From Planctomycetota bacterium (GTDB lineage Bacteria > Planctomycetota > Planctomycetia > Pirellulales > Pirellulaceae): DNA of 64,000 nucleotides. Below the pieces are notes generated by a model, which saw only the letters and a program-made list of their open reading frames with translations, made no database searches and was not told where the DNA came from. The DNA is taken from assembly GCA_016872775.1 (NCBI GenBank), contig VGZA01000022.1, forward strand, positions 1 to 64,000. The letters are read 5' to 3'. Both the position numbers and the translations under genes were made by a program. Below are positions 1 through 64,000 of the stretch, one piece after another; the stretch's first letter is position 1; each line of letters starts with the position of its first letter.

Positions 1-146
1 CAAAGAATCACCACGCATCCCCTTCGCTTCAGCAGGTTGCGGTGCGCCCGCAGGTTCTGGACAAAGCGCTCGTTGCCTTCCTTGAGAAATTGCACCGCCA
101 TGGCTGGGGTAGTCGTTGCCTGGGTTTCAGAAGTGTGTGTTTTCAT
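1..146 (-). CDS. Beta-carbonic anhydrase, N-terminal fragment (cut by window edge)
   Basis: The minus-strand frame opens at ATG 146 and reads 48 codons to the window edge. It contains TPAMAVQFLKEGNERFVQ and RNLL, the N-terminal helix signature of bacterial beta-class carbonic anhydrases (zinc enzymes converting CO2 and bicarbonate). None of the zinc ligands (C-x-D-x-R, H-x2-C) are inside the window. After RNLL the reading becomes KRRGCVVIL, which does not resemble the expected family continuation (QQVNET-like), so a frameshift or junction near position 35 is possible. The family call rests on about 35 residues. Confidence 0.5.
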   Translation of the reverse strand, partial: MKTHTSETQATTTPAMAVQFLKEGNERFVQNLRAHRNLLKRRGCVVIL

Positions 147-539
147 GGTTCTTAAAAGGGGTTAGGTTGTGGCCGTTTGTTTCCCAAAAAACAAGAGAAG
201 GCGCCTTCGCTAGGAGGGCAATCCATTTGAGGTTCCACCAGCAACCAAACGCCGACATCGGGTCAGCGCGCTTTGCACAATCGACTGTTGCCCGCTGAGG
301 ACGCACTGAACCGATCGTTCAAGGGTCACACTCACAACACGACAGCGCAATAATCGCCGTGGAGATTAACAGCGTATGCGAATACCCGCTCCAGGCAGGA
401 ACTGGGCAAAGGCAGAGCGAGCAGGGGTAGAGCGATTAAGAGCATGCGTCGTGCCCGCTCTCCTGAGCAATGCTGAGCAATCCACCGTGGCGGCATCACC
501 GGCCGGCGAAGTCTGACCAGCTCGACGTCATTCGGGCTT
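147..539. other. Non-coding stretch of 393 bp
   Basis: It lies between the upstream side of the carbonic anhydrase start and the 3' end of the kinase remnant. I see no coding signature. A 12-nt perfect palindrome, GAAGGCGCCTTC, sits at 197-208, and a short direct repeat, TGAGCAAT, occurs twice around 463-480. No promoter or terminator could be assigned. Confidence 0.5.
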
Positions 540-1994
540 TTAAAGTTCCTCGACGAGCAGATCGGAGAACCAGGCTGCGCCGCCGACCACGAACAATTGA
601 AACTCCGGACGATGGGTTTCCTCCGAATACGGCAACACCGCTAGTTCGGCTTCATCCCAGAACACACACCAGGCATCGAGTTGGCGTTCGATCTGCAACA
701 GATGGAACTTCTCGCGCAGGTCGGATATCGCTCTTTCGCCCGCAGTCTTCCAGCCGCCGCTTGCATCGGCGACGCCGGCGGCGACGGAATTCGGTTCGAT
801 CCTGATCGCCGGGTACCGATCGTCGTTTCGGGAGAGTCCAAAGCGGACATCGACGCGCTGTGCCGCTGGAAGTCGGACTTGCAGCGTCAGCCGATAGTAC
901 TGCGGCGGTTGGCGCTGGCCCTCGCGAACGCTTGGGAACTCGAACGGCAACAACCCATTCTCACCGATCAATATCGCGCCGCCTTCGTCGTCTTTACCCT
1001 GCTTCCAGAATCCACTAAGACCGCGACGCAATCCGACCGATCGCCCGTCGAACAGCGGCTGCTCCCAACCAGTCGCGACCAGGGCCCTGTCGCGGGCCGG
1101 TGGCGCGTCCGGGAGGGCAAGCAACAGGCAATATCCAACATAAGCCAGGGGCAAGGCAACACCCAGGATGATGGCCGCCATCGCGAGCGCGCGGGAACGG
1201 AACCGCGAACGCGATGGCGATGGCGTTGGAGACTCGGCACCATCGGCGGATTGTGACGAATCGACGCCACTTGCCGGCGAGGGCAGTGCGGCGATACCGC
1301 CTGCTCTCGGCGCACGTACTTGCATCTCGGTCGTCGTCGTTTGGCTGCTCGTCAATACATCGATTGCCTCGATCAATTCCTGATAGTTGCCGGGGCGCCG
1401 GCCGGGGTCGCGCGCCATCATCCAGCCCAATAGGTCCCTGCTGGCCGGCGAGAGTTCCGCCGGTGCGTCGACGGCCGGGATCCCCTGCCCTTCGAGTTTC
1501 GCCGCGATGATCTGCGGTAACGACTTATTCGAGAACGGCGGCTTGCCGGTCAACATCTGAAACGCGGTGGCCCCCAGAGCATACATGTCGGTGCGGTAGT
1601 CGAGCGGTCGGTCTTCGAGCTGCTCCGGCGCGAGATAATTCGGACTGCCGACAACTGTTCCATCGGTCGTTAATCGCGTTTCTTGATCGGAGGCATGCGC
1701 AAGGTACGCAAGCCCGAAGTCGGCGATCTTGACCATCGGCAGTCCGGCCGGAATCGGGTAGCCAGCGGGAGCGGTGACAAGCAGCAGGTTCGACGGCTTG
1801 ATGTCGCGATGGACGATTGCCATTTCGGCGGCATGCGCTAGTCAGGCCGCGGCCTGACGGATCAGGCCCCACGCCGCCCTCTCGTCCAGTTTGCCACGTT
1901 TGCGGACAAAGTTCTCGGCATCCTCTCCCTCCAACCACTCCATCGCGAAGTACAATCGGCCCGCATGCCGCCCGAAATCGTAAGCGGCCTCGAT
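540..1994 (-). pseudogene. Serine/threonine protein kinase remnant (N-lobe lost, internal stop)
   Basis: The kinase reads from about 1994 with EAAYDFG, then RLYFAMEWLEGED, then an in-frame TGA at 1842-1844 between RQAAA and LAHAAE. After it come HRDIKPSNL (catalytic loop), DFGLAYL (magnesium loop), SPNYLAPEQL (activation/P+1 segment) and DMYALGATAFQMLTGKPPF. A transmembrane helix (about residues 215-235 counted from ATG 1823) and a roughly 190-residue extracytoplasmic domain follow. This is the Hanks-type membrane kinase layout common in planctomycetes. The glycine-rich loop and the ATP-binding lysine of the N-lobe are missing because the upstream sequence is a redoxin gene. ATG 1823 could start a 427-residue truncated product, but it would lack ATP binding. 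Sequencing error or misassembly is an alternative explanation. Confidence 0.8.
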
Positions 1995-2400
1995 AGTCGT
2001 TCAAAGAAACCCGTTTACCGGAGAGGTCGGTAAAGGCAAGTTCGGCCAACTCCTGGTCGAGCGGCGCGTTGCTGGTCACGTCGTCTTGAAATTGAATGTT
2101 GCGAAAATTCCCGGCGCCGTAGTCATTTTCGATCGGTTCGATCGGGCCTGTCCGTCCCGTCGGTCGCTCGACCTTCTGATCTTTGGCACCGCACCCGGAC
2201 AGCGTACTGAGGATCAGTACCAGGCACGGCCACGGAGTACGGAATCGATACCGAGAAAGTCGCTTTGGTATCGATCGTTTTTTCGATTCGCAGTTTGAGA
2301 CTGCCGTATCGGCGGCAAGTCGGACCGGCACGGCTACCAGGCCCCGTGGCCGCCTGATTCTAACAGTCGAGGCCGCGGAACGCCAACACGTTGATCCCAC
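1990..2400 (-). pseudogene. Redoxin-domain lipoprotein, truncated after the first fold element
   Basis: The frame contains a signal peptide ending in a lipobox (LILSTLSGC), a charged linker, then ELAFTDLSGKRVSLNDYRG. The last part is the opening strand of AhpC/TSA-type redoxins, in which a peroxidatic or CxxC motif would normally follow. Here the frame departs into sequence that is the neighbouring kinase in another frame, so no thioredoxin active site remains. The real start is unclear: 2400 is the furthest in-frame start and a GTG lies near 2331, neither with a convincing ribosome-binding site. It probably once encoded a membrane-anchored thiol-disulfide or peroxidase protein. Confidence 0.6.
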
Positions 2401-2416
2401 CGTCTCGCGTGCGGCA

Positions 2417-3040
2417 TCAAGTGTCGTTGGACGGTTGGTCGAGACGCAATTGCTTGCGGTACTTGCGCCAAATCAGGTAATAGATCCCGCCGAGCGCTCC
2501 CAGGATAAGAACCAGGGCCGTGAAAGCCAGCTGGGAATCCCGGAGCAGCGGTCCCAACGAATGGCCGAAATAGCAACTCAGCCAGAAAAACGTACCTACG
2601 ACGATCGAGGCACAAATGGCATCCACCAGCAGAAAGGTCACGAACTTCATCCGCATCACACCGGCGGCCATATAGACCGGGGCCCGTACTCCGACCATGA
2701 AACGGGCCAGCAGGAAGACCTTCAACCCTTGCCGCTCGATCAGCGCCTCCATCTGCTTCTCGCGGTCGCCGTGCAGCAAGCGGGCGAACAGCGGATGGCG
2801 GCGCAGGAATGCGCTGCCGAGATAACGGCCGATCGCGTACATCAGGCTGTCGCCGAGCAGCGCGCCGACGAGGCAGGAGAAGAATGCCAGCGTGGGGTTA
2901 AGTTGTCCGACCGACGGGGAACTCAGAACTCCGGCGGCGACGATCGGAATTTCCTCGGGGATCGGCAGCCCGACGCCGGTCAGTGTGATAATCAGAATGA
3001 TCGCAAGGTACGAACCATGCGAGAGGATATACTGTTCCAT
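2417..3040 (-). CDS. DedA family membrane protein (VTT/SNARE-associated domain)
   Basis: An integral inner-membrane protein of the DedA superfamily, whose members are linked to polyprenyl-phosphate or phospholipid scrambling. The sequence shows GLPIPEEIP (PxPxE motif), GDSLMYAIGR (the G-D-x3-Y-x2-GR signature) and ARFMVGVRAPVYMAAG (the re-entrant R...G...AG loop), with several hydrophobic segments and a basic C-terminus. ATG 3040 gives 207 residues and begins where DedA homology normally starts. A GTG at 3091 would add 17 residues and neither start has a clear ribosome-binding site. It is transcribed in the same direction as the downstream redoxin remnant. The exact substrate cannot be inferred. 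Confidence 0.88.
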   Translation of the reverse strand: MEQYILSHGSYLAIILIITLTGVGLPIPEEIPIVAAGVLSSPSVGQLNPTLAFFSCLVGALLGDSLMYAIGRYLGSAFLRRHPLFARLLHGDREKQMEALIERQGLKVFLLARFMVGVRAPVYMAAGVMRMKFVTFLLVDAICASIVVGTFFWLSCYFGHSLGPLLRDSQLAFTALVLILGALGGIYYLIWRKYRKQLRLDQPSNDT

Positions 3041-3209
3041 CGAAACCAGCTTCGCAACTTCCTCTGGATCCGGTTCCGGCAGCGACGCCACCGCATTGGA
3101 ATTGTAATACCGGCCTTATGAAAAGCGAATCCGTAGTCCGCCGGTTATGACGGTTATGACGGCGACAAGCGATCGCACGAAGTCCGTCACCGCCCCACAA
3201 ACCTGCCTG

Positions 3210-4124
3210 TCATCGGGCAGGAGTTTTCTGGGCCGCTTCCAGCATGCGATCGAACAGCCTGCGCTGCTCGCTCAGCGCCTGCACGCGATCCGCTGGTTTG
3301 CTGGCTGCCTCCATTAACAGCCAGCCAGCGTAGTTGACTTTGACCAGCAGTTCGAAGAGTCGAGCGAATGGGTACTTCGGGTCTTCCAACTCATGGATGT
3401 GACAGGTCTCGCCGAACCGGCGGGCGACAAGATTAAAATTGTGGTCCAACCCCTCGCCGTTCAGATCGGCCTGATTCGAATTCCAGCATACCCCGACGTT
3501 TTCATGCTGCGCGATATCGACGATTGCCTTGATCGTGGGAAGTTCCTGGCACTGGCCATGCACTTCCAGGCGGATCTGCTGGCCGAAACCGCTGGCGTAT
3601 TCACCCAGTTCGTTCAGCGCCTTACCGATCTGCTCGATCGTCTTTTCGCGCGGGACGTTGGGATGAAAAGTATCCGGCTTGACTTTGACGCCACTGCCGC
3701 CGATGTCGTGGCTCAATCGCACGAAATCTTTGGTGTCTTCGATCGCCTTGCGTACGACCTTGGGATCCGGATTGTCGTAGCGTTCGTTACTGCCGATGCC
3801 GACGCAGACGATGCCTGTGTCGGCAAAACGCGTGCGAACTTCCTGGCGTTGTGCCTCCGTCAAAACGGGTTCGACGCCATGCGCATGGGTCGTGCGGAGT
3901 TCGACACCCAACGCGCCGCTTTTCTTGCAGTTCGCCAGCAAGGTTGGCAGGTCCCAGTCGGCGCCCCACATGTAGGTAACCAACCCGAAACGCATGCTCC
4001 CCCCGGGCAGATCGGAATCGGGCTGTCGCGCGAGCAATGTTGTCGTATCAACGGCCCGCAGGGCCATGCACGCGCCACCACCGGCGGCTAGACTACGCAC
4101 GAATCCTCGACGGGTGATTCTCAT
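3210..4124 (-). CDS. Tat-exported sugar phosphate isomerase/epimerase-like TIM barrel
   Basis: 304 residues of the xylose-isomerase-like (AP endonuclease 2) barrel family. The N-terminus MRITRRGFVRSLAAGGGAC is a twin-arginine signal, so the protein is probably exported folded. Visible barrel motifs include VELRTTHAHG, IRLEVHGQ, VCWNSNQAD and CHIHELEDP, which supply the usual acidic and histidine metal ligands. ATG 4124 is chosen because it begins the Tat signal and follows GAGGAG at a good distance; sequence upstream in the same frame crosses the cobalamin riboswitch region and is not coding. The substrate is unknown; planctomycete paralogues are numerous and usually annotated only as isomerase/epimerase. 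Confidence 0.85.
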   Translation of the reverse strand: MRITRRGFVRSLAAGGGACMALRAVDTTTLLARQPDSDLPGGSMRFGLVTYMWGADWDLPTLLANCKKSGALGVELRTTHAHGVEPVLTEAQRQEVRTRFADTGIVCVGIGSNERYDNPDPKVVRKAIEDTKDFVRLSHDIGGSGVKVKPDTFHPNVPREKTIEQIGKALNELGEYASGFGQQIRLEVHGQCQELPTIKAIVDIAQHENVGVCWNSNQADLNGEGLDHNFNLVARRFGETCHIHELEDPKYPFARLFELLVKVNYAGWLLMEAASKPADRVQALSEQRRLFDRMLEAAQKTPAR

Positions 4125-4286
4125 GCGGGGGTTCTCCTCGGAAAAAGTGACCGACGTTCGGCGACTGCCGCCCCAGTATTCCGCATCCCACGCCCTTGCG
4201 AAAGAGGGGAAGCGGGGGAAACTGGCGAGGGCACGCGGGCGATTCCATGCCTCTAAGTTACCCTGTTCTGAAAATTCAATACATTC

Positions 4287-4292
4287 GATAAT
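4287..4292 (+). promoter_or_regulatory. Candidate -10 element (GATAAT) for the cobalamin riboswitch transcript
   Basis: GATAAT matches the sigma-70 -10 consensus at five of six positions and would start transcription near 4299, just before the riboswitch fold. The -35 region 17 nt upstream (TGTTCT) is poor, so this is a weak prediction resting mainly on position. Confidence 0.3.
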
Positions 4293-4324
4293 CTTGAAGT
4301 AGATCCAAAGAACTGCTGCCGGTG

Positions 4325-4495
4325 GTGTTGTGCGATCGCAATACCTCCAGGGAAGTGGAGTGCAATTCTCCCGCCGCCCCGCGACTGTAATGGGTAACGA
4401 ACGCCAGCGATCCACTGGTCGATACGCATCGACTGGGAAGGTTGGCCCGTAGGATGACCCGAAGCCAGGAATCTGACCGGCAGTCCGAAACAGCA
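4325..4495 (+). promoter_or_regulatory. Cobalamin (B12) riboswitch
   Basis: The aptamer core is readable: GGGAAGTGGAGTGCAATTCT around 4350, then the diagnostic GCCCCGCGACTGTAATGGG box (the CCCGC-n-ACTGTA 'B12 box' region), then CGAAGCCAGGAATCTGACCG near 4460-4479, matching the conserved GAAGxCAGGAxACCTGxC half. It ends about 30 nt before the ATG of the TonB receptor gene. The intervening segment contains the ribosome-binding site GGGAAGGA. Known members repress B12 uptake or synthesis genes when cobalamin binds. Whether control here is translational or by termination is not decided; I see no Rho-independent terminator between aptamer and start codon, which favours ribosome-binding-site sequestration. 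Confidence 0.93.
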
Positions 4496-4524
4496 AGACT
4501 CCTCGTGGGAAGGAAACCTGTTGG

Positions 4525-6537
4525 ATGCGTTGGTTTGGTTACTGCGCACAGGCGTGGATTGCGGTTGTTCTCTGCGGGATCGTGCCTTTCAGCGCGACCC
4601 ACGCGCAGGAAGAACCGGTTCCGGCCATGGTCACGGTCCATCTGCAGGATGAGAGTCCTCCTGAGCTACCGGAAACGGTCGTGGTCGGCCGCCCGGGCAA
4701 TTTCCCGGGCTCGCCGCTGGGCGAGGACGAAATCCTGTCCGCGAATCGGACACCCACCTCGATCAGCGATACGGGCAGTTCGTACACGGTGATCACGCGG
4801 GAGGCGATCGACCGGCGCCAGCAACCGATGGTCGCCGACGTGCTGCGCGGAACTTTGGGCGTCGACGTGACGCGGCAAGGCGGCCTCGACGTTGTTCGGC
4901 AAGGCGGAGCGGGATCGAATACGTCGGTGTTTCTGCGAGGAGCAAATTCGCAGCACACCAAGGTTCTCCTTGATGGAATTCCGATCAACGACCCCAGCAA
5001 CCCCACGCGCGGCTTCGATTTTTCCTCCTTGAGCGTCGACAACATCGAGCGAATCGAAATCCTCCGCGGACCGCAGAGTGTCCTTTACGGTTCCGACCCG
5101 ATCGGCGGCGTGATCAACATTGTCACGCTGCGGGGCGATGGCCCCACCCGGATCCGCGCCGGTGCCATGGGTGGCAGTTTCGGAACAAGCCAGGAGTATT
5201 TCAGCGCCAGCGGTGGAAATGAACGAACGTACTTTTCGCTGTCGGGATCGTACTTCAATACCAACGGTATCTCGCAAGGCAATGTCGCTCGGGGAAATTC
5301 CGAGCGGGACGGCTTTCGCAACGGTACGATCGGCGGGCGCGTTGGCTGGAACCCATCGGAATCCTGGAATGTCGATTACGTCTTCCGCTACAACGATGCA
5401 CGCCTGGAGATCGACGATTTCAATTTTGGTCCGGGTGCGCCGGTCATCGACAACCTGACTCGCGCGAATCTCTCCCACTCTTTTCTGAATCGCATTCAAA
5501 TCCAGAACTCGGCATGGGACGACCTGGTTCGACACAAGGTCGGTTTCAGCCTGACCGATTATGACCGCCGCGACACCGACCCCGGATTCCCGGGCGTGCC
5601 CGCCCAGTTCCTGGGACAGACGCGCGAGGTTGACTACCAGTTCAATATCCAGATCAGCGCGGAAAACGAATTCACCGCTGGAGCCAGTTACCTGCAAGAG
5701 GAAGGACATACGCTGCGGGACGCGCTGACGCTGGACCGGGCGTCGCAGAACGATGCCGCCGTCTATCTGCAGGACCGCATGACATTCTTTGAGCGCTGGA
5801 CCCATACCATCGGTGCGCGATGGGACGATTACAACCGGGCCGGTCCCGCGCAAACATACCGCTATACATCGTTGCTCAAGCTTTTCGACGAGCAGACCTC
5901 GCTGCACGGATCGATCGGGACCGGATTCCGTGCCCCGGCGCTGGCGGAATTGCTGTTCCAATTCGGTAATCCGGCGTTGCGTCCGGAAACGAGCAAGGGT
6001 TGGGATGTGGGGATCGAACGGCGCTGGCTGGACGATCTGATCGTGACCGATCTGACTTTTTTCCGTAACGATTTCCAAAACCTGATCGTGTTCGATCTCA
6101 ACAGTTTTACGTTGCAGAATGTTGGCCAGGCGCGCGCCTCCGGCGTGGAATTCAGTTCGGCGCTACGGCTGACCGACTCCACGTCCCTTACCGGCAACTA
6201 TACCTTCACCGACACCGTCAATCTGGATAGTGGAACGGCGTTGTTGCGCCGGCCGCGCGACAAGGCCGGCATCGGGCTTGACCATCGGTTCAACGAGCAG
6301 CGCACCACACTGGGCCTGTACGCCATCCTTGTCGGACCAAGGTTCGACACCAGCGCCGCGGGTAACGTTTCGCTACCCCGCTACACCTTGTTGAACTTGA
6401 CCGGCCGGCACCAATGGAGAGAACATTGCGAACTCTTTGCGCGACTCGACAATGTGCTCAACAGCCATTACGAAGAGGTGCTGGGCTTCGGCACGCCGGG
6501 CTTCTCCGCGTTCGGCGGCGTCAACTTGTTCTGGTAG
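4525..6537 (+). CDS. btuB: TonB-dependent outer-membrane receptor, BtuB-like (cobalamin uptake)
   Basis: 670 residues with a signal peptide ending near ATHA-QEE, a TonB box (ETVVVG, residues 50-55), a plug domain with SVFLRGANSQHTKVLLDGIP and ILRGPQSVLYGSDPIGGVIN, and a 22-strand-type beta-barrel. It ends in the aromatic tail GGVNLFW expected for outer-membrane assembly. Cobalamin is inferred from the riboswitch immediately upstream combined with the BtuB/Cir-like plug motifs; sequence alone would only say siderophore/B12-type receptor. ATG 4525 follows GGGAAGGA. No BtuCDF or B12 synthesis genes are in the window, so the rest of the uptake route is elsewhere. Presence of such a receptor implies an outer membrane. 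Confidence 0.9.
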   Translation: MRWFGYCAQAWIAVVLCGIVPFSATHAQEEPVPAMVTVHLQDESPPELPETVVVGRPGNFPGSPLGEDEILSANRTPTSISDTGSSYTVITREAIDRRQQPMVADVLRGTLGVDVTRQGGLDVVRQGGAGSNTSVFLRGANSQHTKVLLDGIPINDPSNPTRGFDFSSLSVDNIERIEILRGPQSVLYGSDPIGGVINIVTLRGDGPTRIRAGAMGGSFGTSQEYFSASGGNERTYFSLSGSYFNTNGISQGNVARGNSERDGFRNGTIGGRVGWNPSESWNVDYVFRYNDARLEIDDFNFGPGAPVIDNLTRANLSHSFLNRIQIQNSAWDDLVRHKVGFSLTDYDRRDTDPGFPGVPAQFLGQTREVDYQFNIQISAENEFTAGASYLQEEGHTLRDALTLDRASQNDAAVYLQDRMTFFERWTHTIGARWDDYNRAGPAQTYRYTSLLKLFDEQTSLHGSIGTGFRAPALAELLFQFGNPALRPETSKGWDVGIERRWLDDLIVTDLTFFRNDFQNLIVFDLNSFTLQNVGQARASGVEFSSALRLTDSTSLTGNYTFTDTVNLDSGTALLRRPRDKAGIGLDHRFNEQRTTLGLYAILVGPRFDTSAAGNVSLPRYTLLNLTGRHQWREHCELFARLDNVLNSHYEEVLGFGTPGFSAFGGVNLFW

Positions 6538-6583
6538 GTCCTGACGCACGAGCATCTCCCGCGACGGTGCCGGAGTGCGCCGC

Positions 6584-8389
6584 TCACAAGCGAGGCGCCT
6601 TCGGCTTGATCGGCGATGCAAAACTAAGGACCCCTTTGACCTTGACCTTGCGCTGGTACACTCGATCGCCGCAGGTCGCGATCAGTCGGTCCATCTCGGG
6701 GCCGCCAAAACAGAGATTCGACACGCGTCCGTTGGGCGTGGGGAGAATGCAGTTCACGCGTCCCGCCTGGTCACAAACCTGGATTCCCATCCGCGTGGCA
6801 ACGTACAGTCGTCCATCCGCATCGGTTCTCATTCCGTCGGCGCCGCTGTCGTCCGCCGTATCGGGAACATGCAGGTGAAAATACCGCTGCTTGTGAGCGA
6901 GGCTGCCGTCGGGTTGGATCTGATAGCTGTAAACCCAATGGCTGCGGCTGTCGGCGACGTATAACAGCGATTGATCGGGGGACAGCGTAATTCCATTCGC
7001 AAATCTCAGGCCGGAGTCGACAACGGCCTTTTCACCGTTCGCCCGAATCAACCAGACGCGGCTGGGATCGGTGCCGTTGGACGGCGGATTGGTCACATAG
7101 ATACTGCCATCATGGCGAACGGTCAGGTCGTTGCCACGAAAACCGTCCGCGAGCGTGGCAACAACGGTTGGAGACTCGTACGCCAGAATCTGTTCGCTGC
7201 CCGACGCAACCGCGATCAGACGATTGCCTGCCGCGAAAGCTTGCCCATTTCCACGGCGGGAGTCGCTCAGGTACAGTTCCACGCGGCCGTCCAGGCCGAT
7301 GCGATAGGTCTTGCTTTCGGGTACATCATTAAAAAAGACTTCTCCGCGCTCGTTCGCGGCCGGGCCTTCGGTGAACTTGTATCCTTCCCCGACCAACGTC
7401 CAGCCCTCGCCGGGAATAAGGATCTCCTGCAATTGCGGCGCCCCTGATCCGGCCTTGATCGGCGTCGGCCAATCCTTCCAGAGCCACCTCATAGCGTCGG
7501 GAAAAACTCGCGTCGCCTGTTCGACATTATGTCCTCCCTCGCCCCAGACATGGCTGACTTCGTATCCGGCGAAGACCAGCGAGCGTTCCATTTCCTGGTT
7601 GGCCATCCACCAGTCCCCGCCGTAGATATTGAGGTCGGCACTGCCGTCCTCCAGGAAGATTCGGATCGGCTTCGGTTCGTACTTCCGCAACAGGGTCGGA
7701 TAGTTGTTACCGCCGCGCAGGCCGACGTAGGTACCGATCGAGCTGAACACCCGCTGGAACGCATCGGGACGTTCCCATGCGGCGGTGAAGGCGCAGATCG
7801 CACCACTGCTCGCGCCCCCGATACAACGATCGTTGCCCGATTGCGACAGGCGCAGCGGCCTCCCGTCGCTGCTCACCTTCGTTTCCACCTCGGGAAGCAG
7901 CTCCTCCAGCAGGAATCGAACGTAACTGTCACCCAGGCCGTCGTACTCGTAGCTGCGGTTAAATCGGTCGAGCGCATTGTCGTCGAGCGTCTTGACGCGC
8001 CCATGCATCACAAACACGCCGATCACGACCGGCATCTCCCCGGCGGCGATCAGCCGATCAAAAACCTCCGGCGCCTTGTATTGAATACCGTCCTGGTTGA
8101 CATAGACACAGGCCGGCTTCGACGGGTCGTACTGCTTCGGCACGTAAACCCAATAGTCGCGTACGGTGCCGGGAAATATTTTGCTCGCCTCGAAGGTGTA
8201 CTTCGTAATCTCGCCCTGCGGTACCTCGGCTGACAGGGTGGCCGATGTTAAATACACACCGATGGCCAACGCGGCAACGAACCAGATCGCCAGCGTATCG
8301 CGCGAAAGGCGGATGGTAATCCCACGCGAAGCCCGGACAACAAACTGCAGTTGGGCTCTCCGTCGAAATCCGGCAGCAATATCCCGCAT
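6584..8389 (-). CDS. Secreted esterase fused to SMP-30/gluconolactonase propeller
   Basis: 601 residues. After an N-terminal hydrophobic segment (about 34-52) comes an alpha/beta-hydrolase domain of the enterochelin-esterase type: GASSG nucleophile elbow (Ser194), acidic turn EDGSADLN, and catalytic histidine in WGEGGHNVEQ. From about residue 325 the chain is an SMP-30/gluconolactonase six-bladed propeller (EGPAANERGEVFFNDVPES, FANGITLSPDQSLLYVADS, GADGMRTDADGRLYVA). The two activities suggest sequential hydrolysis of an ester and a lactone or sugar ester in the periplasm, which is inference. ATG 8389 is chosen; a TTG nine bases upstream is possible. It converges on the receptor gene with a 46-bp gap. 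Such two-domain proteins occur in other planctomycetes. Confidence 0.85.
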   Translation of the reverse strand: MRDIAAGFRRRAQLQFVVRASRGITIRLSRDTLAIWFVAALAIGVYLTSATLSAEVPQGEITKYTFEASKIFPGTVRDYWVYVPKQYDPSKPACVYVNQDGIQYKAPEVFDRLIAAGEMPVVIGVFVMHGRVKTLDDNALDRFNRSYEYDGLGDSYVRFLLEELLPEVETKVSSDGRPLRLSQSGNDRCIGGASSGAICAFTAAWERPDAFQRVFSSIGTYVGLRGGNNYPTLLRKYEPKPIRIFLEDGSADLNIYGGDWWMANQEMERSLVFAGYEVSHVWGEGGHNVEQATRVFPDAMRWLWKDWPTPIKAGSGAPQLQEILIPGEGWTLVGEGYKFTEGPAANERGEVFFNDVPESKTYRIGLDGRVELYLSDSRRGNGQAFAAGNRLIAVASGSEQILAYESPTVVATLADGFRGNDLTVRHDGSIYVTNPPSNGTDPSRVWLIRANGEKAVVDSGLRFANGITLSPDQSLLYVADSRSHWVYSYQIQPDGSLAHKQRYFHLHVPDTADDSGADGMRTDADGRLYVATRMGIQVCDQAGRVNCILPTPNGRVSNLCFGGPEMDRLIATCGDRVYQRKVKVKGVLSFASPIKPKAPRL

Positions 8390-8476
8390 GCTTGACAACT
8401 CCCGAGAAAGGTGGCAAACGGATTGAGGCCCACAGAATAACGCCGCGACCAGGGCATTTCCACCGGGTTGGTTGCC

Positions 8477-9733
8477 CTACAGTGATTCGAGTGACTCGGT
8501 TGGCTGGGAGGCAACATAAGGCCGATATTCGATCAACTCGATCTTCCACGGTCCGCCAACCCGGTATTCAACGCCTCGCCACTCAATGCGTCGCAGCAGC
8601 AACGCCTGCAGCATCGCGCGGGAATAGACGACCTGGGTGAGCAGTACGGCGGCCATCATCTTGAACAACAGGCCGGGGCTCCACTCCCGGAGTGACTCGC
8701 CGCGGTGCCGCACCAGCATTCGCATGCGTCTTTCCAGCCAGGCAATCAAGGGGCAGAGCGACAGCTGGTAGATTCCGAGACAAACCAGGCAGGCGTTGGC
8801 GTCGCCGAGGACACCCTGCCCGAATTGCCAGGCGGCCCAGGCCGCCGCCACGATCGGTACCGCCGTCGTCATCAAAGCGTGTCCAACAACGGCGACCCAA
8901 CCGGGATGGTAAAGCCGGGCAGTCAGTAACTGGCGCGTCACCCAGCGCGTGAACGATCGCAGGTCGCAAGACTCCCGGTTCACCATCATCAACGAAGGCA
9001 CAAAGCTCAGTCGGTATCCTTTTTGCCGCAACTTGGAATAAAGCATCGTGTCTTCGCACAGCGCGTTGCTCCAGAATTCCAGCAATCCCGCCTCGCGAAT
9101 CACGCGCGTCTTGACCGCCAGCGTTCCGCCCCAGGCGATCCGGTACCAGCACATCTGTACGACGGCGGCCGCGTTCCATAAGTATCGGACCAACGATCCC
9201 CAGTTGGCGATCGCGGGCGCGTACCAGCGATTTCCGGTTGCGGCGCCCACCGCGGGATCGGCGAGCGCCGTCGCCAGTTCCCGCAGCCAACCGCGATGGG
9301 GGATCGTATCGGCGTCGAGCTGTGCGATGAACTCAACGTCGGGCGCCAAACGGCCAATGGTCTGCGCCAGACTGCTGCATTTCAGGCTACAGGTCTGCCG
9401 GCGTTCCTCAAGCAATTCCACGCGAACGTTGGTAAACGAATGCGATGCCAGCCAACGCTGCACGGACTCCAGCGTCGGATCATCGCGATGATCGACGACG
9501 ATCCGCACATCAAAACGGGGATAGTCCTGTTCGAGAATCGCGGTGACACAGCGATCGAGAAACGGATCGAGGCCGCGCAGGCAGAGGATCACGGTAGCGC
9601 GCGGGCAGTCGTCATCGGCCAGAGTTGGCGGAGGGGGTGCCGACAGCAATGCCCCGAACCGCCAGACCAGGAAGGCCTGCGCCACCAGTAAGACAATCAG
9701 CCCCAGACAAATGCCAGCGCCCACCGTTGTCAC
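8477..9733 (-). CDS. Family 2 glycosyltransferase, membrane-bound
   Basis: 418 residues. An N-terminal membrane anchor (about residues 5-30) precedes a GT-A domain with ATVILCLRGLDPFL, the metal-binding DAD at 140-142, an acidic ED pair in SNALCEDTMLYSKL and a TRWVTRQLLTAR segment resembling the QxxRW motif. Hydrophobic C-terminal helices follow, the layout of processive or lipid-linked GT2 enzymes. The start is GTG 9733, which overlaps the TGA of the upstream acyltransferase-like gene as GTGA, indicating translational coupling. Longer in-frame readings would run through that gene in a second frame and are unlikely. Likely partner in making an acylated glycan or glycolipid; donor and acceptor are unknown. 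Confidence 0.85.
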   Translation of the reverse strand: MTTVGAGICLGLIVLLVAQAFLVWRFGALLSAPPPPTLADDDCPRATVILCLRGLDPFLDRCVTAILEQDYPRFDVRIVVDHRDDPTLESVQRWLASHSFTNVRVELLEERRQTCSLKCSSLAQTIGRLAPDVEFIAQLDADTIPHRGWLRELATALADPAVGAATGNRWYAPAIANWGSLVRYLWNAAAVVQMCWYRIAWGGTLAVKTRVIREAGLLEFWSNALCEDTMLYSKLRQKGYRLSFVPSLMMVNRESCDLRSFTRWVTRQLLTARLYHPGWVAVVGHALMTTAVPIVAAAWAAWQFGQGVLGDANACLVCLGIYQLSLCPLIAWLERRMRMLVRHRGESLREWSPGLLFKMMAAVLLTQVVYSRAMLQALLLRRIEWRGVEYRVGGPWKIELIEYRPYVASQPTESLESL

Positions 9734-11121
9734 CGCCGCGGCCTCCCTTCGCCGGCCCAACCGCCCGCGCCGGAGATCTCCAGTCCGCCTGCGGAAGCGA
9801 TGAGCCGCTTGTGCAAGATCACCAGGAACCGATCGCGATCGGTCGGATTCAAGTAGCGGCCATCCATTCTCGCGCAGATTCGCAGGCGGTCGTTGTAGGT
9901 CAGTACGGCACACGTCAACAGCGTATTGCGTCGCAACGGTGCATAGACGTCCAGGTGCTCCAGCAACAGATTACCTACACGCAGAAGACCGCCCTCGCGC
10001 GGCAAGCGCCAATGATCGAGCGGACGCATTGTATTGGTGAACACGGCGGTGGCCACGCAATGCTGGTTCGCCGTCAGACGGGCAATTCCACCGGGGAGCA
10101 TTCGGGCGAATCGCAACGTCAGCGGGAATATCAGGCCGAGTTCGCGGTCCTTGATCAATGTCATTTCCTCGTGAATGCTCCGCAGCAGTTCGTCCGGAGA
10201 ATCGCAATCCGCGGGCTGACGATCGAGATAGACGGTGCTCACGATGTTCGCCGCGGGGATCGAGTGATCCTCGGCACGACGCATGTTTATCGGAATCATT
10301 AATCGCATCCAATCCTCGTCCCGCACCGCCCCTCTCTCCACGCGCCAGTCGTGGATCGCCAGAAAGTTATCCCGCGTCAGCAGGTCGTTCAGGGACACGG
10401 ACTGGCGTTTCGCAGCGTCGCGCAGCGCCGACGATTCCTCGGCGCTCAAATCGACGCACCCCACGATTCGTCCGTCGGGCGCGGAGGGGCTGTTCACGTC
10501 CATGGAGACTGCAACCAATGTCGCCGGCTGACGGGCCACAAATTGCCGGATTCCACGTAATCCCACCGCCAGCTTCGGTAACTTGCGCAGCCAGCCAACG
10601 GCGGAAAGCCCGAAGCGATTCCGTTCGATGAGCCGATTCGGTTCCAGTCGCTGGAATTCGATCTGCTCCATCGCAGGCTCGCTGTTCGCATAGTGCAGCA
10701 GCAGGTCCTCGAGGAACTGAAATGTTCCGCGACCGTCCGCGCGCGTGTGGTGAAAATGCAGCACGAGGATCGTGTGGTCGTCACGAACATCGACGATCAG
10801 TCGCGTGGGGATCCCGTCGCGCGCCTTGATCGGCTGGGCGGGCGGAAATTCCGGTTGGGGATCGCCGTCGGTGCTCCATTCCAGCGGGGCGACCTCGGCA
10901 TCCACCGATCCGGATACCCACTCGTATCGCCCCCAACGGGTCCGTCGAACCTGGGCACCCAGCAGTGGATGCCTTCGCAGGGCATGCCGGAAGGCCGCTT
11001 CCATACGCGTACGATCGGCGCGGCCGGCGAAGCGGCAGCGGGCCAGGACGTCCAGTTCCGAACCGGAACGGTCGTCGACGAGAAACGACTCTTCAAACGG
11101 CGTCAGTGGAATCGGAAACAT
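9730..11121 (-). CDS. Condensation-domain-like acyltransferase
   Basis: 463 residues with HHTRADG at 114-120, the HHxxxDG catalytic motif of the CoA-dependent acyltransferase superfamily (NRPS condensation domains, PapA and wax-ester-synthase types), near the usual position for a stand-alone enzyme. No carrier or adenylation domain is attached, so a free acyltransferase moving an acyl group to a sugar, lipid or alcohol is more likely than peptide synthesis. ATG 11121 begins the conserved sequence MFPIPLTPFEESF; no strong ribosome-binding site is visible. Its stop overlaps the GTG of the GT2 gene. The pair may build an acylated glycolipid; this is inferred from coupling and from PapA/GT pairs known in other bacteria. 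Confidence 0.75.
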   Translation of the reverse strand: MFPIPLTPFEESFLVDDRSGSELDVLARCRFAGRADRTRMEAAFRHALRRHPLLGAQVRRTRWGRYEWVSGSVDAEVAPLEWSTDGDPQPEFPPAQPIKARDGIPTRLIVDVRDDHTILVLHFHHTRADGRGTFQFLEDLLLHYANSEPAMEQIEFQRLEPNRLIERNRFGLSAVGWLRKLPKLAVGLRGIRQFVARQPATLVAVSMDVNSPSAPDGRIVGCVDLSAEESSALRDAAKRQSVSLNDLLTRDNFLAIHDWRVERGAVRDEDWMRLMIPINMRRAEDHSIPAANIVSTVYLDRQPADCDSPDELLRSIHEEMTLIKDRELGLIFPLTLRFARMLPGGIARLTANQHCVATAVFTNTMRPLDHWRLPREGGLLRVGNLLLEHLDVYAPLRRNTLLTCAVLTYNDRLRICARMDGRYLNPTDRDRFLVILHKRLIASAGGLEISGAGGWAGEGRPRR

Positions 11122-11381
11122 AGGGCGCTCAAAAAGGGAGCATTCGACGCTGGGCGAGCGAGGGTCACGACTGCATGGCAATGGCTTGTTCGAACGGATT
11201 TGCGCGTGCCTGTCAATCCTGCAGTTCAATACTGCCCCGTCAATACGGGCCACACGGCGACCGCGGGGACTTTAATCGGCTGTGCCGGAGCGGTACGATA
11301 GGTGCCATCGCGGCAGCTCGCCTGCTGCGCGGTTTCCTGGACGCTGTAACTTCCGAGCCGTACCCGTTGTGGAGATTACCC

Positions 11382-12497
11382 ATGTCACGTTTTGCAATTA
11401 TCGGGATCAGTTGCATCGCGATTGCCGTCGCCTCCGGATGTGGCTCACGCGGTTCGACGACGGTCGTCCCGGCTGGCAAATCCAATAACGGCGGCGACAG
11501 TTCCGGCGCTCCGGGCAGTGCGACGTCGTCGTCAGCCGGCAGTTCCACGACGAAGAATGACGGGGACGGATCCGCCACTTCCGGCGCCACCGGAGAATCG
11601 AGCAGCGGCACCAAGACCAAAGGCACGATCGCGGCATCGCTGCTGACGCTCGAAAACCCGTTCTTTCGAGTCATCGGCGACAACATCACTGCCGCCGCCA
11701 AGGAGGCGGGCCACGATGCAATCATTCTCAGTGCGGACAAAGATCCGGCCAGGCAGGCCAATCAGGTGAAGGACTTTATCGTCAAGAAGGTCGCGGCCAT
11801 CGTCCTCAGTCCCTGCGAGTCGCGGGCGATTATTCCGGCGATCAAGGAAGCGAACGAGGCGGGCATTCCGGTGTTTACGGTCGACATTCCGGTGGAAGAC
11901 CCCCAGGGAAACGGTGTTCAGATCGTGAGCCAGATCGCAACCGACAATTATGGAGGTGGCCGTGAAGCCGGGCAGGCGATGATCGAGGCGCTCGGCGAGC
12001 AAGGGGGAAAGGTCGCGATCCTGCACTTCAAGCAGGCTCAATCGTGCCGATTGCGTGTCCGCGGATTCCGGGAAGTAATCGACGCGCACAATGCGGCGAA
12101 TAACGGCCCGATCGAAATCGTCGCGGAACTGGAAGCGGGTGGATCCAAAGATCAGGGCTTCAAAGCGGCCGAGGATGCGGTGCAGGCTCATTCCGATTTG
12201 CGAGGCGTTTTTGCCATTAACGATCCTTCCGCGTTGGGCGCGCGGGCCGCGCTGGAGAAAGCGGGCAAGGCCAGCGAAGTCGTCATCATCGGGTTCGACG
12301 GTCAACCGGAGGGCAAGCAGGCAATCAAGAACGGGGAGATTTACGCCGATCCGATTCAGTTTCCCGAGAAGATGGGTACGGAAGTTGTGGAAGCGATTCT
12401 GCGCTACTACCGCGGGGAAGAAGTGGCCGCTGAGCAGCTGATTCCGACCCGTCTGTATCGCAAGGCGGACGCCGCGGACGATTCGACGTTGAAATAG
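11382..12497 (+). CDS. Sugar ABC-type periplasmic binding lipoprotein (RbsB-like)
   Basis: 371 residues: lipobox AVASGC with Cys20 as lipidation site, a Ser/Gly/Thr-rich linker (about 21-85), then a periplasmic-binding-protein type I fold of the ribose/galactose class (ENPFFRVIGDNITAAAKEAG, IPVFTVDIPVED, NDPSALGARAALEKAG, VIIGFDGQPEG). It probably binds a pentose or hexose in the periplasm while tethered to a membrane. GGAG precedes ATG 11382 by a normal spacing. No permease or ATPase gene lies beside it, so it is an orphan here. The upstream 260 bp is shared with the divergent acyltransferase gene and should hold both promoters. Confidence 0.88.
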   Translation: MSRFAIIGISCIAIAVASGCGSRGSTTVVPAGKSNNGGDSSGAPGSATSSSAGSSTTKNDGDGSATSGATGESSSGTKTKGTIAASLLTLENPFFRVIGDNITAAAKEAGHDAIILSADKDPARQANQVKDFIVKKVAAIVLSPCESRAIIPAIKEANEAGIPVFTVDIPVEDPQGNGVQIVSQIATDNYGGGREAGQAMIEALGEQGGKVAILHFKQAQSCRLRVRGFREVIDAHNAANNGPIEIVAELEAGGSKDQGFKAAEDAVQAHSDLRGVFAINDPSALGARAALEKAGKASEVVIIGFDGQPEGKQAIKNGEIYADPIQFPEKMGTEVVEAILRYYRGEEVAAEQLIPTRLYRKADAADDSTLK

Positions 12498-12543
12498 CCT
12501 GCATCTTCCCGGATCGGGCTGGTGACAAATCCCGACCCGCTGT

Positions 12544-14196
12544 TTACTTGGCGGCCGTTGTCGTGCCGGCAAAGTGGGAAGGAGAGTCTTCCAGCACAAG
12601 GTAGTCGTCTGCGCAAACCGTGTTTTGTCCGTTGTGCAGGTAGCTGCAGCACCCTCCGACCGCGACTCCGGCATCCAGGGCTTGCTGCGTCCGCTGCAAG
12701 AGCCGCTGGGCGTTGTCCCCTTTCGTCGCCTCGCCAACGCCAAAAGTCGCGGTAAAACCAAGAGTGGATTCCTTGAACGGCAAGTGGCATCGTCCTACCG
12801 CGTTCCGCAGTCGTTCGGCAACACCGACAGCATTGAACAGGGATGCTGTCGGCATCAGAACCGCGAAGGAATCGTCGGAGAACCGCGCGATGTGGTCCAT
12901 TTTCCGCATCGTCGCTCGAAGAAACTGCGCGCATGCGCGAAGCACGAGGTTCTGAGCCCGTTGCCTGTCTTCGCCGCCAAGGCGTCCGAAGTCATCGATC
13001 CGCATCAGCACGATCGACAACGCAACGCCCCCTCGTTTCCACTCCGACATCCGTCGGTTCAGGTCCTCAAGGAACACCGCGCGGTTACTCAGGCCCGTGC
13101 TGGAGTCGCTCGACATCGGCGCGGTTGGCTTGTCGCCGTTTTCGGCGGTGGCTGGCGGCGGCCGTTCGACGGGGGCGGACGGTTCGATCGGCGGAACGGG
13201 ATCGGCTTGTTTCGGCGCCTGGTCGGGGGTGGTCGATCGCGGGACAAAACGGACAAAGTTGACACCGTCGTGATAGTGACCGCAATCCCGGCCATCTCGT
13301 TTGCTGACGTACAGCGCCTCATCCGCTCGTTTCAGAACTTCTTCGGCGTTTTCCCCCGGTCGCATTTCCGCCAGACCGACGCTGGCGGTGACATGCAGCG
13401 GTCGTCCTTCGAACTGCAGGGACATCGCGCCAATCGCGGCCCTGGCCCGCTCCGCGGCGATGTGCGCCAGGCTGAGCGACGTGCCGGGGAAGATGATCGT
13501 AAATTCCTCGCCTCCGTAGCGGCAAACGATGTCGTCGCTGGATACGCGCGCTTTCAAAGTCGACGCGACGGCTTTGAGCACTTCGTCGCCCGCGCTGTGG
13601 CCGTACTTGTCGTTCAATCGCTTGAAGAAGTCGACGTCCAGCAACATGATGGAGGTCGATCGGCCCTGCGATCCGGACGCCGCGACACACTTATGCATCT
13701 CCTCGTCGAACGCCCTGCGATTATTCACGCGCGTCAGCGCGTCGGTGCGCGCCTCGGAAACGTGCGATTCAATTTCCTTCGCCTTGGCCTCCAACCGATG
13801 CTCCGCATCGACCAGCTGCTCCTGCATCTTGGCGTTCGCTTCAATCAAACGAGCCACGACGGCCATCACGCTCTCGCTGGAGAGGCCAGCTCCCGCCGTC
13901 AACTCGCTGTTTATCTCCTGGACCCGTTCGCTGTGCTGGCCAACCTGGGCCGCGACGCTGACTGCCAGCGACTGCAATTGCTGGAGAGAATGTCTGGCTT
14001 GACGTCGATCCTGGTCTTGAACCTGTTCGGTAACCCGCTTTGTCGAATCGGACCGTCTCCAGAACGACACACGCGGCAGCCAGCAGCCAAGCGTGACTCC
14101 GAGTGCAATCGCCGTGGAAAGCGACGTTATGTCGACGAAAAGTGGTGTCATGAAAGTGGCAATCTCGCACCAAGTCAAAAAATCGTCGTTGAGCAA
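12544..14196 (-). CDS. Diguanylate cyclase with one active and one degenerate GGDEF domain
   Basis: 550 residues. One N-terminal membrane helix (about 18-40) and a coiled-coil-rich linker (50-145) precede a first GGDEF domain with DALTRVNNRRAF and the active-site GGEEF at 228-232. The allosteric I-site RxxD is not intact: the two positions read Ser and Asp (SSDD). After a Pro-rich linker (320-360) a second GGDEF-like domain carries SDDSF (440-444) in place of GG[D/E]EF and is probably inactive, perhaps regulatory. The product should make c-di-GMP. TTG 14196 is preceded by AGGA five bases upstream; ATG 14151 would give 535 residues without a ribosome-binding site. A possible effector (MshEN-like repeats) is the next gene downstream. 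Confidence 0.85.
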   Translation of the reverse strand: MLNDDFLTWCEIATFMTPLFVDITSLSTAIALGVTLGCWLPRVSFWRRSDSTKRVTEQVQDQDRRQARHSLQQLQSLAVSVAAQVGQHSERVQEINSELTAGAGLSSESVMAVVARLIEANAKMQEQLVDAEHRLEAKAKEIESHVSEARTDALTRVNNRRAFDEEMHKCVAASGSQGRSTSIMLLDVDFFKRLNDKYGHSAGDEVLKAVASTLKARVSSDDIVCRYGGEEFTIIFPGTSLSLAHIAAERARAAIGAMSLQFEGRPLHVTASVGLAEMRPGENAEEVLKRADEALYVSKRDGRDCGHYHDGVNFVRFVPRSTTPDQAPKQADPVPPIEPSAPVERPPPATAENGDKPTAPMSSDSSTGLSNRAVFLEDLNRRMSEWKRGGVALSIVLMRIDDFGRLGGEDRQRAQNLVLRACAQFLRATMRKMDHIARFSDDSFAVLMPTASLFNAVGVAERLRNAVGRCHLPFKESTLGFTATFGVGEATKGDNAQRLLQRTQQALDAGVAVGGCCSYLHNGQNTVCADDYLVLEDSPSHFAGTTTAAK

Positions 14197-14311
14197 GTGA
14201 GTCCTACGAAGCGAAAGTGACCAGCCAACCCTAGGTTACCACCCGCCCGAGTCAATACCGACCGCGGGCCGCAACGAGGTTCCGGGGCCGCAACGCGCCG
14301 ATTCGCCGCAC

Positions 14312-14689
14312 TTAGTCGACCGCGCAGGTCTCAAAGTCCGGCTTATTCTGGTAATAGCGGGTCAACTCTTCGTCCAGAGTGGACGGGTCTACAACTCCCA
14401 TTTCCAGCAGGATCGTCGTCAAAGGGCGCGACTCCTCGGCCTGGGCCATCAGCAGATCGGCGACATCACGGCGCGACATCGTCTGTAGTTCGATCGCCAC
14501 TTCACCAAACGGCCGCTGGGCCGCGATCTGCTCGCCCAGCAGAAGAAGCAGTTGATGGGAATCCAGTTTTCCACGTTGCAACGCCAGCCTGCCGATCGGT
14601 GTGCGGCTGCGGTGCTCGTGCTCCAGCGCCTCCACCAGCTGCATCGGCGTAATGATTCCGCGACGAACAAGATAGGTTCCTAACGACAT
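14312..14689 (-). CDS. Small protein of four MshEN-like repeats
   Basis: 125 residues almost entirely made of four units of about 25 residues, each resembling the half-motif of MshEN/T2SS-E N-terminal domains: SLGTYLVRRGIITPMQLVEA (2-21), PIGRLALQRGKLDSHQLLLL (31-50), PFGEVAIELQTMSRRDVADL (60-79) and PLTTILLEMGVVDPSTLDEE (88-107). In MshEN proteins two consecutive units bind c-di-GMP through LG..L and G.I...QL residues; units 1 and 2 keep most of these, units 3 and 4 fewer. The gene lies 115 bp downstream-independent of the cyclase, upstream of it in transcription order on the same strand, so a c-di-GMP receptor role is plausible but inferred. No ATPase domain is attached. Confidence 0.65.
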   Translation of the reverse strand: MSLGTYLVRRGIITPMQLVEALEHEHRSRTPIGRLALQRGKLDSHQLLLLLGEQIAAQRPFGEVAIELQTMSRRDVADLLMAQAEESRPLTTILLEMGVVDPSTLDEELTRYYQNKPDFETCAVD

Positions 14690-14779
14690 CGGGTACCCCG
14701 TCGGAAGATCTGAGCGGTTACGGGCGCGACCGAACCTCCAAAAGGCCGCGATGCCCGTCCCGGAAATCGTAGCTCGAAA

Positions 14780-16405
14780 TCACCCGCCAGAGCCCACCGC
14801 GCGGTCCGCCGGAACAGTCCGATCGTCTGTCCGCGAGCTGAAAAGCGGCAGCAACGGCATAAGCGACAGAATGTGCAGCGGAAACAACACCTGGGGCGCT
14901 GAGCTCCGGATCGCCTGATCGATCAGTACGGTTGCCGGTACGAGAACCGCACCGGTGACCAGTGCGGCAGCCGCGATCCGCCAGGCAATACCGACGGGCA
15001 GGGTCAAGAACAACGCCGCCGCGATCGTTGGAACGAGAAAAAAATGCGACATGCCGGGTAGAAGCCAGGCGACAACGAGGCCGAGCAGCGCATAGCCGAA
15101 CGCCACCCACCAGGCGGTTGTTTCGAGGGAGTGGTCCCGCAGCACGCGGTACCCGATGCCCACGAATATCAGAACCGCGAGTCCCCAATAGGTTGTGAAC
15201 AGTTCGGTGGAGTACGCATCCCAAGGTACGGCGTACGGTAATGTACGCTGCACGAAGCGCAACGCGACTCCGACCGCCACGGCGATCGCCAGGAGTCCGA
15301 TTGCCAGCGCCAGCAATCGAATTCCCACGCGCCAGGATGCGGGCTGCAGCAGCCGGCGATGACCCAGCATCACCAGCCAGAACAAGGGGATCAGCGAAAG
15401 CGTCAACGCCCATGACTGTGGATAGACCAGCACGAACAGCCCTAGCAGATCGCCGAAGACCGCGTCGTCGCTCGACTCCAATTCGCTCCAATCACACGCC
15501 CCCAGCCAGCGCGCCATTTCCAGCGCGTTATCGCCATGGTGCTGCACGCTGCGGGGATCGAGCGTCCGCCAGCGATCGGTCTCCTGGTGGTAGTTGCGCA
15601 CGTCGCCGATGAACGCGAAATTCAGACCGCGGCAGGCATGCTCCAGAAAAATCGTGAAATCGGTGCTGTTGGGCATTTTGCGGTAGACCGTGACAAATGC
15701 GGAACCGGTCGCGACCGGTCGAGGCAGATGGCGGACGGCGCCGCGCACGATCTCCAGGTTGAAGGCGGCGGTCTCGTACATCAGGCTGGCACCGCTCGAA
15801 CCCCGCGCGTCGAAGTTCACCAAAAGGGGCCGCTCCCGCGCAAGCGGATGCTGTTCGGCAAATCCTCGCGCCCCCAGCAGCGCGACTTCCTCGCCATCGG
15901 TAAACAACAGATAGACGGGGTGCCGCCACGCTTGCTCCCGATGCCGCAAGGCCCGCGCTGTCTCCAGCAAGGCGACCACGCCGCTTCCAGAGTCCCCCGC
16001 GCCCGGGGCGCGGGGCGCCGAATCGTAATGCGTAACCAGAATCAGCGGCGTTCCCTGTTCGGGACCGACGACCTTGGCGAGCAGATTGACGACACGGATC
16101 CCTTGCACTTCAACCCACTGCTCCTCGACATCCAGATCAAGTGCCTTCAGTTCTTCGCGGAGCCGTTCGCGGAAGTCGCGATGTTCCGTGGATCCGACGG
16201 GGCGCGGGAGTTCGGCTTCCAACATCAGCCGCCGCAGGACGGTCATCGCCCTCTCCGCCGAGAATTCAGCCGGCGGCGCGTTGGAAGGACGCACGTCGTG
16301 CCCGCGCTGCTGATATCGGGCGAAGCCAAAAGTCAAGATCAGACCGGCAATGACGGCGACGCGAACGTTCCGAACAGCCCGGTTCCCGGTCGAAACGGAA
16401 AACAA
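14780..16405 (-). CDS. M28-family zinc aminopeptidase with C-terminal membrane domain
   Basis: 541 residues. An N-terminal hydrophobic segment (15-29) is followed by the M28 catalytic domain: THYDSAP (His126), GAGDSGSGVVALLE (bridging Asp138), FTDGEEVALLG (Glu172 base, Glu173 ligand) and a later Asp near 199. The second half (about 330-520) contains roughly six to eight hydrophobic helices, so this is a membrane-integral peptidase with its active site probably outside the cytoplasm. The start is TTG 16405, supported by AAAGGA six bases upstream; no in-frame ATG precedes the catalytic domain. It follows the NHL gene by 27 bp and likely belongs to the same operon. Peptide substrate is unknown. 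Confidence 0.85.
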   Translation of the reverse strand: MFSVSTGNRAVRNVRVAVIAGLILTFGFARYQQRGHDVRPSNAPPAEFSAERAMTVLRRLMLEAELPRPVGSTEHRDFRERLREELKALDLDVEEQWVEVQGIRVVNLLAKVVGPEQGTPLILVTHYDSAPRAPGAGDSGSGVVALLETARALRHREQAWRHPVYLLFTDGEEVALLGARGFAEQHPLARERPLLVNFDARGSSGASLMYETAAFNLEIVRGAVRHLPRPVATGSAFVTVYRKMPNSTDFTIFLEHACRGLNFAFIGDVRNYHQETDRWRTLDPRSVQHHGDNALEMARWLGACDWSELESSDDAVFGDLLGLFVLVYPQSWALTLSLIPLFWLVMLGHRRLLQPASWRVGIRLLALAIGLLAIAVAVGVALRFVQRTLPYAVPWDAYSTELFTTYWGLAVLIFVGIGYRVLRDHSLETTAWWVAFGYALLGLVVAWLLPGMSHFFLVPTIAAALFLTLPVGIAWRIAAAALVTGAVLVPATVLIDQAIRSSAPQVLFPLHILSLMPLLPLFSSRTDDRTVPADRAVGSGG

Positions 16406-16432
16406 TCCGAATCCTTTCGCTGCATGCCAAGG

Positions 16433-17530
16433 TCAGCTGAGTCGCTTCAGGCGGCTGATGCGACCGGTCGATACCCATTCGGCGACGAAGATGTTCCCGT
16501 GCGCATCGAAGCAGGCGTCGTGGGGATGCACGAATCGCCCCGCCAGCCATCGTTCGCGATTGCCTCGAATCTCGAATTTGGAGTCGGCCTTGAGTCGCTC
16601 CACGTCCTCGCCAAGCCGCGCAACAACCTCATTCTTCGAATTCAGCAGCGTGATGCGCGCCACCAGTTCAGGAACCATCATCAGGTCCTTCCAGGTATCA
16701 ATATTCGCCGGCAGCCCATAGCCATGGAGGGTCTCCAGGTATTTTCCGTCCATGCTGAAATACTGCAGGGTGTGATGGGCCCGATCGCAGACCACGATCG
16801 CGGGCTGGCGTCCCGGTCGCCGATCGATCCAGATCCCGTGCGGTGTGTCGAATTTTCCCTCGCCGGCACCTGGCCCGCCAAAACTCGACATCCACTCGCC
16901 GTTCTTGTCGTAGCGGTGAATCAGAAACGATCCGTAACCATCGGCCAGAAAGAACCCACCGTCATCAAGAAACGCGAAATTGGTCGGCATGAATCGGTCG
17001 CGACCCCAGACTTTTTTCGGGTCGCTATCCTCACCCTCGGCATAAACCTTGGCCTGCATCGGTGCTCGACGCTGCCAGACCACGTCGCCCTTCAACGACA
17101 ATTTGGCGAACGACTTTACCTGCTGGTAAGCGCAGACATACAGGAATTCTTCGTTGCCCTCCCGGCGAACCTCGATTCCATGTCCGCCACCCTGGAACTG
17201 GCTGCCAAACGCCCGCACGAAGGTGCCCTGCTCGTCGAAGACAAAAATCGAGGGATGATCTTTGAGGTTCTCGTGCCCTTCATGAATCACGTAGAGATGG
17301 CCGCTCGAATCGACCGCCACGTTGTGAGTTGTCTGCCAATGGAACCGATCGGGCAACTTCGGCCACTCGTGTTCGACTTGGTAGCGATAATCTCCCTGTC
17401 CGGTGATCACGGGTGATTCCGATTTGCGAGCCGTAATCACGGCGGGTACGGCCATCGTTGCGGCAGTGGTCGCGGCGGTTGCCAGAAACTGGCGCCGTGT
17501 CGTGGCCATACCCGAGCTGATCTCACGCAT
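16433..17530 (-). CDS. Tat-exported NHL-repeat beta-propeller protein
   Basis: About 365 residues. TTRRQFLATAATTAATMAVP is a Tat signal. The rest has NHL-type blades (HNVAVDSSGHLYVIHEGHEN, DTPHGIWID, HPHDACFDAHGNIFVAEW), typical of six-bladed propellers similar to peptidyl-alpha-hydroxyglycine lyase-like domains, though no catalytic metal set can be assigned. ATG 17530 sits five bases after the DUF1501 stop; an ATG at 17509 directly before the Tat motif is equally plausible. Close spacing implies co-transcription with the DUF1501 gene upstream and the M28 peptidase downstream. Role probably extracytoplasmic binding or lyase; not resolved. Confidence 0.8.
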   Translation of the reverse strand: MREISSGMATTRRQFLATAATTAATMAVPAVITARKSESPVITGQGDYRYQVEHEWPKLPDRFHWQTTHNVAVDSSGHLYVIHEGHENLKDHPSIFVFDEQGTFVRAFGSQFQGGGHGIEVRREGNEEFLYVCAYQQVKSFAKLSLKGDVVWQRRAPMQAKVYAEGEDSDPKKVWGRDRFMPTNFAFLDDGGFFLADGYGSFLIHRYDKNGEWMSSFGGPGAGEGKFDTPHGIWIDRRPGRQPAIVVCDRAHHTLQYFSMDGKYLETLHGYGLPANIDTWKDLMMVPELVARITLLNSKNEVVARLGEDVERLKADSKFEIRGNRERWLAGRFVHPHDACFDAHGNIFVAEWVSTGRISRLKRLS

Positions 17531-17535
17531 CAAAG

Positions 17536-18882
17536 TTACCCCATGACTTCAGAGATCGGCCGGGGATCGCTGACCAGATGGGTAGGCCGCCCCTCCGGCG
17601 TGTAGAGGATCTTATTGGGATCGATTCCCAGTTTGCGATAGACGGTGGATACGAAGTTCTCCGGTGCCAGCACGCGGTCGCAAGCAGAATATCCGTTTCG
17701 GTCGGTGGCGCCGACGATCAATCCGCCGGGCGTTTTTCCGCCGGCCATGAACACCGACATCGCGTTGGCCCAATGGTCGCGGCCTGCCGTTGTCGAGCCC
17801 GGCAACGTCGTAATCTGGGGCGTGCGGCCGAATTCGCCCAACATCACCACCAACACCTCGTCCAACAAGCCGCGATCGTCGAGGTCCCCGATCAGGGCCG
17901 ATACTCCTTGGTCGATAAGTGCCGTGTGTTTCGGCAAGTCTGTGAAGATCCCCGAATGGCTGTCCCAGCCGCCATCGTTGATCGTGATAAACGGGACGCC
18001 AGACTCGACGAGTCGTCGCGCCAGCAGCAGCCGCTGGCCAAACGCGGTACGGCCGTAGCGGTCGCGCGTCGCGGGTTGTTCCTGGGAAATATCGAGGCCG
18101 CGTTGTGCTTCCGTCGAGGTCACCAGTTCGTATCCTTGGCGGTAGTAAGAGTCGACGGTGGCGGCCGGATCGGCAACCATCGGGTCCTCGAATCTCTTGA
18201 GGCGGTCGACCATCGCCCGCAGATCGCGGCGCGTGGAAAAGCGATCCGTCGCCAGGCTCGAAGGCGGCGACACGTCGCGTACGCGAAAATTCGCTTGATT
18301 CGGGTCATCCTCGACGACAAACGGCGCGAATCGACCTCCCAGAAAATTCGGTCCTCCCGAGCGGGTCATGCTGGGAATGGAAAAGTAAGCGGGAAGCTGA
18401 TTGCGCTGGGGAATTTCATGCGCAACGACGGCTCCCATGCTGGGGTGATAACTCACAAAGGCCCCGCAGCCCACAGGAATCCGAGGCGGCGCACCGGTCA
18501 TCATGTAGTGATTACCGGCCCCGTGATTGCCCTGATCGTGGCGGATGGAGCGGATGACGGCGAACTTGTCGGAGCAGGCCGCCAGCCGGGGCAGCGTTTC
18601 GCAGAACTGCACCCCTGGGACGCGCGTCGCGATCGGCGCCATTTCGCCACGAATCTCGGCCGGCGCGTCGGGCTTAGGATCAAACGTTTCAAAGTGCGTC
18701 GGGCCACCATCCAGCCAGATCAATATGCAGGCCCGCGCTGCCGCTCGGCCGTCGGATGGTTCTCCCGCCGCAAGCGACCGCAGCCGCAGCATGTCGACCA
18801 GACTGGTTCCGAAAAACGCACCCAACCCCAGCCGCAGGCAATCGCGGCGGCTCGGTCCCTGACAGTTTCTGTAGCTCGACAT
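17536..18882 (-). CDS. DUF1501 (sulfatase-like) Tat protein
   Basis: 448 residues. The N-terminus has SRRDCLRLGLGAFFG, a Tat-like signal. Family hallmarks are ILIWLDGGPTHFETFDPKP, IRSIRHDQGNHGAGNHYMM, NDGGWDSHSGIF and MLGEFGRTPQI followed by GRDHW, which give the conserved Asp/His metal-like residues shared with the alkaline phosphatase/sulfatase superfamily. DUF1501 proteins are abundant in planctomycetes, usually next to DUF1549/DUF1553 cytochromes, which are absent here. ATG 18882 follows GGAGG at eight bases. First gene of the apparent DUF1501-NHL-M28 operon. Catalytic activity has not been established for the family to my knowledge. Confidence 0.9.
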   Translation of the reverse strand: MSSYRNCQGPSRRDCLRLGLGAFFGTSLVDMLRLRSLAAGEPSDGRAAARACILIWLDGGPTHFETFDPKPDAPAEIRGEMAPIATRVPGVQFCETLPRLAACSDKFAVIRSIRHDQGNHGAGNHYMMTGAPPRIPVGCGAFVSYHPSMGAVVAHEIPQRNQLPAYFSIPSMTRSGGPNFLGGRFAPFVVEDDPNQANFRVRDVSPPSSLATDRFSTRRDLRAMVDRLKRFEDPMVADPAATVDSYYRQGYELVTSTEAQRGLDISQEQPATRDRYGRTAFGQRLLLARRLVESGVPFITINDGGWDSHSGIFTDLPKHTALIDQGVSALIGDLDDRGLLDEVLVVMLGEFGRTPQITTLPGSTTAGRDHWANAMSVFMAGGKTPGGLIVGATDRNGYSACDRVLAPENFVSTVYRKLGIDPNKILYTPEGRPTHLVSDPRPISEVMG

Positions 18883-19606
18883 CGAATAGTCCTCCGGTCG
18901 ACACTATAGTCGACTCCTGTTCGGCGGGCAATTCAGCCGCGGGCCTGCTGGTGCCCAGGGAAGTCGGCGACAGACTTACCCTGGGCAACCAGCCGCCTGC
19001 TACCCATTCCAATCCAACGATGACAGGCCCGCGTGTCGAGCGCCGCTAGCTGCCGAGGATCGGCTTGCGCGGCTGCGTTCGACTTTGTCCGGCGCCCCGC
19101 GGAAGCGCGGCGTCGGCGGGTATGGGAACAGCCCGTCCATGCGACCATTCCCATCCCTCGCCGCTCGCCTCGCACCGCTCCCTACCAACCTCACGCAAGC
19201 CTGAATTTCCTTTTCTTGTCGACACCGAGTCTCGTACGGACCGTATTCTGGTTTTGAGCATCCGACCGCGAGGCACGAACAAGTTCGCGGCGGAGGCGAC
19301 ACATTTGTCGATCGCGATGCCAGGGAACATTCGAGCCGGGACGAACGCCCGCCTGGCTCGCGATCGAATTCACACGCCCACCCGGATCGCGAAACTTGTT
19401 TCGCCTTTCCGTAACGCGAAACTTGTTTCGCAACCTGCCCTTCGTTCAACCTCACTCGAAAACACATTCACTCGCCACATATATACAACGTATTTCGACC
19501 CCCAAAACCGACGCGATTTGGAAAGAATTTTCCCAAATTGTTTGCCGACGCGCATCCGCTCCACACGCTAGCAACACCCAATGCTCTCAATCTGAAAAAA
19601 ACGATC
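18883..19606. other. Long non-coding stretch upstream of the DUF1501 gene
   Basis: No reading frame here has family-like content; short open frames are arginine- and serine-rich shadows. The interval holds two copies of a 16-nt palindrome (19389-19431), a shorter related palindrome CGAACAAGTTCG near 19277-19288, and an AT-rich segment around 19475-19540 that contrasts with the GC-rich surroundings and contains an imperfect inverted repeat (ATTTGG...CCAAAT near 19516-19537). Confidence 0.6.
19389..19431. repeat. Two copies of a 16-nt palindromic repeat
   Basis: GCGAAACTTGTTTCGC occurs exactly at 19389-19404 and again at 19416-19431, 11 bases apart. Each copy is a seven-base inverted repeat around TT. 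A third exact copy is at 19948-19963. This could be a REP-like mobile palindrome or a protein-binding site; it is not part of a recognisable insertion sequence. Confidence 0.8.
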
Positions 19607-19635
19607 TTGACCCTGAACGATGATTGGCCTATCTT
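19607..19635 (+). promoter_or_regulatory. Sigma-70-like promoter for the ncRNA
   Basis: TTGACC (19607-19612) and TATCTT (19630-19635) are separated by exactly 17 bases, giving a -35 match of five of six and a -10 match of four to five of six. The predicted start, near 19642, coincides with the beginning of a perfect hairpin. No open reading frame of convincing quality follows before the terminator at 19878-19917. Confidence 0.6.
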
Positions 19636-19641
19636 CCGCCC

Positions 19642-19917
19642 CACGATCAATTTGATCGTGGTGAGTTTATCAAGCAGTCCACGTGGAGGTGTCTGCACTG
19701 GAGCGAGTGATTTCGGTCGCTCGTCTCTGCGGACCGCGAGGCGAAACGTTGGCACGGATGCCAACGTCCGCTTCGAAAAAGACCGCGCGGCGCACTTATG
19801 ATCGAGGATTGACGGTGCGTGCAGGAAGCGCGGAACGTCAGACCGTCCAATCGCTCCCGGAAAAAGTGGTGTCCTTTGCCCCCCCTAGGACCCATTCGAT
19901 CCGGGGGCCTTTTTTTT
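19642..19917 (+). ncRNA. Putative structured non-coding RNA, about 276 nt, unassigned
   Basis: The unit has its own promoter and a Rho-independent terminator. Between them are stable hairpins: a 5' hairpin with ten-base arms (19641-19661); GAGCGA/TCGCTC with a ten-base loop (about 19701-19722); CGTTGGCA-CGGA-TGCCAACG (19747-19766) enclosed by GCGGA/TCCGC; and a ten-pair stem GATTGACGGT with ACCGTCCAATC having one bulge (about 19807-19854). I could not find the signatures of tmRNA, RNase P RNA, SRP RNA or 6S RNA. A short in-frame reading (19683-19946) runs through the terminator and has no family-like content, so a small mRNA is less likely. It converges on the NTase-HD gene. Confidence 0.6.
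19878..19917 (+). terminator. Rho-independent terminator
   Basis: A GCCCCC/GGGGGC stem extended by GGA/TCC across a four-base bulge closes a short loop and is followed by an uninterrupted run of eight T residues (19910-19917). The T-run lies on the plus strand, so it ends plus-strand transcription. Confidence 0.8.
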
Positions 19918-19941
19918 GCCTCCTCCGCGAAATCTGGTTCG

Positions 19942-19969
19942 CGTAGTGCGAAACTTGTTTCGCGCTACG
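19942..19969. repeat. Third palindrome copy inside a longer hairpin
   Basis: The 16-nt palindrome GCGAAACTTGTTTCGC (19948-19963) is extended on both sides by CGTAGT and GCTACG, giving a 13-pair hairpin with one wobble pair around a TT turn. It lies nine bases past the stop of the minus-strand NTase-HD gene and may help end that transcript, although no T-run follows. Confidence 0.65.
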
Positions 19970-19977
19970 GTGCTCGC

Positions 19978-21084
19978 TCAGATACCGAAAGTGCGATCCA
20001 GATCGCGGATATAGTCCAGGGCTTCGTCGATGTCGGGGACCTCTACGCCACAGGCTCGCCCTTCGCGGTCGCAACGGCCAAGGATCAGCAGTTCTTCGTA
20101 ACTTTCGTTTTCCTGCAGGCGGCGTTTGGCTCGCGCCCCCAGAGTCCCCGAATAAAGGGCATGCGCTTCCATGTGGTGCTTGATCAGCCATGCAGTTCGC
20201 TGCGTGATGAACTCACCCAGCGCCTCCAGTCCCGCTTCCACATGCTGCCGGGGCTCGATCGCCTTGCCAACATCGTGCAGCAGCGCCGCGAGCAGCAGTT
20301 CCTCGTCGTACGGCACCTGTTCGCGCGCCAACTCGAACACTTGCAGAGAATGGTACAGCGCGTCACCCTCGGGATGATAACGCGGATCCTGCTTGACGTT
20401 CTCCAAAGGAAGAAGCAACGACTCGTAGACGCGAAAGCGGTCGACCTGCTCTTCGGCGTCACGCAGGCTGGCGTCCAGATCGAGATCGGGGTATTCGCTC
20501 GCCAGGCGCTGCTCGAGCTGTGCGATCGACGCCGATTCGATCGCCTTACCGGTAATCGAACTGCGAAACGCATAACCGATCCAGCTTGTCGCGTAGACGG
20601 TCAACTCGATCGGGAAACGGTCGCGAAGGTGGATATGCGTGTATATCCGTTCCTCACCTTGCTTGCGGACCCGCTTGTGCTCGACCTCGTGCACCAGCCC
20701 CTCCTCCTCCAACGCCGTACGAATCGCTTCCACACTGTCGCAGAACAGATGCAGGTCGATGTCGGAGCCTTGGCGAATATGCCCGGTGAGAACGCTCCCG
20801 ATAAGACGGGGTCGGAAGCGACGCAGCAGTCGCATCACGCGCAGGGCGTCCAGTCGCATGTCGAGCAAATCCCTGGTGCGCTGTTCGCCTTCGTGAAGTC
20901 GCGCCAGCATCTGAATCTCGTCGCGGATTTCCGCGTTCGTGGGGAGATCGGCCGGTTTGACCCATCCTTGGCAGATACGCCTCGCGGCCTTCAGTTTGGC
21001 TCGATAATACTCCGACTCCTGTCGGCTGTACATCAAACGAGCGGCCTCGTAAGTAATCTGACGCCGCAGTTTCGTACCGGTCAT
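19978..21084 (-). CDS. Nucleotidyltransferase-HD phosphohydrolase protein
   Basis: 368 residues. An N-terminal helical part precedes a Pol-beta-type nucleotidyltransferase core, LIGSVLTGHIRQGSDIDLHL (95-112) with catalytic Asp108 and Asp110, then a C-terminal HD domain with His245, the His270-Asp271 pair in LLHDVGKAIEP and a later KHHMEAH. The combination recalls GlnD or tRNA-nucleotidyltransferase-type proteins, but the order and length fit neither; no CCA-adding motifs are seen. Function may be nucleotidylation with reversal or nucleotide second-messenger turnover (inference). ATG 21084 is used; upstream in-frame sequence is intergenic. Its 3' end faces the ncRNA terminator 60 bp away. Confidence 0.78.
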   Translation of the reverse strand: MTGTKLRRQITYEAARLMYSRQESEYYRAKLKAARRICQGWVKPADLPTNAEIRDEIQMLARLHEGEQRTRDLLDMRLDALRVMRLLRRFRPRLIGSVLTGHIRQGSDIDLHLFCDSVEAIRTALEEEGLVHEVEHKRVRKQGEERIYTHIHLRDRFPIELTVYATSWIGYAFRSSITGKAIESASIAQLEQRLASEYPDLDLDASLRDAEEQVDRFRVYESLLLPLENVKQDPRYHPEGDALYHSLQVFELAREQVPYDEELLLAALLHDVGKAIEPRQHVEAGLEALGEFITQRTAWLIKHHMEAHALYSGTLGARAKRRLQENESYEELLILGRCDREGRACGVEVPDIDEALDYIRDLDRTFGI

Positions 21085-21251
21085 GATTGTGCGCCGGGAA
21101 TGCCCGATCGGCGCGAAGGGCAATGCAAGTAAGAGCCACCAAAATCGTGGCGTCGACGTTGGATGCGTTGCCGCAAGTATAGGCGCGCGGTCATCCCAGG
21201 GCAACCTTGCACCAGCCGACGACCGGATCTCGGGATGCCGGCCTCGCCGCT

Positions 21252-21518
21252 TCAGCGCCGCGTCCACTGCGTGTAGTTGCGCGACGTGCCGAAATGACGC
21301 GACCAATGGTGGCGCGGGCTCACACCGAACCAGCCGTAGGAATAGCTCTGCGCGTGCACCTCTTGAGCCTGCCCGGGATAGTACCCGTGTGTCGCCTTAA
21401 AAGAAGCACTTGATTTTGGTGTCCGCAGAATCAAGTAGCTGGGATAATCGCCCCCGCGGAGCGGTGCGTTACCTGCCATCGCAAAAAGGATCAAGGCCGC
21501 CAGAATAAGCGTTCGCAC
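21252..21518 (-). CDS. Small secreted protein, aromatic/His-rich C-terminus
   Basis: 88 residues starting at GTG 21518, which is preceded by GGGGGAGGG at a good distance; longer in-frame readings lack a signal sequence. VRTLILAALILFAMAGNAPL is a signal peptide. The mature part is rich in Tyr, His, Ser and Trp and ends YSYGWFGVSPRHHWSRHFG then a YTQW motif. The pattern YGWFG...H...HFG...YTQW looks conserved-by-design rather than random, and I recall similar short planctomycete proteins, but no function is known. It is transcribed alone, 167 bp upstream of the NTase-HD gene. Confidence 0.65.
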   Translation of the reverse strand: MRTLILAALILFAMAGNAPLRGGDYPSYLILRTPKSSASFKATHGYYPGQAQEVHAQSYSYGWFGVSPRHHWSRHFGTSRNYTQWTRR

Positions 21519-21762
21519 TTTGCGCCCTCCCCCGGGATTACCGCGTGCCGTTCGGGACTCGCGGCCAGCCTTCAAGCTAACTCGGCATCCCGCGAAGGCC
21601 GACTCCACTTCCCCCAAGCCAAATTGCACCGAAGCGGAAATGCCCCGTGATGCTGACACGCTGTTTGGGACGTTAAGGCATCGGCGTAGTGAGACTGGAG
21701 AAGTTGCGGGACTGGGCGCGCAATCAAGCCGCGGAACCGCTCGAAGCGACTATTCGTGTTTC

Positions 21763-21781
21763 GGCGGACTGGAAGTCCGCC
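21763..21781. repeat. Short perfect hairpin (8-bp stem)
   Basis: GGCGGACT-GGA-AGTCCGCC forms an eight-pair stem with a three-base loop, followed on the plus strand by CTACATTTTT. It lies just past the stop of the minus-strand oxidoreductase gene (21807). It may be a terminator-like or REP-type element; on the minus strand no T-run follows. Confidence 0.5.
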
Positions 21782-21806
21782 CTACATTTTTGGATTGGCC
21801 AGAGCG

Positions 21807-22862
21807 CTAGGGCGGGGAATTGGAAGAAAGAGCATCCGCAAGGAACTGAGCCTGACTCGGCACCAGTTGTTCCAGCGCAAGGCGGTCGATCACGGTGCTG
21901 CGATCAAAAACCGCAGACAGCCTTCTCGCGGTCAGGCCGTCGGACTCGGTGGTCGCGTCGCTGGTGAAGCTGGCGCCGAACAGCGACGCTCCGCCCAGAT
22001 TGCTGCCGCGCAAGTCGGCGCCGGAAAAATCGCACCCCTCGAGGTCCGCGTGGTCGAAAACCGCCTCGCGCAGGTCAGCGCCGGCAAATCGCGTGTTCGT
22101 CAGATTAGCACGTGAGAAATCAGCGCCGCGCAGGCTACAGTCCCGGAAATCGGCGTTACGCAACACAGCGTCCACGCATCGTAACCCGTCCAGCTTGTGC
22201 GAACGCAGTTCCAGACTGAGCAGATTCTGGCCCGAAAAATCGAGTCCGGCGAGGAGTTCCCGCAGGCGATGTCGCGGGATCGACGAAACGATGTAGCGCT
22301 GTTCGCGCCATGGGTCGGCTTCATTGTGGTAGCCGCACTCCGCTTCCCAATAGCCAAGCCGGTCCTGGCTCAATACGTCGATTTGCTCCAGCCATTTCAG
22401 ACTCTTGTAGAAGTATTTGCCGGGCACGATCACACGGATCGGGCCGCCGTGTTCGATACCGATCGGCTGACCGTCGTGCTCCAGGGCGACCAGCGTCCGC
22501 AACTGAACTGCCTCGTCCAGCCGCAGCGACGTACTGTGGCTCCGTTCGCTTCGCGCTACCAGCGACAGGAATGCCGCTTCCGCGGGAAGCGGTCCGACCT
22601 CGTCCAGCAACTCCTGGAGCGGAATCCCGCGGAAACGCATCTGCAACCGCGACCAGCGCGTCACGCAGTGGATGTCGACTATCATCTCGGTCTGGTGACG
22701 ATTGCGCAGCGCTTCCAGCGTCCATTCGCGCGGTCGATCCACAAGTCCGAAAATCCGCAGCTGCCACGGCCGCTCGGACTCGCGAGGAACTCGTTCACCG
22801 ACCAATGGCCACTTTCCCGGCGCGGCAAGCTGCTGTCCCGGAGGCAATCCCATTGCATTCAT
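21807..22862 (-). CDS. Sulfite-oxidase-type molybdopterin protein fused to pentapeptide repeats
   Basis: 351 residues. Residues about 35-195 are a sulfite-oxidase/YedY-type molybdopterin domain: VDIHCVTRWS holds the molybdenum-ligating Cys66, HGGPIRVIVPGKYFYKSLKW and GYHNEADPWREQRY are family signatures. From about 205 to 290 the chain switches to pentapeptide repeats (A[D/N][L/F]xx: ADFRD, ADFSR, ANLTN, ADLRE, ADLEG, ADLRG), predicted to form a right-handed beta-helix. No signal peptide is visible, unlike typical YedY, so the protein may stay in the cytoplasm. ATG 22862 is chosen; ATG 22853 is possible. It is divergent from the zinc-ribbon gene. Substrate unknown; the repeat part may mediate protein binding. 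Confidence 0.82.
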   Translation of the reverse strand: MNAMGLPPGQQLAAPGKWPLVGERVPRESERPWQLRIFGLVDRPREWTLEALRNRHQTEMIVDIHCVTRWSRLQMRFRGIPLQELLDEVGPLPAEAAFLSLVARSERSHSTSLRLDEAVQLRTLVALEHDGQPIGIEHGGPIRVIVPGKYFYKSLKWLEQIDVLSQDRLGYWEAECGYHNEADPWREQRYIVSSIPRHRLRELLAGLDFSGQNLLSLELRSHKLDGLRCVDAVLRNADFRDCSLRGADFSRANLTNTRFAGADLREAVFDHADLEGCDFSGADLRGSNLGGASLFGASFTSDATTESDGLTARRLSAVFDRSTVIDRLALEQLVPSQAQFLADALSSNSPP

Positions 22863-22987
22863 CGAGCATTCCAAGGGCGGTTGAAGTCGTGGACACGATT
22901 GGACTACGATACGAGATGAACTAGGATACTCGATGCTGTCGCATCCGTCCTCCTCGACCGTTCCTGAATCCCGGGAAACAACCTGGC

Positions 22988-23716
22988 ATGGCCGCTGTTC
23001 AATTGAGCTGTCCCTGGTGCGCCGGGTTGTTGGAAGTGGACGCCAGCGCAAGCGGCCTGCAGGTTGCATGCCCCAACTGCTGCGGCGTGATTACCGTTCC
23101 CGATCTCAGCGGCGTGGTCGCTGAGGACAGCGGTCCGGTCGATGAACCTTCGGCGCCGTCCCCGACCTCGTCGATCATGGTCGACCTGGGGTGCCCTCAT
23201 TGCGCAGGCATTTTCAAGGTCACGGACTCCATGGAAGGTCAGCAGGTCGCCTGCCCCCATTGCCAGGGCATCGTGACTGTACCGATGTTGACACAAGCGG
23301 CGGTACCCGAGGTCATCGAAGCCGCGCACGAGGAGTTGCCGCCGGCGGTCACGTCGAATTTGGCTCCCCTGCCCCAGGCTCCGGTCGTCCCGGAGCAACC
23401 GACGCCATTTCCCACGCAGCCGACGCCGCCCCTGTCGCCGCCCCTGTCGCCGCCGTACCAGCCATCGGCCGGGGTGCCCGACTCCCACTCGACCGCGCTC
23501 GACCGCCCCGCCGCGGTCGTCATCCCCACCGAGGATGGCGGATATGTCGCGTTGCGCGACCCGGTCAAGACGATTGGCCGCCCAGGTCAAGAGATTGAAT
23601 TGCGGCAACTGAGCCCCGAGGAAAAACGGCAGCGGCGTCGGATCACAAACATCATCGTGATCACGGCCTGCATGTTGATTCTGCTCATCACCTTTGTGGT
23701 ACTCAAGTCACGGTAA
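22988..23716 (+). CDS. Double zinc-ribbon protein with C-terminal membrane anchor
   Basis: 242 residues. Two zinc-ribbon units are seen: LSCPWCAGLLEV...VACPNCCGVITVP (7-38) and LGCPHCAGIFKV...VACPHCQGIVTVP (67-99). A Pro/Thr-rich linker with PPLSPPLSPPYQPS (about 115-165) leads to a basic segment EEKRQRRRI and one C-terminal helix (217-238), so the ribbons face the cytoplasm in a tail-anchored protein. No function is known. The gene at 36040-36630 has the same order of parts and is probably a related adaptor. ATG 22988 is the first start and lies in the intergenic region shared with the oxidoreductase. Confidence 0.75.
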   Translation: MAAVQLSCPWCAGLLEVDASASGLQVACPNCCGVITVPDLSGVVAEDSGPVDEPSAPSPTSSIMVDLGCPHCAGIFKVTDSMEGQQVACPHCQGIVTVPMLTQAAVPEVIEAAHEELPPAVTSNLAPLPQAPVVPEQPTPFPTQPTPPLSPPLSPPYQPSAGVPDSHSTALDRPAAVVIPTEDGGYVALRDPVKTIGRPGQEIELRQLSPEEKRQRRRITNIIVITACMLILLITFVVLKSR

Positions 23717-23804
23717 GCTCGCCTGGGCAGGCTTCGAGCGCTTCCGCAGGACGGCGAACCGATTCGCATGCACAATCGACCCCGCTATCGGCCCGATGGG
23801 GAGA

Positions 23805-24896
23805 TTACGCCGGGCGCGAACCCGACGCGAGCGTCGCTTCCAATGCGTCGCCATCAATTCGTGCGATTGGCTGCTGATCGGAAATGCGTTGCGCCGCCGC
23901 GAGATCTTTGAATCCCGTCCCTGTCAGAATACAGACGGCCCGTTGGTCGTTGGTGACGAGCCCCTGGCGCGCGGCATCGATAGCGCCGGCCACGGAAACG
24001 GCGGCGGCCGGTTCGCAGAAGATGCCCTCGTGCCGGGCAAGATCGGCTTGAACCTGCCAGGCCTGTTCGTCACTCACCGCCACTCCGATACCGCCACTCG
24101 CTCGGCACGCGCTGATGGTCGCATCGCCATCGATGACGTTGGCCACCTGCAGGCCGCTGATTTGAGTGGAACAGGTGACGGAGCGCGCCTGAGGCTGGCC
24201 GGTGGTGAGCGGTGTCGAGATCGTGTCATTGCCGATCGGCTGAACCACATGCACCGACGTGGGAACGCGGTAATCGGCATGCCGGCGCAGGATCTCAAAG
24301 CCGCGAGCGACCGCGAGCGCCAATCCGCCACCTCCAGCAGGCACGAAGACGTGTCGCGGTACCGCGTCCGCCAATTCAAAACCCAGGGTCATCACACCCG
24401 ACATTCCGCTCGGGCTGTAGCGGAACGCGCTGATCTGCAACGCAAACGGGGGCCGTTCCGCCCAGGCGCACAGCAGGCGGAACACTCGATCGGTCGTGGC
24501 GGCGTCGACTCCAAACCCACGGACGACAATCAGTCTCGCGCCGTGCAACATCATTTGCCGCAGTTTTTCCGCAGGCGCTGTTTCGACGATGGCGATCGTG
24601 CAGTCCATTCCCGCGGCCGCACAATATGCCGCCAGCGCGGCGCCGGTATTGCCGCTGGAGGTCGCCAGGCAATGCGAGCGGCCGTCCGCAGCCATTCGGG
24701 AAATCGCCGCCGCCGCAAAGCGGTCCTTATAGGAGCCGCTGGGGTTAGCGCTCTCTAGTTTGAACCAGAGGTCATTCAGCCCGTGGCGAGGGCCGATCCA
24801 GCGCGAACGGACGAGCGGCGTGTGACCTTCGCCCAAACTGATCCGATGTCCAGGGTCGATCGGATCCAGCCACTGCGACCATTTCCAGATGCTCAT
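23805..24896 (-). CDS. Threonine-synthase-like PLP enzyme (fold type II)
   Basis: 363 residues. PSGSYKDRFA holds the PLP lysine (Lys57), SSGNTGAALAA (80-90) binds the cofactor phosphate side, VFVPAGGGGLALA is the glycine loop and TGTGFKD closes the domain. The N-terminal LGEGHTPLV is typical of threonine synthases rather than serine/threonine dehydratases. No thrA or thrB is nearby. Its ATG overlaps the stop of the deacylase gene as ATGA, so it is the last gene of a coupled four-gene set with an M24 hydrolase and an aminotransferase. That context suggests amino-acid catabolism or a specialised beta/gamma-replacement rather than the housekeeping pathway; this is inference. Confidence 0.82.
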   Translation of the reverse strand: MSIWKWSQWLDPIDPGHRISLGEGHTPLVRSRWIGPRHGLNDLWFKLESANPSGSYKDRFAAAAISRMAADGRSHCLATSSGNTGAALAAYCAAAGMDCTIAIVETAPAEKLRQMMLHGARLIVVRGFGVDAATTDRVFRLLCAWAERPPFALQISAFRYSPSGMSGVMTLGFELADAVPRHVFVPAGGGGLALAVARGFEILRRHADYRVPTSVHVVQPIGNDTISTPLTTGQPQARSVTCSTQISGLQVANVIDGDATISACRASGGIGVAVSDEQAWQVQADLARHEGIFCEPAAAVSVAGAIDAARQGLVTNDQRAVCILTGTGFKDLAAAQRISDQQPIARIDGDALEATLASGSRPA

Positions 24897-25807
24897 GCGA
24901 CACGCGAATCCAGATCGATGATTACCGCCAGGCTGTCGCCGGCGCGCACCGTTCGAAATGTGTGCAGAACGATCACCACGCCCGCCTGGGACGCGCGCAC
25001 GTCGACCGCGTTGTCACCGAGCGGGTCGGTCACCGTCCCCAACAGATCCCCAATTCGCACGCAGTTCCCAAGGCACACCGCCGGCTCAAAGAAGCCGGTG
25101 GCCGGGGACGGATTGCAGATCTGCATGTGGCCGGCACCGGGACGTGTTTCCTCGACGATGTAACACAAGTTGGATTCTGGAATCGGTCGATCGAGCATTC
25201 CCAATTCACGCATCACGTTTAAGCAGCCATCCACGTAGGCTGCGACACCTTCCTCGCTGCAACCACCTCCGCCGAGGTACTCGCAGTAGATCGCCGGCAC
25301 ACGAGCATCGCGAGCGACCGAAAGCGAACGGCCTTCCAGTTTCGCATCGCTGCCCCAGACCAGAGGCAGATTGAACGCGCGAGCCATCCGCCGCTGCAGT
25401 TCGAGAACCGACGTGTCGGGATGCAGCATATATCCCGCCAGCGGCCAGACCGTCAAGCGCGTTCCGCCGGTATGCAGATCGATATAGAAGTCGCTGTCGC
25501 GAATCGCCGCTGCCAGCGCGAACGCCGTCCGCTCCGTCACGGAGCCGTCCTCGCGGCCGGGACAGGTTCGCGCCAGATCCAGGCCATCCTCGGCGGCCCG
25601 GGTACCCAGCAGAAATGCCGCTTCGTTGACCACCGGGATCAGCGACAGGCGACCGCGCAGTTCGCGCGGCGCCAGTGGTGCGATCCTTTCGAACAGCCGG
25701 CGAATCGCCGCCATCGGTTCAAATTCATCACCATGAACTCCGCCGGTGATCAACAGCCGCGGTCCCGAACGATCGCCGCAAAGCACTCTGGATTGCAATT
25801 CGATCAT
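24893..25807 (-). CDS. Succinylglutamate desuccinylase/aspartoacylase-family deacylase
   Basis: 304 residues of the AstE/AspA zinc carboxypeptidase-like family. TGGVHGDEFEPM supplies zinc ligands His25 and Glu28, and DLHTGG supplies His112; the C-terminal half has the beta-barrel seen in the family (GNCVRIGDLLGTVTDPLG). Family members release acyl groups from N-acyl amino acids, for example succinylglutamate, N-acetylaspartate or N-acetyl-diaminobutyrate. ATG 25807 overlaps the preceding stop as ATGA; longer in-frame readings run into the aminotransferase gene. Substrate may be the product or precursor handled by the neighbouring aminotransferase. Confidence 0.85.
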   Translation of the reverse strand: MIELQSRVLCGDRSGPRLLITGGVHGDEFEPMAAIRRLFERIAPLAPRELRGRLSLIPVVNEAAFLLGTRAAEDGLDLARTCPGREDGSVTERTAFALAAAIRDSDFYIDLHTGGTRLTVWPLAGYMLHPDTSVLELQRRMARAFNLPLVWGSDAKLEGRSLSVARDARVPAIYCEYLGGGGCSEEGVAAYVDGCLNVMRELGMLDRPIPESNLCYIVEETRPGAGHMQICNPSPATGFFEPAVCLGNCVRIGDLLGTVTDPLGDNAVDVRASQAGVVIVLHTFRTVRAGDSLAVIIDLDSRVA

Positions 25808-26757
25808 GTTCCCCCCGCCGCCTGCCGCCGCAACCGCCGCTCGGCGCCGTCGCGAATCTGGGCCATGACGTCTAACCCAACCCGCCGACTCCAGGCCTCC
25901 ATCAGGCAACGGTACATCGGCCCGGGCCTGCCGGAACCGATCGGTACTCCGTTAATCCGTGTCACCGGAAGCAGACAATAGGGTGTACTGGCGAGATAGG
26001 CTTCCTCGGCGTTCATCACGCAGTGGGCCTGCATGTCACGTTCCTGGAACGGAATGCCAAGTTCCGACGCGATCTCGCGCGTCACCGCGCGGCTCACGCC
26101 CGGCAGGATATTCCGCGGGCCCGGTGACAACAGACTGCCTCGTTCCAATGCCAGGAAGTTCGCACCGCTGGTCTCAGTGATATTGCCGTCCAGGTCGAGC
26201 AGCAGTGCGACCGCCTGAGGGTCGGCCAGACGAGCCTCCTGGTCGGCAAGATAATAGTGCATTCGGCTGCGGTACTTCATCTTCGGGTCACAGCATTGCG
26301 GCGGAACGTGTCGTGTCGAAGGCGTCACGACGTGCACTCCTTCGCTCAATCGGGCGCTCCAGAGTTCCCACGGCAACGGGAATGTATGCGCACAAACCGT
26401 CGGCGTGGTCCGCGCTGCCCCACCGGCACTTCCCGCATAGGTCGCGTACTCTCCGGCCGTGACGAAGTGAATCAGACCGAGTTCGTCGTCCATGTCGAGC
26501 GATCCCAGGTTGCGTTCAACGAGTTCGCGTGAGATGCGCTGCAGTTGCTCCTCCGTCATGCCGATGTCAAAGCGGACGTAGCGCAGCGAGCGGAACAGAC
26601 GCCGGATATGCTCCTCCAGTCGAAACGGAGTGTGCCGGAAAGTACGCGTCATTTCCGTCACCGTCGCACCCAACACGATGCCGGAATCGTAGATATTCAG
26701 CTTGGCCTGCGACGCGGGAACAAAGGTCCCGTTCAAATAGACAGTTGGTTCGCTCAA
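25804..26757 (-). CDS. Class IV (branched-chain/D-amino acid type) aminotransferase
   Basis: 317 residues of PLP fold type IV. The N-terminus has the family opening VYLNGTFVPASQAKLNIYDS, then RLEEHIRRLF; Lys161 in DPKMKYRSRMHYYLAD is the expected PLP lysine, and ITETSGANFLAL is the conserved phosphate-binding turn. The sequence does not say whether it is IlvE-, D-amino-acid- or aminodeoxychorismate-lyase-like. It is translationally coupled (ATGA) to both neighbours, M24 upstream and deacylase downstream. Typical length for the family is 280-310, so it is complete. Confidence 0.85.
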   Translation of the reverse strand: MSEPTVYLNGTFVPASQAKLNIYDSGIVLGATVTEMTRTFRHTPFRLEEHIRRLFRSLRYVRFDIGMTEEQLQRISRELVERNLGSLDMDDELGLIHFVTAGEYATYAGSAGGAARTTPTVCAHTFPLPWELWSARLSEGVHVVTPSTRHVPPQCCDPKMKYRSRMHYYLADQEARLADPQAVALLLDLDGNITETSGANFLALERGSLLSPGPRNILPGVSRAVTREIASELGIPFQERDMQAHCVMNAEEAYLASTPYCLLPVTRINGVPIGSGRPGPMYRCLMEAWSRRVGLDVMAQIRDGAERRLRRQAAGGT

Positions 26758-27875
26758 GCGATTAACTCCCGAGGAAACTGGCTGAGACGCCGGACTCCCG
26801 TCTCCGTGACCAGATAATCGTCTTCGACACGAATCCCGGCGCGCAGGGAATCCCAGTAGACTCCCGGCTCGGCGGTAAACAGTTCGCCCGCCTGGAACTG
26901 GTCGTCCCAGTGCGGATTCAAATGGGGCGCTTCATGCGGGAACAGGCCGATGCCATGCCCCAGATGATGAAAGAACGCTCCCGGCCGGACCGTATCGAGC
27001 ATCGCCTGCGCGCGATGAAACACCGCACGACAAGATACACCCGGTCGCACTTCCTCTTCAATCATCCTCAGCACGTCCACGACGGCATGCCAGGCGCCGG
27101 TTTGTTCGGCGGTCGCTGTTCCGCCCACGACCAGCGTGCGGCAGTTGTCCGCGTAGTAGCCACGGTAGCTGACTCCCAGATCCAGCACGAATAACTCGCC
27201 GCGCTCCGCGACGCGGTCGCGCGGCGGACCCCCAGGACTCGCCGCTTGAAAATCGTTTCCGAAATCGAGAATCGGCTCGCCGGCCGCCAATACCGCCTCG
27301 CGGAATAATGTCCCGTAGACGTCGAGTTCGTTGATGCCTGGACGAACGATCTCGCGCGCTCGCGCATACATCCGGCCGGTACATGCGATCGCCGCTTCGA
27401 TCAGTGCCAGTTCGTCCGGATCTTTGCGCCGCCGCGCCTGCCATAATGCTGGTTCCACGTCCACCCATTCAACGCTCCGGCCCTTGGCCACTGCTCGTCG
27501 AACCGATTCACCGATCGCCGAATACTCCATTCCGATCCGCGTCGAATCGACAACCGTGGTCGAATCCGCCAGTACCGTCGCCGCGGCATGATGCTGGTCC
27601 TGGCGCAACGTGGAATGAAACTGCGCGGGAAACGTGACAATCTCATCCGCCACTGCCTGATCGGGTGCGGCGTTGGGAGCGATCAACAATCCCTTTCCCG
27701 TCCGATCGAGATGGAACATCGCCACCATCAACCGATGGGGGCGAAATCCGGTCAGGTACTGCACATGTTCCGGGCGCGTTACGACCATGCGGTCGACTTG
27801 CTCCTGGTCCATCCATGAGGCTAACCGCGTCTGCCGGCGTCGTGAGAATTCAGGTTGCAAACCGGGGGATACCAT
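26754..27875 (-). CDS. M24 metallohydrolase (Xaa-Pro peptidase/creatinase fold)
   Basis: 373 residues. The N-terminal creatinase-like domain (20-150) is followed by the pita-bread domain with all five metal ligands: Asp232 in LDLGVSYRGY, Asp243 in YADNCRT, His307 in HHLGHGIGL, Glu336 in TAEPGVY and Glu351 in RVEDDYLV. It should therefore be a dinuclear-metal hydrolase of Xaa-Pro dipeptides or a related amide. ATG 27875 begins the first gene of the ATGA-coupled set and lies 69 bp after the DUF1501 stop. An ectoine-hydrolase-like role is discussed as a hypothesis because of its neighbours, but the intact metal site favours a conventional peptidase. Confidence 0.87.
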   Translation of the reverse strand: MVSPGLQPEFSRRRQTRLASWMDQEQVDRMVVTRPEHVQYLTGFRPHRLMVAMFHLDRTGKGLLIAPNAAPDQAVADEIVTFPAQFHSTLRQDQHHAAATVLADSTTVVDSTRIGMEYSAIGESVRRAVAKGRSVEWVDVEPALWQARRRKDPDELALIEAAIACTGRMYARAREIVRPGINELDVYGTLFREAVLAAGEPILDFGNDFQAASPGGPPRDRVAERGELFVLDLGVSYRGYYADNCRTLVVGGTATAEQTGAWHAVVDVLRMIEEEVRPGVSCRAVFHRAQAMLDTVRPGAFFHHLGHGIGLFPHEAPHLNPHWDDQFQAGELFTAEPGVYWDSLRAGIRVEDDYLVTETGVRRLSQFPRELIA

Positions 27876-27944
27876 GGTGGGTCCGTCTTCGCGAATCGAA
27901 CGGTTGCGGATGCGCCGGTGCCGGTGCCGGGCAATCCCTCCCGT

Positions 27945-29333
27945 CTACAACAGTTCGGGCAACGATTCGCCCGTGGTTAACGGCATCGGGCGCCCATCGA
28001 CTGTCTGGTAACTGACGCTGTCCGGTGCGTAACCCAGCGCAGCAAATACCGTTGCATGGATGTCGGCGGGAGTAACCGGGCGGAGCCTGGGATAGGCGCC
28101 GATCCGGTCGGATTCGCCAACGACCTGGCCGCCTCGAATCCCGCCGCCTGCCAAGACCACCGAATAGCAGTCCGGCCAATGGTCGCGTCCCGAGTCCTTG
28201 TTGATTCGGGGGGTCCGGCCAAAATCGCCCATCCAGATCACGAGCGTCGAATCGAGCAATCCACGCTCCGCCAGATCATCCAGCAACGCAACATACGCCT
28301 GCTGCATTGGCGGCACCAGCCGGTTTCGCAAGCGATTAAAGTTATCGGCATGCGTGTCCCAGATAATGCTGGGACCGTTGACGGTGGAGACAAACCGGGT
28401 GCCTGCCTCGACCAGTCTCCGCGCGAGCAAATGGGATTGCCCCCAGGAGTTACGACCGTAGCGGTCACGAACAGAATCCGGCTCGCGCGACAAATCGAAC
28501 GCCCGCGCCGCGTCGCCCGTCGCGACCATGCGAGTGGCTCGATCCAACTGCGCGTCAAGCGCTTCCGCCGCCAAAGTCGTGGTGGTGCCTGGAGAACGGT
28601 CGAACCGGCGCAGAAGCCCGCGCCGCTCTTCGAGTCGCTCGGCGGACAATTCCGGCAGAAGCGTCAAATTGCGTACCCGAAAATCGGCGGCATTCGGATC
28701 GGCGTTCAGCACGAATGGATCGTGAGCGACTCCCAGGCACCCGCCAAACTGGCCAGGGGTAATGTAGACGGTGCTGTCACAATGCGGCGAAGGGGTGATC
28801 ACATACGGCGGGACAGTGCCGCTGTAACCGTCGCGTCGCGCCAGCCAGCCGATCAACGTCCCAAAACTGGGAATGTCGGTCGGGCTGGAATTAATCAGGG
28901 TACTGTCCTCGCGGTACGGCCGGCCGACAATCGACCAGTGCATTCCGGAATTATGCCCCCCATGCCGATGATGTACGGTTCGCACCACGGCGAGTCGATC
29001 GATCCGCGCGGCCAGATCCGGGATCAGTTCACTGACGAACAGACCCGGGATTCGCGTATCAATCGGACGGAAGATTCCGCGCACGTCGTCCGGCGCGTGC
29101 GGTTTCGGATCCCATAGGTCGAGGTGACTGGGCGCGCCACAGTTGAAGATCATGATGACCGATCGCGCTTTTGCGGGCGCCGGCCGCACGCCCTGAATCG
29201 CCGCGAACGCGCGCTGCCAACCCCCGAACGCGCCTCCGGCCGCGATCCCGGACGCCAGCATGAATCCACGGCGCGTCGCGGCGTTGTCGGTCGCCGCTCG
29301 TGTCGCCGCCGCAACTTCATGATTCACGTTCAT
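27945..29333 (-). CDS. DUF1501 (sulfatase-like) Tat protein, second copy
   Basis: 462 residues. NAATRRGFMLASGIAAGGAF is a twin-arginine signal. It carries IMIFNCGAPSHLDLWDPKP, VRTVHHRHGGHNSGMHWS, SIIWDTHADNF, IWMGDFGRTPRI and GRDHWPDCYS, the same conserved positions as the copy at 17536-18882, but with overall divergence, so the two are paralogues rather than a recent duplication. GGGGGAG precedes ATG 29333 at seven bases. It is transcribed toward the four-gene amino-acid set with a 69-bp gap and could share its promoter. Activity is not established. Confidence 0.9.
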   Translation of the reverse strand: MNVNHEVAAATRAATDNAATRRGFMLASGIAAGGAFGGWQRAFAAIQGVRPAPAKARSVIMIFNCGAPSHLDLWDPKPHAPDDVRGIFRPIDTRIPGLFVSELIPDLAARIDRLAVVRTVHHRHGGHNSGMHWSIVGRPYREDSTLINSSPTDIPSFGTLIGWLARRDGYSGTVPPYVITPSPHCDSTVYITPGQFGGCLGVAHDPFVLNADPNAADFRVRNLTLLPELSAERLEERRGLLRRFDRSPGTTTTLAAEALDAQLDRATRMVATGDAARAFDLSREPDSVRDRYGRNSWGQSHLLARRLVEAGTRFVSTVNGPSIIWDTHADNFNRLRNRLVPPMQQAYVALLDDLAERGLLDSTLVIWMGDFGRTPRINKDSGRDHWPDCYSVVLAGGGIRGGQVVGESDRIGAYPRLRPVTPADIHATVFAALGYAPDSVSYQTVDGRPMPLTTGESLPELL

Positions 29334-29554
29334 GCGGAATCTCCCCCGCGGCGATGGGGCCCGGCCTCAATCGCGTGGCGCAGGCTCTGGACGGACGAGG
29401 GTGCGTGGAGGGTGAACGGATGCGCGCGGCACACTCCCGTGCGCGGTTACGACGTCTATACTACCCCGTCCAGAGCCTCGATCCAATACACGAATCGAAG
29501 GCCCAGTCGCGAGCTATCCGCCATCCCGGGCATCGGGCATGGACCGGTTGCCGT

Positions 29555-31294
29555 TCAACCACCAAACCCGTTGCGCATCTCAAACAGCCGGCCCTGCAAA
29601 GAACCGACAACCTTGCCGCCCTTTTCCTGGCTCGCTGACTTCAGTTCGGCTTTGCCGATGAATGATTTCATCGCCGCGCCGAACATGAATCCTTCGCCTT
29701 CTACCATCATGCCCTGGACGTTGATCGAGTCGGCCGGTTCGGTGGAGCCAAACTGGTCGGCGGCAAAGAAGACCGTCAGCGTGATCTTTTTCTGATCGGA
29801 CTCCCGCTCGCCAACCAGCGCGATGGTCGGTGGCGGCACCTGTGGACGGCCACCGCGATTGCCGCCGAAGGCGGGAAAGCGGGACGGCCCGGCCGTGGCC
29901 ACGACCTTCTTGAACTTGACTTTCTCGCCATTCAGCACGATATCGACCGTCGCCTGTTCGCTTTCGGCGGGCTGATCGCCACTTGCTGTCCAATCGGTCG
30001 AGAACGTTGCCGACGCCTGACCCGCTTCCCGCATATAAAATGGCTTGGCAGGCGGTGTCGTGATATGCACCGGCCCGTCTTTGATCTCGTCCATGATCTC
30101 TTGTCGCCGCTCGCGGATGTACTTGCGGGTTGCTTCCGCAGCTTCCTCAATATTACCTTGGGCTTCGTGCAGTTGCCCTTTGGCGAGTGTCTCGATCCGA
30201 TCCACGTCAGCGATCAGCTTTTCCTCGTTCCAGACGGTCTCCAGCAGTTTCAACATCGTCGCCTGATACCGGTCCCGCATCGCGGGAATCTGATTCAGGC
30301 GGTAGGCCAGAATCCCCTTCGCGAAGACCGATTTTGCCGGCATCCCGTCCCTCCGGGAAAAGAATACCGGCGGCGCCAGTGTCACGTCCGCACCCCAAGG
30401 GATGAAATGGAACTTTCCGTCCTTGGGATTCTTGTACAAATAGTAATTGTTCTGGTTCGATGCATAGCCGTCCCAGAAAGCGATCAACGATTCCAATGCC
30501 CAATACCGGATAAACTCGTCCAGGTCGAACCGCTTTTCCAATTCGGTGAGAAACTCGGGCGCATCGGGCTTGTCAAGAATCTCCGCCAGACGCCGCAGAT
30601 CGCCGCGGTCGGTGTTCTTATTGTTGGTCTTGATATTAAATCGATCGACCCGATCATGGATAAAGTCGGTGGGAAAAACGCCTTCGTACAGATCGCCTGT
30701 ATCGTTGCCAAACTGCCGGCGCAAATAGCGCTCGTCGATCGATTCGACGTGCGTGTAAACGCCCAGCAACTTGCCGTTCACCGTGACTTTGGCCATTGAG
30801 CTGCGCGGCGCGGGCAACCCGGCCTCGCGGAACAAACGGTAGGCGATGAACTGGCTGGCGCAACTGCGATCCTGTTTGTTGTTGTTAAACGTCAGCCGGT
30901 CGTATGCGGCGACCAACCGGTTCGAGTCGGGATGTTCGATTCGCACCTTCAAGGAAGGCCGTTCGGTATCGGTCGAACCGAAGAACCCTTTCTTGCGAAT
31001 ATCGACATGAGGCAACCGCCGTCCGTTGAGTTCCAAGTCGGCGGGGAAAAATGTATAGACTCTCGAAAACGAACCTTTGCTGAACGCCGAGACAAAATCG
31101 AGCGTCTGCCCGGAAAGCTTCTTCCAGTCCTTCTCGGCAATCGTAATTCGGATATCCAGCAACTCGTCGGCGGAGAACAACTGCTCCGCGGTCAGCGGCG
31201 TCGTCTCCTGTCCGTTCAGCGGCAGAGTCGCAATTCGGATAAGAAAACAGATGGCGATCAACGCCGAGACCGAGCAACGAATCCGCGAAGGCAT
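29555..31294 (-). CDS. CotH-like kinase-fold secreted protein
   Basis: 579 residues with a signal peptide (MPSRIRCSVSALIAICFLIR onward). The CotH domain shows LDIRITIAEKDWKKL, RPSLKVRIEH, LTFNNNKQDRSCASQFIAYR, GVYTHVESIDERYLRRQFGN, the WALESLIAFWDGYASNQNNY segment and HFIPWGADVT, matching CotH-type atypical protein kinases that phosphorylate secreted proteins. The last 130 residues hold a beta-rich region with RFPAFGGNRGGRPQ. In planctomycetes such proteins occur widely as secreted proteins of unknown targets. It stands alone, 124 bp downstream of the small membrane gene. Confidence 0.85.
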   Translation of the reverse strand: MPSRIRCSVSALIAICFLIRIATLPLNGQETTPLTAEQLFSADELLDIRITIAEKDWKKLSGQTLDFVSAFSKGSFSRVYTFFPADLELNGRRLPHVDIRKKGFFGSTDTERPSLKVRIEHPDSNRLVAAYDRLTFNNNKQDRSCASQFIAYRLFREAGLPAPRSSMAKVTVNGKLLGVYTHVESIDERYLRRQFGNDTGDLYEGVFPTDFIHDRVDRFNIKTNNKNTDRGDLRRLAEILDKPDAPEFLTELEKRFDLDEFIRYWALESLIAFWDGYASNQNNYYLYKNPKDGKFHFIPWGADVTLAPPVFFSRRDGMPAKSVFAKGILAYRLNQIPAMRDRYQATMLKLLETVWNEEKLIADVDRIETLAKGQLHEAQGNIEEAAEATRKYIRERRQEIMDEIKDGPVHITTPPAKPFYMREAGQASATFSTDWTASGDQPAESEQATVDIVLNGEKVKFKKVVATAGPSRFPAFGGNRGGRPQVPPPTIALVGERESDQKKITLTVFFAADQFGSTEPADSINVQGMMVEGEGFMFGAAMKSFIGKAELKSASQEKGGKVVGSLQGRLFEMRNGFGG

Positions 31295-31418
31295 GAACAG
31301 TCATCCTTGGATGAGGGGACCAGCGAAAGAACGGCGGCGCGTCGCACCGTTCGACAGGCTGTTAGTGTAGCTGTCCTTGGCGCACCCGCAATCGGCGTCC
31401 GCCATGAAGCGTTCGCGT

Positions 31419-31727
31419 TCAGGACCGCTCAGGGTCGCTGGAGGTGTCCGTCGGTCGACGCCGCGATTCCTCCTCCACTTCCACAGTGTACTGGATCGAA
31501 GGGCGCGCAATCCGGTCGATCTCCATCAACAGGCTGGCCGGTCCGGACCCACCTCCCGCGGGTCGCTGACGGTAGTAAATGTAACCCTGGTTTTCAAGCA
31601 TCACGAGGAAGCGATGAATCCCCCATCCGACGCAAAGCAACAGTGCCAGGACCGTCAGGCCGCCCAACAGCCACAGGCCAGCCCGAAGCAACTCGCCTCC
31701 AGCCAACAGCACCATGCCTCGTCCCAT
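31419..31727 (-). CDS. Small single-pass membrane protein, hypothetical
   Basis: 102 residues. One long hydrophobic segment (about 8-42, LLRAGLWLLGGLTVLALLLC) is followed by a soluble tail with QGYIYYRQRPAGGGSGP and an acidic, arginine-containing end. ATG 31727 or ATG 31715 could start it; neither has a strong ribosome-binding site. It lies 49 bp downstream of the AmmeMemoRadiSam fusion on the same strand and may be co-transcribed. I do not recognise a family. Confidence 0.55.
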   Translation of the reverse strand: MGRGMVLLAGGELLRAGLWLLGGLTVLALLLCVGWGIHRFLVMLENQGYIYYRQRPAGGGSGPASLLMEIDRIARPSIQYTVEVEEESRRRPTDTSSDPERS

Positions 31728-31776
31728 GGAACCCCCTCCCGTCTTGAATCGAGTTCCCTCGCGATCGGCGGACCGC

Positions 31777-34700
31777 CTATTTCAGTAACATACCCGCATA
31801 GCCGACGACACGATCGGTGTCGCCGGTGACGTCGGCGCTGGTCGCATAACCGACGCGCCGGCAGGTTTTCAGTCTACCAAGTTGTCGCAAGGTTTCCATC
31901 ACGATCACCGCCGGAAGCAAGCCGCACATGCTGATGTTGTGCCTGGTCACAACGTCGAACAGTTCCTCGGGGCGGAGCGATTCCATGGCCCGCAATGCGA
32001 TTTCGTCCAGTCGACGGTTTTCGCTGTCGGTGGCGAAGTGGTTCATGTCGCTGGAGATTACCAGCAACGGTTGTTGCGGAAGCGTCCGCAGCAGGCGTGC
32101 CAGGCCGGTGGCAAACTGTCTGCAGCTTTCGAGACTTCCGCCTCCGATCGCGATACCGACGACTTTTGTGCCGGGCGCCAATCGCGCGATCCATGGCAAT
32201 TCCAGTTCAATGCCATGTTCCTGTTGGTGGGCGGCGGAGTCGAGTTCAAGTCCTGGGATTGCGGCGGCGAGTTGTTCGGCCAGTCCGTGATCGGAGGGTA
32301 CGTCCGCGCCCGGAATCTGCCAGATTTCGTGCGGTGCGACGGCCCATTCCACTCCCAAGCGAGTATGTTTCGGACTGAGGATCAGGACGGTCCCGGGAAT
32401 TTGCACTTGCTGGAAGACGGTGGCCGCCAGCTTGCCTGAGTATCGCAGTCCTGCGTGCGGTACCATGATCGCCGGCCATTGCTCCGGTGGCGGCGGCGCT
32501 GGGTCGAGCAACTCGTCGAGCATATTCTGGAGTGCGCCGGTTTGCGCCGGATAGAACGTCCCTGCCACCGCCGGCGGACGTATTCTTGGTCCTGTCACGG
32601 CGCGTGGCGCGGTGGAAATCCGTAATGGCGTATGCACTGTTTGCGCCGCCAGACTGACGACACTGGCATTCTCTGGATGCGACACCTTGCAGTCCTCGAC
32701 AGCAATTCGAAACAACTGCTCGGCGGACTGTGCCGGGTCGACAGCCCAGGCGGAACGGCCTCGATCCATCACCAGAATCGCGCGGCGGGCCGTATCGACG
32801 CCGCGCAGATCGGGGTCGGTAACCGTGCCGTGCATCGCCGAGTCCTGCAGCACCGCCAGATTGAGTTCCAGGTTTTCGCGCCGAGCGACTACCGCGGGCG
32901 GCAGCGCGCGGGCCAGGCCTTCACATAATTGAAACGCCGTCGTCTGCAGAGGTAACCCCGGACGCAGGCTCAGTTGCGCCACATGCAACCAGTCACTCTG
33001 CGGATCGACCCGCGCCGACAACGACACGCCCTGCACCGTTCCGTCCGGGACACCAAACAGGTAGTAACTGGGCGTGGCCCCGGCCAGAAGGGCCAGCAGA
33101 TTCGACCGGCAGTGCCTTTCCAACGCCTGCAATTCCTCGTCCGACATCGATGCGGTCGAGCGCGCGGCATCGTCGGAGGCGAGCACGCCCGAATCAAAGG
33201 GCCCGCCAAAGGCAACCGACTCAAAGGTCAATATCTGCGTGTCATCCTCCTCCCATGCGGTTGTGGGCAGACCGGCCTTCTTGCACACCTGCCGCAGAAA
33301 TGTCTCGGCATCCCATTGCTGTTCGATCGCCACGCTCGGCAACAACAGACCTCCGGCATCGCCACGTCGGATCTGCAGACCATGGCGTCCCGGTACCACT
33401 TCCGCGATGCGCTGCCGTCCGCGGGCCCGCATCGGTTCGAAACCGTAGAGCAGCGAGACATCGAGATCGAGAAAGGGCAGTTCCGTCAGTGAGATCGGCG
33501 GCAATCGAACATCTTCGGTGGCGGTGCGATGGGCCGACTGCCGCAGGGCGTCAAGCAGCGGCATCGGTTTGCCGAGCGTTCCGCAGCACGCCCGCAAATG
33601 GCCCCGCCGCTTCAATGTCACAAACGCTCCCATGACCGTGAAACCGGCGGCACCACTCAACGTGGGATCGGCCAGCCGTACCGGCCGCGCACAGATCGGC
33701 GCCGCGACCAGTTCATTGGCGGCCCGTTGAATCGCCTGCTGTTGGCTCGAGGTCAGTTCCGGACGTTCGCGCAGCGGACTCGGCGCGGGGGCGGCGGGAT
33801 TCATGGAGCTTCCTTTGAGCGTGGGTGTGGCTGCGGATGGTGCGTTATAAGATGGAACGGTTTGTAATACGACCAGTGGACGGGACTTGGCATAGTTCGC
33901 GATGCGAATCGGCTGACGCTTGCGCCCCCAGTCACCCGGCCGTTCGGCAAAGTGACCGGCCACAGGTACTCCGCAGTGACCGCATGCGCCTTGCCGGATC
34001 TTGTACTCACCCAGCGCATACCAGTTGCGTTCGATCAACAACCCGCCACAGGCGTGGCAGTAGGTACTCTGATGCCGCACGTCGTTCACATTGCCGACAT
34101 AGACGTAACGCAAGCCGACCTGCCGCGCGATTTCATGAGCCGTCAACAGCGTCTCCAGCGGCGTGTTCGGCAGATCCTGCATGCGATAGTCGGGATGGAA
34201 CGCCGAAAAATGTACGGGAACGTCGTCACCGACGTGCGTCAATATCCAGTCGCACATCCGCCGCAGATCGTCAGGATTGTCGTTCGTCTGGGGAATGACC
34301 AGGTTCGTGATCTCGAACCAGACCGCGGTCTCGCGCTTCAGCCATTCCAGCGTCTCCAGGACAGGCTGCAGGTGCGAATAGGTCACACGATAGTAAAATT
34401 CCTCGGTGAAGCCCTTCAAGTCGACATTCGCCGCGTCGATCGGTTCGTAGAACGACGCCCGCGCCGACGGCGAAATGTAGCCAGCTGTCACGGCGACGTT
34501 CTTAACGCCCACTGCCCGGCAGGCTCGCGCCGTATCGATCGCGTACTCGGCCCAGATCACCGGATCGTTGTAGGTATAAGCCACGCTGCGGCAGCCGTGG
34601 TCCAGCGCCGCCTGCGCCACGGCGTCGGGCATCGCCAATTCGCTTAACCGCTCGACCTCGCGCGATTTGGAAATATCCCAGTTCTGGCAGAATTTGCAGC

Positions 34701-35007
34701 CGAGATTGCAGCCCGCCGTTCCAAACGACAGGACACTCGAGCCCGGATAAAAGTGATTCAACGGTTTTTTTTCGATCGGATCGATGCAGAACCCGGTGCT
34801 GCGGCCATAGGTGGTTAAGACCATCTCTCCGTCAACATTCTGCCTCACAAAACAGAAGCCGCGGTCACCCGCCTTCAATGCGCACTCGCGGGGACAAAGA
34901 TCACAGATGATCCGTCCCGATTCCGGATCATCGTGCCACCAACCCCCACGCCACGTTCCATCGGAACGCAGGCCATCTTGCGGCGGATTGAGAACAGTGC
35001 GTGACAT
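31777..35007 (-). CDS. AmmeMemoRadiSam fusion: radical SAM (AmrS) + AMMECR1 (AmrA) + MEMO (AmrB)
   Basis: 1076 residues in one open frame. Residues 1-365 are the AmrS radical SAM enzyme: CDLCPREC start (35-42), C100-x3-C104-x2-C107 for the [4Fe-4S] cluster, and a C-terminal zinc ribbon (C317/C320, C342/C345). About 420-610 is AMMECR1: AFVTLKRRGHLRACCGTLG and LLLPSVAIEQQWDAETFL. About 620-790 is an extra domain I cannot name. About 800-1076 is the MEMO fold: VAGTFYPAQTGALQNML, MVPHAGLRYSG, SPKHTRLG, SSDMNHFA and MCGLLPAV. The three parts normally occur as separate proteins of a putative radical modification system. ATG at 33804 (Met402), preceded by AAAGGAAG six bases upstream, could also start a separate A+B protein. 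Confidence 0.92.
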   Translation of the reverse strand: MSRTVLNPPQDGLRSDGTWRGGWWHDDPESGRIICDLCPRECALKAGDRGFCFVRQNVDGEMVLTTYGRSTGFCIDPIEKKPLNHFYPGSSVLSFGTAGCNLGCKFCQNWDISKSREVERLSELAMPDAVAQAALDHGCRSVAYTYNDPVIWAEYAIDTARACRAVGVKNVAVTAGYISPSARASFYEPIDAANVDLKGFTEEFYYRVTYSHLQPVLETLEWLKRETAVWFEITNLVIPQTNDNPDDLRRMCDWILTHVGDDVPVHFSAFHPDYRMQDLPNTPLETLLTAHEIARQVGLRYVYVGNVNDVRHQSTYCHACGGLLIERNWYALGEYKIRQGACGHCGVPVAGHFAERPGDWGRKRQPIRIANYAKSRPLVVLQTVPSYNAPSAATPTLKGSSMNPAAPAPSPLRERPELTSSQQQAIQRAANELVAAPICARPVRLADPTLSGAAGFTVMGAFVTLKRRGHLRACCGTLGKPMPLLDALRQSAHRTATEDVRLPPISLTELPFLDLDVSLLYGFEPMRARGRQRIAEVVPGRHGLQIRRGDAGGLLLPSVAIEQQWDAETFLRQVCKKAGLPTTAWEEDDTQILTFESVAFGGPFDSGVLASDDAARSTASMSDEELQALERHCRSNLLALLAGATPSYYLFGVPDGTVQGVSLSARVDPQSDWLHVAQLSLRPGLPLQTTAFQLCEGLARALPPAVVARRENLELNLAVLQDSAMHGTVTDPDLRGVDTARRAILVMDRGRSAWAVDPAQSAEQLFRIAVEDCKVSHPENASVVSLAAQTVHTPLRISTAPRAVTGPRIRPPAVAGTFYPAQTGALQNMLDELLDPAPPPPEQWPAIMVPHAGLRYSGKLAATVFQQVQIPGTVLILSPKHTRLGVEWAVAPHEIWQIPGADVPSDHGLAEQLAAAIPGLELDSAAHQQEHGIELELPWIARLAPGTKVVGIAIGGGSLESCRQFATGLARLLRTLPQQPLLVISSDMNHFATDSENRRLDEIALRAMESLRPEELFDVVTRHNISMCGLLPAVIVMETLRQLGRLKTCRRVGYATSADVTGDTDRVVGYAGMLLK

Positions 35008-35112
35008 GTTGACGTTGTTGAATCAACGGGTGTTGTCGGCTGCGGTGTCGGGGACATGCTTTGCGCCGAGTCGGCACGGTAACGCGCAGGTCGCCCGGGG
35101 CTGGAATCCAAG

Positions 35113-35763
35113 TCATCCTTGGGGTGGATTGTCCGGTGGAGAATCGGGGGGTGTATGGGGAGGCAGGTTCGGCGGACCCTGATCGGTAGACGGATTCGCC
35201 GGCGGGCGCAGCCGATTCTGAAACTGCTGGAAGGTCCCCTGCAACGACTCCAGCAAACGCGGGACCTGGGGCGACGATAAGAACACGCGGCACGATACCG
35301 CGGAATGAGGGAAAAGATTCGTAAGGAAATCGAGTTTGAACTCGGATGGTGTATGCCCAATCATGACGCCGTTGGCGTAAGCGCCACTGAGCAAACTGTC
35401 CGGCATCTTCAATTCGTCGTAGATCTCCTGCGCGGTCGGCTGACGTTGACCAGGCGCTCCACGGGGCAGTTCCGGCGGTGAGCCGAACCGCTGCGCGTAC
35501 ATATCCAGATTCGTGCGCAATGCCTGAATGAACTGCGGCAAGACCGCGTGCGGCATCACGACGCGCGCCGCCACCTGCGGAGGATGTCCAATATTCTGTA
35601 CAAAGTCCAGGATGAACTCGTTGGGACCGGTCATCACGATCACGCCGGTACTGAACGCGCCCCGACTGACCCCTTCGGGAACCCTGGCCGTCAAATGCTG
35701 GACCCGTACCTGTTCACTCTGGTGACCGCCCTCGCCCGATGGGGGAACTTCGGGATGACTCAT
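35113..35763 (-). CDS. Tandem DUF3467 protein with Pro-rich tail
   Basis: 216 residues with two DUF3467-like units: GAFSTGVIVMTGPNEFILDF...ARVVMPHAVLPQFIQALRTN (35-85) and GAYANGVMIGHTPSEFKLDF...CRVFLSSPQVPRLLESL (125-175). The pattern YSNGV.V..TP.EF.LDF..R.V.SP is diagnostic of the family. The last 35 residues are Pro-rich repeats (PPNLPPHTPPDSPPDNPP). Function of DUF3467 is unknown. ATG 35763 is used. It lies 105 bp upstream of the AmmeMemoRadiSam gene on the same strand. Confidence 0.8.
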   Translation of the reverse strand: MSHPEVPPSGEGGHQSEQVRVQHLTARVPEGVSRGAFSTGVIVMTGPNEFILDFVQNIGHPPQVAARVVMPHAVLPQFIQALRTNLDMYAQRFGSPPELPRGAPGQRQPTAQEIYDELKMPDSLLSGAYANGVMIGHTPSEFKLDFLTNLFPHSAVSCRVFLSSPQVPRLLESLQGTFQQFQNRLRPPANPSTDQGPPNLPPHTPPDSPPDNPPQG

Positions 35764-36039
35764 GACTTGTTTCGCTTTCGTTTCGCTTGCGCCTTGCTCG
35801 CGTTCTGAACAACTAAATCCATCCTACGCCGGTATTGCGTTCCAGGCCAACGCCCGGCAACTCGGCACCCTGTACCCCGGCATCCTGGCACCCTGGTCCT
35901 ACGAAATCCGGGGTCCGTCCAATCCGGGGACCAGGCAATCCCCAACCGGGAATACCATTGTGCAATTGTCGCGTCGGAATCGATTCGTGCCAATTCGACA
36001 GTGAGCGGTAGAATCGTCATGAACGGAACAGACCGATCC

Positions 36040-36630
36040 TCATTTCCCCGCACGGAGCGCCAGCAGCACTAGCAGACCGAGTATCACGATTACCGCAATC
36101 GTCACCGACCAGTTCAGCCATGCCTGCCCCAGTTTGTGCTGCCGACGCTCGTACGCCTCCCGCTGGCGTCGCTTGTGCTCGATGCTGTCCTTGGCACGCA
36201 GGCGGAATTGAAGCTGGCAGGTCGGGCAGAGCGCATCCTGTTCAAGCATCTCTCTCGGCACTTCCAGCTCGTGACCGTTAGGGCATGGGATATGCAACGG
36301 TTCGTCCGATTCGGTTGCGAATTCCACCTGGGAGGCCCGCTTTGGCCGGGAACCGCGCGCGGGACTCCATGCGAATTCGGCAGAAGGGGCGTCGGATCGA
36401 CCTGCGTGCGAGCCTGCCTGGGGCCCGATAACCGGTGCCGGCCCGGGTGCGCTGGCTACCAAGGGGCTGGCCAATGGCGCGGCGGGGACGGGGAGAGTCG
36501 GGACCGGTGACGCCACGGGTGCCGGTACCAGAAAAGGCACTCCGCAAATCGGACAGATTGTCGGCTGACCGATCGTCGCTGGATCAGCCTCCAGGAGGTG
36601 TCCCTGCGGACAATGAAACTGGTAACCCAT
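36040..36630 (-). CDS. Double zinc-ribbon protein with C-terminal membrane anchor
   Basis: 196 residues. Ribbon 1: FHCPQGHLLEA...ICPICGVPFLVP (5-36); ribbon 2: IPCPNGHELEVP...LCPTCQLQFRL (112-145). Between them is an Ala/Pro/Ser-rich linker; after them a basic coiled segment (EHKRRQREAYERRQHKLGQA) and one membrane helix at the C-terminus (172-193). The layout duplicates that of the gene at 22988-23716, though ribbon 1 here uses the C-P-x-G-H variant, with His or three Cys per knuckle. It follows the next gene (36636) by five bases, so the two are probably one operon. Confidence 0.75.
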   Translation of the reverse strand: MGYQFHCPQGHLLEADPATIGQPTICPICGVPFLVPAPVASPVPTLPVPAAPLASPLVASAPGPAPVIGPQAGSHAGRSDAPSAEFAWSPARGSRPKRASQVEFATESDEPLHIPCPNGHELEVPREMLEQDALCPTCQLQFRLRAKDSIEHKRRQREAYERRQHKLGQAWLNWSVTIAVIVILGLLVLLALRAGK

Positions 36631-36635
36631 GGCGA

Positions 36636-37253
36636 TTACGAATCCGTGATTGCGAGCGGAATGCCGAGCGCGTGGCGGACACTGTATCTAAACAATAGGC
36701 TCCATTCCAGTTCGGCAACCCGTTGGCAGTACGTACGCTCGACGGGTTCAGAAGAGCTCCGCTGCGCGGCTGCACAGCGATCGACGAACGCGTGTGGATC
36801 CCATGTTGAGGCCTGCAGTTGCCGCCTCCACGATTCCGACAATTCCGACCACTCCTGCGCGATGCGACGGGCCCCGGTCAAAAGCGATTCGAAGATCTCG
36901 TGACTGCCAACCTGGTGAAACCAGTATTTCGCATTCCCAAAATCGGGCTCGCGCCGATGCATGATCCCGTGCCAGTAGCTGCCGGTCGCTGTATCGATTT
37001 CCTGACTTAATCGATGCGCTTCGTCCAAGTAATCGAACCGGAGCCAGAGGCCGGAGAGGCAACAATTGGCAAAGTCGCGATCTTTGACCAGCGTGTCGGG
37101 AAAGACACCGGAAGCCGCGGCTTGCCGAAGTTGGGACAACACCCGGCCATCGGGTTCGCCGCAAACCAAATCGATCCGCAATGGCTGGCTGAAGAGATCT
37201 CGAACCGGCTCGGTAAACGGAACGGTCTCCCATCTTTCGTGCGACTGGCTCAT
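36636..37253 (-). CDS. Conserved planctomycete protein of unknown function
   Basis: 205 residues, no signal peptide or membrane helix. Recognisable features are [20 protein letters not shown], then [33 protein letters not shown], and a Trp-rich C-terminus. The motif [19 protein letters not shown] is striking enough to suggest a catalytic or ligand site; I believe related sequences occur in other planctomycetes but cannot name an activity. ATG 37253 lies 135 bp from the divergent S1 gene. Its stop lies five bases before the start of the zinc-ribbon gene. Confidence 0.7.
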
Positions 37254-37388
37254 ACGACGATTTTAACGATCCTATCGCCTTGTCACTACAACCTGGCCTT
37301 TACTTCCCCGTGCGGATGGCCGGTGTTACACTTGAGGGATCGCATCGGGCGAACGGCGAAGTCAAATTGCGAACAGGCACGTGGCATT

Positions 37389-39110
37389 ATGACCAACGAA
37401 CCGACAGCATCTAACCCGGAAGGGGAATCTCCGAAAACCTTGGCGTCCGTAAGCGGAAGCGCTCGTCCTCCGATTACGATCCGGCGACCGGTTCTGGGGG
37501 CCCATCGGCGTCATTTCACCAGTTCGCCGGAAGCCGACCAGGAAGTTCCGCCGGCGGCGAAGGCACCTGCCGCGCCGCGCCCATCCCCGACACCCCAGGG
37601 TGCATCGACTGCCGATGGGGTGACCAACGAGTCGACGGGGTCTGTTGGTGTGGCCGAGCCCGTGCCCGGCAGCGAGTCGCCGACAACGACCGCGCCCATT
37701 GCTAACCCCGCTTTGAGTTCCGCTACTAACCCCGCGGAACGAGCCCCCTTGTCGTCGATCAGCGAGCGGCGCGGCGCGCGGCCGCGAACGGACGCGGGTG
37801 GAAAGCGCGAGGCGCGTTCCGAATCGCCGTCAACGGAGTCGCTGCGCGTTAGCCTGCCGCCGAAGCCATCGCGACACGACAAGTTGTCCGACGACCTGCA
37901 AATGGAAATGGATGCGGCGTTCGGTGATCGATCGCTGGACGAACTGATCCGTGGCGCGGCACCGGCGGCAATTCCCCAGATCCCGGAACCGGAGTCGCGC
38001 CATCGAGCACAGGTCATTCGCGTCTACGGCGACAACGTGTTCTTCTCTCTGACGGGGCGATGCGAAGGCGTCGTTTCCTTGCGGAGTTTCAGCACGCCGC
38101 CCAACCCCGGCGACACGTTTGACGTGGTGGTGCGGGGATTCAACCAGGAGGATGGGCTTTGCGATCTGGTCGTGCCGGGAGCTTCGGTCGATGTCTCGGA
38201 CTGGTCCGATCTTACCGAAGGCGCATTGGTGGAAGCCAAGGTTACCGCCGCCAACAGTGGTGGACTGGAATGCGAAGTGAATCGCATACGCGGCTTCATT
38301 CCCGCAAGCCAGACCGGTCTGTACCGGGTGGAGAATCTGGGCGACTTCATCGGTCAGAAGCTGCTCTGTGTCGTCACCGAAGCGAACGCTCAGCGCCGGA
38401 ACCTGGTCCTCAGCCACCGCGCCGTGCTGGAACGGCAGAAACAGGAATCGCGACAGAGTTTCTATAAGGAACTGGCGGTGGGACAGGTTCGTGAGGGCAT
38501 TGTCCGCAAGATCCACGACTTCGGTGCCTTCGTCGATCTGGGGGGAGCGGATGGATTGATTCATGTCAGCCAGCTGAGCTGGGAACGGGTAAAGCACCCC
38601 AGCGAAGTGGTCCAGGAAGGACAAAAAGTTCAAGTCAAAATTGAGAAGATTGACGCCGACACGGGGCGTATCGGTCTCTCGCTGCGCAGCATGACCGACG
38701 ATCCGTGGAAAGATGTCGAGCAACGATTTCCGGTCGGCTCGATGGCCCAGGGAACTGTATCGCGAATCGCCAATTTCGGTGCGTTCGTCAAACTGGCGCT
38801 AGGAATCGAGGGACTGATCCACGTCACCGAGCTGGCCCACTATCGCGTGACGAACATCGGCAAAGTGGTCCAGGAGGGGCAAGAGGTCAACGTCAAGGTG
38901 CTTTCCGTCGACGCCGAATCGCAGCGCATCGGACTGTCGCTGAAAGCCGCAACACCCGCACCTGCCGCCGAGTCGTCTTCGGCGGCCGACGGCAAGGAAC
39001 CGGAGGTCGAAGAAGCACCTCGCCCCCTGGCGGTTGCCAAGCGATCCGGGCCGCTCAAAGGGGGCGTCGATCGCTCGTCGCGCGGCGAGAACTTCGGTCT
39101 GAAATGGTAA
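37389..39110 (+). CDS. S1 RNA-binding domain protein, four S1 domains
   Basis: 573 residues. A 200-residue low-complexity N-terminus rich in Pro, Ser, Thr and Ala precedes four S1 (OB-fold) domains at about 203-262, 277-344, 365-433 and 450-519. Domains 3 and 4 are canonical (KIHDFGAFVDLGGADGLIHV and RIANFGAFVKLALGIEGLIH); 1 and 2 are diverged. The arrangement resembles ribosomal protein S1 or its paralogues, acting in the cytoplasm on mRNA. The long disordered N-terminus is not typical of rpsA, so a paralogue is likely and no symbol is given. ATG 37389 is the first codon of the Ser/Thr-rich part; in-frame sequence further upstream lies antisense to the neighbouring gene. Confidence 0.85.
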   Translation: MTNEPTASNPEGESPKTLASVSGSARPPITIRRPVLGAHRRHFTSSPEADQEVPPAAKAPAAPRPSPTPQGASTADGVTNESTGSVGVAEPVPGSESPTTTAPIANPALSSATNPAERAPLSSISERRGARPRTDAGGKREARSESPSTESLRVSLPPKPSRHDKLSDDLQMEMDAAFGDRSLDELIRGAAPAAIPQIPEPESRHRAQVIRVYGDNVFFSLTGRCEGVVSLRSFSTPPNPGDTFDVVVRGFNQEDGLCDLVVPGASVDVSDWSDLTEGALVEAKVTAANSGGLECEVNRIRGFIPASQTGLYRVENLGDFIGQKLLCVVTEANAQRRNLVLSHRAVLERQKQESRQSFYKELAVGQVREGIVRKIHDFGAFVDLGGADGLIHVSQLSWERVKHPSEVVQEGQKVQVKIEKIDADTGRIGLSLRSMTDDPWKDVEQRFPVGSMAQGTVSRIANFGAFVKLALGIEGLIHVTELAHYRVTNIGKVVQEGQEVNVKVLSVDAESQRIGLSLKAATPAPAAESSSAADGKEPEVEEAPRPLAVAKRSGPLKGGVDRSSRGENFGLKW

Positions 39111-39126
39111 ACGGCCTGTCCGGCAA

Positions 39127-40512
39127 CTAGCGGGAAATCTCCAGCGTCGACGCAATTGGTTTCCCGTCGCGGATCAGTTTGAGCGGGACTCGGTCTCCTT
39201 TTTGCTTTTCCCACAGCGCGTAGGCAATGATCTCGCTCTCCGAAAGCAGGTCGGTGCGCGCATCGAACGCGACCAGCAGATCCCCTTTGCGTACGCCGGC
39301 CCGTTGCGCAACGTCATGGGGCGCGTACTCGCCCACATGCTGGACCAACAACGCCATCGAGCCTGCCTTCCGCTCGGGGACAGCCACCTCTTTCTGTTCC
39401 TCGCGGAGCGGCACCAGCACCATTCCCCCCAGGGTCGCGCGTCGGAGTTCCCAGCTGCTCGCTCGCCATGAGATATCGCCGGCTCGGCGCCAACCCTTCT
39501 CCAGACGCAACGTCAACCGCTGTTCGACGCCGCGGCGAACAACGACCGCTGGCAGCTCGACGCGTTGCGGCACGGCCTGATGCAGTACCCATTGCACATC
39601 GGCGATCGACAGCAGCGGCTGGCCGCCCAGCGTCTGCACGACATCGCCGGGCAGGAACCCGGACCGTGCCGCCGCACTGTCGGGCGCGACCTCCCGCACC
39701 GTCGCCATTTCATCCGGATCCATGATCAGCCCGATCGATTTGGGATGCGGATACGGAAACAGAATATTCTCGGGCATTTTTTCCGGACCGGCCAGCGCCA
39801 GTTCGCGAACCGCGTCTCCGATCTGGTGGCAGTGTATGCAACTCGCGACGACATTCCCTTCGTAGTTCAAAGTCGATTTGTACTTGTCCTTCAAGGAGGG
39901 CAACAGTTCGGGGCTCGCGAAGCGAGGAGCCGGTCCCTTCTTGCCTGCCAAAAGCGAGCGGTTGCCGGGATATTCGGCATGCAGGTCGAGCGCGCCGCGC
40001 ATCGCTTTCGCCAGCCCCTGGATCGAGACGTCGCCGGTCCACTCCGTCGTGTGGGAACGCGTACCGAAGCGGCCGTAGATGTCACCTTGGGGACTCAGGA
40101 AGAACACCGCGAACGACTGGTCGGTGTCGAACTGGAACAGGGCCAGATCGAGCCCATTCGTCGAGACAAGCCGCAGTCGCACGAACTGGCTCAGCAACGG
40201 TTGGATACGCGGGTCGCGGTCGATCAATTCATCGTCAAGTTTGACGCATTCGACGCACGGCAGGCATCGCAGCACCACGAGCATCGGCTTTGCCGAACTA
40301 CGGGCTTCCGCGAACGCCGCCGCGGCGTCGTTGTAATGCCAGTAACCTTCCGCCTCGATCCGGCGTTTATCCTCACGGACGCGCTGTTCGCGCGATTGGG
40401 CCGCGAGGGTTCCTGCCGCGACGAGTGCGATCATTGCCGCCAGGGTGCACGTAACCGTCCGCGGCACTTTTTCCGCGCGGCATGTCGGTCGGGTTCGGAC
40501 TTGTTGCCCCAC
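39127..40512 (-). CDS. Secreted thioredoxin-like / CxxCH / PDZ protein
   Basis: 461 residues starting at GTG 40512, preceded by AGGAG. After a signal peptide (about 18-38) comes a thioredoxin-like domain with CLPCVEC (C83, C86, C89). A heme-type CIHCH lies at 225-229 with no matching cytochrome fold elsewhere visible. Two PDZ domains follow (about 265-335, with SGFLPGDVVQTLGG, and 395-460, with AGVRKGDLLVAFD). It is probably periplasmic. The mix suggests redox sensing with peptide binding; no protease residues are present, so it is not a DegP-type serine protease. Convergent with the S1 gene, 16 bp apart. Confidence 0.75.
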   Translation of the reverse strand: MGQQVRTRPTCRAEKVPRTVTCTLAAMIALVAAGTLAAQSREQRVREDKRRIEAEGYWHYNDAAAAFAEARSSAKPMLVVLRCLPCVECVKLDDELIDRDPRIQPLLSQFVRLRLVSTNGLDLALFQFDTDQSFAVFFLSPQGDIYGRFGTRSHTTEWTGDVSIQGLAKAMRGALDLHAEYPGNRSLLAGKKGPAPRFASPELLPSLKDKYKSTLNYEGNVVASCIHCHQIGDAVRELALAGPEKMPENILFPYPHPKSIGLIMDPDEMATVREVAPDSAAARSGFLPGDVVQTLGGQPLLSIADVQWVLHQAVPQRVELPAVVVRRGVEQRLTLRLEKGWRRAGDISWRASSWELRRATLGGMVLVPLREEQKEVAVPERKAGSMALLVQHVGEYAPHDVAQRAGVRKGDLLVAFDARTDLLSESEIIAYALWEKQKGDRVPLKLIRDGKPIASTLEISR

Positions 40513-40582
40513 CGCCGTGGTCTCCTGCGTGAATCGGTCACTTTACTGCACCTAACCTACCAAATCGGCGCCGCGCCAACGA

Positions 40583-40741
40583 TCAGCCACCCGTCGACGC
40601 AAGCGGGCGGTCGTGGTTCACGATCACGGCGCGCGAAAGATTGGCACTACTCGCAATCAGGACAACGCAAACGGTACCCAGCACGACGTAAATCAGCCAC
40701 GGAAACCGTTCGGTGAACGGCGGAGGAGGCGGGAGGAACAA
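40583..40741 (-). CDS. Possible small membrane peptide (very uncertain)
   Basis: A minus-strand frame ending at TGA 40583-40585 reads LFLPPPPPFTERFPWLIYVV then LGTVCVVLIASSANLSRAVI and ends PLASTGG. That is a Pro-rich start and one hydrophobic helix, the composition of small planctomycete membrane proteins. No ATG or GTG is in frame; TTG 40741 would give 52 residues and has no clear ribosome-binding site. The rest of the 427-bp gap (40513-40939) shows nothing else. It could be chance. Confidence 0.25.
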   Translation of the reverse strand: MFLPPPPPFTERFPWLIYVVLGTVCVVLIASSANLSRAVIVNHDRPLASTGG

Positions 40742-40939
40742 GGGATTGCAATTGGAAAGCAGTGGCTCCGCCCCCAGGGCAGGAATCGTCGTGGATCACG
40801 GCGGATTCGAGCCGGTTCCATCCGGCTTGTTGCGGCGCGATCGTTGGGTTAAGCTGCCTTTGACCCACCGCATTGGACTGCCTCGACACGCGCCATTCCC
40901 GCCACCTCCCTGGTGAATTGACCGCGCAGCAGGAATCGC

Positions 40940-41973
40940 TTGATGGACGGATCATCGCCTCCCTTCGAAGCTCGGCGATCGCAACGACGCAGTTTTCCTT
41001 GCTGCGTTTCCAAGGTGTCGCTGGCCGTTTTGTTTCTAGCCGATCTTTTGCTGGCCGACGGCTGGGTCAAGTCGGGCGACAACCCGGTGTATCGGGAGTC
41101 GATTTTCCTGCTGGGTGGGAGGGCCTATCCGATCCGCCTGGAGTTCTCCAAGGCCAAGCAAGGCGTGGACGACTCGGCAAAGAACAAAGACAAGCCGCCG
41201 TTGCCGGCTGCAATTCGGCTGGAATGGAAGCCGCCGGGCGCGACGCTCGATTTCATCATTCCCCAAGGCCAGTTGATTCCCAAGGTCGTGCCTGAACAGT
41301 TCGCCTTGGGGACGCCGTTCCCACCCGACGATCGAAGCACCGGTTATGAACGCGGTACGGCGGTGTCGAAGGAATGGGAACAGGCGACAACCGCTGCGGC
41401 GCTGTCCGTCGCCGATTATCTTTCACAACGTTGGGATGCGATTACCGGGACGAAATCGGATGCTGCCGATCGCACCGAAAGAGCTCGGATGTTCGCGCGG
41501 CAGTTCGCGGAACGGGCGGCACGGCGGCCGCTGACGGAGTCTTCGCGCGCGAATCTTGTCGATCGGTATTTTCAAGACGGACTCGATCCCAACCTGTCGG
41601 TCAAACGGGTCGTCCTGCTGACACTGAAGTCGCCAAGGTTTTTGTTTCCGGAATTGAACGATGGACGGGAAAATACACGGCGCTCACCGGAGAGATCGCC
41701 AGGTTTCAAGGCCCGCTCGATCTGGCTCGATTCGTCGCCGCCAGCGAAGAGGCGCAGGAGTCGCTTGTGGAGCATCTGTTCCAGTATCTCGTAAAACAAC
41801 CGGTTCAGGCCTACGGAACCGAAACTCTGCGGCAGTTGTATGGTTCATTCCAGGATCGACAGTTCCATATTCGCCAGCTGGCTGTCGAAATCGCTGTACT
41901 TGACGCGTTGCGGGCCGATCGAACGCCGGACGATCGCCTGCCGACGCCAACCCGACAGTTTGGCGCCCCGTAA
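40940..41973 (+). pseudogene. Broken planctomycete DUF1595/DUF1585 cytochrome-type gene
   Basis: Two reading frames carry pieces of one family. Frame 1 (40940 to about 41665) has a PA14-like segment GWVKSGDNPVYRESIFLLGG and then ARMFARQFAERAARRPLTES...LLTLKSPRFLFPEL, the DUF1595 signature. Frame 2 (about 41665-41973) has PLDLARFVAASEEAQESLVE then FQYLVKQPVQAYG and FHIRQLAVEIAVLDAL, the DUF1585 signature. The DUF1592 and DUF1588 domains that should lie between are missing, as are the N-terminal cytochrome c and DUF1587. So the gene has lost its 5' end and middle, and the joint is out of frame. The intact family is secreted and abundant in planctomycetes. Confidence 0.8.
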
Positions 41974-42013
41974 TAACGATACCACGACTCGACAGGAAAC
42001 AAGGGAGCTCCCG

Positions 42014-43306
42014 ATGCGACTTCGACCCTACGTATTTTGTTCCATCCTCGTGTTGCTGGCGGCTTTCGGCACGGCCCTGTCCGCGGCCGATTCGTCGAAG
42101 GACTGGCCGTCATTTCGCGGTCCGGACCGCACCGGAGTGGCGCGCGAAACCGGGTTGCTCCGAGCCTGGCCCGAAAACGGACCGCGGTTGGTCTGGCAAG
42201 GCGACGGCGCGGGGCGGGGCTACGCAAGCCTCGCAATCGCCGGCGATCGGATCTATACGCTCGGTGACAGTCCGTCCACCGCCGAGGACAAAGACGAGTA
42301 CCTCAGTGCATTCGATCGCAAGTCGGGGAAACTCCTCTGGCAAACCAAGACCGGGCCGGCCTGGACCTCCGGACAAGAGTCGTGGCAAAGTTCGCGTTCG
42401 ACACCGACGATTGATGGCCCGCGCGTTTACGTTCTCACTCCGCACGGGGTCCTGGTCTGTTGCGACGCGGCCATCGGTAAGGAATTCTGGAAACGCGATC
42501 TCAAGGCGGAATTCGAAGGCCGAAAAGGGGATCCGTGGGGCTACAGCGAGTCGGTATTGGTGGATGGAGACCGCCTGATCTGCACGCCTGGTGGCGAAAA
42601 AAACACCATGGTCGCGCTCGACAAGAAAACCGGCGCAACGTTATGGACTGCGGACCGCGCCAACGATCGGGGAGCCGGACACGCCTCGGCTGTCATCGCC
42701 ACGGTGGGCAAAGACCGAGTCTACGTGCAAGTGACCGCTTCCGGCCCCATGGGGGTGCGGGCCTCCGACGGAAAATTGCTCTGGTTCTACGACATTGAAA
42801 AAACAACCGCCGTGATCCCGACGCCGATCGTCCGCGATGACCTGGTCTTTTTTTCCGTGGGTTATGGTCGCGGCGGGGCCTTACTGAAACAGGTTCCATC
42901 TGCCGACGGCGGTGTAAAAATTGAGGAAATCTACGGTCTCAATACTGAGTTGAATAACAAGCATGGCGGCGTCATCCTGATCGGAGACCATCTGTACGGC
43001 GACTCCAACGATCAGGGGATCCCGTTCTGTGCCGAACTCATGACCGGCAAAGTGGTATGGAAAAAACGGGCCTCGGCAGGCAGCGGCTCGGCGTCCCTCG
43101 CCGGTGCTGACGGGATGCTCTTCATCCACTTTGCCAACGGTACGATGGCGCTGGCCGCCGCCGACCCGAGTGAATTCAAGGAATTGAGCACCTTCAAGCT
43201 GCCGAAGAACGGCAACCGACCAAGCTGGTCCCATCCGGTGATCGTCGACGGAAAACTGATGTTGCGCGAAGATGACCTGATCCTGTGTTACGATCTCCTC
43301 GAATAG
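42014..43306 (+). CDS. Secreted PQQ-like beta-propeller protein
   Basis: 430 residues. A signal peptide (MRLRPYVFCSILVLLAAFGT) precedes DWPSFRGPDRTGVARETGL, the usual opening of planctomycete PQQ-like/BamB-like proteins. Blades repeat the WxxD/G and AxDxxTG patterns: LSAFDRKSGKLLWQTKTG, VALDKKTGATLWTADRAND, VRASDGKLLWFYDIEKTTA. No PQQ-dependent dehydrogenase active site is visible, so it is probably a structural or binding propeller. AAGGGAG precedes ATG 42014. It lies 40 bp after the broken DUF1585 gene. Convergent with the LOG gene, 19 bp apart. Confidence 0.85.
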   Translation: MRLRPYVFCSILVLLAAFGTALSAADSSKDWPSFRGPDRTGVARETGLLRAWPENGPRLVWQGDGAGRGYASLAIAGDRIYTLGDSPSTAEDKDEYLSAFDRKSGKLLWQTKTGPAWTSGQESWQSSRSTPTIDGPRVYVLTPHGVLVCCDAAIGKEFWKRDLKAEFEGRKGDPWGYSESVLVDGDRLICTPGGEKNTMVALDKKTGATLWTADRANDRGAGHASAVIATVGKDRVYVQVTASGPMGVRASDGKLLWFYDIEKTTAVIPTPIVRDDLVFFSVGYGRGGALLKQVPSADGGVKIEEIYGLNTELNNKHGGVILIGDHLYGDSNDQGIPFCAELMTGKVVWKKRASAGSGSASLAGADGMLFIHFANGTMALAAADPSEFKELSTFKLPKNGNRPSWSHPVIVDGKLMLREDDLILCYDLLE

Positions 43307-43325
43307 TCGATTCGATCGGCACGGC

Positions 43326-44363
43326 TCAGCCAAAACTGTTCAATACGTCGATCAGCTGCCGCAGTCGGCCAAACGCCCGGCGATTGAAAGCGAACACCAG
43401 TCGATTCAGCGAGCCCAGCTCGGGCTCGTCCGCTTCCTCCGGCAAGGGAGCCGACTGCGTGAATTCGCCTTCGCCGAGCATGTCGGCAAATTGCTCATTG
43501 ATCTGCAGTAACTGCGATCCCGTCAGTTCCCGTTGCAGACGAAATACGAGTCGTTGCTTCACATAACGCATACTGTGGTAGACCGTGAAGAACCGCAGCA
43601 CTTCCTGCATGGCGTCGCACGCGTTATCGACGATCTTGTACAGGCTCAAGTCCTCGACCGAAATCATCGCGTTTGCCAGAAGCTGATCGACGATGAACTC
43701 GTGCAGATGATTCCAGTATCGGCTTCCTTCCGGGTGGATCAGCACGACCGGCACCATGTCGCGTTTGCCGGTCTGCAGCAGTGTAATCACTTCCATCGCT
43801 TCGTCGAGCGTCCCGAAGCCGCCCGGAAAACAGACTACGGCATCGCATTCCTTGACGAACATCAATTTGCGGGTGAAAAAGTATTTCATGTGGACCAGTT
43901 TGTGGTCCCCGGCGATGATCGAGTTGGCGGCCTGCTCGAAAGGCAGAATGATGTTCAATCCCATCGAGTGGTCGCGTCCCGCGCCGCGATGCCCGGCCTC
44001 CATGATGCCGCTCGCGGCACCGGTCACGACCATCCAACCCTGCTGGGCCATCGCCCGACCAAAATCCATCGCCTGGATGTAGGCTGGCTGGTCCGAGGGA
44101 GTTCGAGCGGAACCAAACACCGTGACCTTGCGGTGCCGGCGGTAGGGAGAAAACACCTTGAATGCATAACGAAGCTCGCGAAGCGCGCGGCTCAGTATTT
44201 TCAAGTCGCCACGGGACGAACCGTCGGCGACCAGCTTGTCGGCGGCCTCCTTGATCTGCTCGATCAGGTCGCTGATCTGCCGGCTCTTGCCAATCGGCAT
44301 CGGAAGCGGATTCGAGGCGGACAGCGGTGTACTGGCTGGCATCGACTCGGGTTTCGCGTCCAT
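43326..44363 (-). CDS. LOG-family (lysine decarboxylase-like/nucleoside hydrolase) protein
   Basis: 345 residues. The Rossmann-like LOG domain holds VTVFGSARTPSD, WMVVTGAASGIMEAGHRGAG and the PGGFGTLDE active motif with an upstream arginine (FFTRKLMFVKECDAVVCF). LOG proteins hydrolyse cytokinin riboside monophosphates or AMP-like nucleotides to ribose-5-phosphate and base. The N-terminal 90 residues and C-terminal 110 residues extend beyond the small LOG enzymes (about 190 residues), as in the longer TIGR00730-type bacterial members. GGAGGAG precedes ATG 44363. Cytoplasmic. Confidence 0.85.
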   Translation of the reverse strand: MDAKPESMPASTPLSASNPLPMPIGKSRQISDLIEQIKEAADKLVADGSSRGDLKILSRALRELRYAFKVFSPYRRHRKVTVFGSARTPSDQPAYIQAMDFGRAMAQQGWMVVTGAASGIMEAGHRGAGRDHSMGLNIILPFEQAANSIIAGDHKLVHMKYFFTRKLMFVKECDAVVCFPGGFGTLDEAMEVITLLQTGKRDMVPVVLIHPEGSRYWNHLHEFIVDQLLANAMISVEDLSLYKIVDNACDAMQEVLRFFTVYHSMRYVKQRLVFRLQRELTGSQLLQINEQFADMLGEGEFTQSAPLPEEADEPELGSLNRLVFAFNRRAFGRLRQLIDVLNSFG

Positions 44364-44441
44364 CGTCGGCTCCTCCGGGTGCGCCGAATCAACGATGACT
44401 CGGCTTCGTAATCATACGTTGCCACCCGCGGTTCACCAACA

Positions 44442-44467
44442 GAAAGGGGTTCGGTATCCCGAACCCC
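44442..44467 (-). terminator. Probable terminator of the small minus-strand gene
   Basis: A perfect nine-pair hairpin GGGGTTCGG-TATC-CCGAACCCC (44446-44467) is followed on the minus strand by TTTCT. It lies 26 bases past the stop of the gene at 44494. Confidence 0.6.
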
Positions 44468-44493
44468 CGGCAAAGCTCGTCGGTGCAGATCCG

Positions 44494-44730
44494 CTAAGCG
44501 GACGGACGACGAAAATGTTCGTATGCCAACAACATTTCGTGCAAATCCGTCGAAATCGTAATCTGCTCGTCGGCAAAATCCCGAACCCAGGTCCGGTTGT
44601 TGCGAACGGCGTCCAGCAATGGAGTCAGAATCTCGCCGAGCGAAAGCGTTACGTTCCGCTCCATCGGCAACGTCGCAGGTAACTCCGACTCGTTCGGCCC
44701 AAAAAAGACGCGCAAACGGGGGTTGATCAT
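44494..44730 (-). CDS. Small conserved hypothetical protein
   Basis: 78 residues from ATG 44730: MINPRLRVFFGPNESELPAT, then MERNVTLSLGEILTPLLDAV, RTWVRDFADEQITISTDLHE and an end rich in His/Arg. No signal or membrane segment. The longer in-frame reading upstream is intergenic. The internal consistency of composition and a terminator directly downstream support a real gene. I do not recognise a family; a planctomycete-restricted protein is likely. Confidence 0.65.
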   Translation of the reverse strand: MINPRLRVFFGPNESELPATLPMERNVTLSLGEILTPLLDAVRNNRTWVRDFADEQITISTDLHEMLLAYEHFRRPSA

Positions 44731-44856
44731 TCGATTCCATCCTTGAGGTGCAGAACCATCCCTGTCGACCTGACGGTCGATTTCGTTTCGTATCCCCTTT
44801 ATCGGCAGGCGACAGCTGCCAACTTTGCTTTTTTTGACGGTGCTAGCACTCCCTCC

Positions 44857-44883
44857 AAGGACCGCATCCAAGAGGCGGTCCTT
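44857..44883. terminator. Hairpin with terminator character in the divergent region
   Basis: AAGGACCGC and GCGGTCCTT form a nine-pair stem around a nine-base loop, followed by TCACT on the plus strand. Both flanking genes point away (minus start at 44730, plus start at 45012), so it lies in a 281-bp promoter-side region. It could be an attenuator in the leader of the plus gene or a bidirectional stop. Confidence 0.35.
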
Positions 44884-45011
44884 TCACTAACAACCCCGTC
44901 CGGCCCCCGCTCGCCGCGCGTCTCGCCGAACTTCGGTTTTCACCCTTCACTCTTCTCACTTCCTCCCTGCGGTCGTCAGCGGCCGTTGCAGAGATTACAA
45001 CTAACGCCATC

Positions 45012-48000
45012 ATGGTGATCAACATGCATCGATGGTGGGGCGCGGGCATACGGCTTGGGATCTGCCTGTGTCTGATTTGCAGCATGCCTCAAAGCCGGGC
45101 GATCGCCGAAACTCCGAACCGGCTTGCGCATGGCGGCGGCGATGGAGGCGGCGATGGGGGCGGCCGTCCCGTCGATCTGGAATCACAATTGAAAGCGGAG
45201 GGGTTGAAGTCCCTGGCCGAGGCGGCTCTCCAGGAAGGCGATCCGCGTCAAGGAGCGTTGCTTTTTTACCAGCCTCAACTGGGCTGCGCACATTGCCACG
45301 ATCGGGCTGGCCGGTCGCGCGCGGATTCAGGCGCGGCAAGCCCGGATCGGTTGACGAAGGCCGGACCGGGAATGCAGGCCAGTCTGATCGGGCCCGACCT
45401 GACTCGGCCCGACGCACCAGTGACGCGGGAACATCTGATCGAATCGGTGCTCGAACCGTCGCGCAAGATCCGGCGGGACTACGAGTCGTGGCAACTGGTG
45501 ACGGTCGACGGTCGAACCGTCATGGGTTTCCTTCTCGACGAATCGAAGTCCGCGGGAAAGCTGCGGCTGCGCGACATCGCGGCCGGAGAGGTACTGGAGT
45601 TTTCGGCGGAGGAAATCGAGACCCGCAGGAAGCTGGACGTCTCTCTGATGCCGGCTGGGCAAGTCAAACAATTAACGGACCGCAGGGCATTTCTGGACTT
45701 GATTGCCTATCTGTACGCGATCGGCACGGAGGGACCAGCTCGAGCCATCGAACTGCGACCGGCCCATTCTCCCTTGGCGGCGGTTGTACCCGAATATGAA
45801 AGGCAGGTCGATCATGCCGCATTCCTGCGGGAATGGGACGACCCGTCGCTCGCCGCCGCATCCCTTCAGCAAGGCGAGCGCATTTATCAACGGGTATGCC
45901 TGAATTGCCACGGTACGGTCGAGCAGCCCGGCAGCCTGCCAACCTCGCTGCGGTTCTCTTCCGGGAAATTCAAGAACGGTTTCGATCCCTACCGCATCTA
46001 CCAGACTCTGACGCATGGTTTCGGACTGATGATGCCCCAGACGTGGATGGTACCGCAGCAGAAGTACGCTGTGATTTACTATATTCGCGAGCATTTTCTT
46101 CGACCCCACAATGCGTCCGAGTATCTGCGGATCGAGCCTCGCTATGTGGCTTCTTTACCGGCGGGCTCCACCCGTGGCCCCGATCCCGTCAGCATTGAGC
46201 CCTGGTCGGCGATGGATTACGGCGCCTTTCTGATCGGAACCTATGAAGCGCCATTACTTCGTCCGGATGTTGTTCCGAATCTCGCTTACAAAGGCATTGC
46301 AGTCCGGCTGGATAGCGGTGGTGGCGGTGTCGCGCACGGCCGACACTGGTCGGTTTTTGAGCATGATACGCTGCGTACGGCCGCGGTCTGGTCGGCTGTG
46401 GAATCGGACAAGAGTGCGGAATCGAAAAAGAGCACCGAGTCGAAAAACGGCGCTGGATCGAAAAAAGACGCTGGATCGAAAAAGGGCACCGGATCGGAAA
46501 CGGGCACCAACTTCATTGACTGGCAGGGGATCCAGTTCAACGGAGCTCACCAGGTCCATCCGCGCATTACCGGCCAATTGCAATTCTCGAACCCGATCGG
46601 CCCCGGTTGGGCCGATCCCAATACCGATTCCTTCGACGACCCGCGGCTGTTGGGCCGGGACAACCGACGCTACGGTCCGCTGCCTCGGGAATGGGGTCGC
46701 TATCTGGGCACGTACTCGTTCGGCGATCAGGTCGTGCTCAACTACCGTGTGGGGACCACGGAGGTGCTCGAGTTACCCGGCGCGATGGCGAATCGGCGCG
46801 AGGGGTTCACGCGTCAGTTCGAGATCGGGAAGCGCTCGCATGCGCTCACGCTTCTGGTCGCGACAATTGCCGAGGAGGCAGGCGGCCTGGAACTCTGGAC
46901 GTCCGCGGAGGGAGTACGGTTTGCGGTGGCGGCGGCTGGCCGATCGGAGAACGGGGAGACCAACACAGCGGTAACAGGGCTGGTTGCCGCGGTTTCGCCG
47001 ACGCAGGCCGCGCTGGAGTGGGAATGGAGAAAAGGGGGCCGACTTTGCCTGCGAATTCCCGCAGGGGAGTCTCCCTTGTCGTTCGTACTCGGGTTGTGCG
47101 CCGGGGACCGTTCGTCGCGAGAGTCGTCGGTTGATGCGGGAAAGCAACCCGACGTGCGAACCGGCGCCGAGCGTCGCGAGGCGATGGAGAGACAGTTCGT
47201 GGAACTGGCAGATGCCAGGCCGGGACTGGAAGCGCTCACTCGTGGAGGCCCGCGACGATGGCCGGAGATCCTCAGCACGACACTCCTTTCCGGCGGGAAC
47301 GATCGGCCTTTTGCGGTCGACACGATTGAATTACCGGTCAACAATCCCTGGGCCTGCCAGGTGCGGCCGACGGGATTCGATTTTTTCGCGGACGGCGATC
47401 GAGCGGCGTTGTGCACTTGGGACGGCGATGTGTGGCTGCTGCGAGGATTCGGCAGCCGCGCCGCGGCGCCGACAATTCAGTGGCAGCGCATCGCTTCGGG
47501 GCTATTCCAGCCGCTGGGCCTGAAGATCGTCGACGACCGCATTTACCTGACATGCCGCGACCAACTGGTGGTCTTGCGCGATCTGAACGGCGATGGCGAG
47601 TCCGATCTTCTGGAATGCGTCAACAGCGACCACCAGGTCACGGAGCATTTCCACGAGTTTGCGATGGGGTTACAGGTGGACGGCGACGGAAATTTTTACT
47701 ACGCCAAGTCCGCTCGACATGCCTTGCCCGCGCTCGTTCCACACCATGGCACTCTGCTGCGCGTCGCCGGCGACGGGTCGAGAACCGACATTCTGGCCAA
47801 TGGCTTTCGCGCGGCCAACGGCGTTTGTTTGAATCCCGACGGAACATTCGTGGTCACCGATCAGGAGGGACACTGGAATCCCAAGAATCGCATCAACTGG
47901 GTTCGGCCACCGGCGAACGGCGAGCCGCCGCGATTCTACGGCAACATGATGGGCTACCATCAGGTCACCGATTCGTCGGATGCGGCGATGGAGCGGCCGC

Positions 48001-48656
48001 TCTGCTGGATCACCAACGCCTTCGATCGATCGCCGTCGGAACTGTTGTGGGTCACGAGTGAATCGTGGGAACCGCTGCGTGGAACCCTTTTGAATTTCTC
48101 GTACGGATATGGCAAGGCTTACATTGTGCCGCACCAACAGCTGCCGGACGGGCGGGTTCAGGGCGGGATGTGTGAGCTGCCGATTCCGCCATTTCCCACT
48201 GGCATCATGCGCGGCCGGTTTCACGTCGGCGACGGACACCTCTACGTCTGCGGAATGTTCGCCTGGGCGGGAAACGCCACACAGCCGGGTGGCTTCTATC
48301 GGATCCGCCGCGGCACCGCACCGCTCCACGTCCCCCGGTCGCTCGAAGTCCACGGCGATGAACTGCGGATCGGATTCACCGCCGCGCTGCGGCGCGAATC
48401 GGCCGAAAATACCAGCAACTACTCGCTGCAAGCCTGGGACCTTAAACGCTCGCGCGAATATGGGTCGGCGCATTACAATGAGCGACCGCTTAAGACGGAA
48501 AAAGCGACGCTCGACGCGGACGGCCGGACCGTCGTGTTGAAGATCGCTTCGCTGGCGCCCACCTGGTGCATGTCGGTCGGATTCTCCCTGACCGCGGACG
48601 ACGGCTCGCCCGTCCAGGGAGTCATCCACAACACGATTCACTCCACGGGGCGCTGA
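45012..48656 (+). CDS. Large secreted diheme cytochrome c / propeller protein
   Basis: 1214 residues. A signal peptide (about 10-32) leads to a Gly/Asp-rich stretch, then a first c-heme GCAHCHDRAG (C92, C95, H96) and a second VCLNCHGTVE (C296, C299, H300) with RRKLDVSLMP and MMPQTWMVPQQKY as candidate methionine ligands. The middle (about 380-720) resembles the planctomycete DUF6797-type domain (WSAMDYGAFLIGTYEAP) interrupted by a six-copy hexapeptide repeat (464-499). The C-terminal half is a propeller of the PVC-type 'membrane-bound dehydrogenase' class (QPLGLKIVDDRIYLTCRDQL, GFRAANGVCLNPDG). Probably periplasmic electron transfer tied to substrate oxidation; substrate unknown. Met5 at 45024 is an alternative start. 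Its 3' end overlaps the convergent gene by 19 bp. Confidence 0.85.
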   Translation: MVINMHRWWGAGIRLGICLCLICSMPQSRAIAETPNRLAHGGGDGGGDGGGRPVDLESQLKAEGLKSLAEAALQEGDPRQGALLFYQPQLGCAHCHDRAGRSRADSGAASPDRLTKAGPGMQASLIGPDLTRPDAPVTREHLIESVLEPSRKIRRDYESWQLVTVDGRTVMGFLLDESKSAGKLRLRDIAAGEVLEFSAEEIETRRKLDVSLMPAGQVKQLTDRRAFLDLIAYLYAIGTEGPARAIELRPAHSPLAAVVPEYERQVDHAAFLREWDDPSLAAASLQQGERIYQRVCLNCHGTVEQPGSLPTSLRFSSGKFKNGFDPYRIYQTLTHGFGLMMPQTWMVPQQKYAVIYYIREHFLRPHNASEYLRIEPRYVASLPAGSTRGPDPVSIEPWSAMDYGAFLIGTYEAPLLRPDVVPNLAYKGIAVRLDSGGGGVAHGRHWSVFEHDTLRTAAVWSAVESDKSAESKKSTESKNGAGSKKDAGSKKGTGSETGTNFIDWQGIQFNGAHQVHPRITGQLQFSNPIGPGWADPNTDSFDDPRLLGRDNRRYGPLPREWGRYLGTYSFGDQVVLNYRVGTTEVLELPGAMANRREGFTRQFEIGKRSHALTLLVATIAEEAGGLELWTSAEGVRFAVAAAGRSENGETNTAVTGLVAAVSPTQAALEWEWRKGGRLCLRIPAGESPLSFVLGLCAGDRSSRESSVDAGKQPDVRTGAERREAMERQFVELADARPGLEALTRGGPRRWPEILSTTLLSGGNDRPFAVDTIELPVNNPWACQVRPTGFDFFADGDRAALCTWDGDVWLLRGFGSRAAAPTIQWQRIASGLFQPLGLKIVDDRIYLTCRDQLVVLRDLNGDGESDLLECVNSDHQVTEHFHEFAMGLQVDGDGNFYYAKSARHALPALVPHHGTLLRVAGDGSRTDILANGFRAANGVCLNPDGTFVVTDQEGHWNPKNRINWVRPPANGEPPRFYGNMMGYHQVTDSSDAAMERPLCWITNAFDRSPSELLWVTSESWEPLRGTLLNFSYGYGKAYIVPHQQLPDGRVQGGMCELPIPPFPTGIMRGRFHVGDGHLYVCGMFAWAGNATQPGGFYRIRRGTAPLHVPRSLEVHGDELRIGFTAALRRESAENTSNYSLQAWDLKRSREYGSAHYNERPLKTEKATLDADGRTVVLKIASLAPTWCMSVGFSLTADDGSPVQGVIHNTIHSTGR
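46401..46508 (+). repeat. Six tandem 18-bp units in frame within the cytochrome gene
   Basis: Six consecutive 18-nt units encode ESDKSA, ESKKST, ESKNGA, GSKKDA, GSKKGT and GSETGT. The consensus is [E/G]SKK[S/G]T. The units differ by point changes, so this is an aged tandem array, yet multiples of three have kept the reading frame. It forms a hydrophilic, lysine/serine-rich linker. Confidence 0.9.
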
Positions 48657-49897
48657 TCGGGGTGCTGATCGGGCTGGAAGTGTGGCGAGCAGCTCTCACC
48701 GCGCCGTTGCTCGTCAGTCTCGTCGTTCAAAAGTTGGGTTGCCTCGCGGATGCTCCTGGCTCGCCACTTGTCGCGCGGCATCGCAGTCGCCAATCCCAGG
48801 CGTTGCAGCTTCGCGATTGCGTCCGCCACTTCGAAGTCGACGCCCGTGGGAAGCATCGATGCGAGGCAGGCTTCGACGGCATGGTCGAGTTCGTCGGCAG
48901 ACCAGCCGGAGACGGGAGCGTCCCGCCAAAGAAGAAAATACGCCAGGATTGTCTCGCGAAACTCTTGGTCCTCGGCTTCGTCGAGGATCCGGAACAGCAC
49001 GCCGGAATTACTGTCCAGGTTCTGGTAATAGAGGTTCCGGGTAACGTTCAACTGATACTTGTTCTTGGTGTTCAGGTAACCAAACACCGATTTCACGCCG
49101 TAGCCCAGCGTGGCGCCGACGAAGCATAAGAACGCGACCATCCCCTGCAACCCGGTATAAACTAGCAGCAGCGTGCCCTGGATGATCTTCCAGAGCGTCA
49201 TTCCGATCCCCGAGAGCGTCGGGAACAGGATCTTGCCCTGATCGAACCAGCTCATTCGAACGCGCGTCCCCGGCAGCATCATTTCCAGATCGGCTTTGGG
49301 AATGTTCTTGAACAGCTTGATGAAGATCGCATTCGGATCAACGTCCCGTTCCAGCGGCCGGTCTGGTCGCAGCCGAAAGATGACCGCCAGACGGCGGTAG
49401 GTCGGAACGTCGATCGTCTTGCGGCGATACAAGGTGCGCCAGGAGCAACGCACGCGCCGGCCGATCGTGTCGCCGCGCGCGTAAACTTCCAGCTCCGCGA
49501 AGATGTCGAAGTCGATATATAGGTCGATACCCCAGTCGCTGGTGGCACCCAGGGCACTTTCAATGTCCTCCCGCTTCAACCGCATGTAGTTGGCTTTTTC
49601 GAGGAGTGCGGTGAATTGCCGGACCACCGAACTCCCCATCGCCTCCTGTTCCTCGTCGGGCGGACGGGTCGCGACGAGTTCCGCGTCGGGATCAAACGGC
49701 GCGTAGGCGCATTTCAGTCGCTCCAACCGTTCGCGAAATTCCCGGTGCAGCCGGCGGGAAACCGTATCACAGAATTCGAGAAACTGACGGCGATCGACCG
49801 GCGTGAGCCCGTCGCTGAGCAACAGGCGCTGGACCAGTTCCCCTTTCTGGATCGGAATGAAGTGTTCCTGTCGCGATGGGGTGTGGGTGGAACTCAT
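48638..49897 (-). CDS. TMEM143/DUF3754-like membrane protein
   Basis: 419 residues. The N-terminal soluble part holds EHFIPIQKGELVQRLLL and YMRLKREDIESALGATSDWG, typical of DUF3754/TMEM143 proteins, followed by DPNAIFIKLFKNIPKADLEM and MLPGTRVRMSWFDQGKI. Two hydrophobic helices lie at about 228-275 (GMTLWKIIQGTLLLVYTGLQ and GMVAFLCFVGATLGYG); the family segment NVTRNLYYQNLDSNSGVLFR follows. The function of the family is unknown. The C-terminal 30 residues are charged and lie in the overlap with the convergent cytochrome gene. Confidence 0.8.
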   Translation of the reverse strand: MSSTHTPSRQEHFIPIQKGELVQRLLLSDGLTPVDRRQFLEFCDTVSRRLHREFRERLERLKCAYAPFDPDAELVATRPPDEEQEAMGSSVVRQFTALLEKANYMRLKREDIESALGATSDWGIDLYIDFDIFAELEVYARGDTIGRRVRCSWRTLYRRKTIDVPTYRRLAVIFRLRPDRPLERDVDPNAIFIKLFKNIPKADLEMMLPGTRVRMSWFDQGKILFPTLSGIGMTLWKIIQGTLLLVYTGLQGMVAFLCFVGATLGYGVKSVFGYLNTKNKYQLNVTRNLYYQNLDSNSGVLFRILDEAEDQEFRETILAYFLLWRDAPVSGWSADELDHAVEACLASMLPTGVDFEVADAIAKLQRLGLATAMPRDKWRARSIREATQLLNDETDEQRRGESCSPHFQPDQHPDQRPVE

Positions 49898-50021
49898 ACG
49901 TGCGATCGCGGGGGACGGAACGGCAAATGGAACGCACCCCGTTGTAACCTATTCCATGTTGCGATGGCAGGGCAATCGGATCCCCATTGCCACAATGTTC
50001 GCAGTTCGGTAGAACCCGGCT

Positions 50022-50702
50022 ATGTCGCCCACCAGCCCTTTACGAGCGGTCGTCTTCGATCTGGACGGCCTGATGTTCAATACGGAGCAGCTCTATTACC
50101 ACGTCGGCAGCGAGATGCTTCGTCGGCGTGGCAAGGTATTGACGCAGGAGTTGATCGATCAGATGATCGGCCGACCCAGCCGCGTCGCGCTGCAGACAAT
50201 GATCGATTGGCATCAGCTGGACGATACGGTCGAGACACTGCTGCGGGACAACGACGCGATCTTCGACGAGTTATTGCCGACCCGCCTGGCACCAATGCCG
50301 GGCCTGTTGACGCTACTCGCGTCGCTCGACCAGGTCGAGATTCCCAAGGCGATCGGTACCAGCAGTCGACGGGTGTTTGTCGACAAAGTCCTCCGGCCGT
50401 TCTCGCTGGGATCCCGATTTCAGTTTTTGTTGACGTCGGAAAGTGTCGATCGGGGCAAGCCGGATCCGGAGATCTACCTGCTGGCGGCCGAGCGTTTTGG
50501 CATTCGTCCGTCCGAGATGATGGTGCTGGAGGACAGCGAAATCGGCTGCCGCGCCGCGGTGGCATCCGGCGCCTTCGCCGTCGCGGTCCCGGGCGACCAT
50601 AGTGCGGATCACTGTTTCGACGGCGCGCAGTTCGTCGCGGATTCGCTCGAAGACACACGCATCTACGCATCGCTCGGAATCGCCCCCGCCGCCGCCACCT
50701 GA
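50022..50702 (+). CDS. HAD-superfamily phosphatase/phosphoglucomutase-like
   Basis: 226 residues. VVFDLDGLMFNTE contains the DxD nucleophile/acid pair (Asp13, Asp15), GTSSRR the second motif, and GKPDPEIYLLAAERFGI and VLEDSEIGCRAAVASGA the third and fourth motifs with the conserved Lys and Asp residues. The helical cap at 18-85 is of the beta-phosphoglucomutase/gph type. It acts in the cytoplasm on a phosphorylated sugar or related compound. ATG 50022 is used; it follows a 124-bp divergent gap. Two strong hairpins follow the stop. Confidence 0.85.
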   Translation: MSPTSPLRAVVFDLDGLMFNTEQLYYHVGSEMLRRRGKVLTQELIDQMIGRPSRVALQTMIDWHQLDDTVETLLRDNDAIFDELLPTRLAPMPGLLTLLASLDQVEIPKAIGTSSRRVFVDKVLRPFSLGSRFQFLLTSESVDRGKPDPEIYLLAAERFGIRPSEMMVLEDSEIGCRAAVASGAFAVAVPGDHSADHCFDGAQFVADSLEDTRIYASLGIAPAAAT

Positions 50703-50708
50703 CCCGGA

Positions 50709-50758
50709 CCGAACGCACCGTTCGGCAAAAACGGCGCGACCGCCTTGCGGCCGCGCCG
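50709..50758 (+). promoter_or_regulatory. Two consecutive perfect hairpins between the HAD gene and asnS
   Basis: Hairpin 1: CCGAACG-CAC-CGTTCGG (50709-50725). Hairpin 2: CGGCGCG-A-CCGC-CTT-GCGG-C-CGCGCCG (50732-50758), with 11 pairs and one A/C internal mismatch. No T-run follows, so they are not classic terminators. They may end the HAD transcript or fold in the asnS leader; I see no T-box features (no AGGGTGGNACCGCG-type element). Confidence 0.5.
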
Positions 50759-50840
50759 AACATCACGGCACAATGTCGCTCACGGTACAGTGTCGAACAG
50801 TTGGAACCGGAATCTGGATTCGCAAAGGATCGTTTCGATC

Positions 50841-52241
<1,401 letters not shown>

Positions 52242-52242
52242 T

Positions 52243-54312
52243 TTGGATCCGTGGGCGAACGTCGAGGATGATCTGCCGCCGTTTCTGGTCGCGGCCGTCG
52301 ACGGCGTCTTGCGCCCCGAGGAGTTTCTGTCGGGAGCAGGTTGCGTTCTGCGCATTTCCCCACCACGACGCGATGAGCCGCGGTGGGAGTTGTTCCAGGG
52401 GCAACTGCTGGGCCCGGACCAGACACGGCGCACGCAGCCGTTTGTCCGCTGGGACCTGTTCCTCGACGTTGCACCCGATGCGTCGAACGAACACACTGCC
52501 GGCTGGAAGTGCGACGCACCGATCATCGTACTGCTCTATTCGGCAACCCAAAACCGCCTGTTCCTGGTGCGCAGCCTTCAGGTTTACGGCTGGCAGGCGT
52601 CGGAAACGTCTCCAGGGGTAATCGTTTCGCACGCCGCCCTGCTGACGCGCTGGGAACTTGTCGGGTCTCTGGCCGTGCCTGCCGCGGCGGAAGTCCCAGC
52701 GACGCGGCGAGGCCGGGACGTCTCCCGCGATCAAGAGTCGCCGCCGCTGTCGATCGCCGATGGATTGCGAACGTTGCTGCGCATGGCTTGCACCGGAATC
52801 AGCCGGCTGCCGATTCTCTCGGTCGAAGCTCCCCACCCGGCGTTCACATTCGGAAACCTCTGTGCGGGGCTTGGCGCATGGCACGACTCTGCCGCATCGG
52901 GGGACCGCGACGCGGCACCCTTGTCGGATCCGATTGCGGCCTGGGATCTCGAAGTTGCATTCGCCTTGCGGCATGCATCCTTGCCGCGGCCGTGGGTCGT
53001 CGAGTTCATCCTGCGAATGATCCCCGCGCACAGGCTCGCAATGCTGGCGCAGCGCATCAAGGCAGCGACAGCTCCCTGCGACAATGGCCTGCCCGATACC
53101 GTCCCGCATGAACGTGCCTTGCCGGTTTGGGACATGCCGGCACTGTTGCGTTCCGTTTTCCACCAGGTCTCGCTGACACCGGCCACCGATTTTCTGGAAA
53201 AGTTTGTCGAACTGCTTCGTTTGCTGCCGCAACAGAACGGCGCGAAGAACAACGTTTCCGTGGCGGAGATGTTCGACCTGTGTGGATTTTTCGTTCGCCA
53301 GTTATGCCGGCACCTTAACGCCTATGACCTGCGTCGATTCCACAGTTACGGTGCCAATTATCCCGACGCGATCTTGATCGACGGGCTGCTGGTGCTGCTG
53401 GTCGAGTGGGGAATCGCGCATCCGGAACTGCTCGATGGCTCCGCACCGGCGCCGATCGCGAGGCGCCAAGCATTGCTGCACGCCTGGCTGACGCGCGGCG
53501 GTTACGAAGGGTTGCCTGTTCCGGAGCATCCCACGACCCAGGGCGAGAATTTACGGATGATCCCAGGCCGAGCACGGCTGGATGAGGGACAGATCGTCGA
53601 TCCGGAAAGACGGGACAAACGATTGTTCCAGGGCGAGCGCACGGCCGACGAGATCGCGGCTCCTTTACGGGATCGACTGTCGGACGCCGTTGCCGATCTC
53701 CGTGATCCGACGCTGGTTCGGGAATTTGGAATGGCCCTGTTCCTCGATCGTCCGTTCGGCGTCGGCAAAGACATGGGCGAACTCGATCGCACTCCCCTGA
53801 TCGCTTCGACCGCGCACAGTTGCCAGATCGCCCGCAGTCGTATCGAGCGGCTGCGATCGCACGGCTTTGCGGTCCCGGAGACCGGGGTCGCAGGGGATCT
53901 GAGGGACGGTCGGCATTCGGCCGGAGATTTTGACGGAATTCCGGCGTTACGCTATCCATCGACTCCACGGCCCGGGGTGATCTGCCAGCACGACGCATTG
54001 CAGACGGCCGATGATTTTCGCTGGCGGTACACGGTGCGCAGCTCGCGGCGCATCTTGCTCGACCAGCTGCTGCCCGAAGCGAGCGACATTCCGGCTGCCG
54101 AACCCGGACTGTTGTTGCGCACGGCAGACCTGGCCGCAGCGCGGCGTGGACTCCCCTTCTTGACCTGGTTCGGTCCCGACTGGAATCTCCGCGCTCAATG
54201 GCAATTCACGAAAACCGCTCTGGCGGCCTCCAATGGATCGGGTCGAGCGCCTGCTTACGACGAGTCGTGTGGTTCCGAACGACTGCTGACAAAGCTGGAA
54301 CGCACGCGCTGA
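52243..54312 (+). CDS. Large protein of unknown function, coupled to asnS
   Basis: 689 residues from TTG 52243; GGAG in the 3' end of asnS sits seven bases upstream and supports the non-standard start. No membrane helix or signal peptide. Composition is coding-like throughout; notable parts are WELFQGQLLGPDQTRRTQPF, RRFHSYGANYPDAILIDGLL and MALFLDRPFGVGKDMGELDR. I recognise no catalytic motif; the middle is mainly alpha-helical by composition. It lies one base after the asnS stop and is probably cotranscribed and translationally coupled. A planctomycete-specific protein is likely. Confidence 0.7.
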   Translation: MDPWANVEDDLPPFLVAAVDGVLRPEEFLSGAGCVLRISPPRRDEPRWELFQGQLLGPDQTRRTQPFVRWDLFLDVAPDASNEHTAGWKCDAPIIVLLYSATQNRLFLVRSLQVYGWQASETSPGVIVSHAALLTRWELVGSLAVPAAAEVPATRRGRDVSRDQESPPLSIADGLRTLLRMACTGISRLPILSVEAPHPAFTFGNLCAGLGAWHDSAASGDRDAAPLSDPIAAWDLEVAFALRHASLPRPWVVEFILRMIPAHRLAMLAQRIKAATAPCDNGLPDTVPHERALPVWDMPALLRSVFHQVSLTPATDFLEKFVELLRLLPQQNGAKNNVSVAEMFDLCGFFVRQLCRHLNAYDLRRFHSYGANYPDAILIDGLLVLLVEWGIAHPELLDGSAPAPIARRQALLHAWLTRGGYEGLPVPEHPTTQGENLRMIPGRARLDEGQIVDPERRDKRLFQGERTADEIAAPLRDRLSDAVADLRDPTLVREFGMALFLDRPFGVGKDMGELDRTPLIASTAHSCQIARSRIERLRSHGFAVPETGVAGDLRDGRHSAGDFDGIPALRYPSTPRPGVICQHDALQTADDFRWRYTVRSSRRILLDQLLPEASDIPAAEPGLLLRTADLAAARRGLPFLTWFGPDWNLRAQWQFTKTALAASNGSGRAPAYDESCGSERLLTKLERTR

Positions 54313-54374
54313 CGGATCGGGCCAGGCAGCGCGCGGCGAACCGGATAACGGATGCCTGCGCCGGATCAGATGAA

Positions 54375-56039
54375 TTACGGCTTGCGATCGGGTTGTGCCA
54401 GTGCCTCGATTTCCGCCCCGTCGAGCGCCCGTCGATAGACCCTTACGTCGGCCAGGGAACCGTACAGAGAATCACCACTGCCGGCGCCGATGCGGAAAGG
54501 CGACGGTTGCGACAAGTCGTACGAAGGCAAATCTTCGAACGACGATTCCGCCATGCAACGGCCGTCAACAAACAGCCGCAACTCCTTGCCGGACCGCTGC
54601 GCTGCAAGATGGTGCCAGCCGTCGGGGAACGGTTGGTCCCATGTGATGCATGCGCCGGCGGACATCGACCAGATTTTTCCGGAAGGTAACGTCGACGCGA
54701 AGAGTCGTCCCTGGAATTGTGCCATGGTCCAGACGCGACGGTATTTGGTGTCGGGCGTCGTATCGAGTTGTTTCAGAGCGGTCCAGCTCGCCGGGCCGTC
54801 AAGCCGGTAGATTTCGCCGGACGGCAGCGTACCCGCGTACAGTTTGCCGTTGTGGACGAGCATTCCCATCACTTCCAGTTCATTGCCCAGCCGGCCTCGA
54901 TCGATCCATCGGGTGGGAAGTGACAGCTCGAAGACTTTTCCTGTCCGCCAGGTGGAGACGAGCAGGCTCCCATGATAGGTCGCGAAGGCATACGTCTGAG
55001 TATTTTCCTCTTCGCCAACACGTCCCAGGTCGATCCAGTCCGTTCCGTCAAAACGATAGACGTGGGCTTCGTCATAGCCGGTTGCCCAGAGATACCCGTT
55101 GTACACAGCCAGTGCTTCTACGCGTTTTCCGTTAGGAACTTCCATCCGCTGCCATTGATGGTTGGTGTCGCAGCAGTGGAATGCCGCCGGCTTGTAGAGC
55201 GACGACACATAGAGTTTGCCGCGGTATTCGACCATGCCGCCGACCGCTTCCATCTCCGGAAAATGGGCAATTTCCGTCCAGGCATCGTTGTCCTCGAGCC
55301 GGAAGACGCGACCGCCGAGCCGGGTATTTTCGGACTCCGGAAGGGCCGATCCGCCCAGCCGATACTTACCTGACCCGGCATAAAGCCGGCCTTGAAAACT
55401 CGCCATGGCGGTGATGCTGTTGCAGCGATCGGGTGAACCGAGATCGGTCCATGTTCCGGGGCCACGGTAGCGGTAGACGTGGCAGGCCTGATCGACACCC
55501 GGTTCACAGGTCCCGACATACAGATTTCCCGCGTGAACGACGAGGGAATGTCCGTAGACCGAGTTGCCTGGCCGTCCCTCATCGCGGAAGCGGGGCTCGC
55601 TGCCAGCGTCGATTCCGAACTGCAGTTGCCGCGCATTGGCGAGACTATGGGTCACGCCGGTGTTATTGCGCAATCCCAGATGGAATCCGGTTCGGCTCAT
55701 CGGCTCGAACTGCGAGACAATATCACCGAGGTCGTCGGCGAGCTCCGCGCTTGTGTGGATCCATAAGGCAAGCGTGAAATCGTCACGGCCGAGGGACAAT
55801 GCGGGCGACGGGGGAACCCGCAATTCCGCGCCCCGACCGTCGAAGCTGGCGGTTGCCGAGCGTGAGTCAACGCGTGCGAATGTCACTCCCTGATTCTGCG
55901 CATGCAACTCGAACCTGCCGGAGTCTCGCGCGTCTCCACGCAGAGTCCAGTGGGCGGTCGGAGGCTCGCCGGCAGCAAGCTGCGGCATCGTCGCGAGCAG
56001 ACTGAAAATCGTGACATAACCGAGGGTAAATTCGTTCAT
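54375..56039 (-). CDS. Secreted protein: LamG domain split by an inserted propeller
   Basis: 554 residues with a signal peptide (about 5-24). Residues about 30-150 are the first half of a LamG/concanavalin jellyroll (AHWTLRGDARDSGR, FTLALWIHTSAELADDLGDI). From 165 to 465 lie Kelch/galactose-oxidase-like blades with repeating GxLYAGT/LYVSS strands (HAGNLYVGTCEPG, GRLYAGSGKYR, GKLYAGTLPSGEIYRLDGPA). Residues 475-550 complete the jellyroll (GWHHLAAQRSGKELRLFVDG, IGAGSGDSLYGSLADVRVYR). So the propeller is inserted between strands of a single LamG domain. Function likely carbohydrate or protein binding outside the cytoplasm. Confidence 0.75.
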   Translation of the reverse strand: MNEFTLGYVTIFSLLATMPQLAAGEPPTAHWTLRGDARDSGRFELHAQNQGVTFARVDSRSATASFDGRGAELRVPPSPALSLGRDDFTLALWIHTSAELADDLGDIVSQFEPMSRTGFHLGLRNNTGVTHSLANARQLQFGIDAGSEPRFRDEGRPGNSVYGHSLVVHAGNLYVGTCEPGVDQACHVYRYRGPGTWTDLGSPDRCNSITAMASFQGRLYAGSGKYRLGGSALPESENTRLGGRVFRLEDNDAWTEIAHFPEMEAVGGMVEYRGKLYVSSLYKPAAFHCCDTNHQWQRMEVPNGKRVEALAVYNGYLWATGYDEAHVYRFDGTDWIDLGRVGEEENTQTYAFATYHGSLLVSTWRTGKVFELSLPTRWIDRGRLGNELEVMGMLVHNGKLYAGTLPSGEIYRLDGPASWTALKQLDTTPDTKYRRVWTMAQFQGRLFASTLPSGKIWSMSAGACITWDQPFPDGWHHLAAQRSGKELRLFVDGRCMAESSFEDLPSYDLSQPSPFRIGAGSGDSLYGSLADVRVYRRALDGAEIEALAQPDRKP

Positions 56040-56223
56040 GGCCTGACCGAAGACGGGGTGAATGGGCGTGCGCGGGAAGTTCCGCGAAGGGATATTATGG
56101 GCAGCGAGGTTGTCGAAGCCTAGTAACCTGTCGGGCCGAATCTGGTGGGACTCCGTGTCGTGATCCCACTGCTGTATTTATGCCGCTTGCTCGGCGCTGA
56201 TGCAAAGCCGACTGGCGGGGAGA

Positions 56224-58026
56224 TCAGAAGAAGCGATGCTTGTCCGCGGTAGCGTTCTCGACTTGCGCTGCCAACTCGGCCATGGTTTTTCGTCTGGGAC
56301 TCGCCGACAAACTCGCTGAATCGGTTCCCCGTTCCCATTGTTGAAAATACAAGTCGACCGCCGCATTGCGGCCCGTCGAATCGGCGATTAGCAGACGACT
56401 TTCTCCCTCGCCCCCGGTCGGCAGCGCGTTGAGAAAATTGATCACCAGCAGCGCATCGAGGGGTGCAATGACATTATTCGGGTTCGTGTCACGAAATGGC
56501 GGGCCGAGAGGCGAATCGATCGTGAGTTCCAGATTCTCCCTGGCGTTGAGGTAGTTGATAACCAGAATGGCGTCCAAGGGGAAAATCCTGCTGTTGCCAT
56601 CGACGTCCAACGACTCGAGTGCATTGTGCTGGGGAAACGGCTTGGTGATGTTAATGGTGAATGACTGGGATGGACTCATATCCACACCACCACGATCCGT
56701 TAAGCCGTCGTCCTGCAAAGTCACATGGACGGTGGCCAGGCCTCGCACGTTAGCACGTGGCGTGAATGTCAGCGTTCCCTCCGCATCGATGGCCGGTGGA
56801 ACCACGAACAGGTTCGGCAAATCCGTATTAACGATAAAGTGGACCGCTTGACCACTTTCGTTGGCCGGGCCCGGCGAAATCTGCGTGGCCCAATTGGGAT
56901 AAGTCTGAGCGCCGTCTTCGTCCGCAGCCGACTCACTGCTCCCCTTCACAAAGCCAGGTTCATCGTTCACCGAAAGAACATTGACGGTGAATTGCCGAGT
57001 CACCGTGTCAACGCCGTTTGCCGTCCCGCCGCTGTCTTTCACCGTGACCGTGATCACCGCGGATCCAAAAGCATTGGAGACGGGAGCATAACTCAAGGAT
57101 CCCGTGGCGTTGGGACTGGTATAGTTGACTGTCGGATTCGGGATTAGATTGGGATTGCTTGATTTGGCAGTCACCGTCAGTGTCTGATTCTCTCCCGGAC
57201 CTGCGCTGATGCCCGTAAGGTTGATCGTCTGCGGACCATCATCCTCCAGAATATCGGCCGGGCTTGCGATCGCGTCCAGCGTCGGCGCCGCATTGACGGG
57301 AGGCGTATATTCAATCGACAGGAGCGGCCGATTGCTCGCCGTGGCGACTTCGCGAGAGTCAAAACGCTTTGAAGTCCCGGTCGTGGATTCGCTCGTTGCC
57401 TTCAACAGCCAACCAAATTGCGTGGACGGATCTTCTAACCAAGCCTGGACATCCGCCGTGAGTTGGGCACTCGTCCAGGAATAGACGCCGACACCTGCGA
57501 CCGATTTCGCAGCACTGGCGGTGGAGCGGAAATCCCCCCCTTGTTTGCTCCAGGTTGTCGTGGGAAAGAAGCGATGCAACCAGGTCGCCGAATTGGTCGT
57601 GGAGCTTCCGCCCGACCCTTCCTGGCGGGCGGCATCGGTCGAGCCCTCACCCCAATCGGCAAGCAAAGCGTGCAATTCGAAGTCGACGGCACCTGCGTTT
57701 GACTTCGAGACATTCAGAGTAAGTGAGGCGCTATCGATTTGCGAGCCCGCCGGTATGACGCTCGCGACGTCGAATTTGAGCGCTGCGCGCCGAATCGCCC
57801 CCGACGTCTGGTTGGTTACACCGGCAAATAATCCGATGCCGATTCCATTGCTCAGGGATCCTGTGGCGCTTTCATAGAGCGTATTGTCCACGATCGGGCG
57901 CAGGGTGGCCGACGCCAAGAGCAACCGCGGTTCGAGAATCTCCAACTGGGGACGCGAACGGCAGTCGAGCCGATCGCGCCTTGGATTCGAGCAACGCGAG
58001 CCCGGCTTGCGAAAACGAGTCAACAT
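56224..58026 (-). CDS. Secreted LEPR-motif protein with DNRLRE, Ig-like and dockerin-like parts
   Basis: 600 residues from ATG 58026. The N-terminus has a basic run then LEILEPRLLLAS, the LEPRxLL motif of planctomycete exported proteins. A DNRLRE-type jellyroll (about 48-245, ALKFDVASVIPAGSQIDSAS and WSKQGGDFRSTAS) is followed by Ig-like/cadherin-like repeats (250-460) and two dockerin-like calcium loops: LDVDGNSRIFPLDAILVINY and RDTNPNNVIAPLDALLVINF, each with D-x-D/N-x-N pattern and a PLDAL/ILVIN helix. In planctomycetes this architecture marks cell-surface or secreted proteins. Confidence 0.85.
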   Translation of the reverse strand: MLTRFRKPGSRCSNPRRDRLDCRSRPQLEILEPRLLLASATLRPIVDNTLYESATGSLSNGIGIGLFAGVTNQTSGAIRRAALKFDVASVIPAGSQIDSASLTLNVSKSNAGAVDFELHALLADWGEGSTDAARQEGSGGSSTTNSATWLHRFFPTTTWSKQGGDFRSTASAAKSVAGVGVYSWTSAQLTADVQAWLEDPSTQFGWLLKATSESTTGTSKRFDSREVATASNRPLLSIEYTPPVNAAPTLDAIASPADILEDDGPQTINLTGISAGPGENQTLTVTAKSSNPNLIPNPTVNYTSPNATGSLSYAPVSNAFGSAVITVTVKDSGGTANGVDTVTRQFTVNVLSVNDEPGFVKGSSESAADEDGAQTYPNWATQISPGPANESGQAVHFIVNTDLPNLFVVPPAIDAEGTLTFTPRANVRGLATVHVTLQDDGLTDRGGVDMSPSQSFTINITKPFPQHNALESLDVDGNSRIFPLDAILVINYLNARENLELTIDSPLGPPFRDTNPNNVIAPLDALLVINFLNALPTGGEGESRLLIADSTGRNAAVDLYFQQWERGTDSASLSASPRRKTMAELAAQVENATADKHRFF

Positions 58027-58210
58027 GCGTTTCAACCTGAGAATCTACCCCAGAACTTCGCGCGCGCACGGGTCCATCGATCCGTCGCGAAATTTCAGGA
58101 CCGGCCCTTAATCAAGGGGCGTTGCTGGCGGAATGGGTTGCTGCCATACGCAGACAGCCTCTACTTGATCCCCCTTCTAACTTAACATCCCTTTGGATCA
58201 ATATGGACGT

Positions 58211-58675
58211 CTAACCAGCAAACTCCTCCATCCGCGGCCGCTCGATCCGCTCGTAATCGGCAAACAGCATACTGACCGAAATGCCGTGGTCCCCGGCATT
58301 GAAGTTGATCGTCTCTTCGCGGATCAGGCTCCCGTCGCACCAGGTCGGGATGTCAAAAAGCTGGCCGAACGGCGGAATGGATCCGGGGGTCAGACCGGTC
58401 AGCTCCAGCACCTCGTCGCGGGTCGCAAATCGCAGATCGCGAATTCCCAGCTTGCGCACCGCTTTACTGTTCAACCGCCGATCGGCAGGCAGAACGAACA
58501 TCGTCATGGTATCGCCCGTACGGCAAATCAACGCCTTCGCGCCACTCGACAGCCGGGTTCCACGCACCGCAGCCGCCTCCTCGCTGGTGTAAACTGGGGC
58601 GTGCCGCAGCACCTGAAATGGCACCTGGTGGTTCCGCAATAACTGCTCTAGCCGATCAAATACGGACTGTTCCAT
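58211..58675 (-). CDS. YbaK/ProX-like aminoacyl-tRNA deacylase
   Basis: 154 residues. From ATG 58675, MEQSVFDRLEQLLRNHQVPF opens the YbaK-type domain; HAPVYTSEEAAAVRGTRLSS is the family signature, then GAKALICRTG and VLPADRRLNSKAVRKLG. Lysine in SGAKAL is the conserved residue of INS/YbaK editing domains, and GSIPPFGQLFDIPTWCD is the later conserved loop. It hydrolyses misacylated tRNA in trans; the particular amino acid is not determined. Longer in-frame reading to 58888 is intergenic. Confidence 0.85.
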   Translation of the reverse strand: MEQSVFDRLEQLLRNHQVPFQVLRHAPVYTSEEAAAVRGTRLSSGAKALICRTGDTMTMFVLPADRRLNSKAVRKLGIRDLRFATRDEVLELTGLTPGSIPPFGQLFDIPTWCDGSLIREETINFNAGDHGISVSMLFADYERIERPRMEEFAG

Positions 58676-58809
58676 GGAGGCAATTTGGGTGAAATGGCGG
58701 GAATCGCCGGCGCTTTGACGGTTCCGTCCAAGGCTCGAAGACCATTGTGATCGAATGTTGACGTTTGGCAAGAAACGATTCGACGACCCCGCCGCGGAGG
58801 TGTGGGTCC

Positions 58810-58837
58810 TTGAAAAATGGGTGAGGTCCTCTATTTT
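58810..58837 (+). promoter_or_regulatory. Candidate promoter of the membrane-protein gene
   Basis: TTGAAA (58810-58815) and TATTTT (58832-58837) are separated by 16 bases; both match the sigma-70 consensus in four to five positions. The start would lie near 58844, leaving an untranslated leader of about 130 bases before ATG 58977. The rest of this 301-bp gap (58676-58976) shows no other feature. Confidence 0.4.
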
Positions 58838-58976
58838 GTTAGAGATATCCTTTCGCCGCCAACTGCGTTTTTCGACCGATTCGATCACGGATTGACGACC
58901 GCATCACGGGCCAGATCTTACCTGGTAGGCCGGGACGAGCCCGCTAGGTCCTTCCGGCGAAAACAGTGTAGCACGA

Positions 58977-60452
58977 ATGAACCAATTCCTGTGGCATTAC
59001 CAGCAGGTGGAACCGACGACATGGGCCTACTTGTCGTCGTTGCTGATGCTTGCACTTTTTTTCAAATTTAATCGTGTCTGGAGCGTCAGAAACATCGACC
59101 TGTTGCTACTGATTCTGTTGGCGCCCGGCTTGCTGCTTGTGCATCACGCCCAGCAACAGCAGGAGTCGATCGCCGTCCAGATCAAGCAGTTGGAATATCC
59201 CGAGCCCCGCTCGCCCGACGCGCGTTCGTCGTGGCGAGGATTGGTGATGCAGGTTTCCTGGCAGGAACCAGAACGGACCAGCCCCTGGGCCGATCGACCG
59301 GAAGAGCACCTGGAATACGACCGACTGACCGGTGACTATGCCGAATGGCGGACGGTGGAACGGCGAGGTTTTCTCTGGTTGTTCGCGATTGGCGCAGTGC
59401 TGCTCGTGCGCTTGCTATTCGATCCGACCATGGTTCGCCGACCGCTGCTCGATCCCAATCTCTCGACGGGCGGCCTGACATTCATCTGTTGTTCGTTGTT
59501 CATCTTCGTCATGGCGAATGTCATCGCCAGCACACCGACCGAATCGGACCTGTACGGACCCAAAGCGGCGGCTCAACTTCTGGTCCGCGATGGGGGCGAT
59601 TCCCAGAAACAGCTCGAGCGGCACGGTCCGGGATACGCCGTGATCACGTTATTGTCGAGTATTCCCACCATGTCCCTGATGAATCAGCCCGCATCGGACG
59701 AGGGATTCGCCTTTTCCGTGGCTGCCAAGGCGATGGCGATCCTCTCCCACCTGGCGGTGGTGCTCGGCATGATCGGCATCGGTTACCGCCATTTCGATAA
59801 TATCAAGATGGGCATCGGGACGGCCACGATCTACATGATGCTGCCGTACACGACGATCTGGACCGGACGTGTCGAGCATGTGCTGCCGGCCGCATTGCTG
59901 ATCTGGGCCGTATTGAACTACCAGCGGCCGTTGATCGCCGGTTTGTGTATCGGCTCCGCGATCGGCGTGGTCTATTATCCGATGTTCCTGTTGCCACTCT
60001 GGGTCAGTTTCTATTGGCAGCGTGGCGTCTGGCGATTCGTGCTCGGTACCTTGACCAGCCTTTCGATCATGACCGCGTCCTTGTTGTTCGTGTCGAAGGA
60101 CCTGTCGGCGTTCTGGGCCAATGTGCAGACGATGTTCGGTTTGTGGCTGCCGATCCTCGAAGGACTCGAAGGTGTCTGGGGATTGGGATGGGATCCCGTC
60201 TATCGGATTCCGGTGCTGGTGGCGTTCATCGCGCTCAGCAGCACGCTGGCGATCTGGCCGGCACGCAAGAATCTGGGGACGCTTCTGAGTTGTTCCGCGG
60301 CGGTCATGGTCGCCGTGCAGTTCTGGCACGGGTTTGGCGGTGGACTCTTTGTCGGCTGGTACCTGCCGCTGACACTGTTGACGATTTTCCGACCGAATCT
60401 GGAAGATCGCGTGGCGCTGGCAGTCCTTACCGAAAACTGGTTCCCGCTTTAG
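58977..60452 (+). CDS. Polytopic membrane protein, unknown function
   Basis: 491 residues with about ten hydrophobic segments (15-32, 40-57, 128-146, 170-190, 245-265, 280-300, 305-330, 335-360, 410-425, 435-470). A soluble loop lies between segments 2 and 3 (58-125, acidic). Features such as NQFLWHYQQVEPTTWAYLSS and RVEHVLPAALLIWAVLNYQR resemble GT-C-type glycosyltransferase or polyisoprenyl-phosphate-linked sugar enzymes, but the catalytic DE/DD motif is not certain. I give it no function. ATG 58977 is the first start. Confidence 0.65.
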   Translation: MNQFLWHYQQVEPTTWAYLSSLLMLALFFKFNRVWSVRNIDLLLLILLAPGLLLVHHAQQQQESIAVQIKQLEYPEPRSPDARSSWRGLVMQVSWQEPERTSPWADRPEEHLEYDRLTGDYAEWRTVERRGFLWLFAIGAVLLVRLLFDPTMVRRPLLDPNLSTGGLTFICCSLFIFVMANVIASTPTESDLYGPKAAAQLLVRDGGDSQKQLERHGPGYAVITLLSSIPTMSLMNQPASDEGFAFSVAAKAMAILSHLAVVLGMIGIGYRHFDNIKMGIGTATIYMMLPYTTIWTGRVEHVLPAALLIWAVLNYQRPLIAGLCIGSAIGVVYYPMFLLPLWVSFYWQRGVWRFVLGTLTSLSIMTASLLFVSKDLSAFWANVQTMFGLWLPILEGLEGVWGLGWDPVYRIPVLVAFIALSSTLAIWPARKNLGTLLSCSAAVMVAVQFWHGFGGGLFVGWYLPLTLLTIFRPNLEDRVALAVLTENWFPL

Positions 60453-60504
60453 CGGCGTAGCGGCCCGCGGCTCGTTCGAGCGGCATAGCGCGGACGGCGA
60501 CCGC

Positions 60505-61848
60505 TCAGAGGATGAACTTGCTCAAGTCCTCGTTTTCTGCCAGCGGCTCCAGGCGTTTCTCGACGTAGTCCGCGTCAATCGTCATCTTGACCAGTTTTTT
60601 CCGCGAACCGATGCGAGGTGCGTCGAAACTCAACTCTTCGAGCATTCGTTCCAGGATGGTATAAAGACGGCGCGCGCCGATGTTCTGCATCGACTGGTTC
60701 ACCCGGTAGGCGTAGGCGGCCAGTGTTTCGATCGCCTGCGGCGTGAATTCGAGCAGCACGCCCTCGGTTTTGAGTAATGCGGTGTACTGGCGAGTCAGTG
60801 AATTCTGCGGTTCGGCGAGAATGCGGATGAAATCCTCTTTGGAGAGATTCTGCAACTCGACGCGAATCGGAAAACGGCCTTGCAACTCCGGCATCAGATC
60901 GCTGGGGCTGCTCTTGTGGAACGCTCCGGCGGCCACAAACAGCACATGATCGGTTCGCACGTAGCCATAGCGCGTCTGGACGGTGGTGCCTTCGACGATC
61001 GGCAACAGATCCCGCTGTACTCCCTGCCGGGAAACGTCGGCCCCTTTGCCTTCGCTGGCGACGACTTTGTCGAGCTCGTCGATAAAAATGATCCCTAGAT
61101 TCTCCGCCAGTTCGATTGCCGCGGCGTTGATCTTTTCCGCGTCGAGCAGCGCGTCGCACGATTGTTCGAAAAGCACTTCACGGGCCTGTTTGACGGTCAT
61201 TCGCCGGCGCTGCGAGTTCTTGGGGAGGATTTTCTCGAACATCGATTGCAGATCGCCATCCAGGTGTTCCATCCCGATGCTGCCGATCATCATCCGCGAA
61301 GCACGTTGTTCGGTGACTATTTCGACGAATTGATCGTCCAACTCGCCCCGGTCGAGCATCGATCCGATTTTGGCGCGGGTCCGTTCCAGCGAATCACTGG
61401 CTTCGCCGTCGGCCTCGCCACCGAAATCGCCGGCGAGCGTGGGCGCGGGCGCCAGCAATTCGAGCAGCCTGCTGCGCGTACGTTCGAGCGCCTCCTGCTC
61501 CACGCCACGGCGTTCCGCTTCGCGGACCAGCCCGATCGCATTCTCAACTAGTTCCCGCACCATGCTCTCGACGTCGCGACCGTAGTAGCCGACTTCGGTG
61601 TACTTGGTCGCTTCGACTTTGATGAAGGGGGCCCCGGTCAGACGGGCAAGCCGCCGGGCGATTTCCGTCTTTCCAACCCCTGTGGGGCCGATCATCAGAA
61701 TGTTCTTGGGCGCGATCTCCCGCCGCAGTTCCTCGGGCAACTGTTGTCGACGCCAGCGATTGCGGACGGCGATCGCCACGGCACGCTTGGCGTCGGCCTG
61801 GCCGATGATGTACTGATCGAGCGCCTCGACCAATTCCTGGGGCGTCAT
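60505..61848 (-). CDS. hslU: HslU ATPase subunit of the HslVU protease
   Basis: 447 residues, full length. MTPQELVEALDQYIIGQADA is the HslU start, GPTGVGKTEIARRLAR the Walker A, FIDELDKVV the Walker B, followed by a coiled I-domain (about 110-240) and the sensor regions (MPELQGRFPIRVEL, MQNIGARRLYTILERMLEEL). The C-terminal peptide ending LSKFIL is the tail that docks into HslV. It unfolds substrates and feeds them to HslV. ATG 61848 is chosen; a GTG at 61901 overlapping the hslV stop would add 18 residues. Next to hslV, forming an operon. Confidence 0.95.
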   Translation of the reverse strand: MTPQELVEALDQYIIGQADAKRAVAIAVRNRWRRQQLPEELRREIAPKNILMIGPTGVGKTEIARRLARLTGAPFIKVEATKYTEVGYYGRDVESMVRELVENAIGLVREAERRGVEQEALERTRSRLLELLAPAPTLAGDFGGEADGEASDSLERTRAKIGSMLDRGELDDQFVEIVTEQRASRMMIGSIGMEHLDGDLQSMFEKILPKNSQRRRMTVKQAREVLFEQSCDALLDAEKINAAAIELAENLGIIFIDELDKVVASEGKGADVSRQGVQRDLLPIVEGTTVQTRYGYVRTDHVLFVAAGAFHKSSPSDLMPELQGRFPIRVELQNLSKEDFIRILAEPQNSLTRQYTALLKTEGVLLEFTPQAIETLAAYAYRVNQSMQNIGARRLYTILERMLEELSFDAPRIGSRKKLVKMTIDADYVEKRLEPLAENEDLSKFIL

Positions 61849-61895
61849 CGTTCTCGGCCGCAGTTGCGTCGAGCCCGATCGAGCCGCATTCCGTT

Positions 61896-62432
61896 TCAGC
61901 ACGCCAGTTCCTCCACGACAATATTGGTATTGGTATAGATATCCAACTCCCCGGCGATTCGCAGCGACGCCCGAACGATCTCCGCGGCGGAGAGCGCCGA
62001 AAATTCCGACAGTGCCCGAGCGGCCGACAGCGCATAAGCCCCTCCCGATCCGATCCCGATGATGCCGTCGCTGGGTTGGATCACGTCGCCGGTACCACTG
62101 ATCAGCAGCGAATGGCGAGCGTCCGCGACCGTCATCAGCGCCTCCAACCGGCGCAGCGCGCGATCGGTACGCCATTCTTTCGCGAGTTCGGTGGCCGCCC
62201 GCGGAACATTCTGGGGAAAATCCTTGAGTTTCATCTCAAATCGTTCGACCAAGGCAAACGCATCGGCCGCGGAACCGGCGAATCCGCACAATACCCGCCC
62301 TTCCATCAGCCGCCGGATCTTCACGGCATCGGCTTTCATGACCGTCGTGCCCAGCGTGACCTGCCCGTCGCAACCCATGGCAAGCATTCCCCGGTGACGC
62401 ACCGTCAGTATCGTGGTGGCATGAAACTGCAC
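61896..62432 (-). CDS. hslV: HslV peptidase subunit of the HslVU protease
   Basis: 178 residues. The start is GTG 62432, preceded by GAGGT five bases upstream. [15 protein letters not shown] shows the propeptide before the N-terminal catalytic threonine (Thr6 or Thr7 after processing); [31 protein letters not shown] and [14 protein letters not shown] are the conserved proteasome-beta-like positions. Twelve copies form a double ring capped by HslU. Transcribed first, 47 bp before hslU. Confidence 0.95.
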
Positions 62433-62541
62433 TTCTCACCTCTAAGAAAAGCGATCACACTGGGGCCAACGTCGATCCATCTCCGCATTCTCCCGAAATT
62501 CATCGCCCGACTCCATCCCCCACTCGTTTGACTTACCCTGC

Positions 62542-64000
62542 ATGCCGATCCACCGGTGCGCTACGTTTCTGATCCCGGCCCTGGATTGCCCGGAAGAATT
62601 TCGCTTGATTCGCGCGGGTCTGGAACCGGTCCCGGGCGTCATCGAAATCACGCCGGTCTATCTGCAGCGGTCCCTGAAGGTGACGTACGATCCTGGCCGC
62701 GTCGAGGCGCAGCGGCTGGCGCGGCGTCTACAGGAGATCGGTTTCGCCCCTCAGTCGGTCGCGGAGTCTCCGACGACCGACGGTCAGAGCCCACTCTCCC
62801 GAAATCGCGCAGCCACGGTTTTCGACCGGCGTGCGCAAAGTACGATGGTCGGCGCACTGCTGCTGATCGTTGCAGTCCTCTGGCAATTGGCGCAGCCCGG
62901 CGTCCTTGGCCCGCGCATCCTGGCCGTGCTGTCGGCACTGATCGGCGGAATCCCGGTCCTGGCGGCGGCGACGCGTGCCTTGCGATTACGGCGCATCGAC
63001 ATGAATATGCTGATGTCCTTGGCCGCAATCGGAGCACTACTGACGGCGCCGCGCAGCGGCGAGTGGTTCGAAGCGCCTACCGCCGTCTGTCTGTTTGGCG
63101 TCGCACTCTGGTTGGAACGATCGGCGATGGACCGCGCTCGTCGGGCTGTCGAGTCGCTACTGACGCTCTATCCGGCCGTCGCCCATCGGCGCGACGCCGA
63201 TCATCAGATCCACGACGTCGCGCTCGATCAGATCGTGACCGGCGATCGGATCCTGGTCCTGCCAGGCGAGCGATTCCCGACCGACGGCGTCGTGGAACAA
63301 GGGGAATCGTGGGTCAACAGTTCTGCGATCACTGGCGAATCAACTCCCTTCGATGCCAGCCCCAGGTCCACCGTAAGATCCGGATCGCTGAACGGCGAAG
63401 GAGTGCTCGAACTGCGGGTGACTCATCCCGCGGCGGAGAGCACGCTGGCCAACATCGCGCGACTGATTGAACAAGCCCAGTCGCGCCGCTCGGAAACGGA
63501 ACGATTCGTCGACCGCTTCGCCCGCTGGTACACACCCTTAGTGGTGGCCCTTGCGATCGTGATCGCCACCCTCCCCTGGATGGCGGACGGACTCGCGTTA
63601 ACCGGTTTACCCGATTGGAATCGGGAAGCGTGGAACCTGGAGGCAGCCTCAAGAGGGGATTGGCTGCATCGGGGACTGGTGCTGCTAGTGATCGCTTGCC
63701 CCTGCGCCCTGGTGCTGTCGACGCCGCTGACGATTGTCTGTGGGCTGCGGCAAGCCGCCCGCGGCGGGATCCTGGTCAAAGGCGGAGCATCGCTGGAAGC
63801 CGCCGGAAAGGTCACCGCCATCGCCTTCGACAAGACCGGAACGCTCACCCAAGCACAGCCGTGCGTGGTGAGCACCCATCCCCATCCCGGCGTCACTGTG
63901 GATTCATTATTATCGGTCGCCGCATCCATCGAATCGCGCAGCGAACATCCGATCGCCCAGGCAATCGTCCAGTACGCCCGCGATGCCGGGATCGATTTGC
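62542..64000 (+). CDS. P1B-type heavy-metal-transporting ATPase (runs off the window)
   Basis: 486 codons are inside the window. An N-terminal HMA-like domain (1-70, PALDCPEEFRLIRAGLEPVP) keeps only one of the two usual cysteines (DCPEE instead of a CxxC), so metal binding there is doubtful. Several transmembrane helices follow; ITGES (actuator motif), IACPCALVLSTPLTI with the CPC membrane metal site, and FDKTGTLTQ with the phosphorylated Asp are all present, followed by SEHPIAQAI of the nucleotide-binding domain. CPC proteins move Cu(I), Zn/Cd/Pb or Ag; the CPC context is closer to Zn/Cd/Pb types but undecided. ATG 62542 lies 109 bp from the divergent hslV start. Confidence 0.92.
   Translation, partial: MPIHRCATFLIPALDCPEEFRLIRAGLEPVPGVIEITPVYLQRSLKVTYDPGRVEAQRLARRLQEIGFAPQSVAESPTTDGQSPLSRNRAATVFDRRAQSTMVGALLLIVAVLWQLAQPGVLGPRILAVLSALIGGIPVLAAATRALRLRRIDMNMLMSLAAIGALLTAPRSGEWFEAPTAVCLFGVALWLERSAMDRARRAVESLLTLYPAVAHRRDADHQIHDVALDQIVTGDRILVLPGERFPTDGVVEQGESWVNSSAITGESTPFDASPRSTVRSGSLNGEGVLELRVTHPAAESTLANIARLIEQAQSRRSETERFVDRFARWYTPLVVALAIVIATLPWMADGLALTGLPDWNREAWNLEAASRGDWLHRGLVLLVIACPCALVLSTPLTIVCGLRQAARGGILVKGGASLEAAGKVTAIAFDKTGTLTQAQPCVVSTHPHPGVTVDSLLSVAASIESRSEHPIAQAIVQYARDAGIDL

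Follow-up and report, generated by a model that had tools for sequence, protein, structure and literature searches.

A two-module small RNA conserved across a planctomycete class, with CsrA-type hairpins and a C-rich terminator loop

We analysed a 64,000-nt stretch of a planctomycete contig (the window, to which coordinates refer) and found that it contains a real, free-standing small-RNA gene, which is conserved across a planctomycete class and has no Rfam family. The RNA combines a 5' module, whose hairpins present CsrA-type motifs, with a 3' terminator module that carries a C-rich loop. These features suggest RNA control of CsrA. In the reading that we favour, to which we give roughly an even chance, the gene would encode a class-wide two-module RNA that binds CsrA, probably sequestering it, its C-rich loop serving a second partner, perhaps mRNA.

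Results

Anatomy of the transcription unit

The gene lies, as originally described, between two minus-strand genes (17536–18882 and 19978–21306), on the strand opposite to both. From their translations, we take these neighbours to be DUF1501-like and nucleotidyltransferase/HD-like, respectively. The TTGACC-N17-TATCTT promoter on which the original prediction was built is present and was found again in relatives (Table 1). It is preceded by an A-tract: among 71 relatives, the two positions 7–8 nt 5' of TTGAC are A in 94–96%, and at least five A per 6 nt occur upstream of the promoter in 44% of the relatives versus 7% in a control stretch. The 1.2 kb around the RNA holds three promoter-like sites, against 0.4 expected from shuffles.

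The entire RNA folds with an energy of −123.4 kcal/mol (z = −4.5 against shuffled sequence), bearing out the claim of a structured RNA, and its separate parts likewise fold better than shuffled sequence. The hairpin expected at the start does exist, with the dimensions given in Table 1 rather than ten-base arms, and its sequence is not conserved among the relatives read. The terminator with eight T residues is also in place; it was overlooked by a simple terminator scan because its loop holds an inner stem.

Two further elements were observed in the window. The palindrome GCGAAACTTGTTTCGC has three exact copies around the RNA gene (19389–19404, 19416–19431, and 19948–19963) and 17 copies genome-wide when up to one mismatch is allowed, resembling a REP element; it was not seen at the relatives' loci. 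The Rfam search also located a cobalamin riboswitch at 4303–4495 (78.7 bits).

Table 1 Features of the RNA gene in the window. R1 and R2 are covariance models of the 3' domain (domain B) and the 5' module, respectively; A1 is an alignment
Feature	Coordinates	Strand	Evidence
A-tract, UP-element-like, upstream of the −35 box	19595–19601	+	base composition in 71 relatives
Promoter: TTGACC (19607–19612), 17-nt spacer, TATCTT (19630–19635); then GC-rich CCGCCCC discriminator	19607–19635	+	window sequence and conservation in relatives
5' hairpin, nine pairs, 3-nt loop	19641–19661	+	folding
Non-coding RNA, ~276 nt; predicted start ~19642, end at T8	19642–19917	+	promoter and terminator conservation, folding z = −4.5
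Domain A: palindrome CCACGTGG, helices P1 and P2, P2 enclosing CsrA-type hairpin 1	19677–19776	+	R2 model, covariation
Helix P1	19691–19697 with 19728–19734	+	
Helix P2	19737–19743 with 19769–19775	+	
CsrA-type hairpin 1, CGTTGG-CACGGATG-CCAACG; loop motif CANGGANG at 19753–19760	19747–19766	+	motif and hairpin statistics; consensus PMC6692469
CsrA-type hairpin 2; loop motif CAGGAAG at 19822–19828	19810–19840	+	motif statistics, folding; PMC7652899
Domain B: CCAATCG; terminator stem 19853–19908 (19853–19861 with 19900–19908); T8 19910–19917	19844–19917	+	alignment A1, R1 and class-wide search, folding z = −3.9
Domain B loop TTGCCCCCCCT, on inner stem GTCCT/AGGAC	19876–19886	+	alignment A1

Distribution and conservation

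A DNA-level homology search, one of the checks proposed with the original prediction, matched the RNA in 40 of 60 relatives; the named relatives among public genomes are Pirellulales, Planctomycetaceae, and other Planctomycetota assemblies. The 30 loci examined are built alike: TTGACC-N17-TATTCT-CCCGCC is followed by a variable middle, and the 3' end is nearly fixed. The promoter was recognized by a strict pattern in 28 of them and by a looser pattern in the remaining two. Within the host's order, R1 matched 64 of the 66 genomes sampled; elsewhere in the class it scored lower, matching a second large family and some members of a third. Beyond the class this search gave no credible copy; the matches there were weak, mostly partial (~40 nt) and near threshold, so we treated them as chance and rejected a phylum-wide presence. 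The lineage specificity claimed at the outset thus applies to a wide lineage, which takes in most of the order along with some other members of the class. A genome belonging to a different family of the class matches the 3' domain at four places, suggesting paralogous RNA copies.

No neighbouring gene is conserved across the 30 loci; the RNA is therefore encoded by a free-standing gene, and a cis element of a conserved neighbour was rejected. A coding RNA was rejected as well. The longest inner frames differ in both position and sequence among eight RNAs inspected, in agreement with the earlier failure to see a convincing coding frame, and the C-rich loop of the window RNA has one C more than that of 27 other aligned relatives, which would shift a frame.

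Comparison with known RNA families

The covariance search against Rfam, likewise proposed beforehand, returned no family for the window RNA at the gathering score or at a relaxed threshold (E up to 10). Specifically, no match was obtained at either level with the models of CsrB, CsrC, RsmY, PrrB/RsmZ, 6S RNA (RF00013), tmRNA (RF00023), RNase P RNA (RF00010), and bacterial SRP RNA. As had been predicted, the RNA is neither tmRNA nor RNase P RNA, both of which were found at other loci of the host genome, nor 6S RNA. A full-length 6S candidate lies at 163685–163896 of host contig C2; it scores 34 bits against a gathering score of 46.4, and is probably a divergent planctomycete 6S RNA. Judged by its sequence, the window RNA is not a member of the CsrB family.

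The 5' module carries covarying helices and CsrA-type hairpins

Domain A was found by R2 in 29 of 60 relatives, with one copy per genome, and adjoins domain B at all loci where both were seen. On the window, R2 gives one strong match of 82.9 bits, the window sequence being among those used to build the model. The elements common to the relatives are P1 (GUCUGCA/UGCGGAC), P2 (CGAAGCG/CGCUUCG), and a hairpin GGCA-NGGA-UGCC inside P2. The helices of the 5' half are supported by compensatory changes, a check also proposed initially: for 14 of the 24 pairs in the alignment A2, at least one sequence has both bases replaced, compared with 7.1 (sd 1.5) in shuffles, none of 500 of which reached 14. The covariation score is 0.32, as opposed to ~0.11 if the partner strand is displaced.

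In its loop, the conserved hairpin displays CANGGANG, both N positions being free. This equals the RsmE/CsrA consensus (A/U)CANGGANG(U/A) (PMC6692469) and is close to the CsrA SELEX consensus RUACARGGAUGU; CAGGAAG, the motif of hairpin 2, matches the CAGGA(U/A/C)G repeats of CsrB (PMC7652899). The window RNA has two consensus sites, 69 nt apart, each in the loop of a CsrA-type hairpin, and most relatives have one to four such hairpins. Among 28 orthologous RNAs, CANGGANG occurs 38 times, whereas 2.9 occurrences are expected from dinucleotide shuffles. Taken together, CANGGANG and CAGGANG occur 109 times in 72 distinct RNAs; many of these counts go back to common descent of the central hairpin, and near-identical genomes contribute some of the RNAs. 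A stem of at least three further pairs underlies half of the occurrences, as opposed to 6% among control sites. In 92% of cases the first flanking pair is of a standard type; it alternates between G-C, A-U, C-G, and U-A, with the CA-GGA-G of the loop unchanged. Within the RNAs the hairpin-borne motif has a density of 2.71 per kb, as compared with 0.05 in their flanks and 0.04 in 358 kb of the host genome, a difference of ~60-fold. The second and further hairpins add evidence because they are placed elsewhere and differ between species. Ten of the 72 RNAs, mostly short and eight of them from class members outside the order, keep module 2 without the motif; CsrA binding is thus not the deepest-conserved property.

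CsrA, Hfq, and FliW in the host and its relatives

The host genome has seven CsrA genes, and CsrA is present in all 60 relatives, with three to 14 paralogues per genome (60 genomes). The RNA-binding residues L4 and R44 are intact in the two host copies translated. GGAG is enriched ~7–18 nt upstream of starts in the host genome, indicating that GGA-type ribosome-binding sites are in use. An Hfq model that is positive in E. coli and B. subtilis gave no match in 40 of 40 relatives. FliW is found in 53 of 60 relatives, and the host has a single copy directly upstream of one csrA. CsrA-antagonist RNAs driven by BarA-UvrY/GacS-GacA have been described as characteristic of Gammaproteobacteria, and FliW, a protein antagonist of CsrA, has been proposed for planctomycetes (PMC4682653). 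A literature search, with most subscription journals outside its reach, retrieved neither a planctomycete CsrA-antagonist RNA nor a planctomycete small-RNA catalogue.

The 3' module and alternative readings

Domain B is both the terminator and the deepest-conserved module, as demonstrated by the alignment A1 and the R1 search. In A1, its loop contains an invariant unpaired GCCCCCC, and the upstream CCAAUCG is nearly invariant; covariation in this domain is weak because its pairs change little. In short relatives of another family, domain B lies a short distance after a promoter, often with no CsrA hairpin. The constancy of the unpaired bases argues for a partner in trans.

One alternative is that the RNA acts by base pairing, with the C-rich loop UUGCCCCCC of domain B as a seed blocking G-rich ribosome-binding sites, and with CsrA on the 5' module being a chaperone, stabiliser or competitor rather than cargo. 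We hold this to be possible, if on the doubtful side. It would account for the greatest conservation falling on domain B and its invariant loop, which are kept in relatives without CsrA motifs, and it fits the undetected Hfq and the presence of GGGGG near some start codons of the host genome. There is also a precedent in SR1, whose pairing with ahrC is promoted by CsrA in Bacillus (PMC8501984). However, pairing of the loop with ribosome-binding regions gave no signal at 278 crudely predicted gene starts (~7% of the host genome), where it did not surpass that of shuffled loops and was not stronger close to the start than at more upstream positions, and an invariant C-rich loop could equally be a protein site. 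An RNA that joins both activities, with a CsrA-docking module and a C-rich antisense module in Hfq-less hosts with many CsrA paralogues, would both clear CsrA from GGA-type ribosome-binding sites and directly block G-rich sites; we rate this combination as unlikely.

The original prediction had called the RNA "housekeeping-like or regulatory", which was too vague on function. Regulation via CsrA fits better, given that the sequence recognized by CsrA is present in the hairpin loops. A housekeeping-like RNA of some ribonucleoprotein, in which the GGA loops are tertiary contacts, would agree with the presence of a single copy in almost every genome of the order, with the strong promoter and its A-tract, and with the stable fold. 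Yet all fixed positions of the CsrA consensus are kept in the loops, only the N positions varying, and species differ in the number and place of the hairpins. Such variation is shared with CsrA-binding RNAs but would not suit a fixed tertiary contact, and we consider this explanation quite improbable. That the conserved element is no independent RNA and instead a terminator or untranslated region of a neighbouring gene, as might be thought from the terminator in domain B and the nearby 3' end of the next gene, is scarcely credible given its own conserved promoter 190–400 nt upstream, the opposite strand of both neighbours here and the lack of a shared neighbour in 30 loci.

Discussion

Returning to CsrA sequestration as the preferred reading, we infer the following course of events from the motifs and their conservation. 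The strong promoter would yield much RNA, and the hairpins of module 1 (19677–19840), with CANGGANG or CAGGANG, would bind one or more CsrA dimers. The bound CsrA would be withheld from GGA-containing ribosome-binding sites of mRNAs, so that a rise in the RNA would lift repression by CsrA, in the manner of CsrB/RsmZ RNAs. As the terminator hairpin with the GCCCCCC loop, module 2 would end and protect the transcript, and its further role is probably to pair with G-rich sites of mRNAs or to bind a protein.

Several observations weigh against this reading. CsrB carries about 22 GGA, whereas strong sites are few per RNA here (two in the window RNA), which would make it a weak sponge unless very abundant. 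FliW, a protein that antagonises CsrA, is present in most relatives, and ten RNAs keep module 2 without the motif. Additionally, the stem of hairpin 1 is long (eight pairs), while SELEX winners for CsrA mostly had stems of four or fewer pairs (PMC7652899).

Among known systems, the closest are the CsrA/RsmA-sequestering RNAs of Gammaproteobacteria, CsrB/CsrC and RsmX/Y/Z. Like these, the window RNA is free-standing and intergenic, with its own promoter and terminator and no conserved coding frame seen, and it presents CANGGANG/CAGGANG in hairpin loops. Unlike them, it has no Rfam match and far fewer sites than CsrB, and its host, a planctomycete, has FliW and seven copies of CsrA. We take the known families to be Rfam RF00018, RF00084, RF00166, and RF00195, and we know of no conserved C-rich terminator domain in them. 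If the CsrA part is right, the RNA would work like CsrB/RsmZ, with fewer sites and with a module that those RNAs lack. SR1 of Bacillus subtilis, a base-pairing RNA helped by CsrA, resembles it in combining a proposed pairing region with CsrA contact; no sequence relation was found, however, and an SR1P-like reading frame was not seen in the eight RNAs inspected. With 6S RNA it shares being free-standing, structured and mostly single copy, but differs in giving no 6S match, the sub-threshold candidate lying at another locus.

For planctomycetes, only a protein antagonist of CsrA, FliW, had previously been proposed (PMC4682653). If the preferred reading is true, CsrA-binding RNAs would exist in another phylum, probably of independent origin and alongside FliW. 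Planctomycetes, with many CsrA genes and undetectable Hfq, would thereby gain a conserved regulatory RNA with exact sites to mutate.
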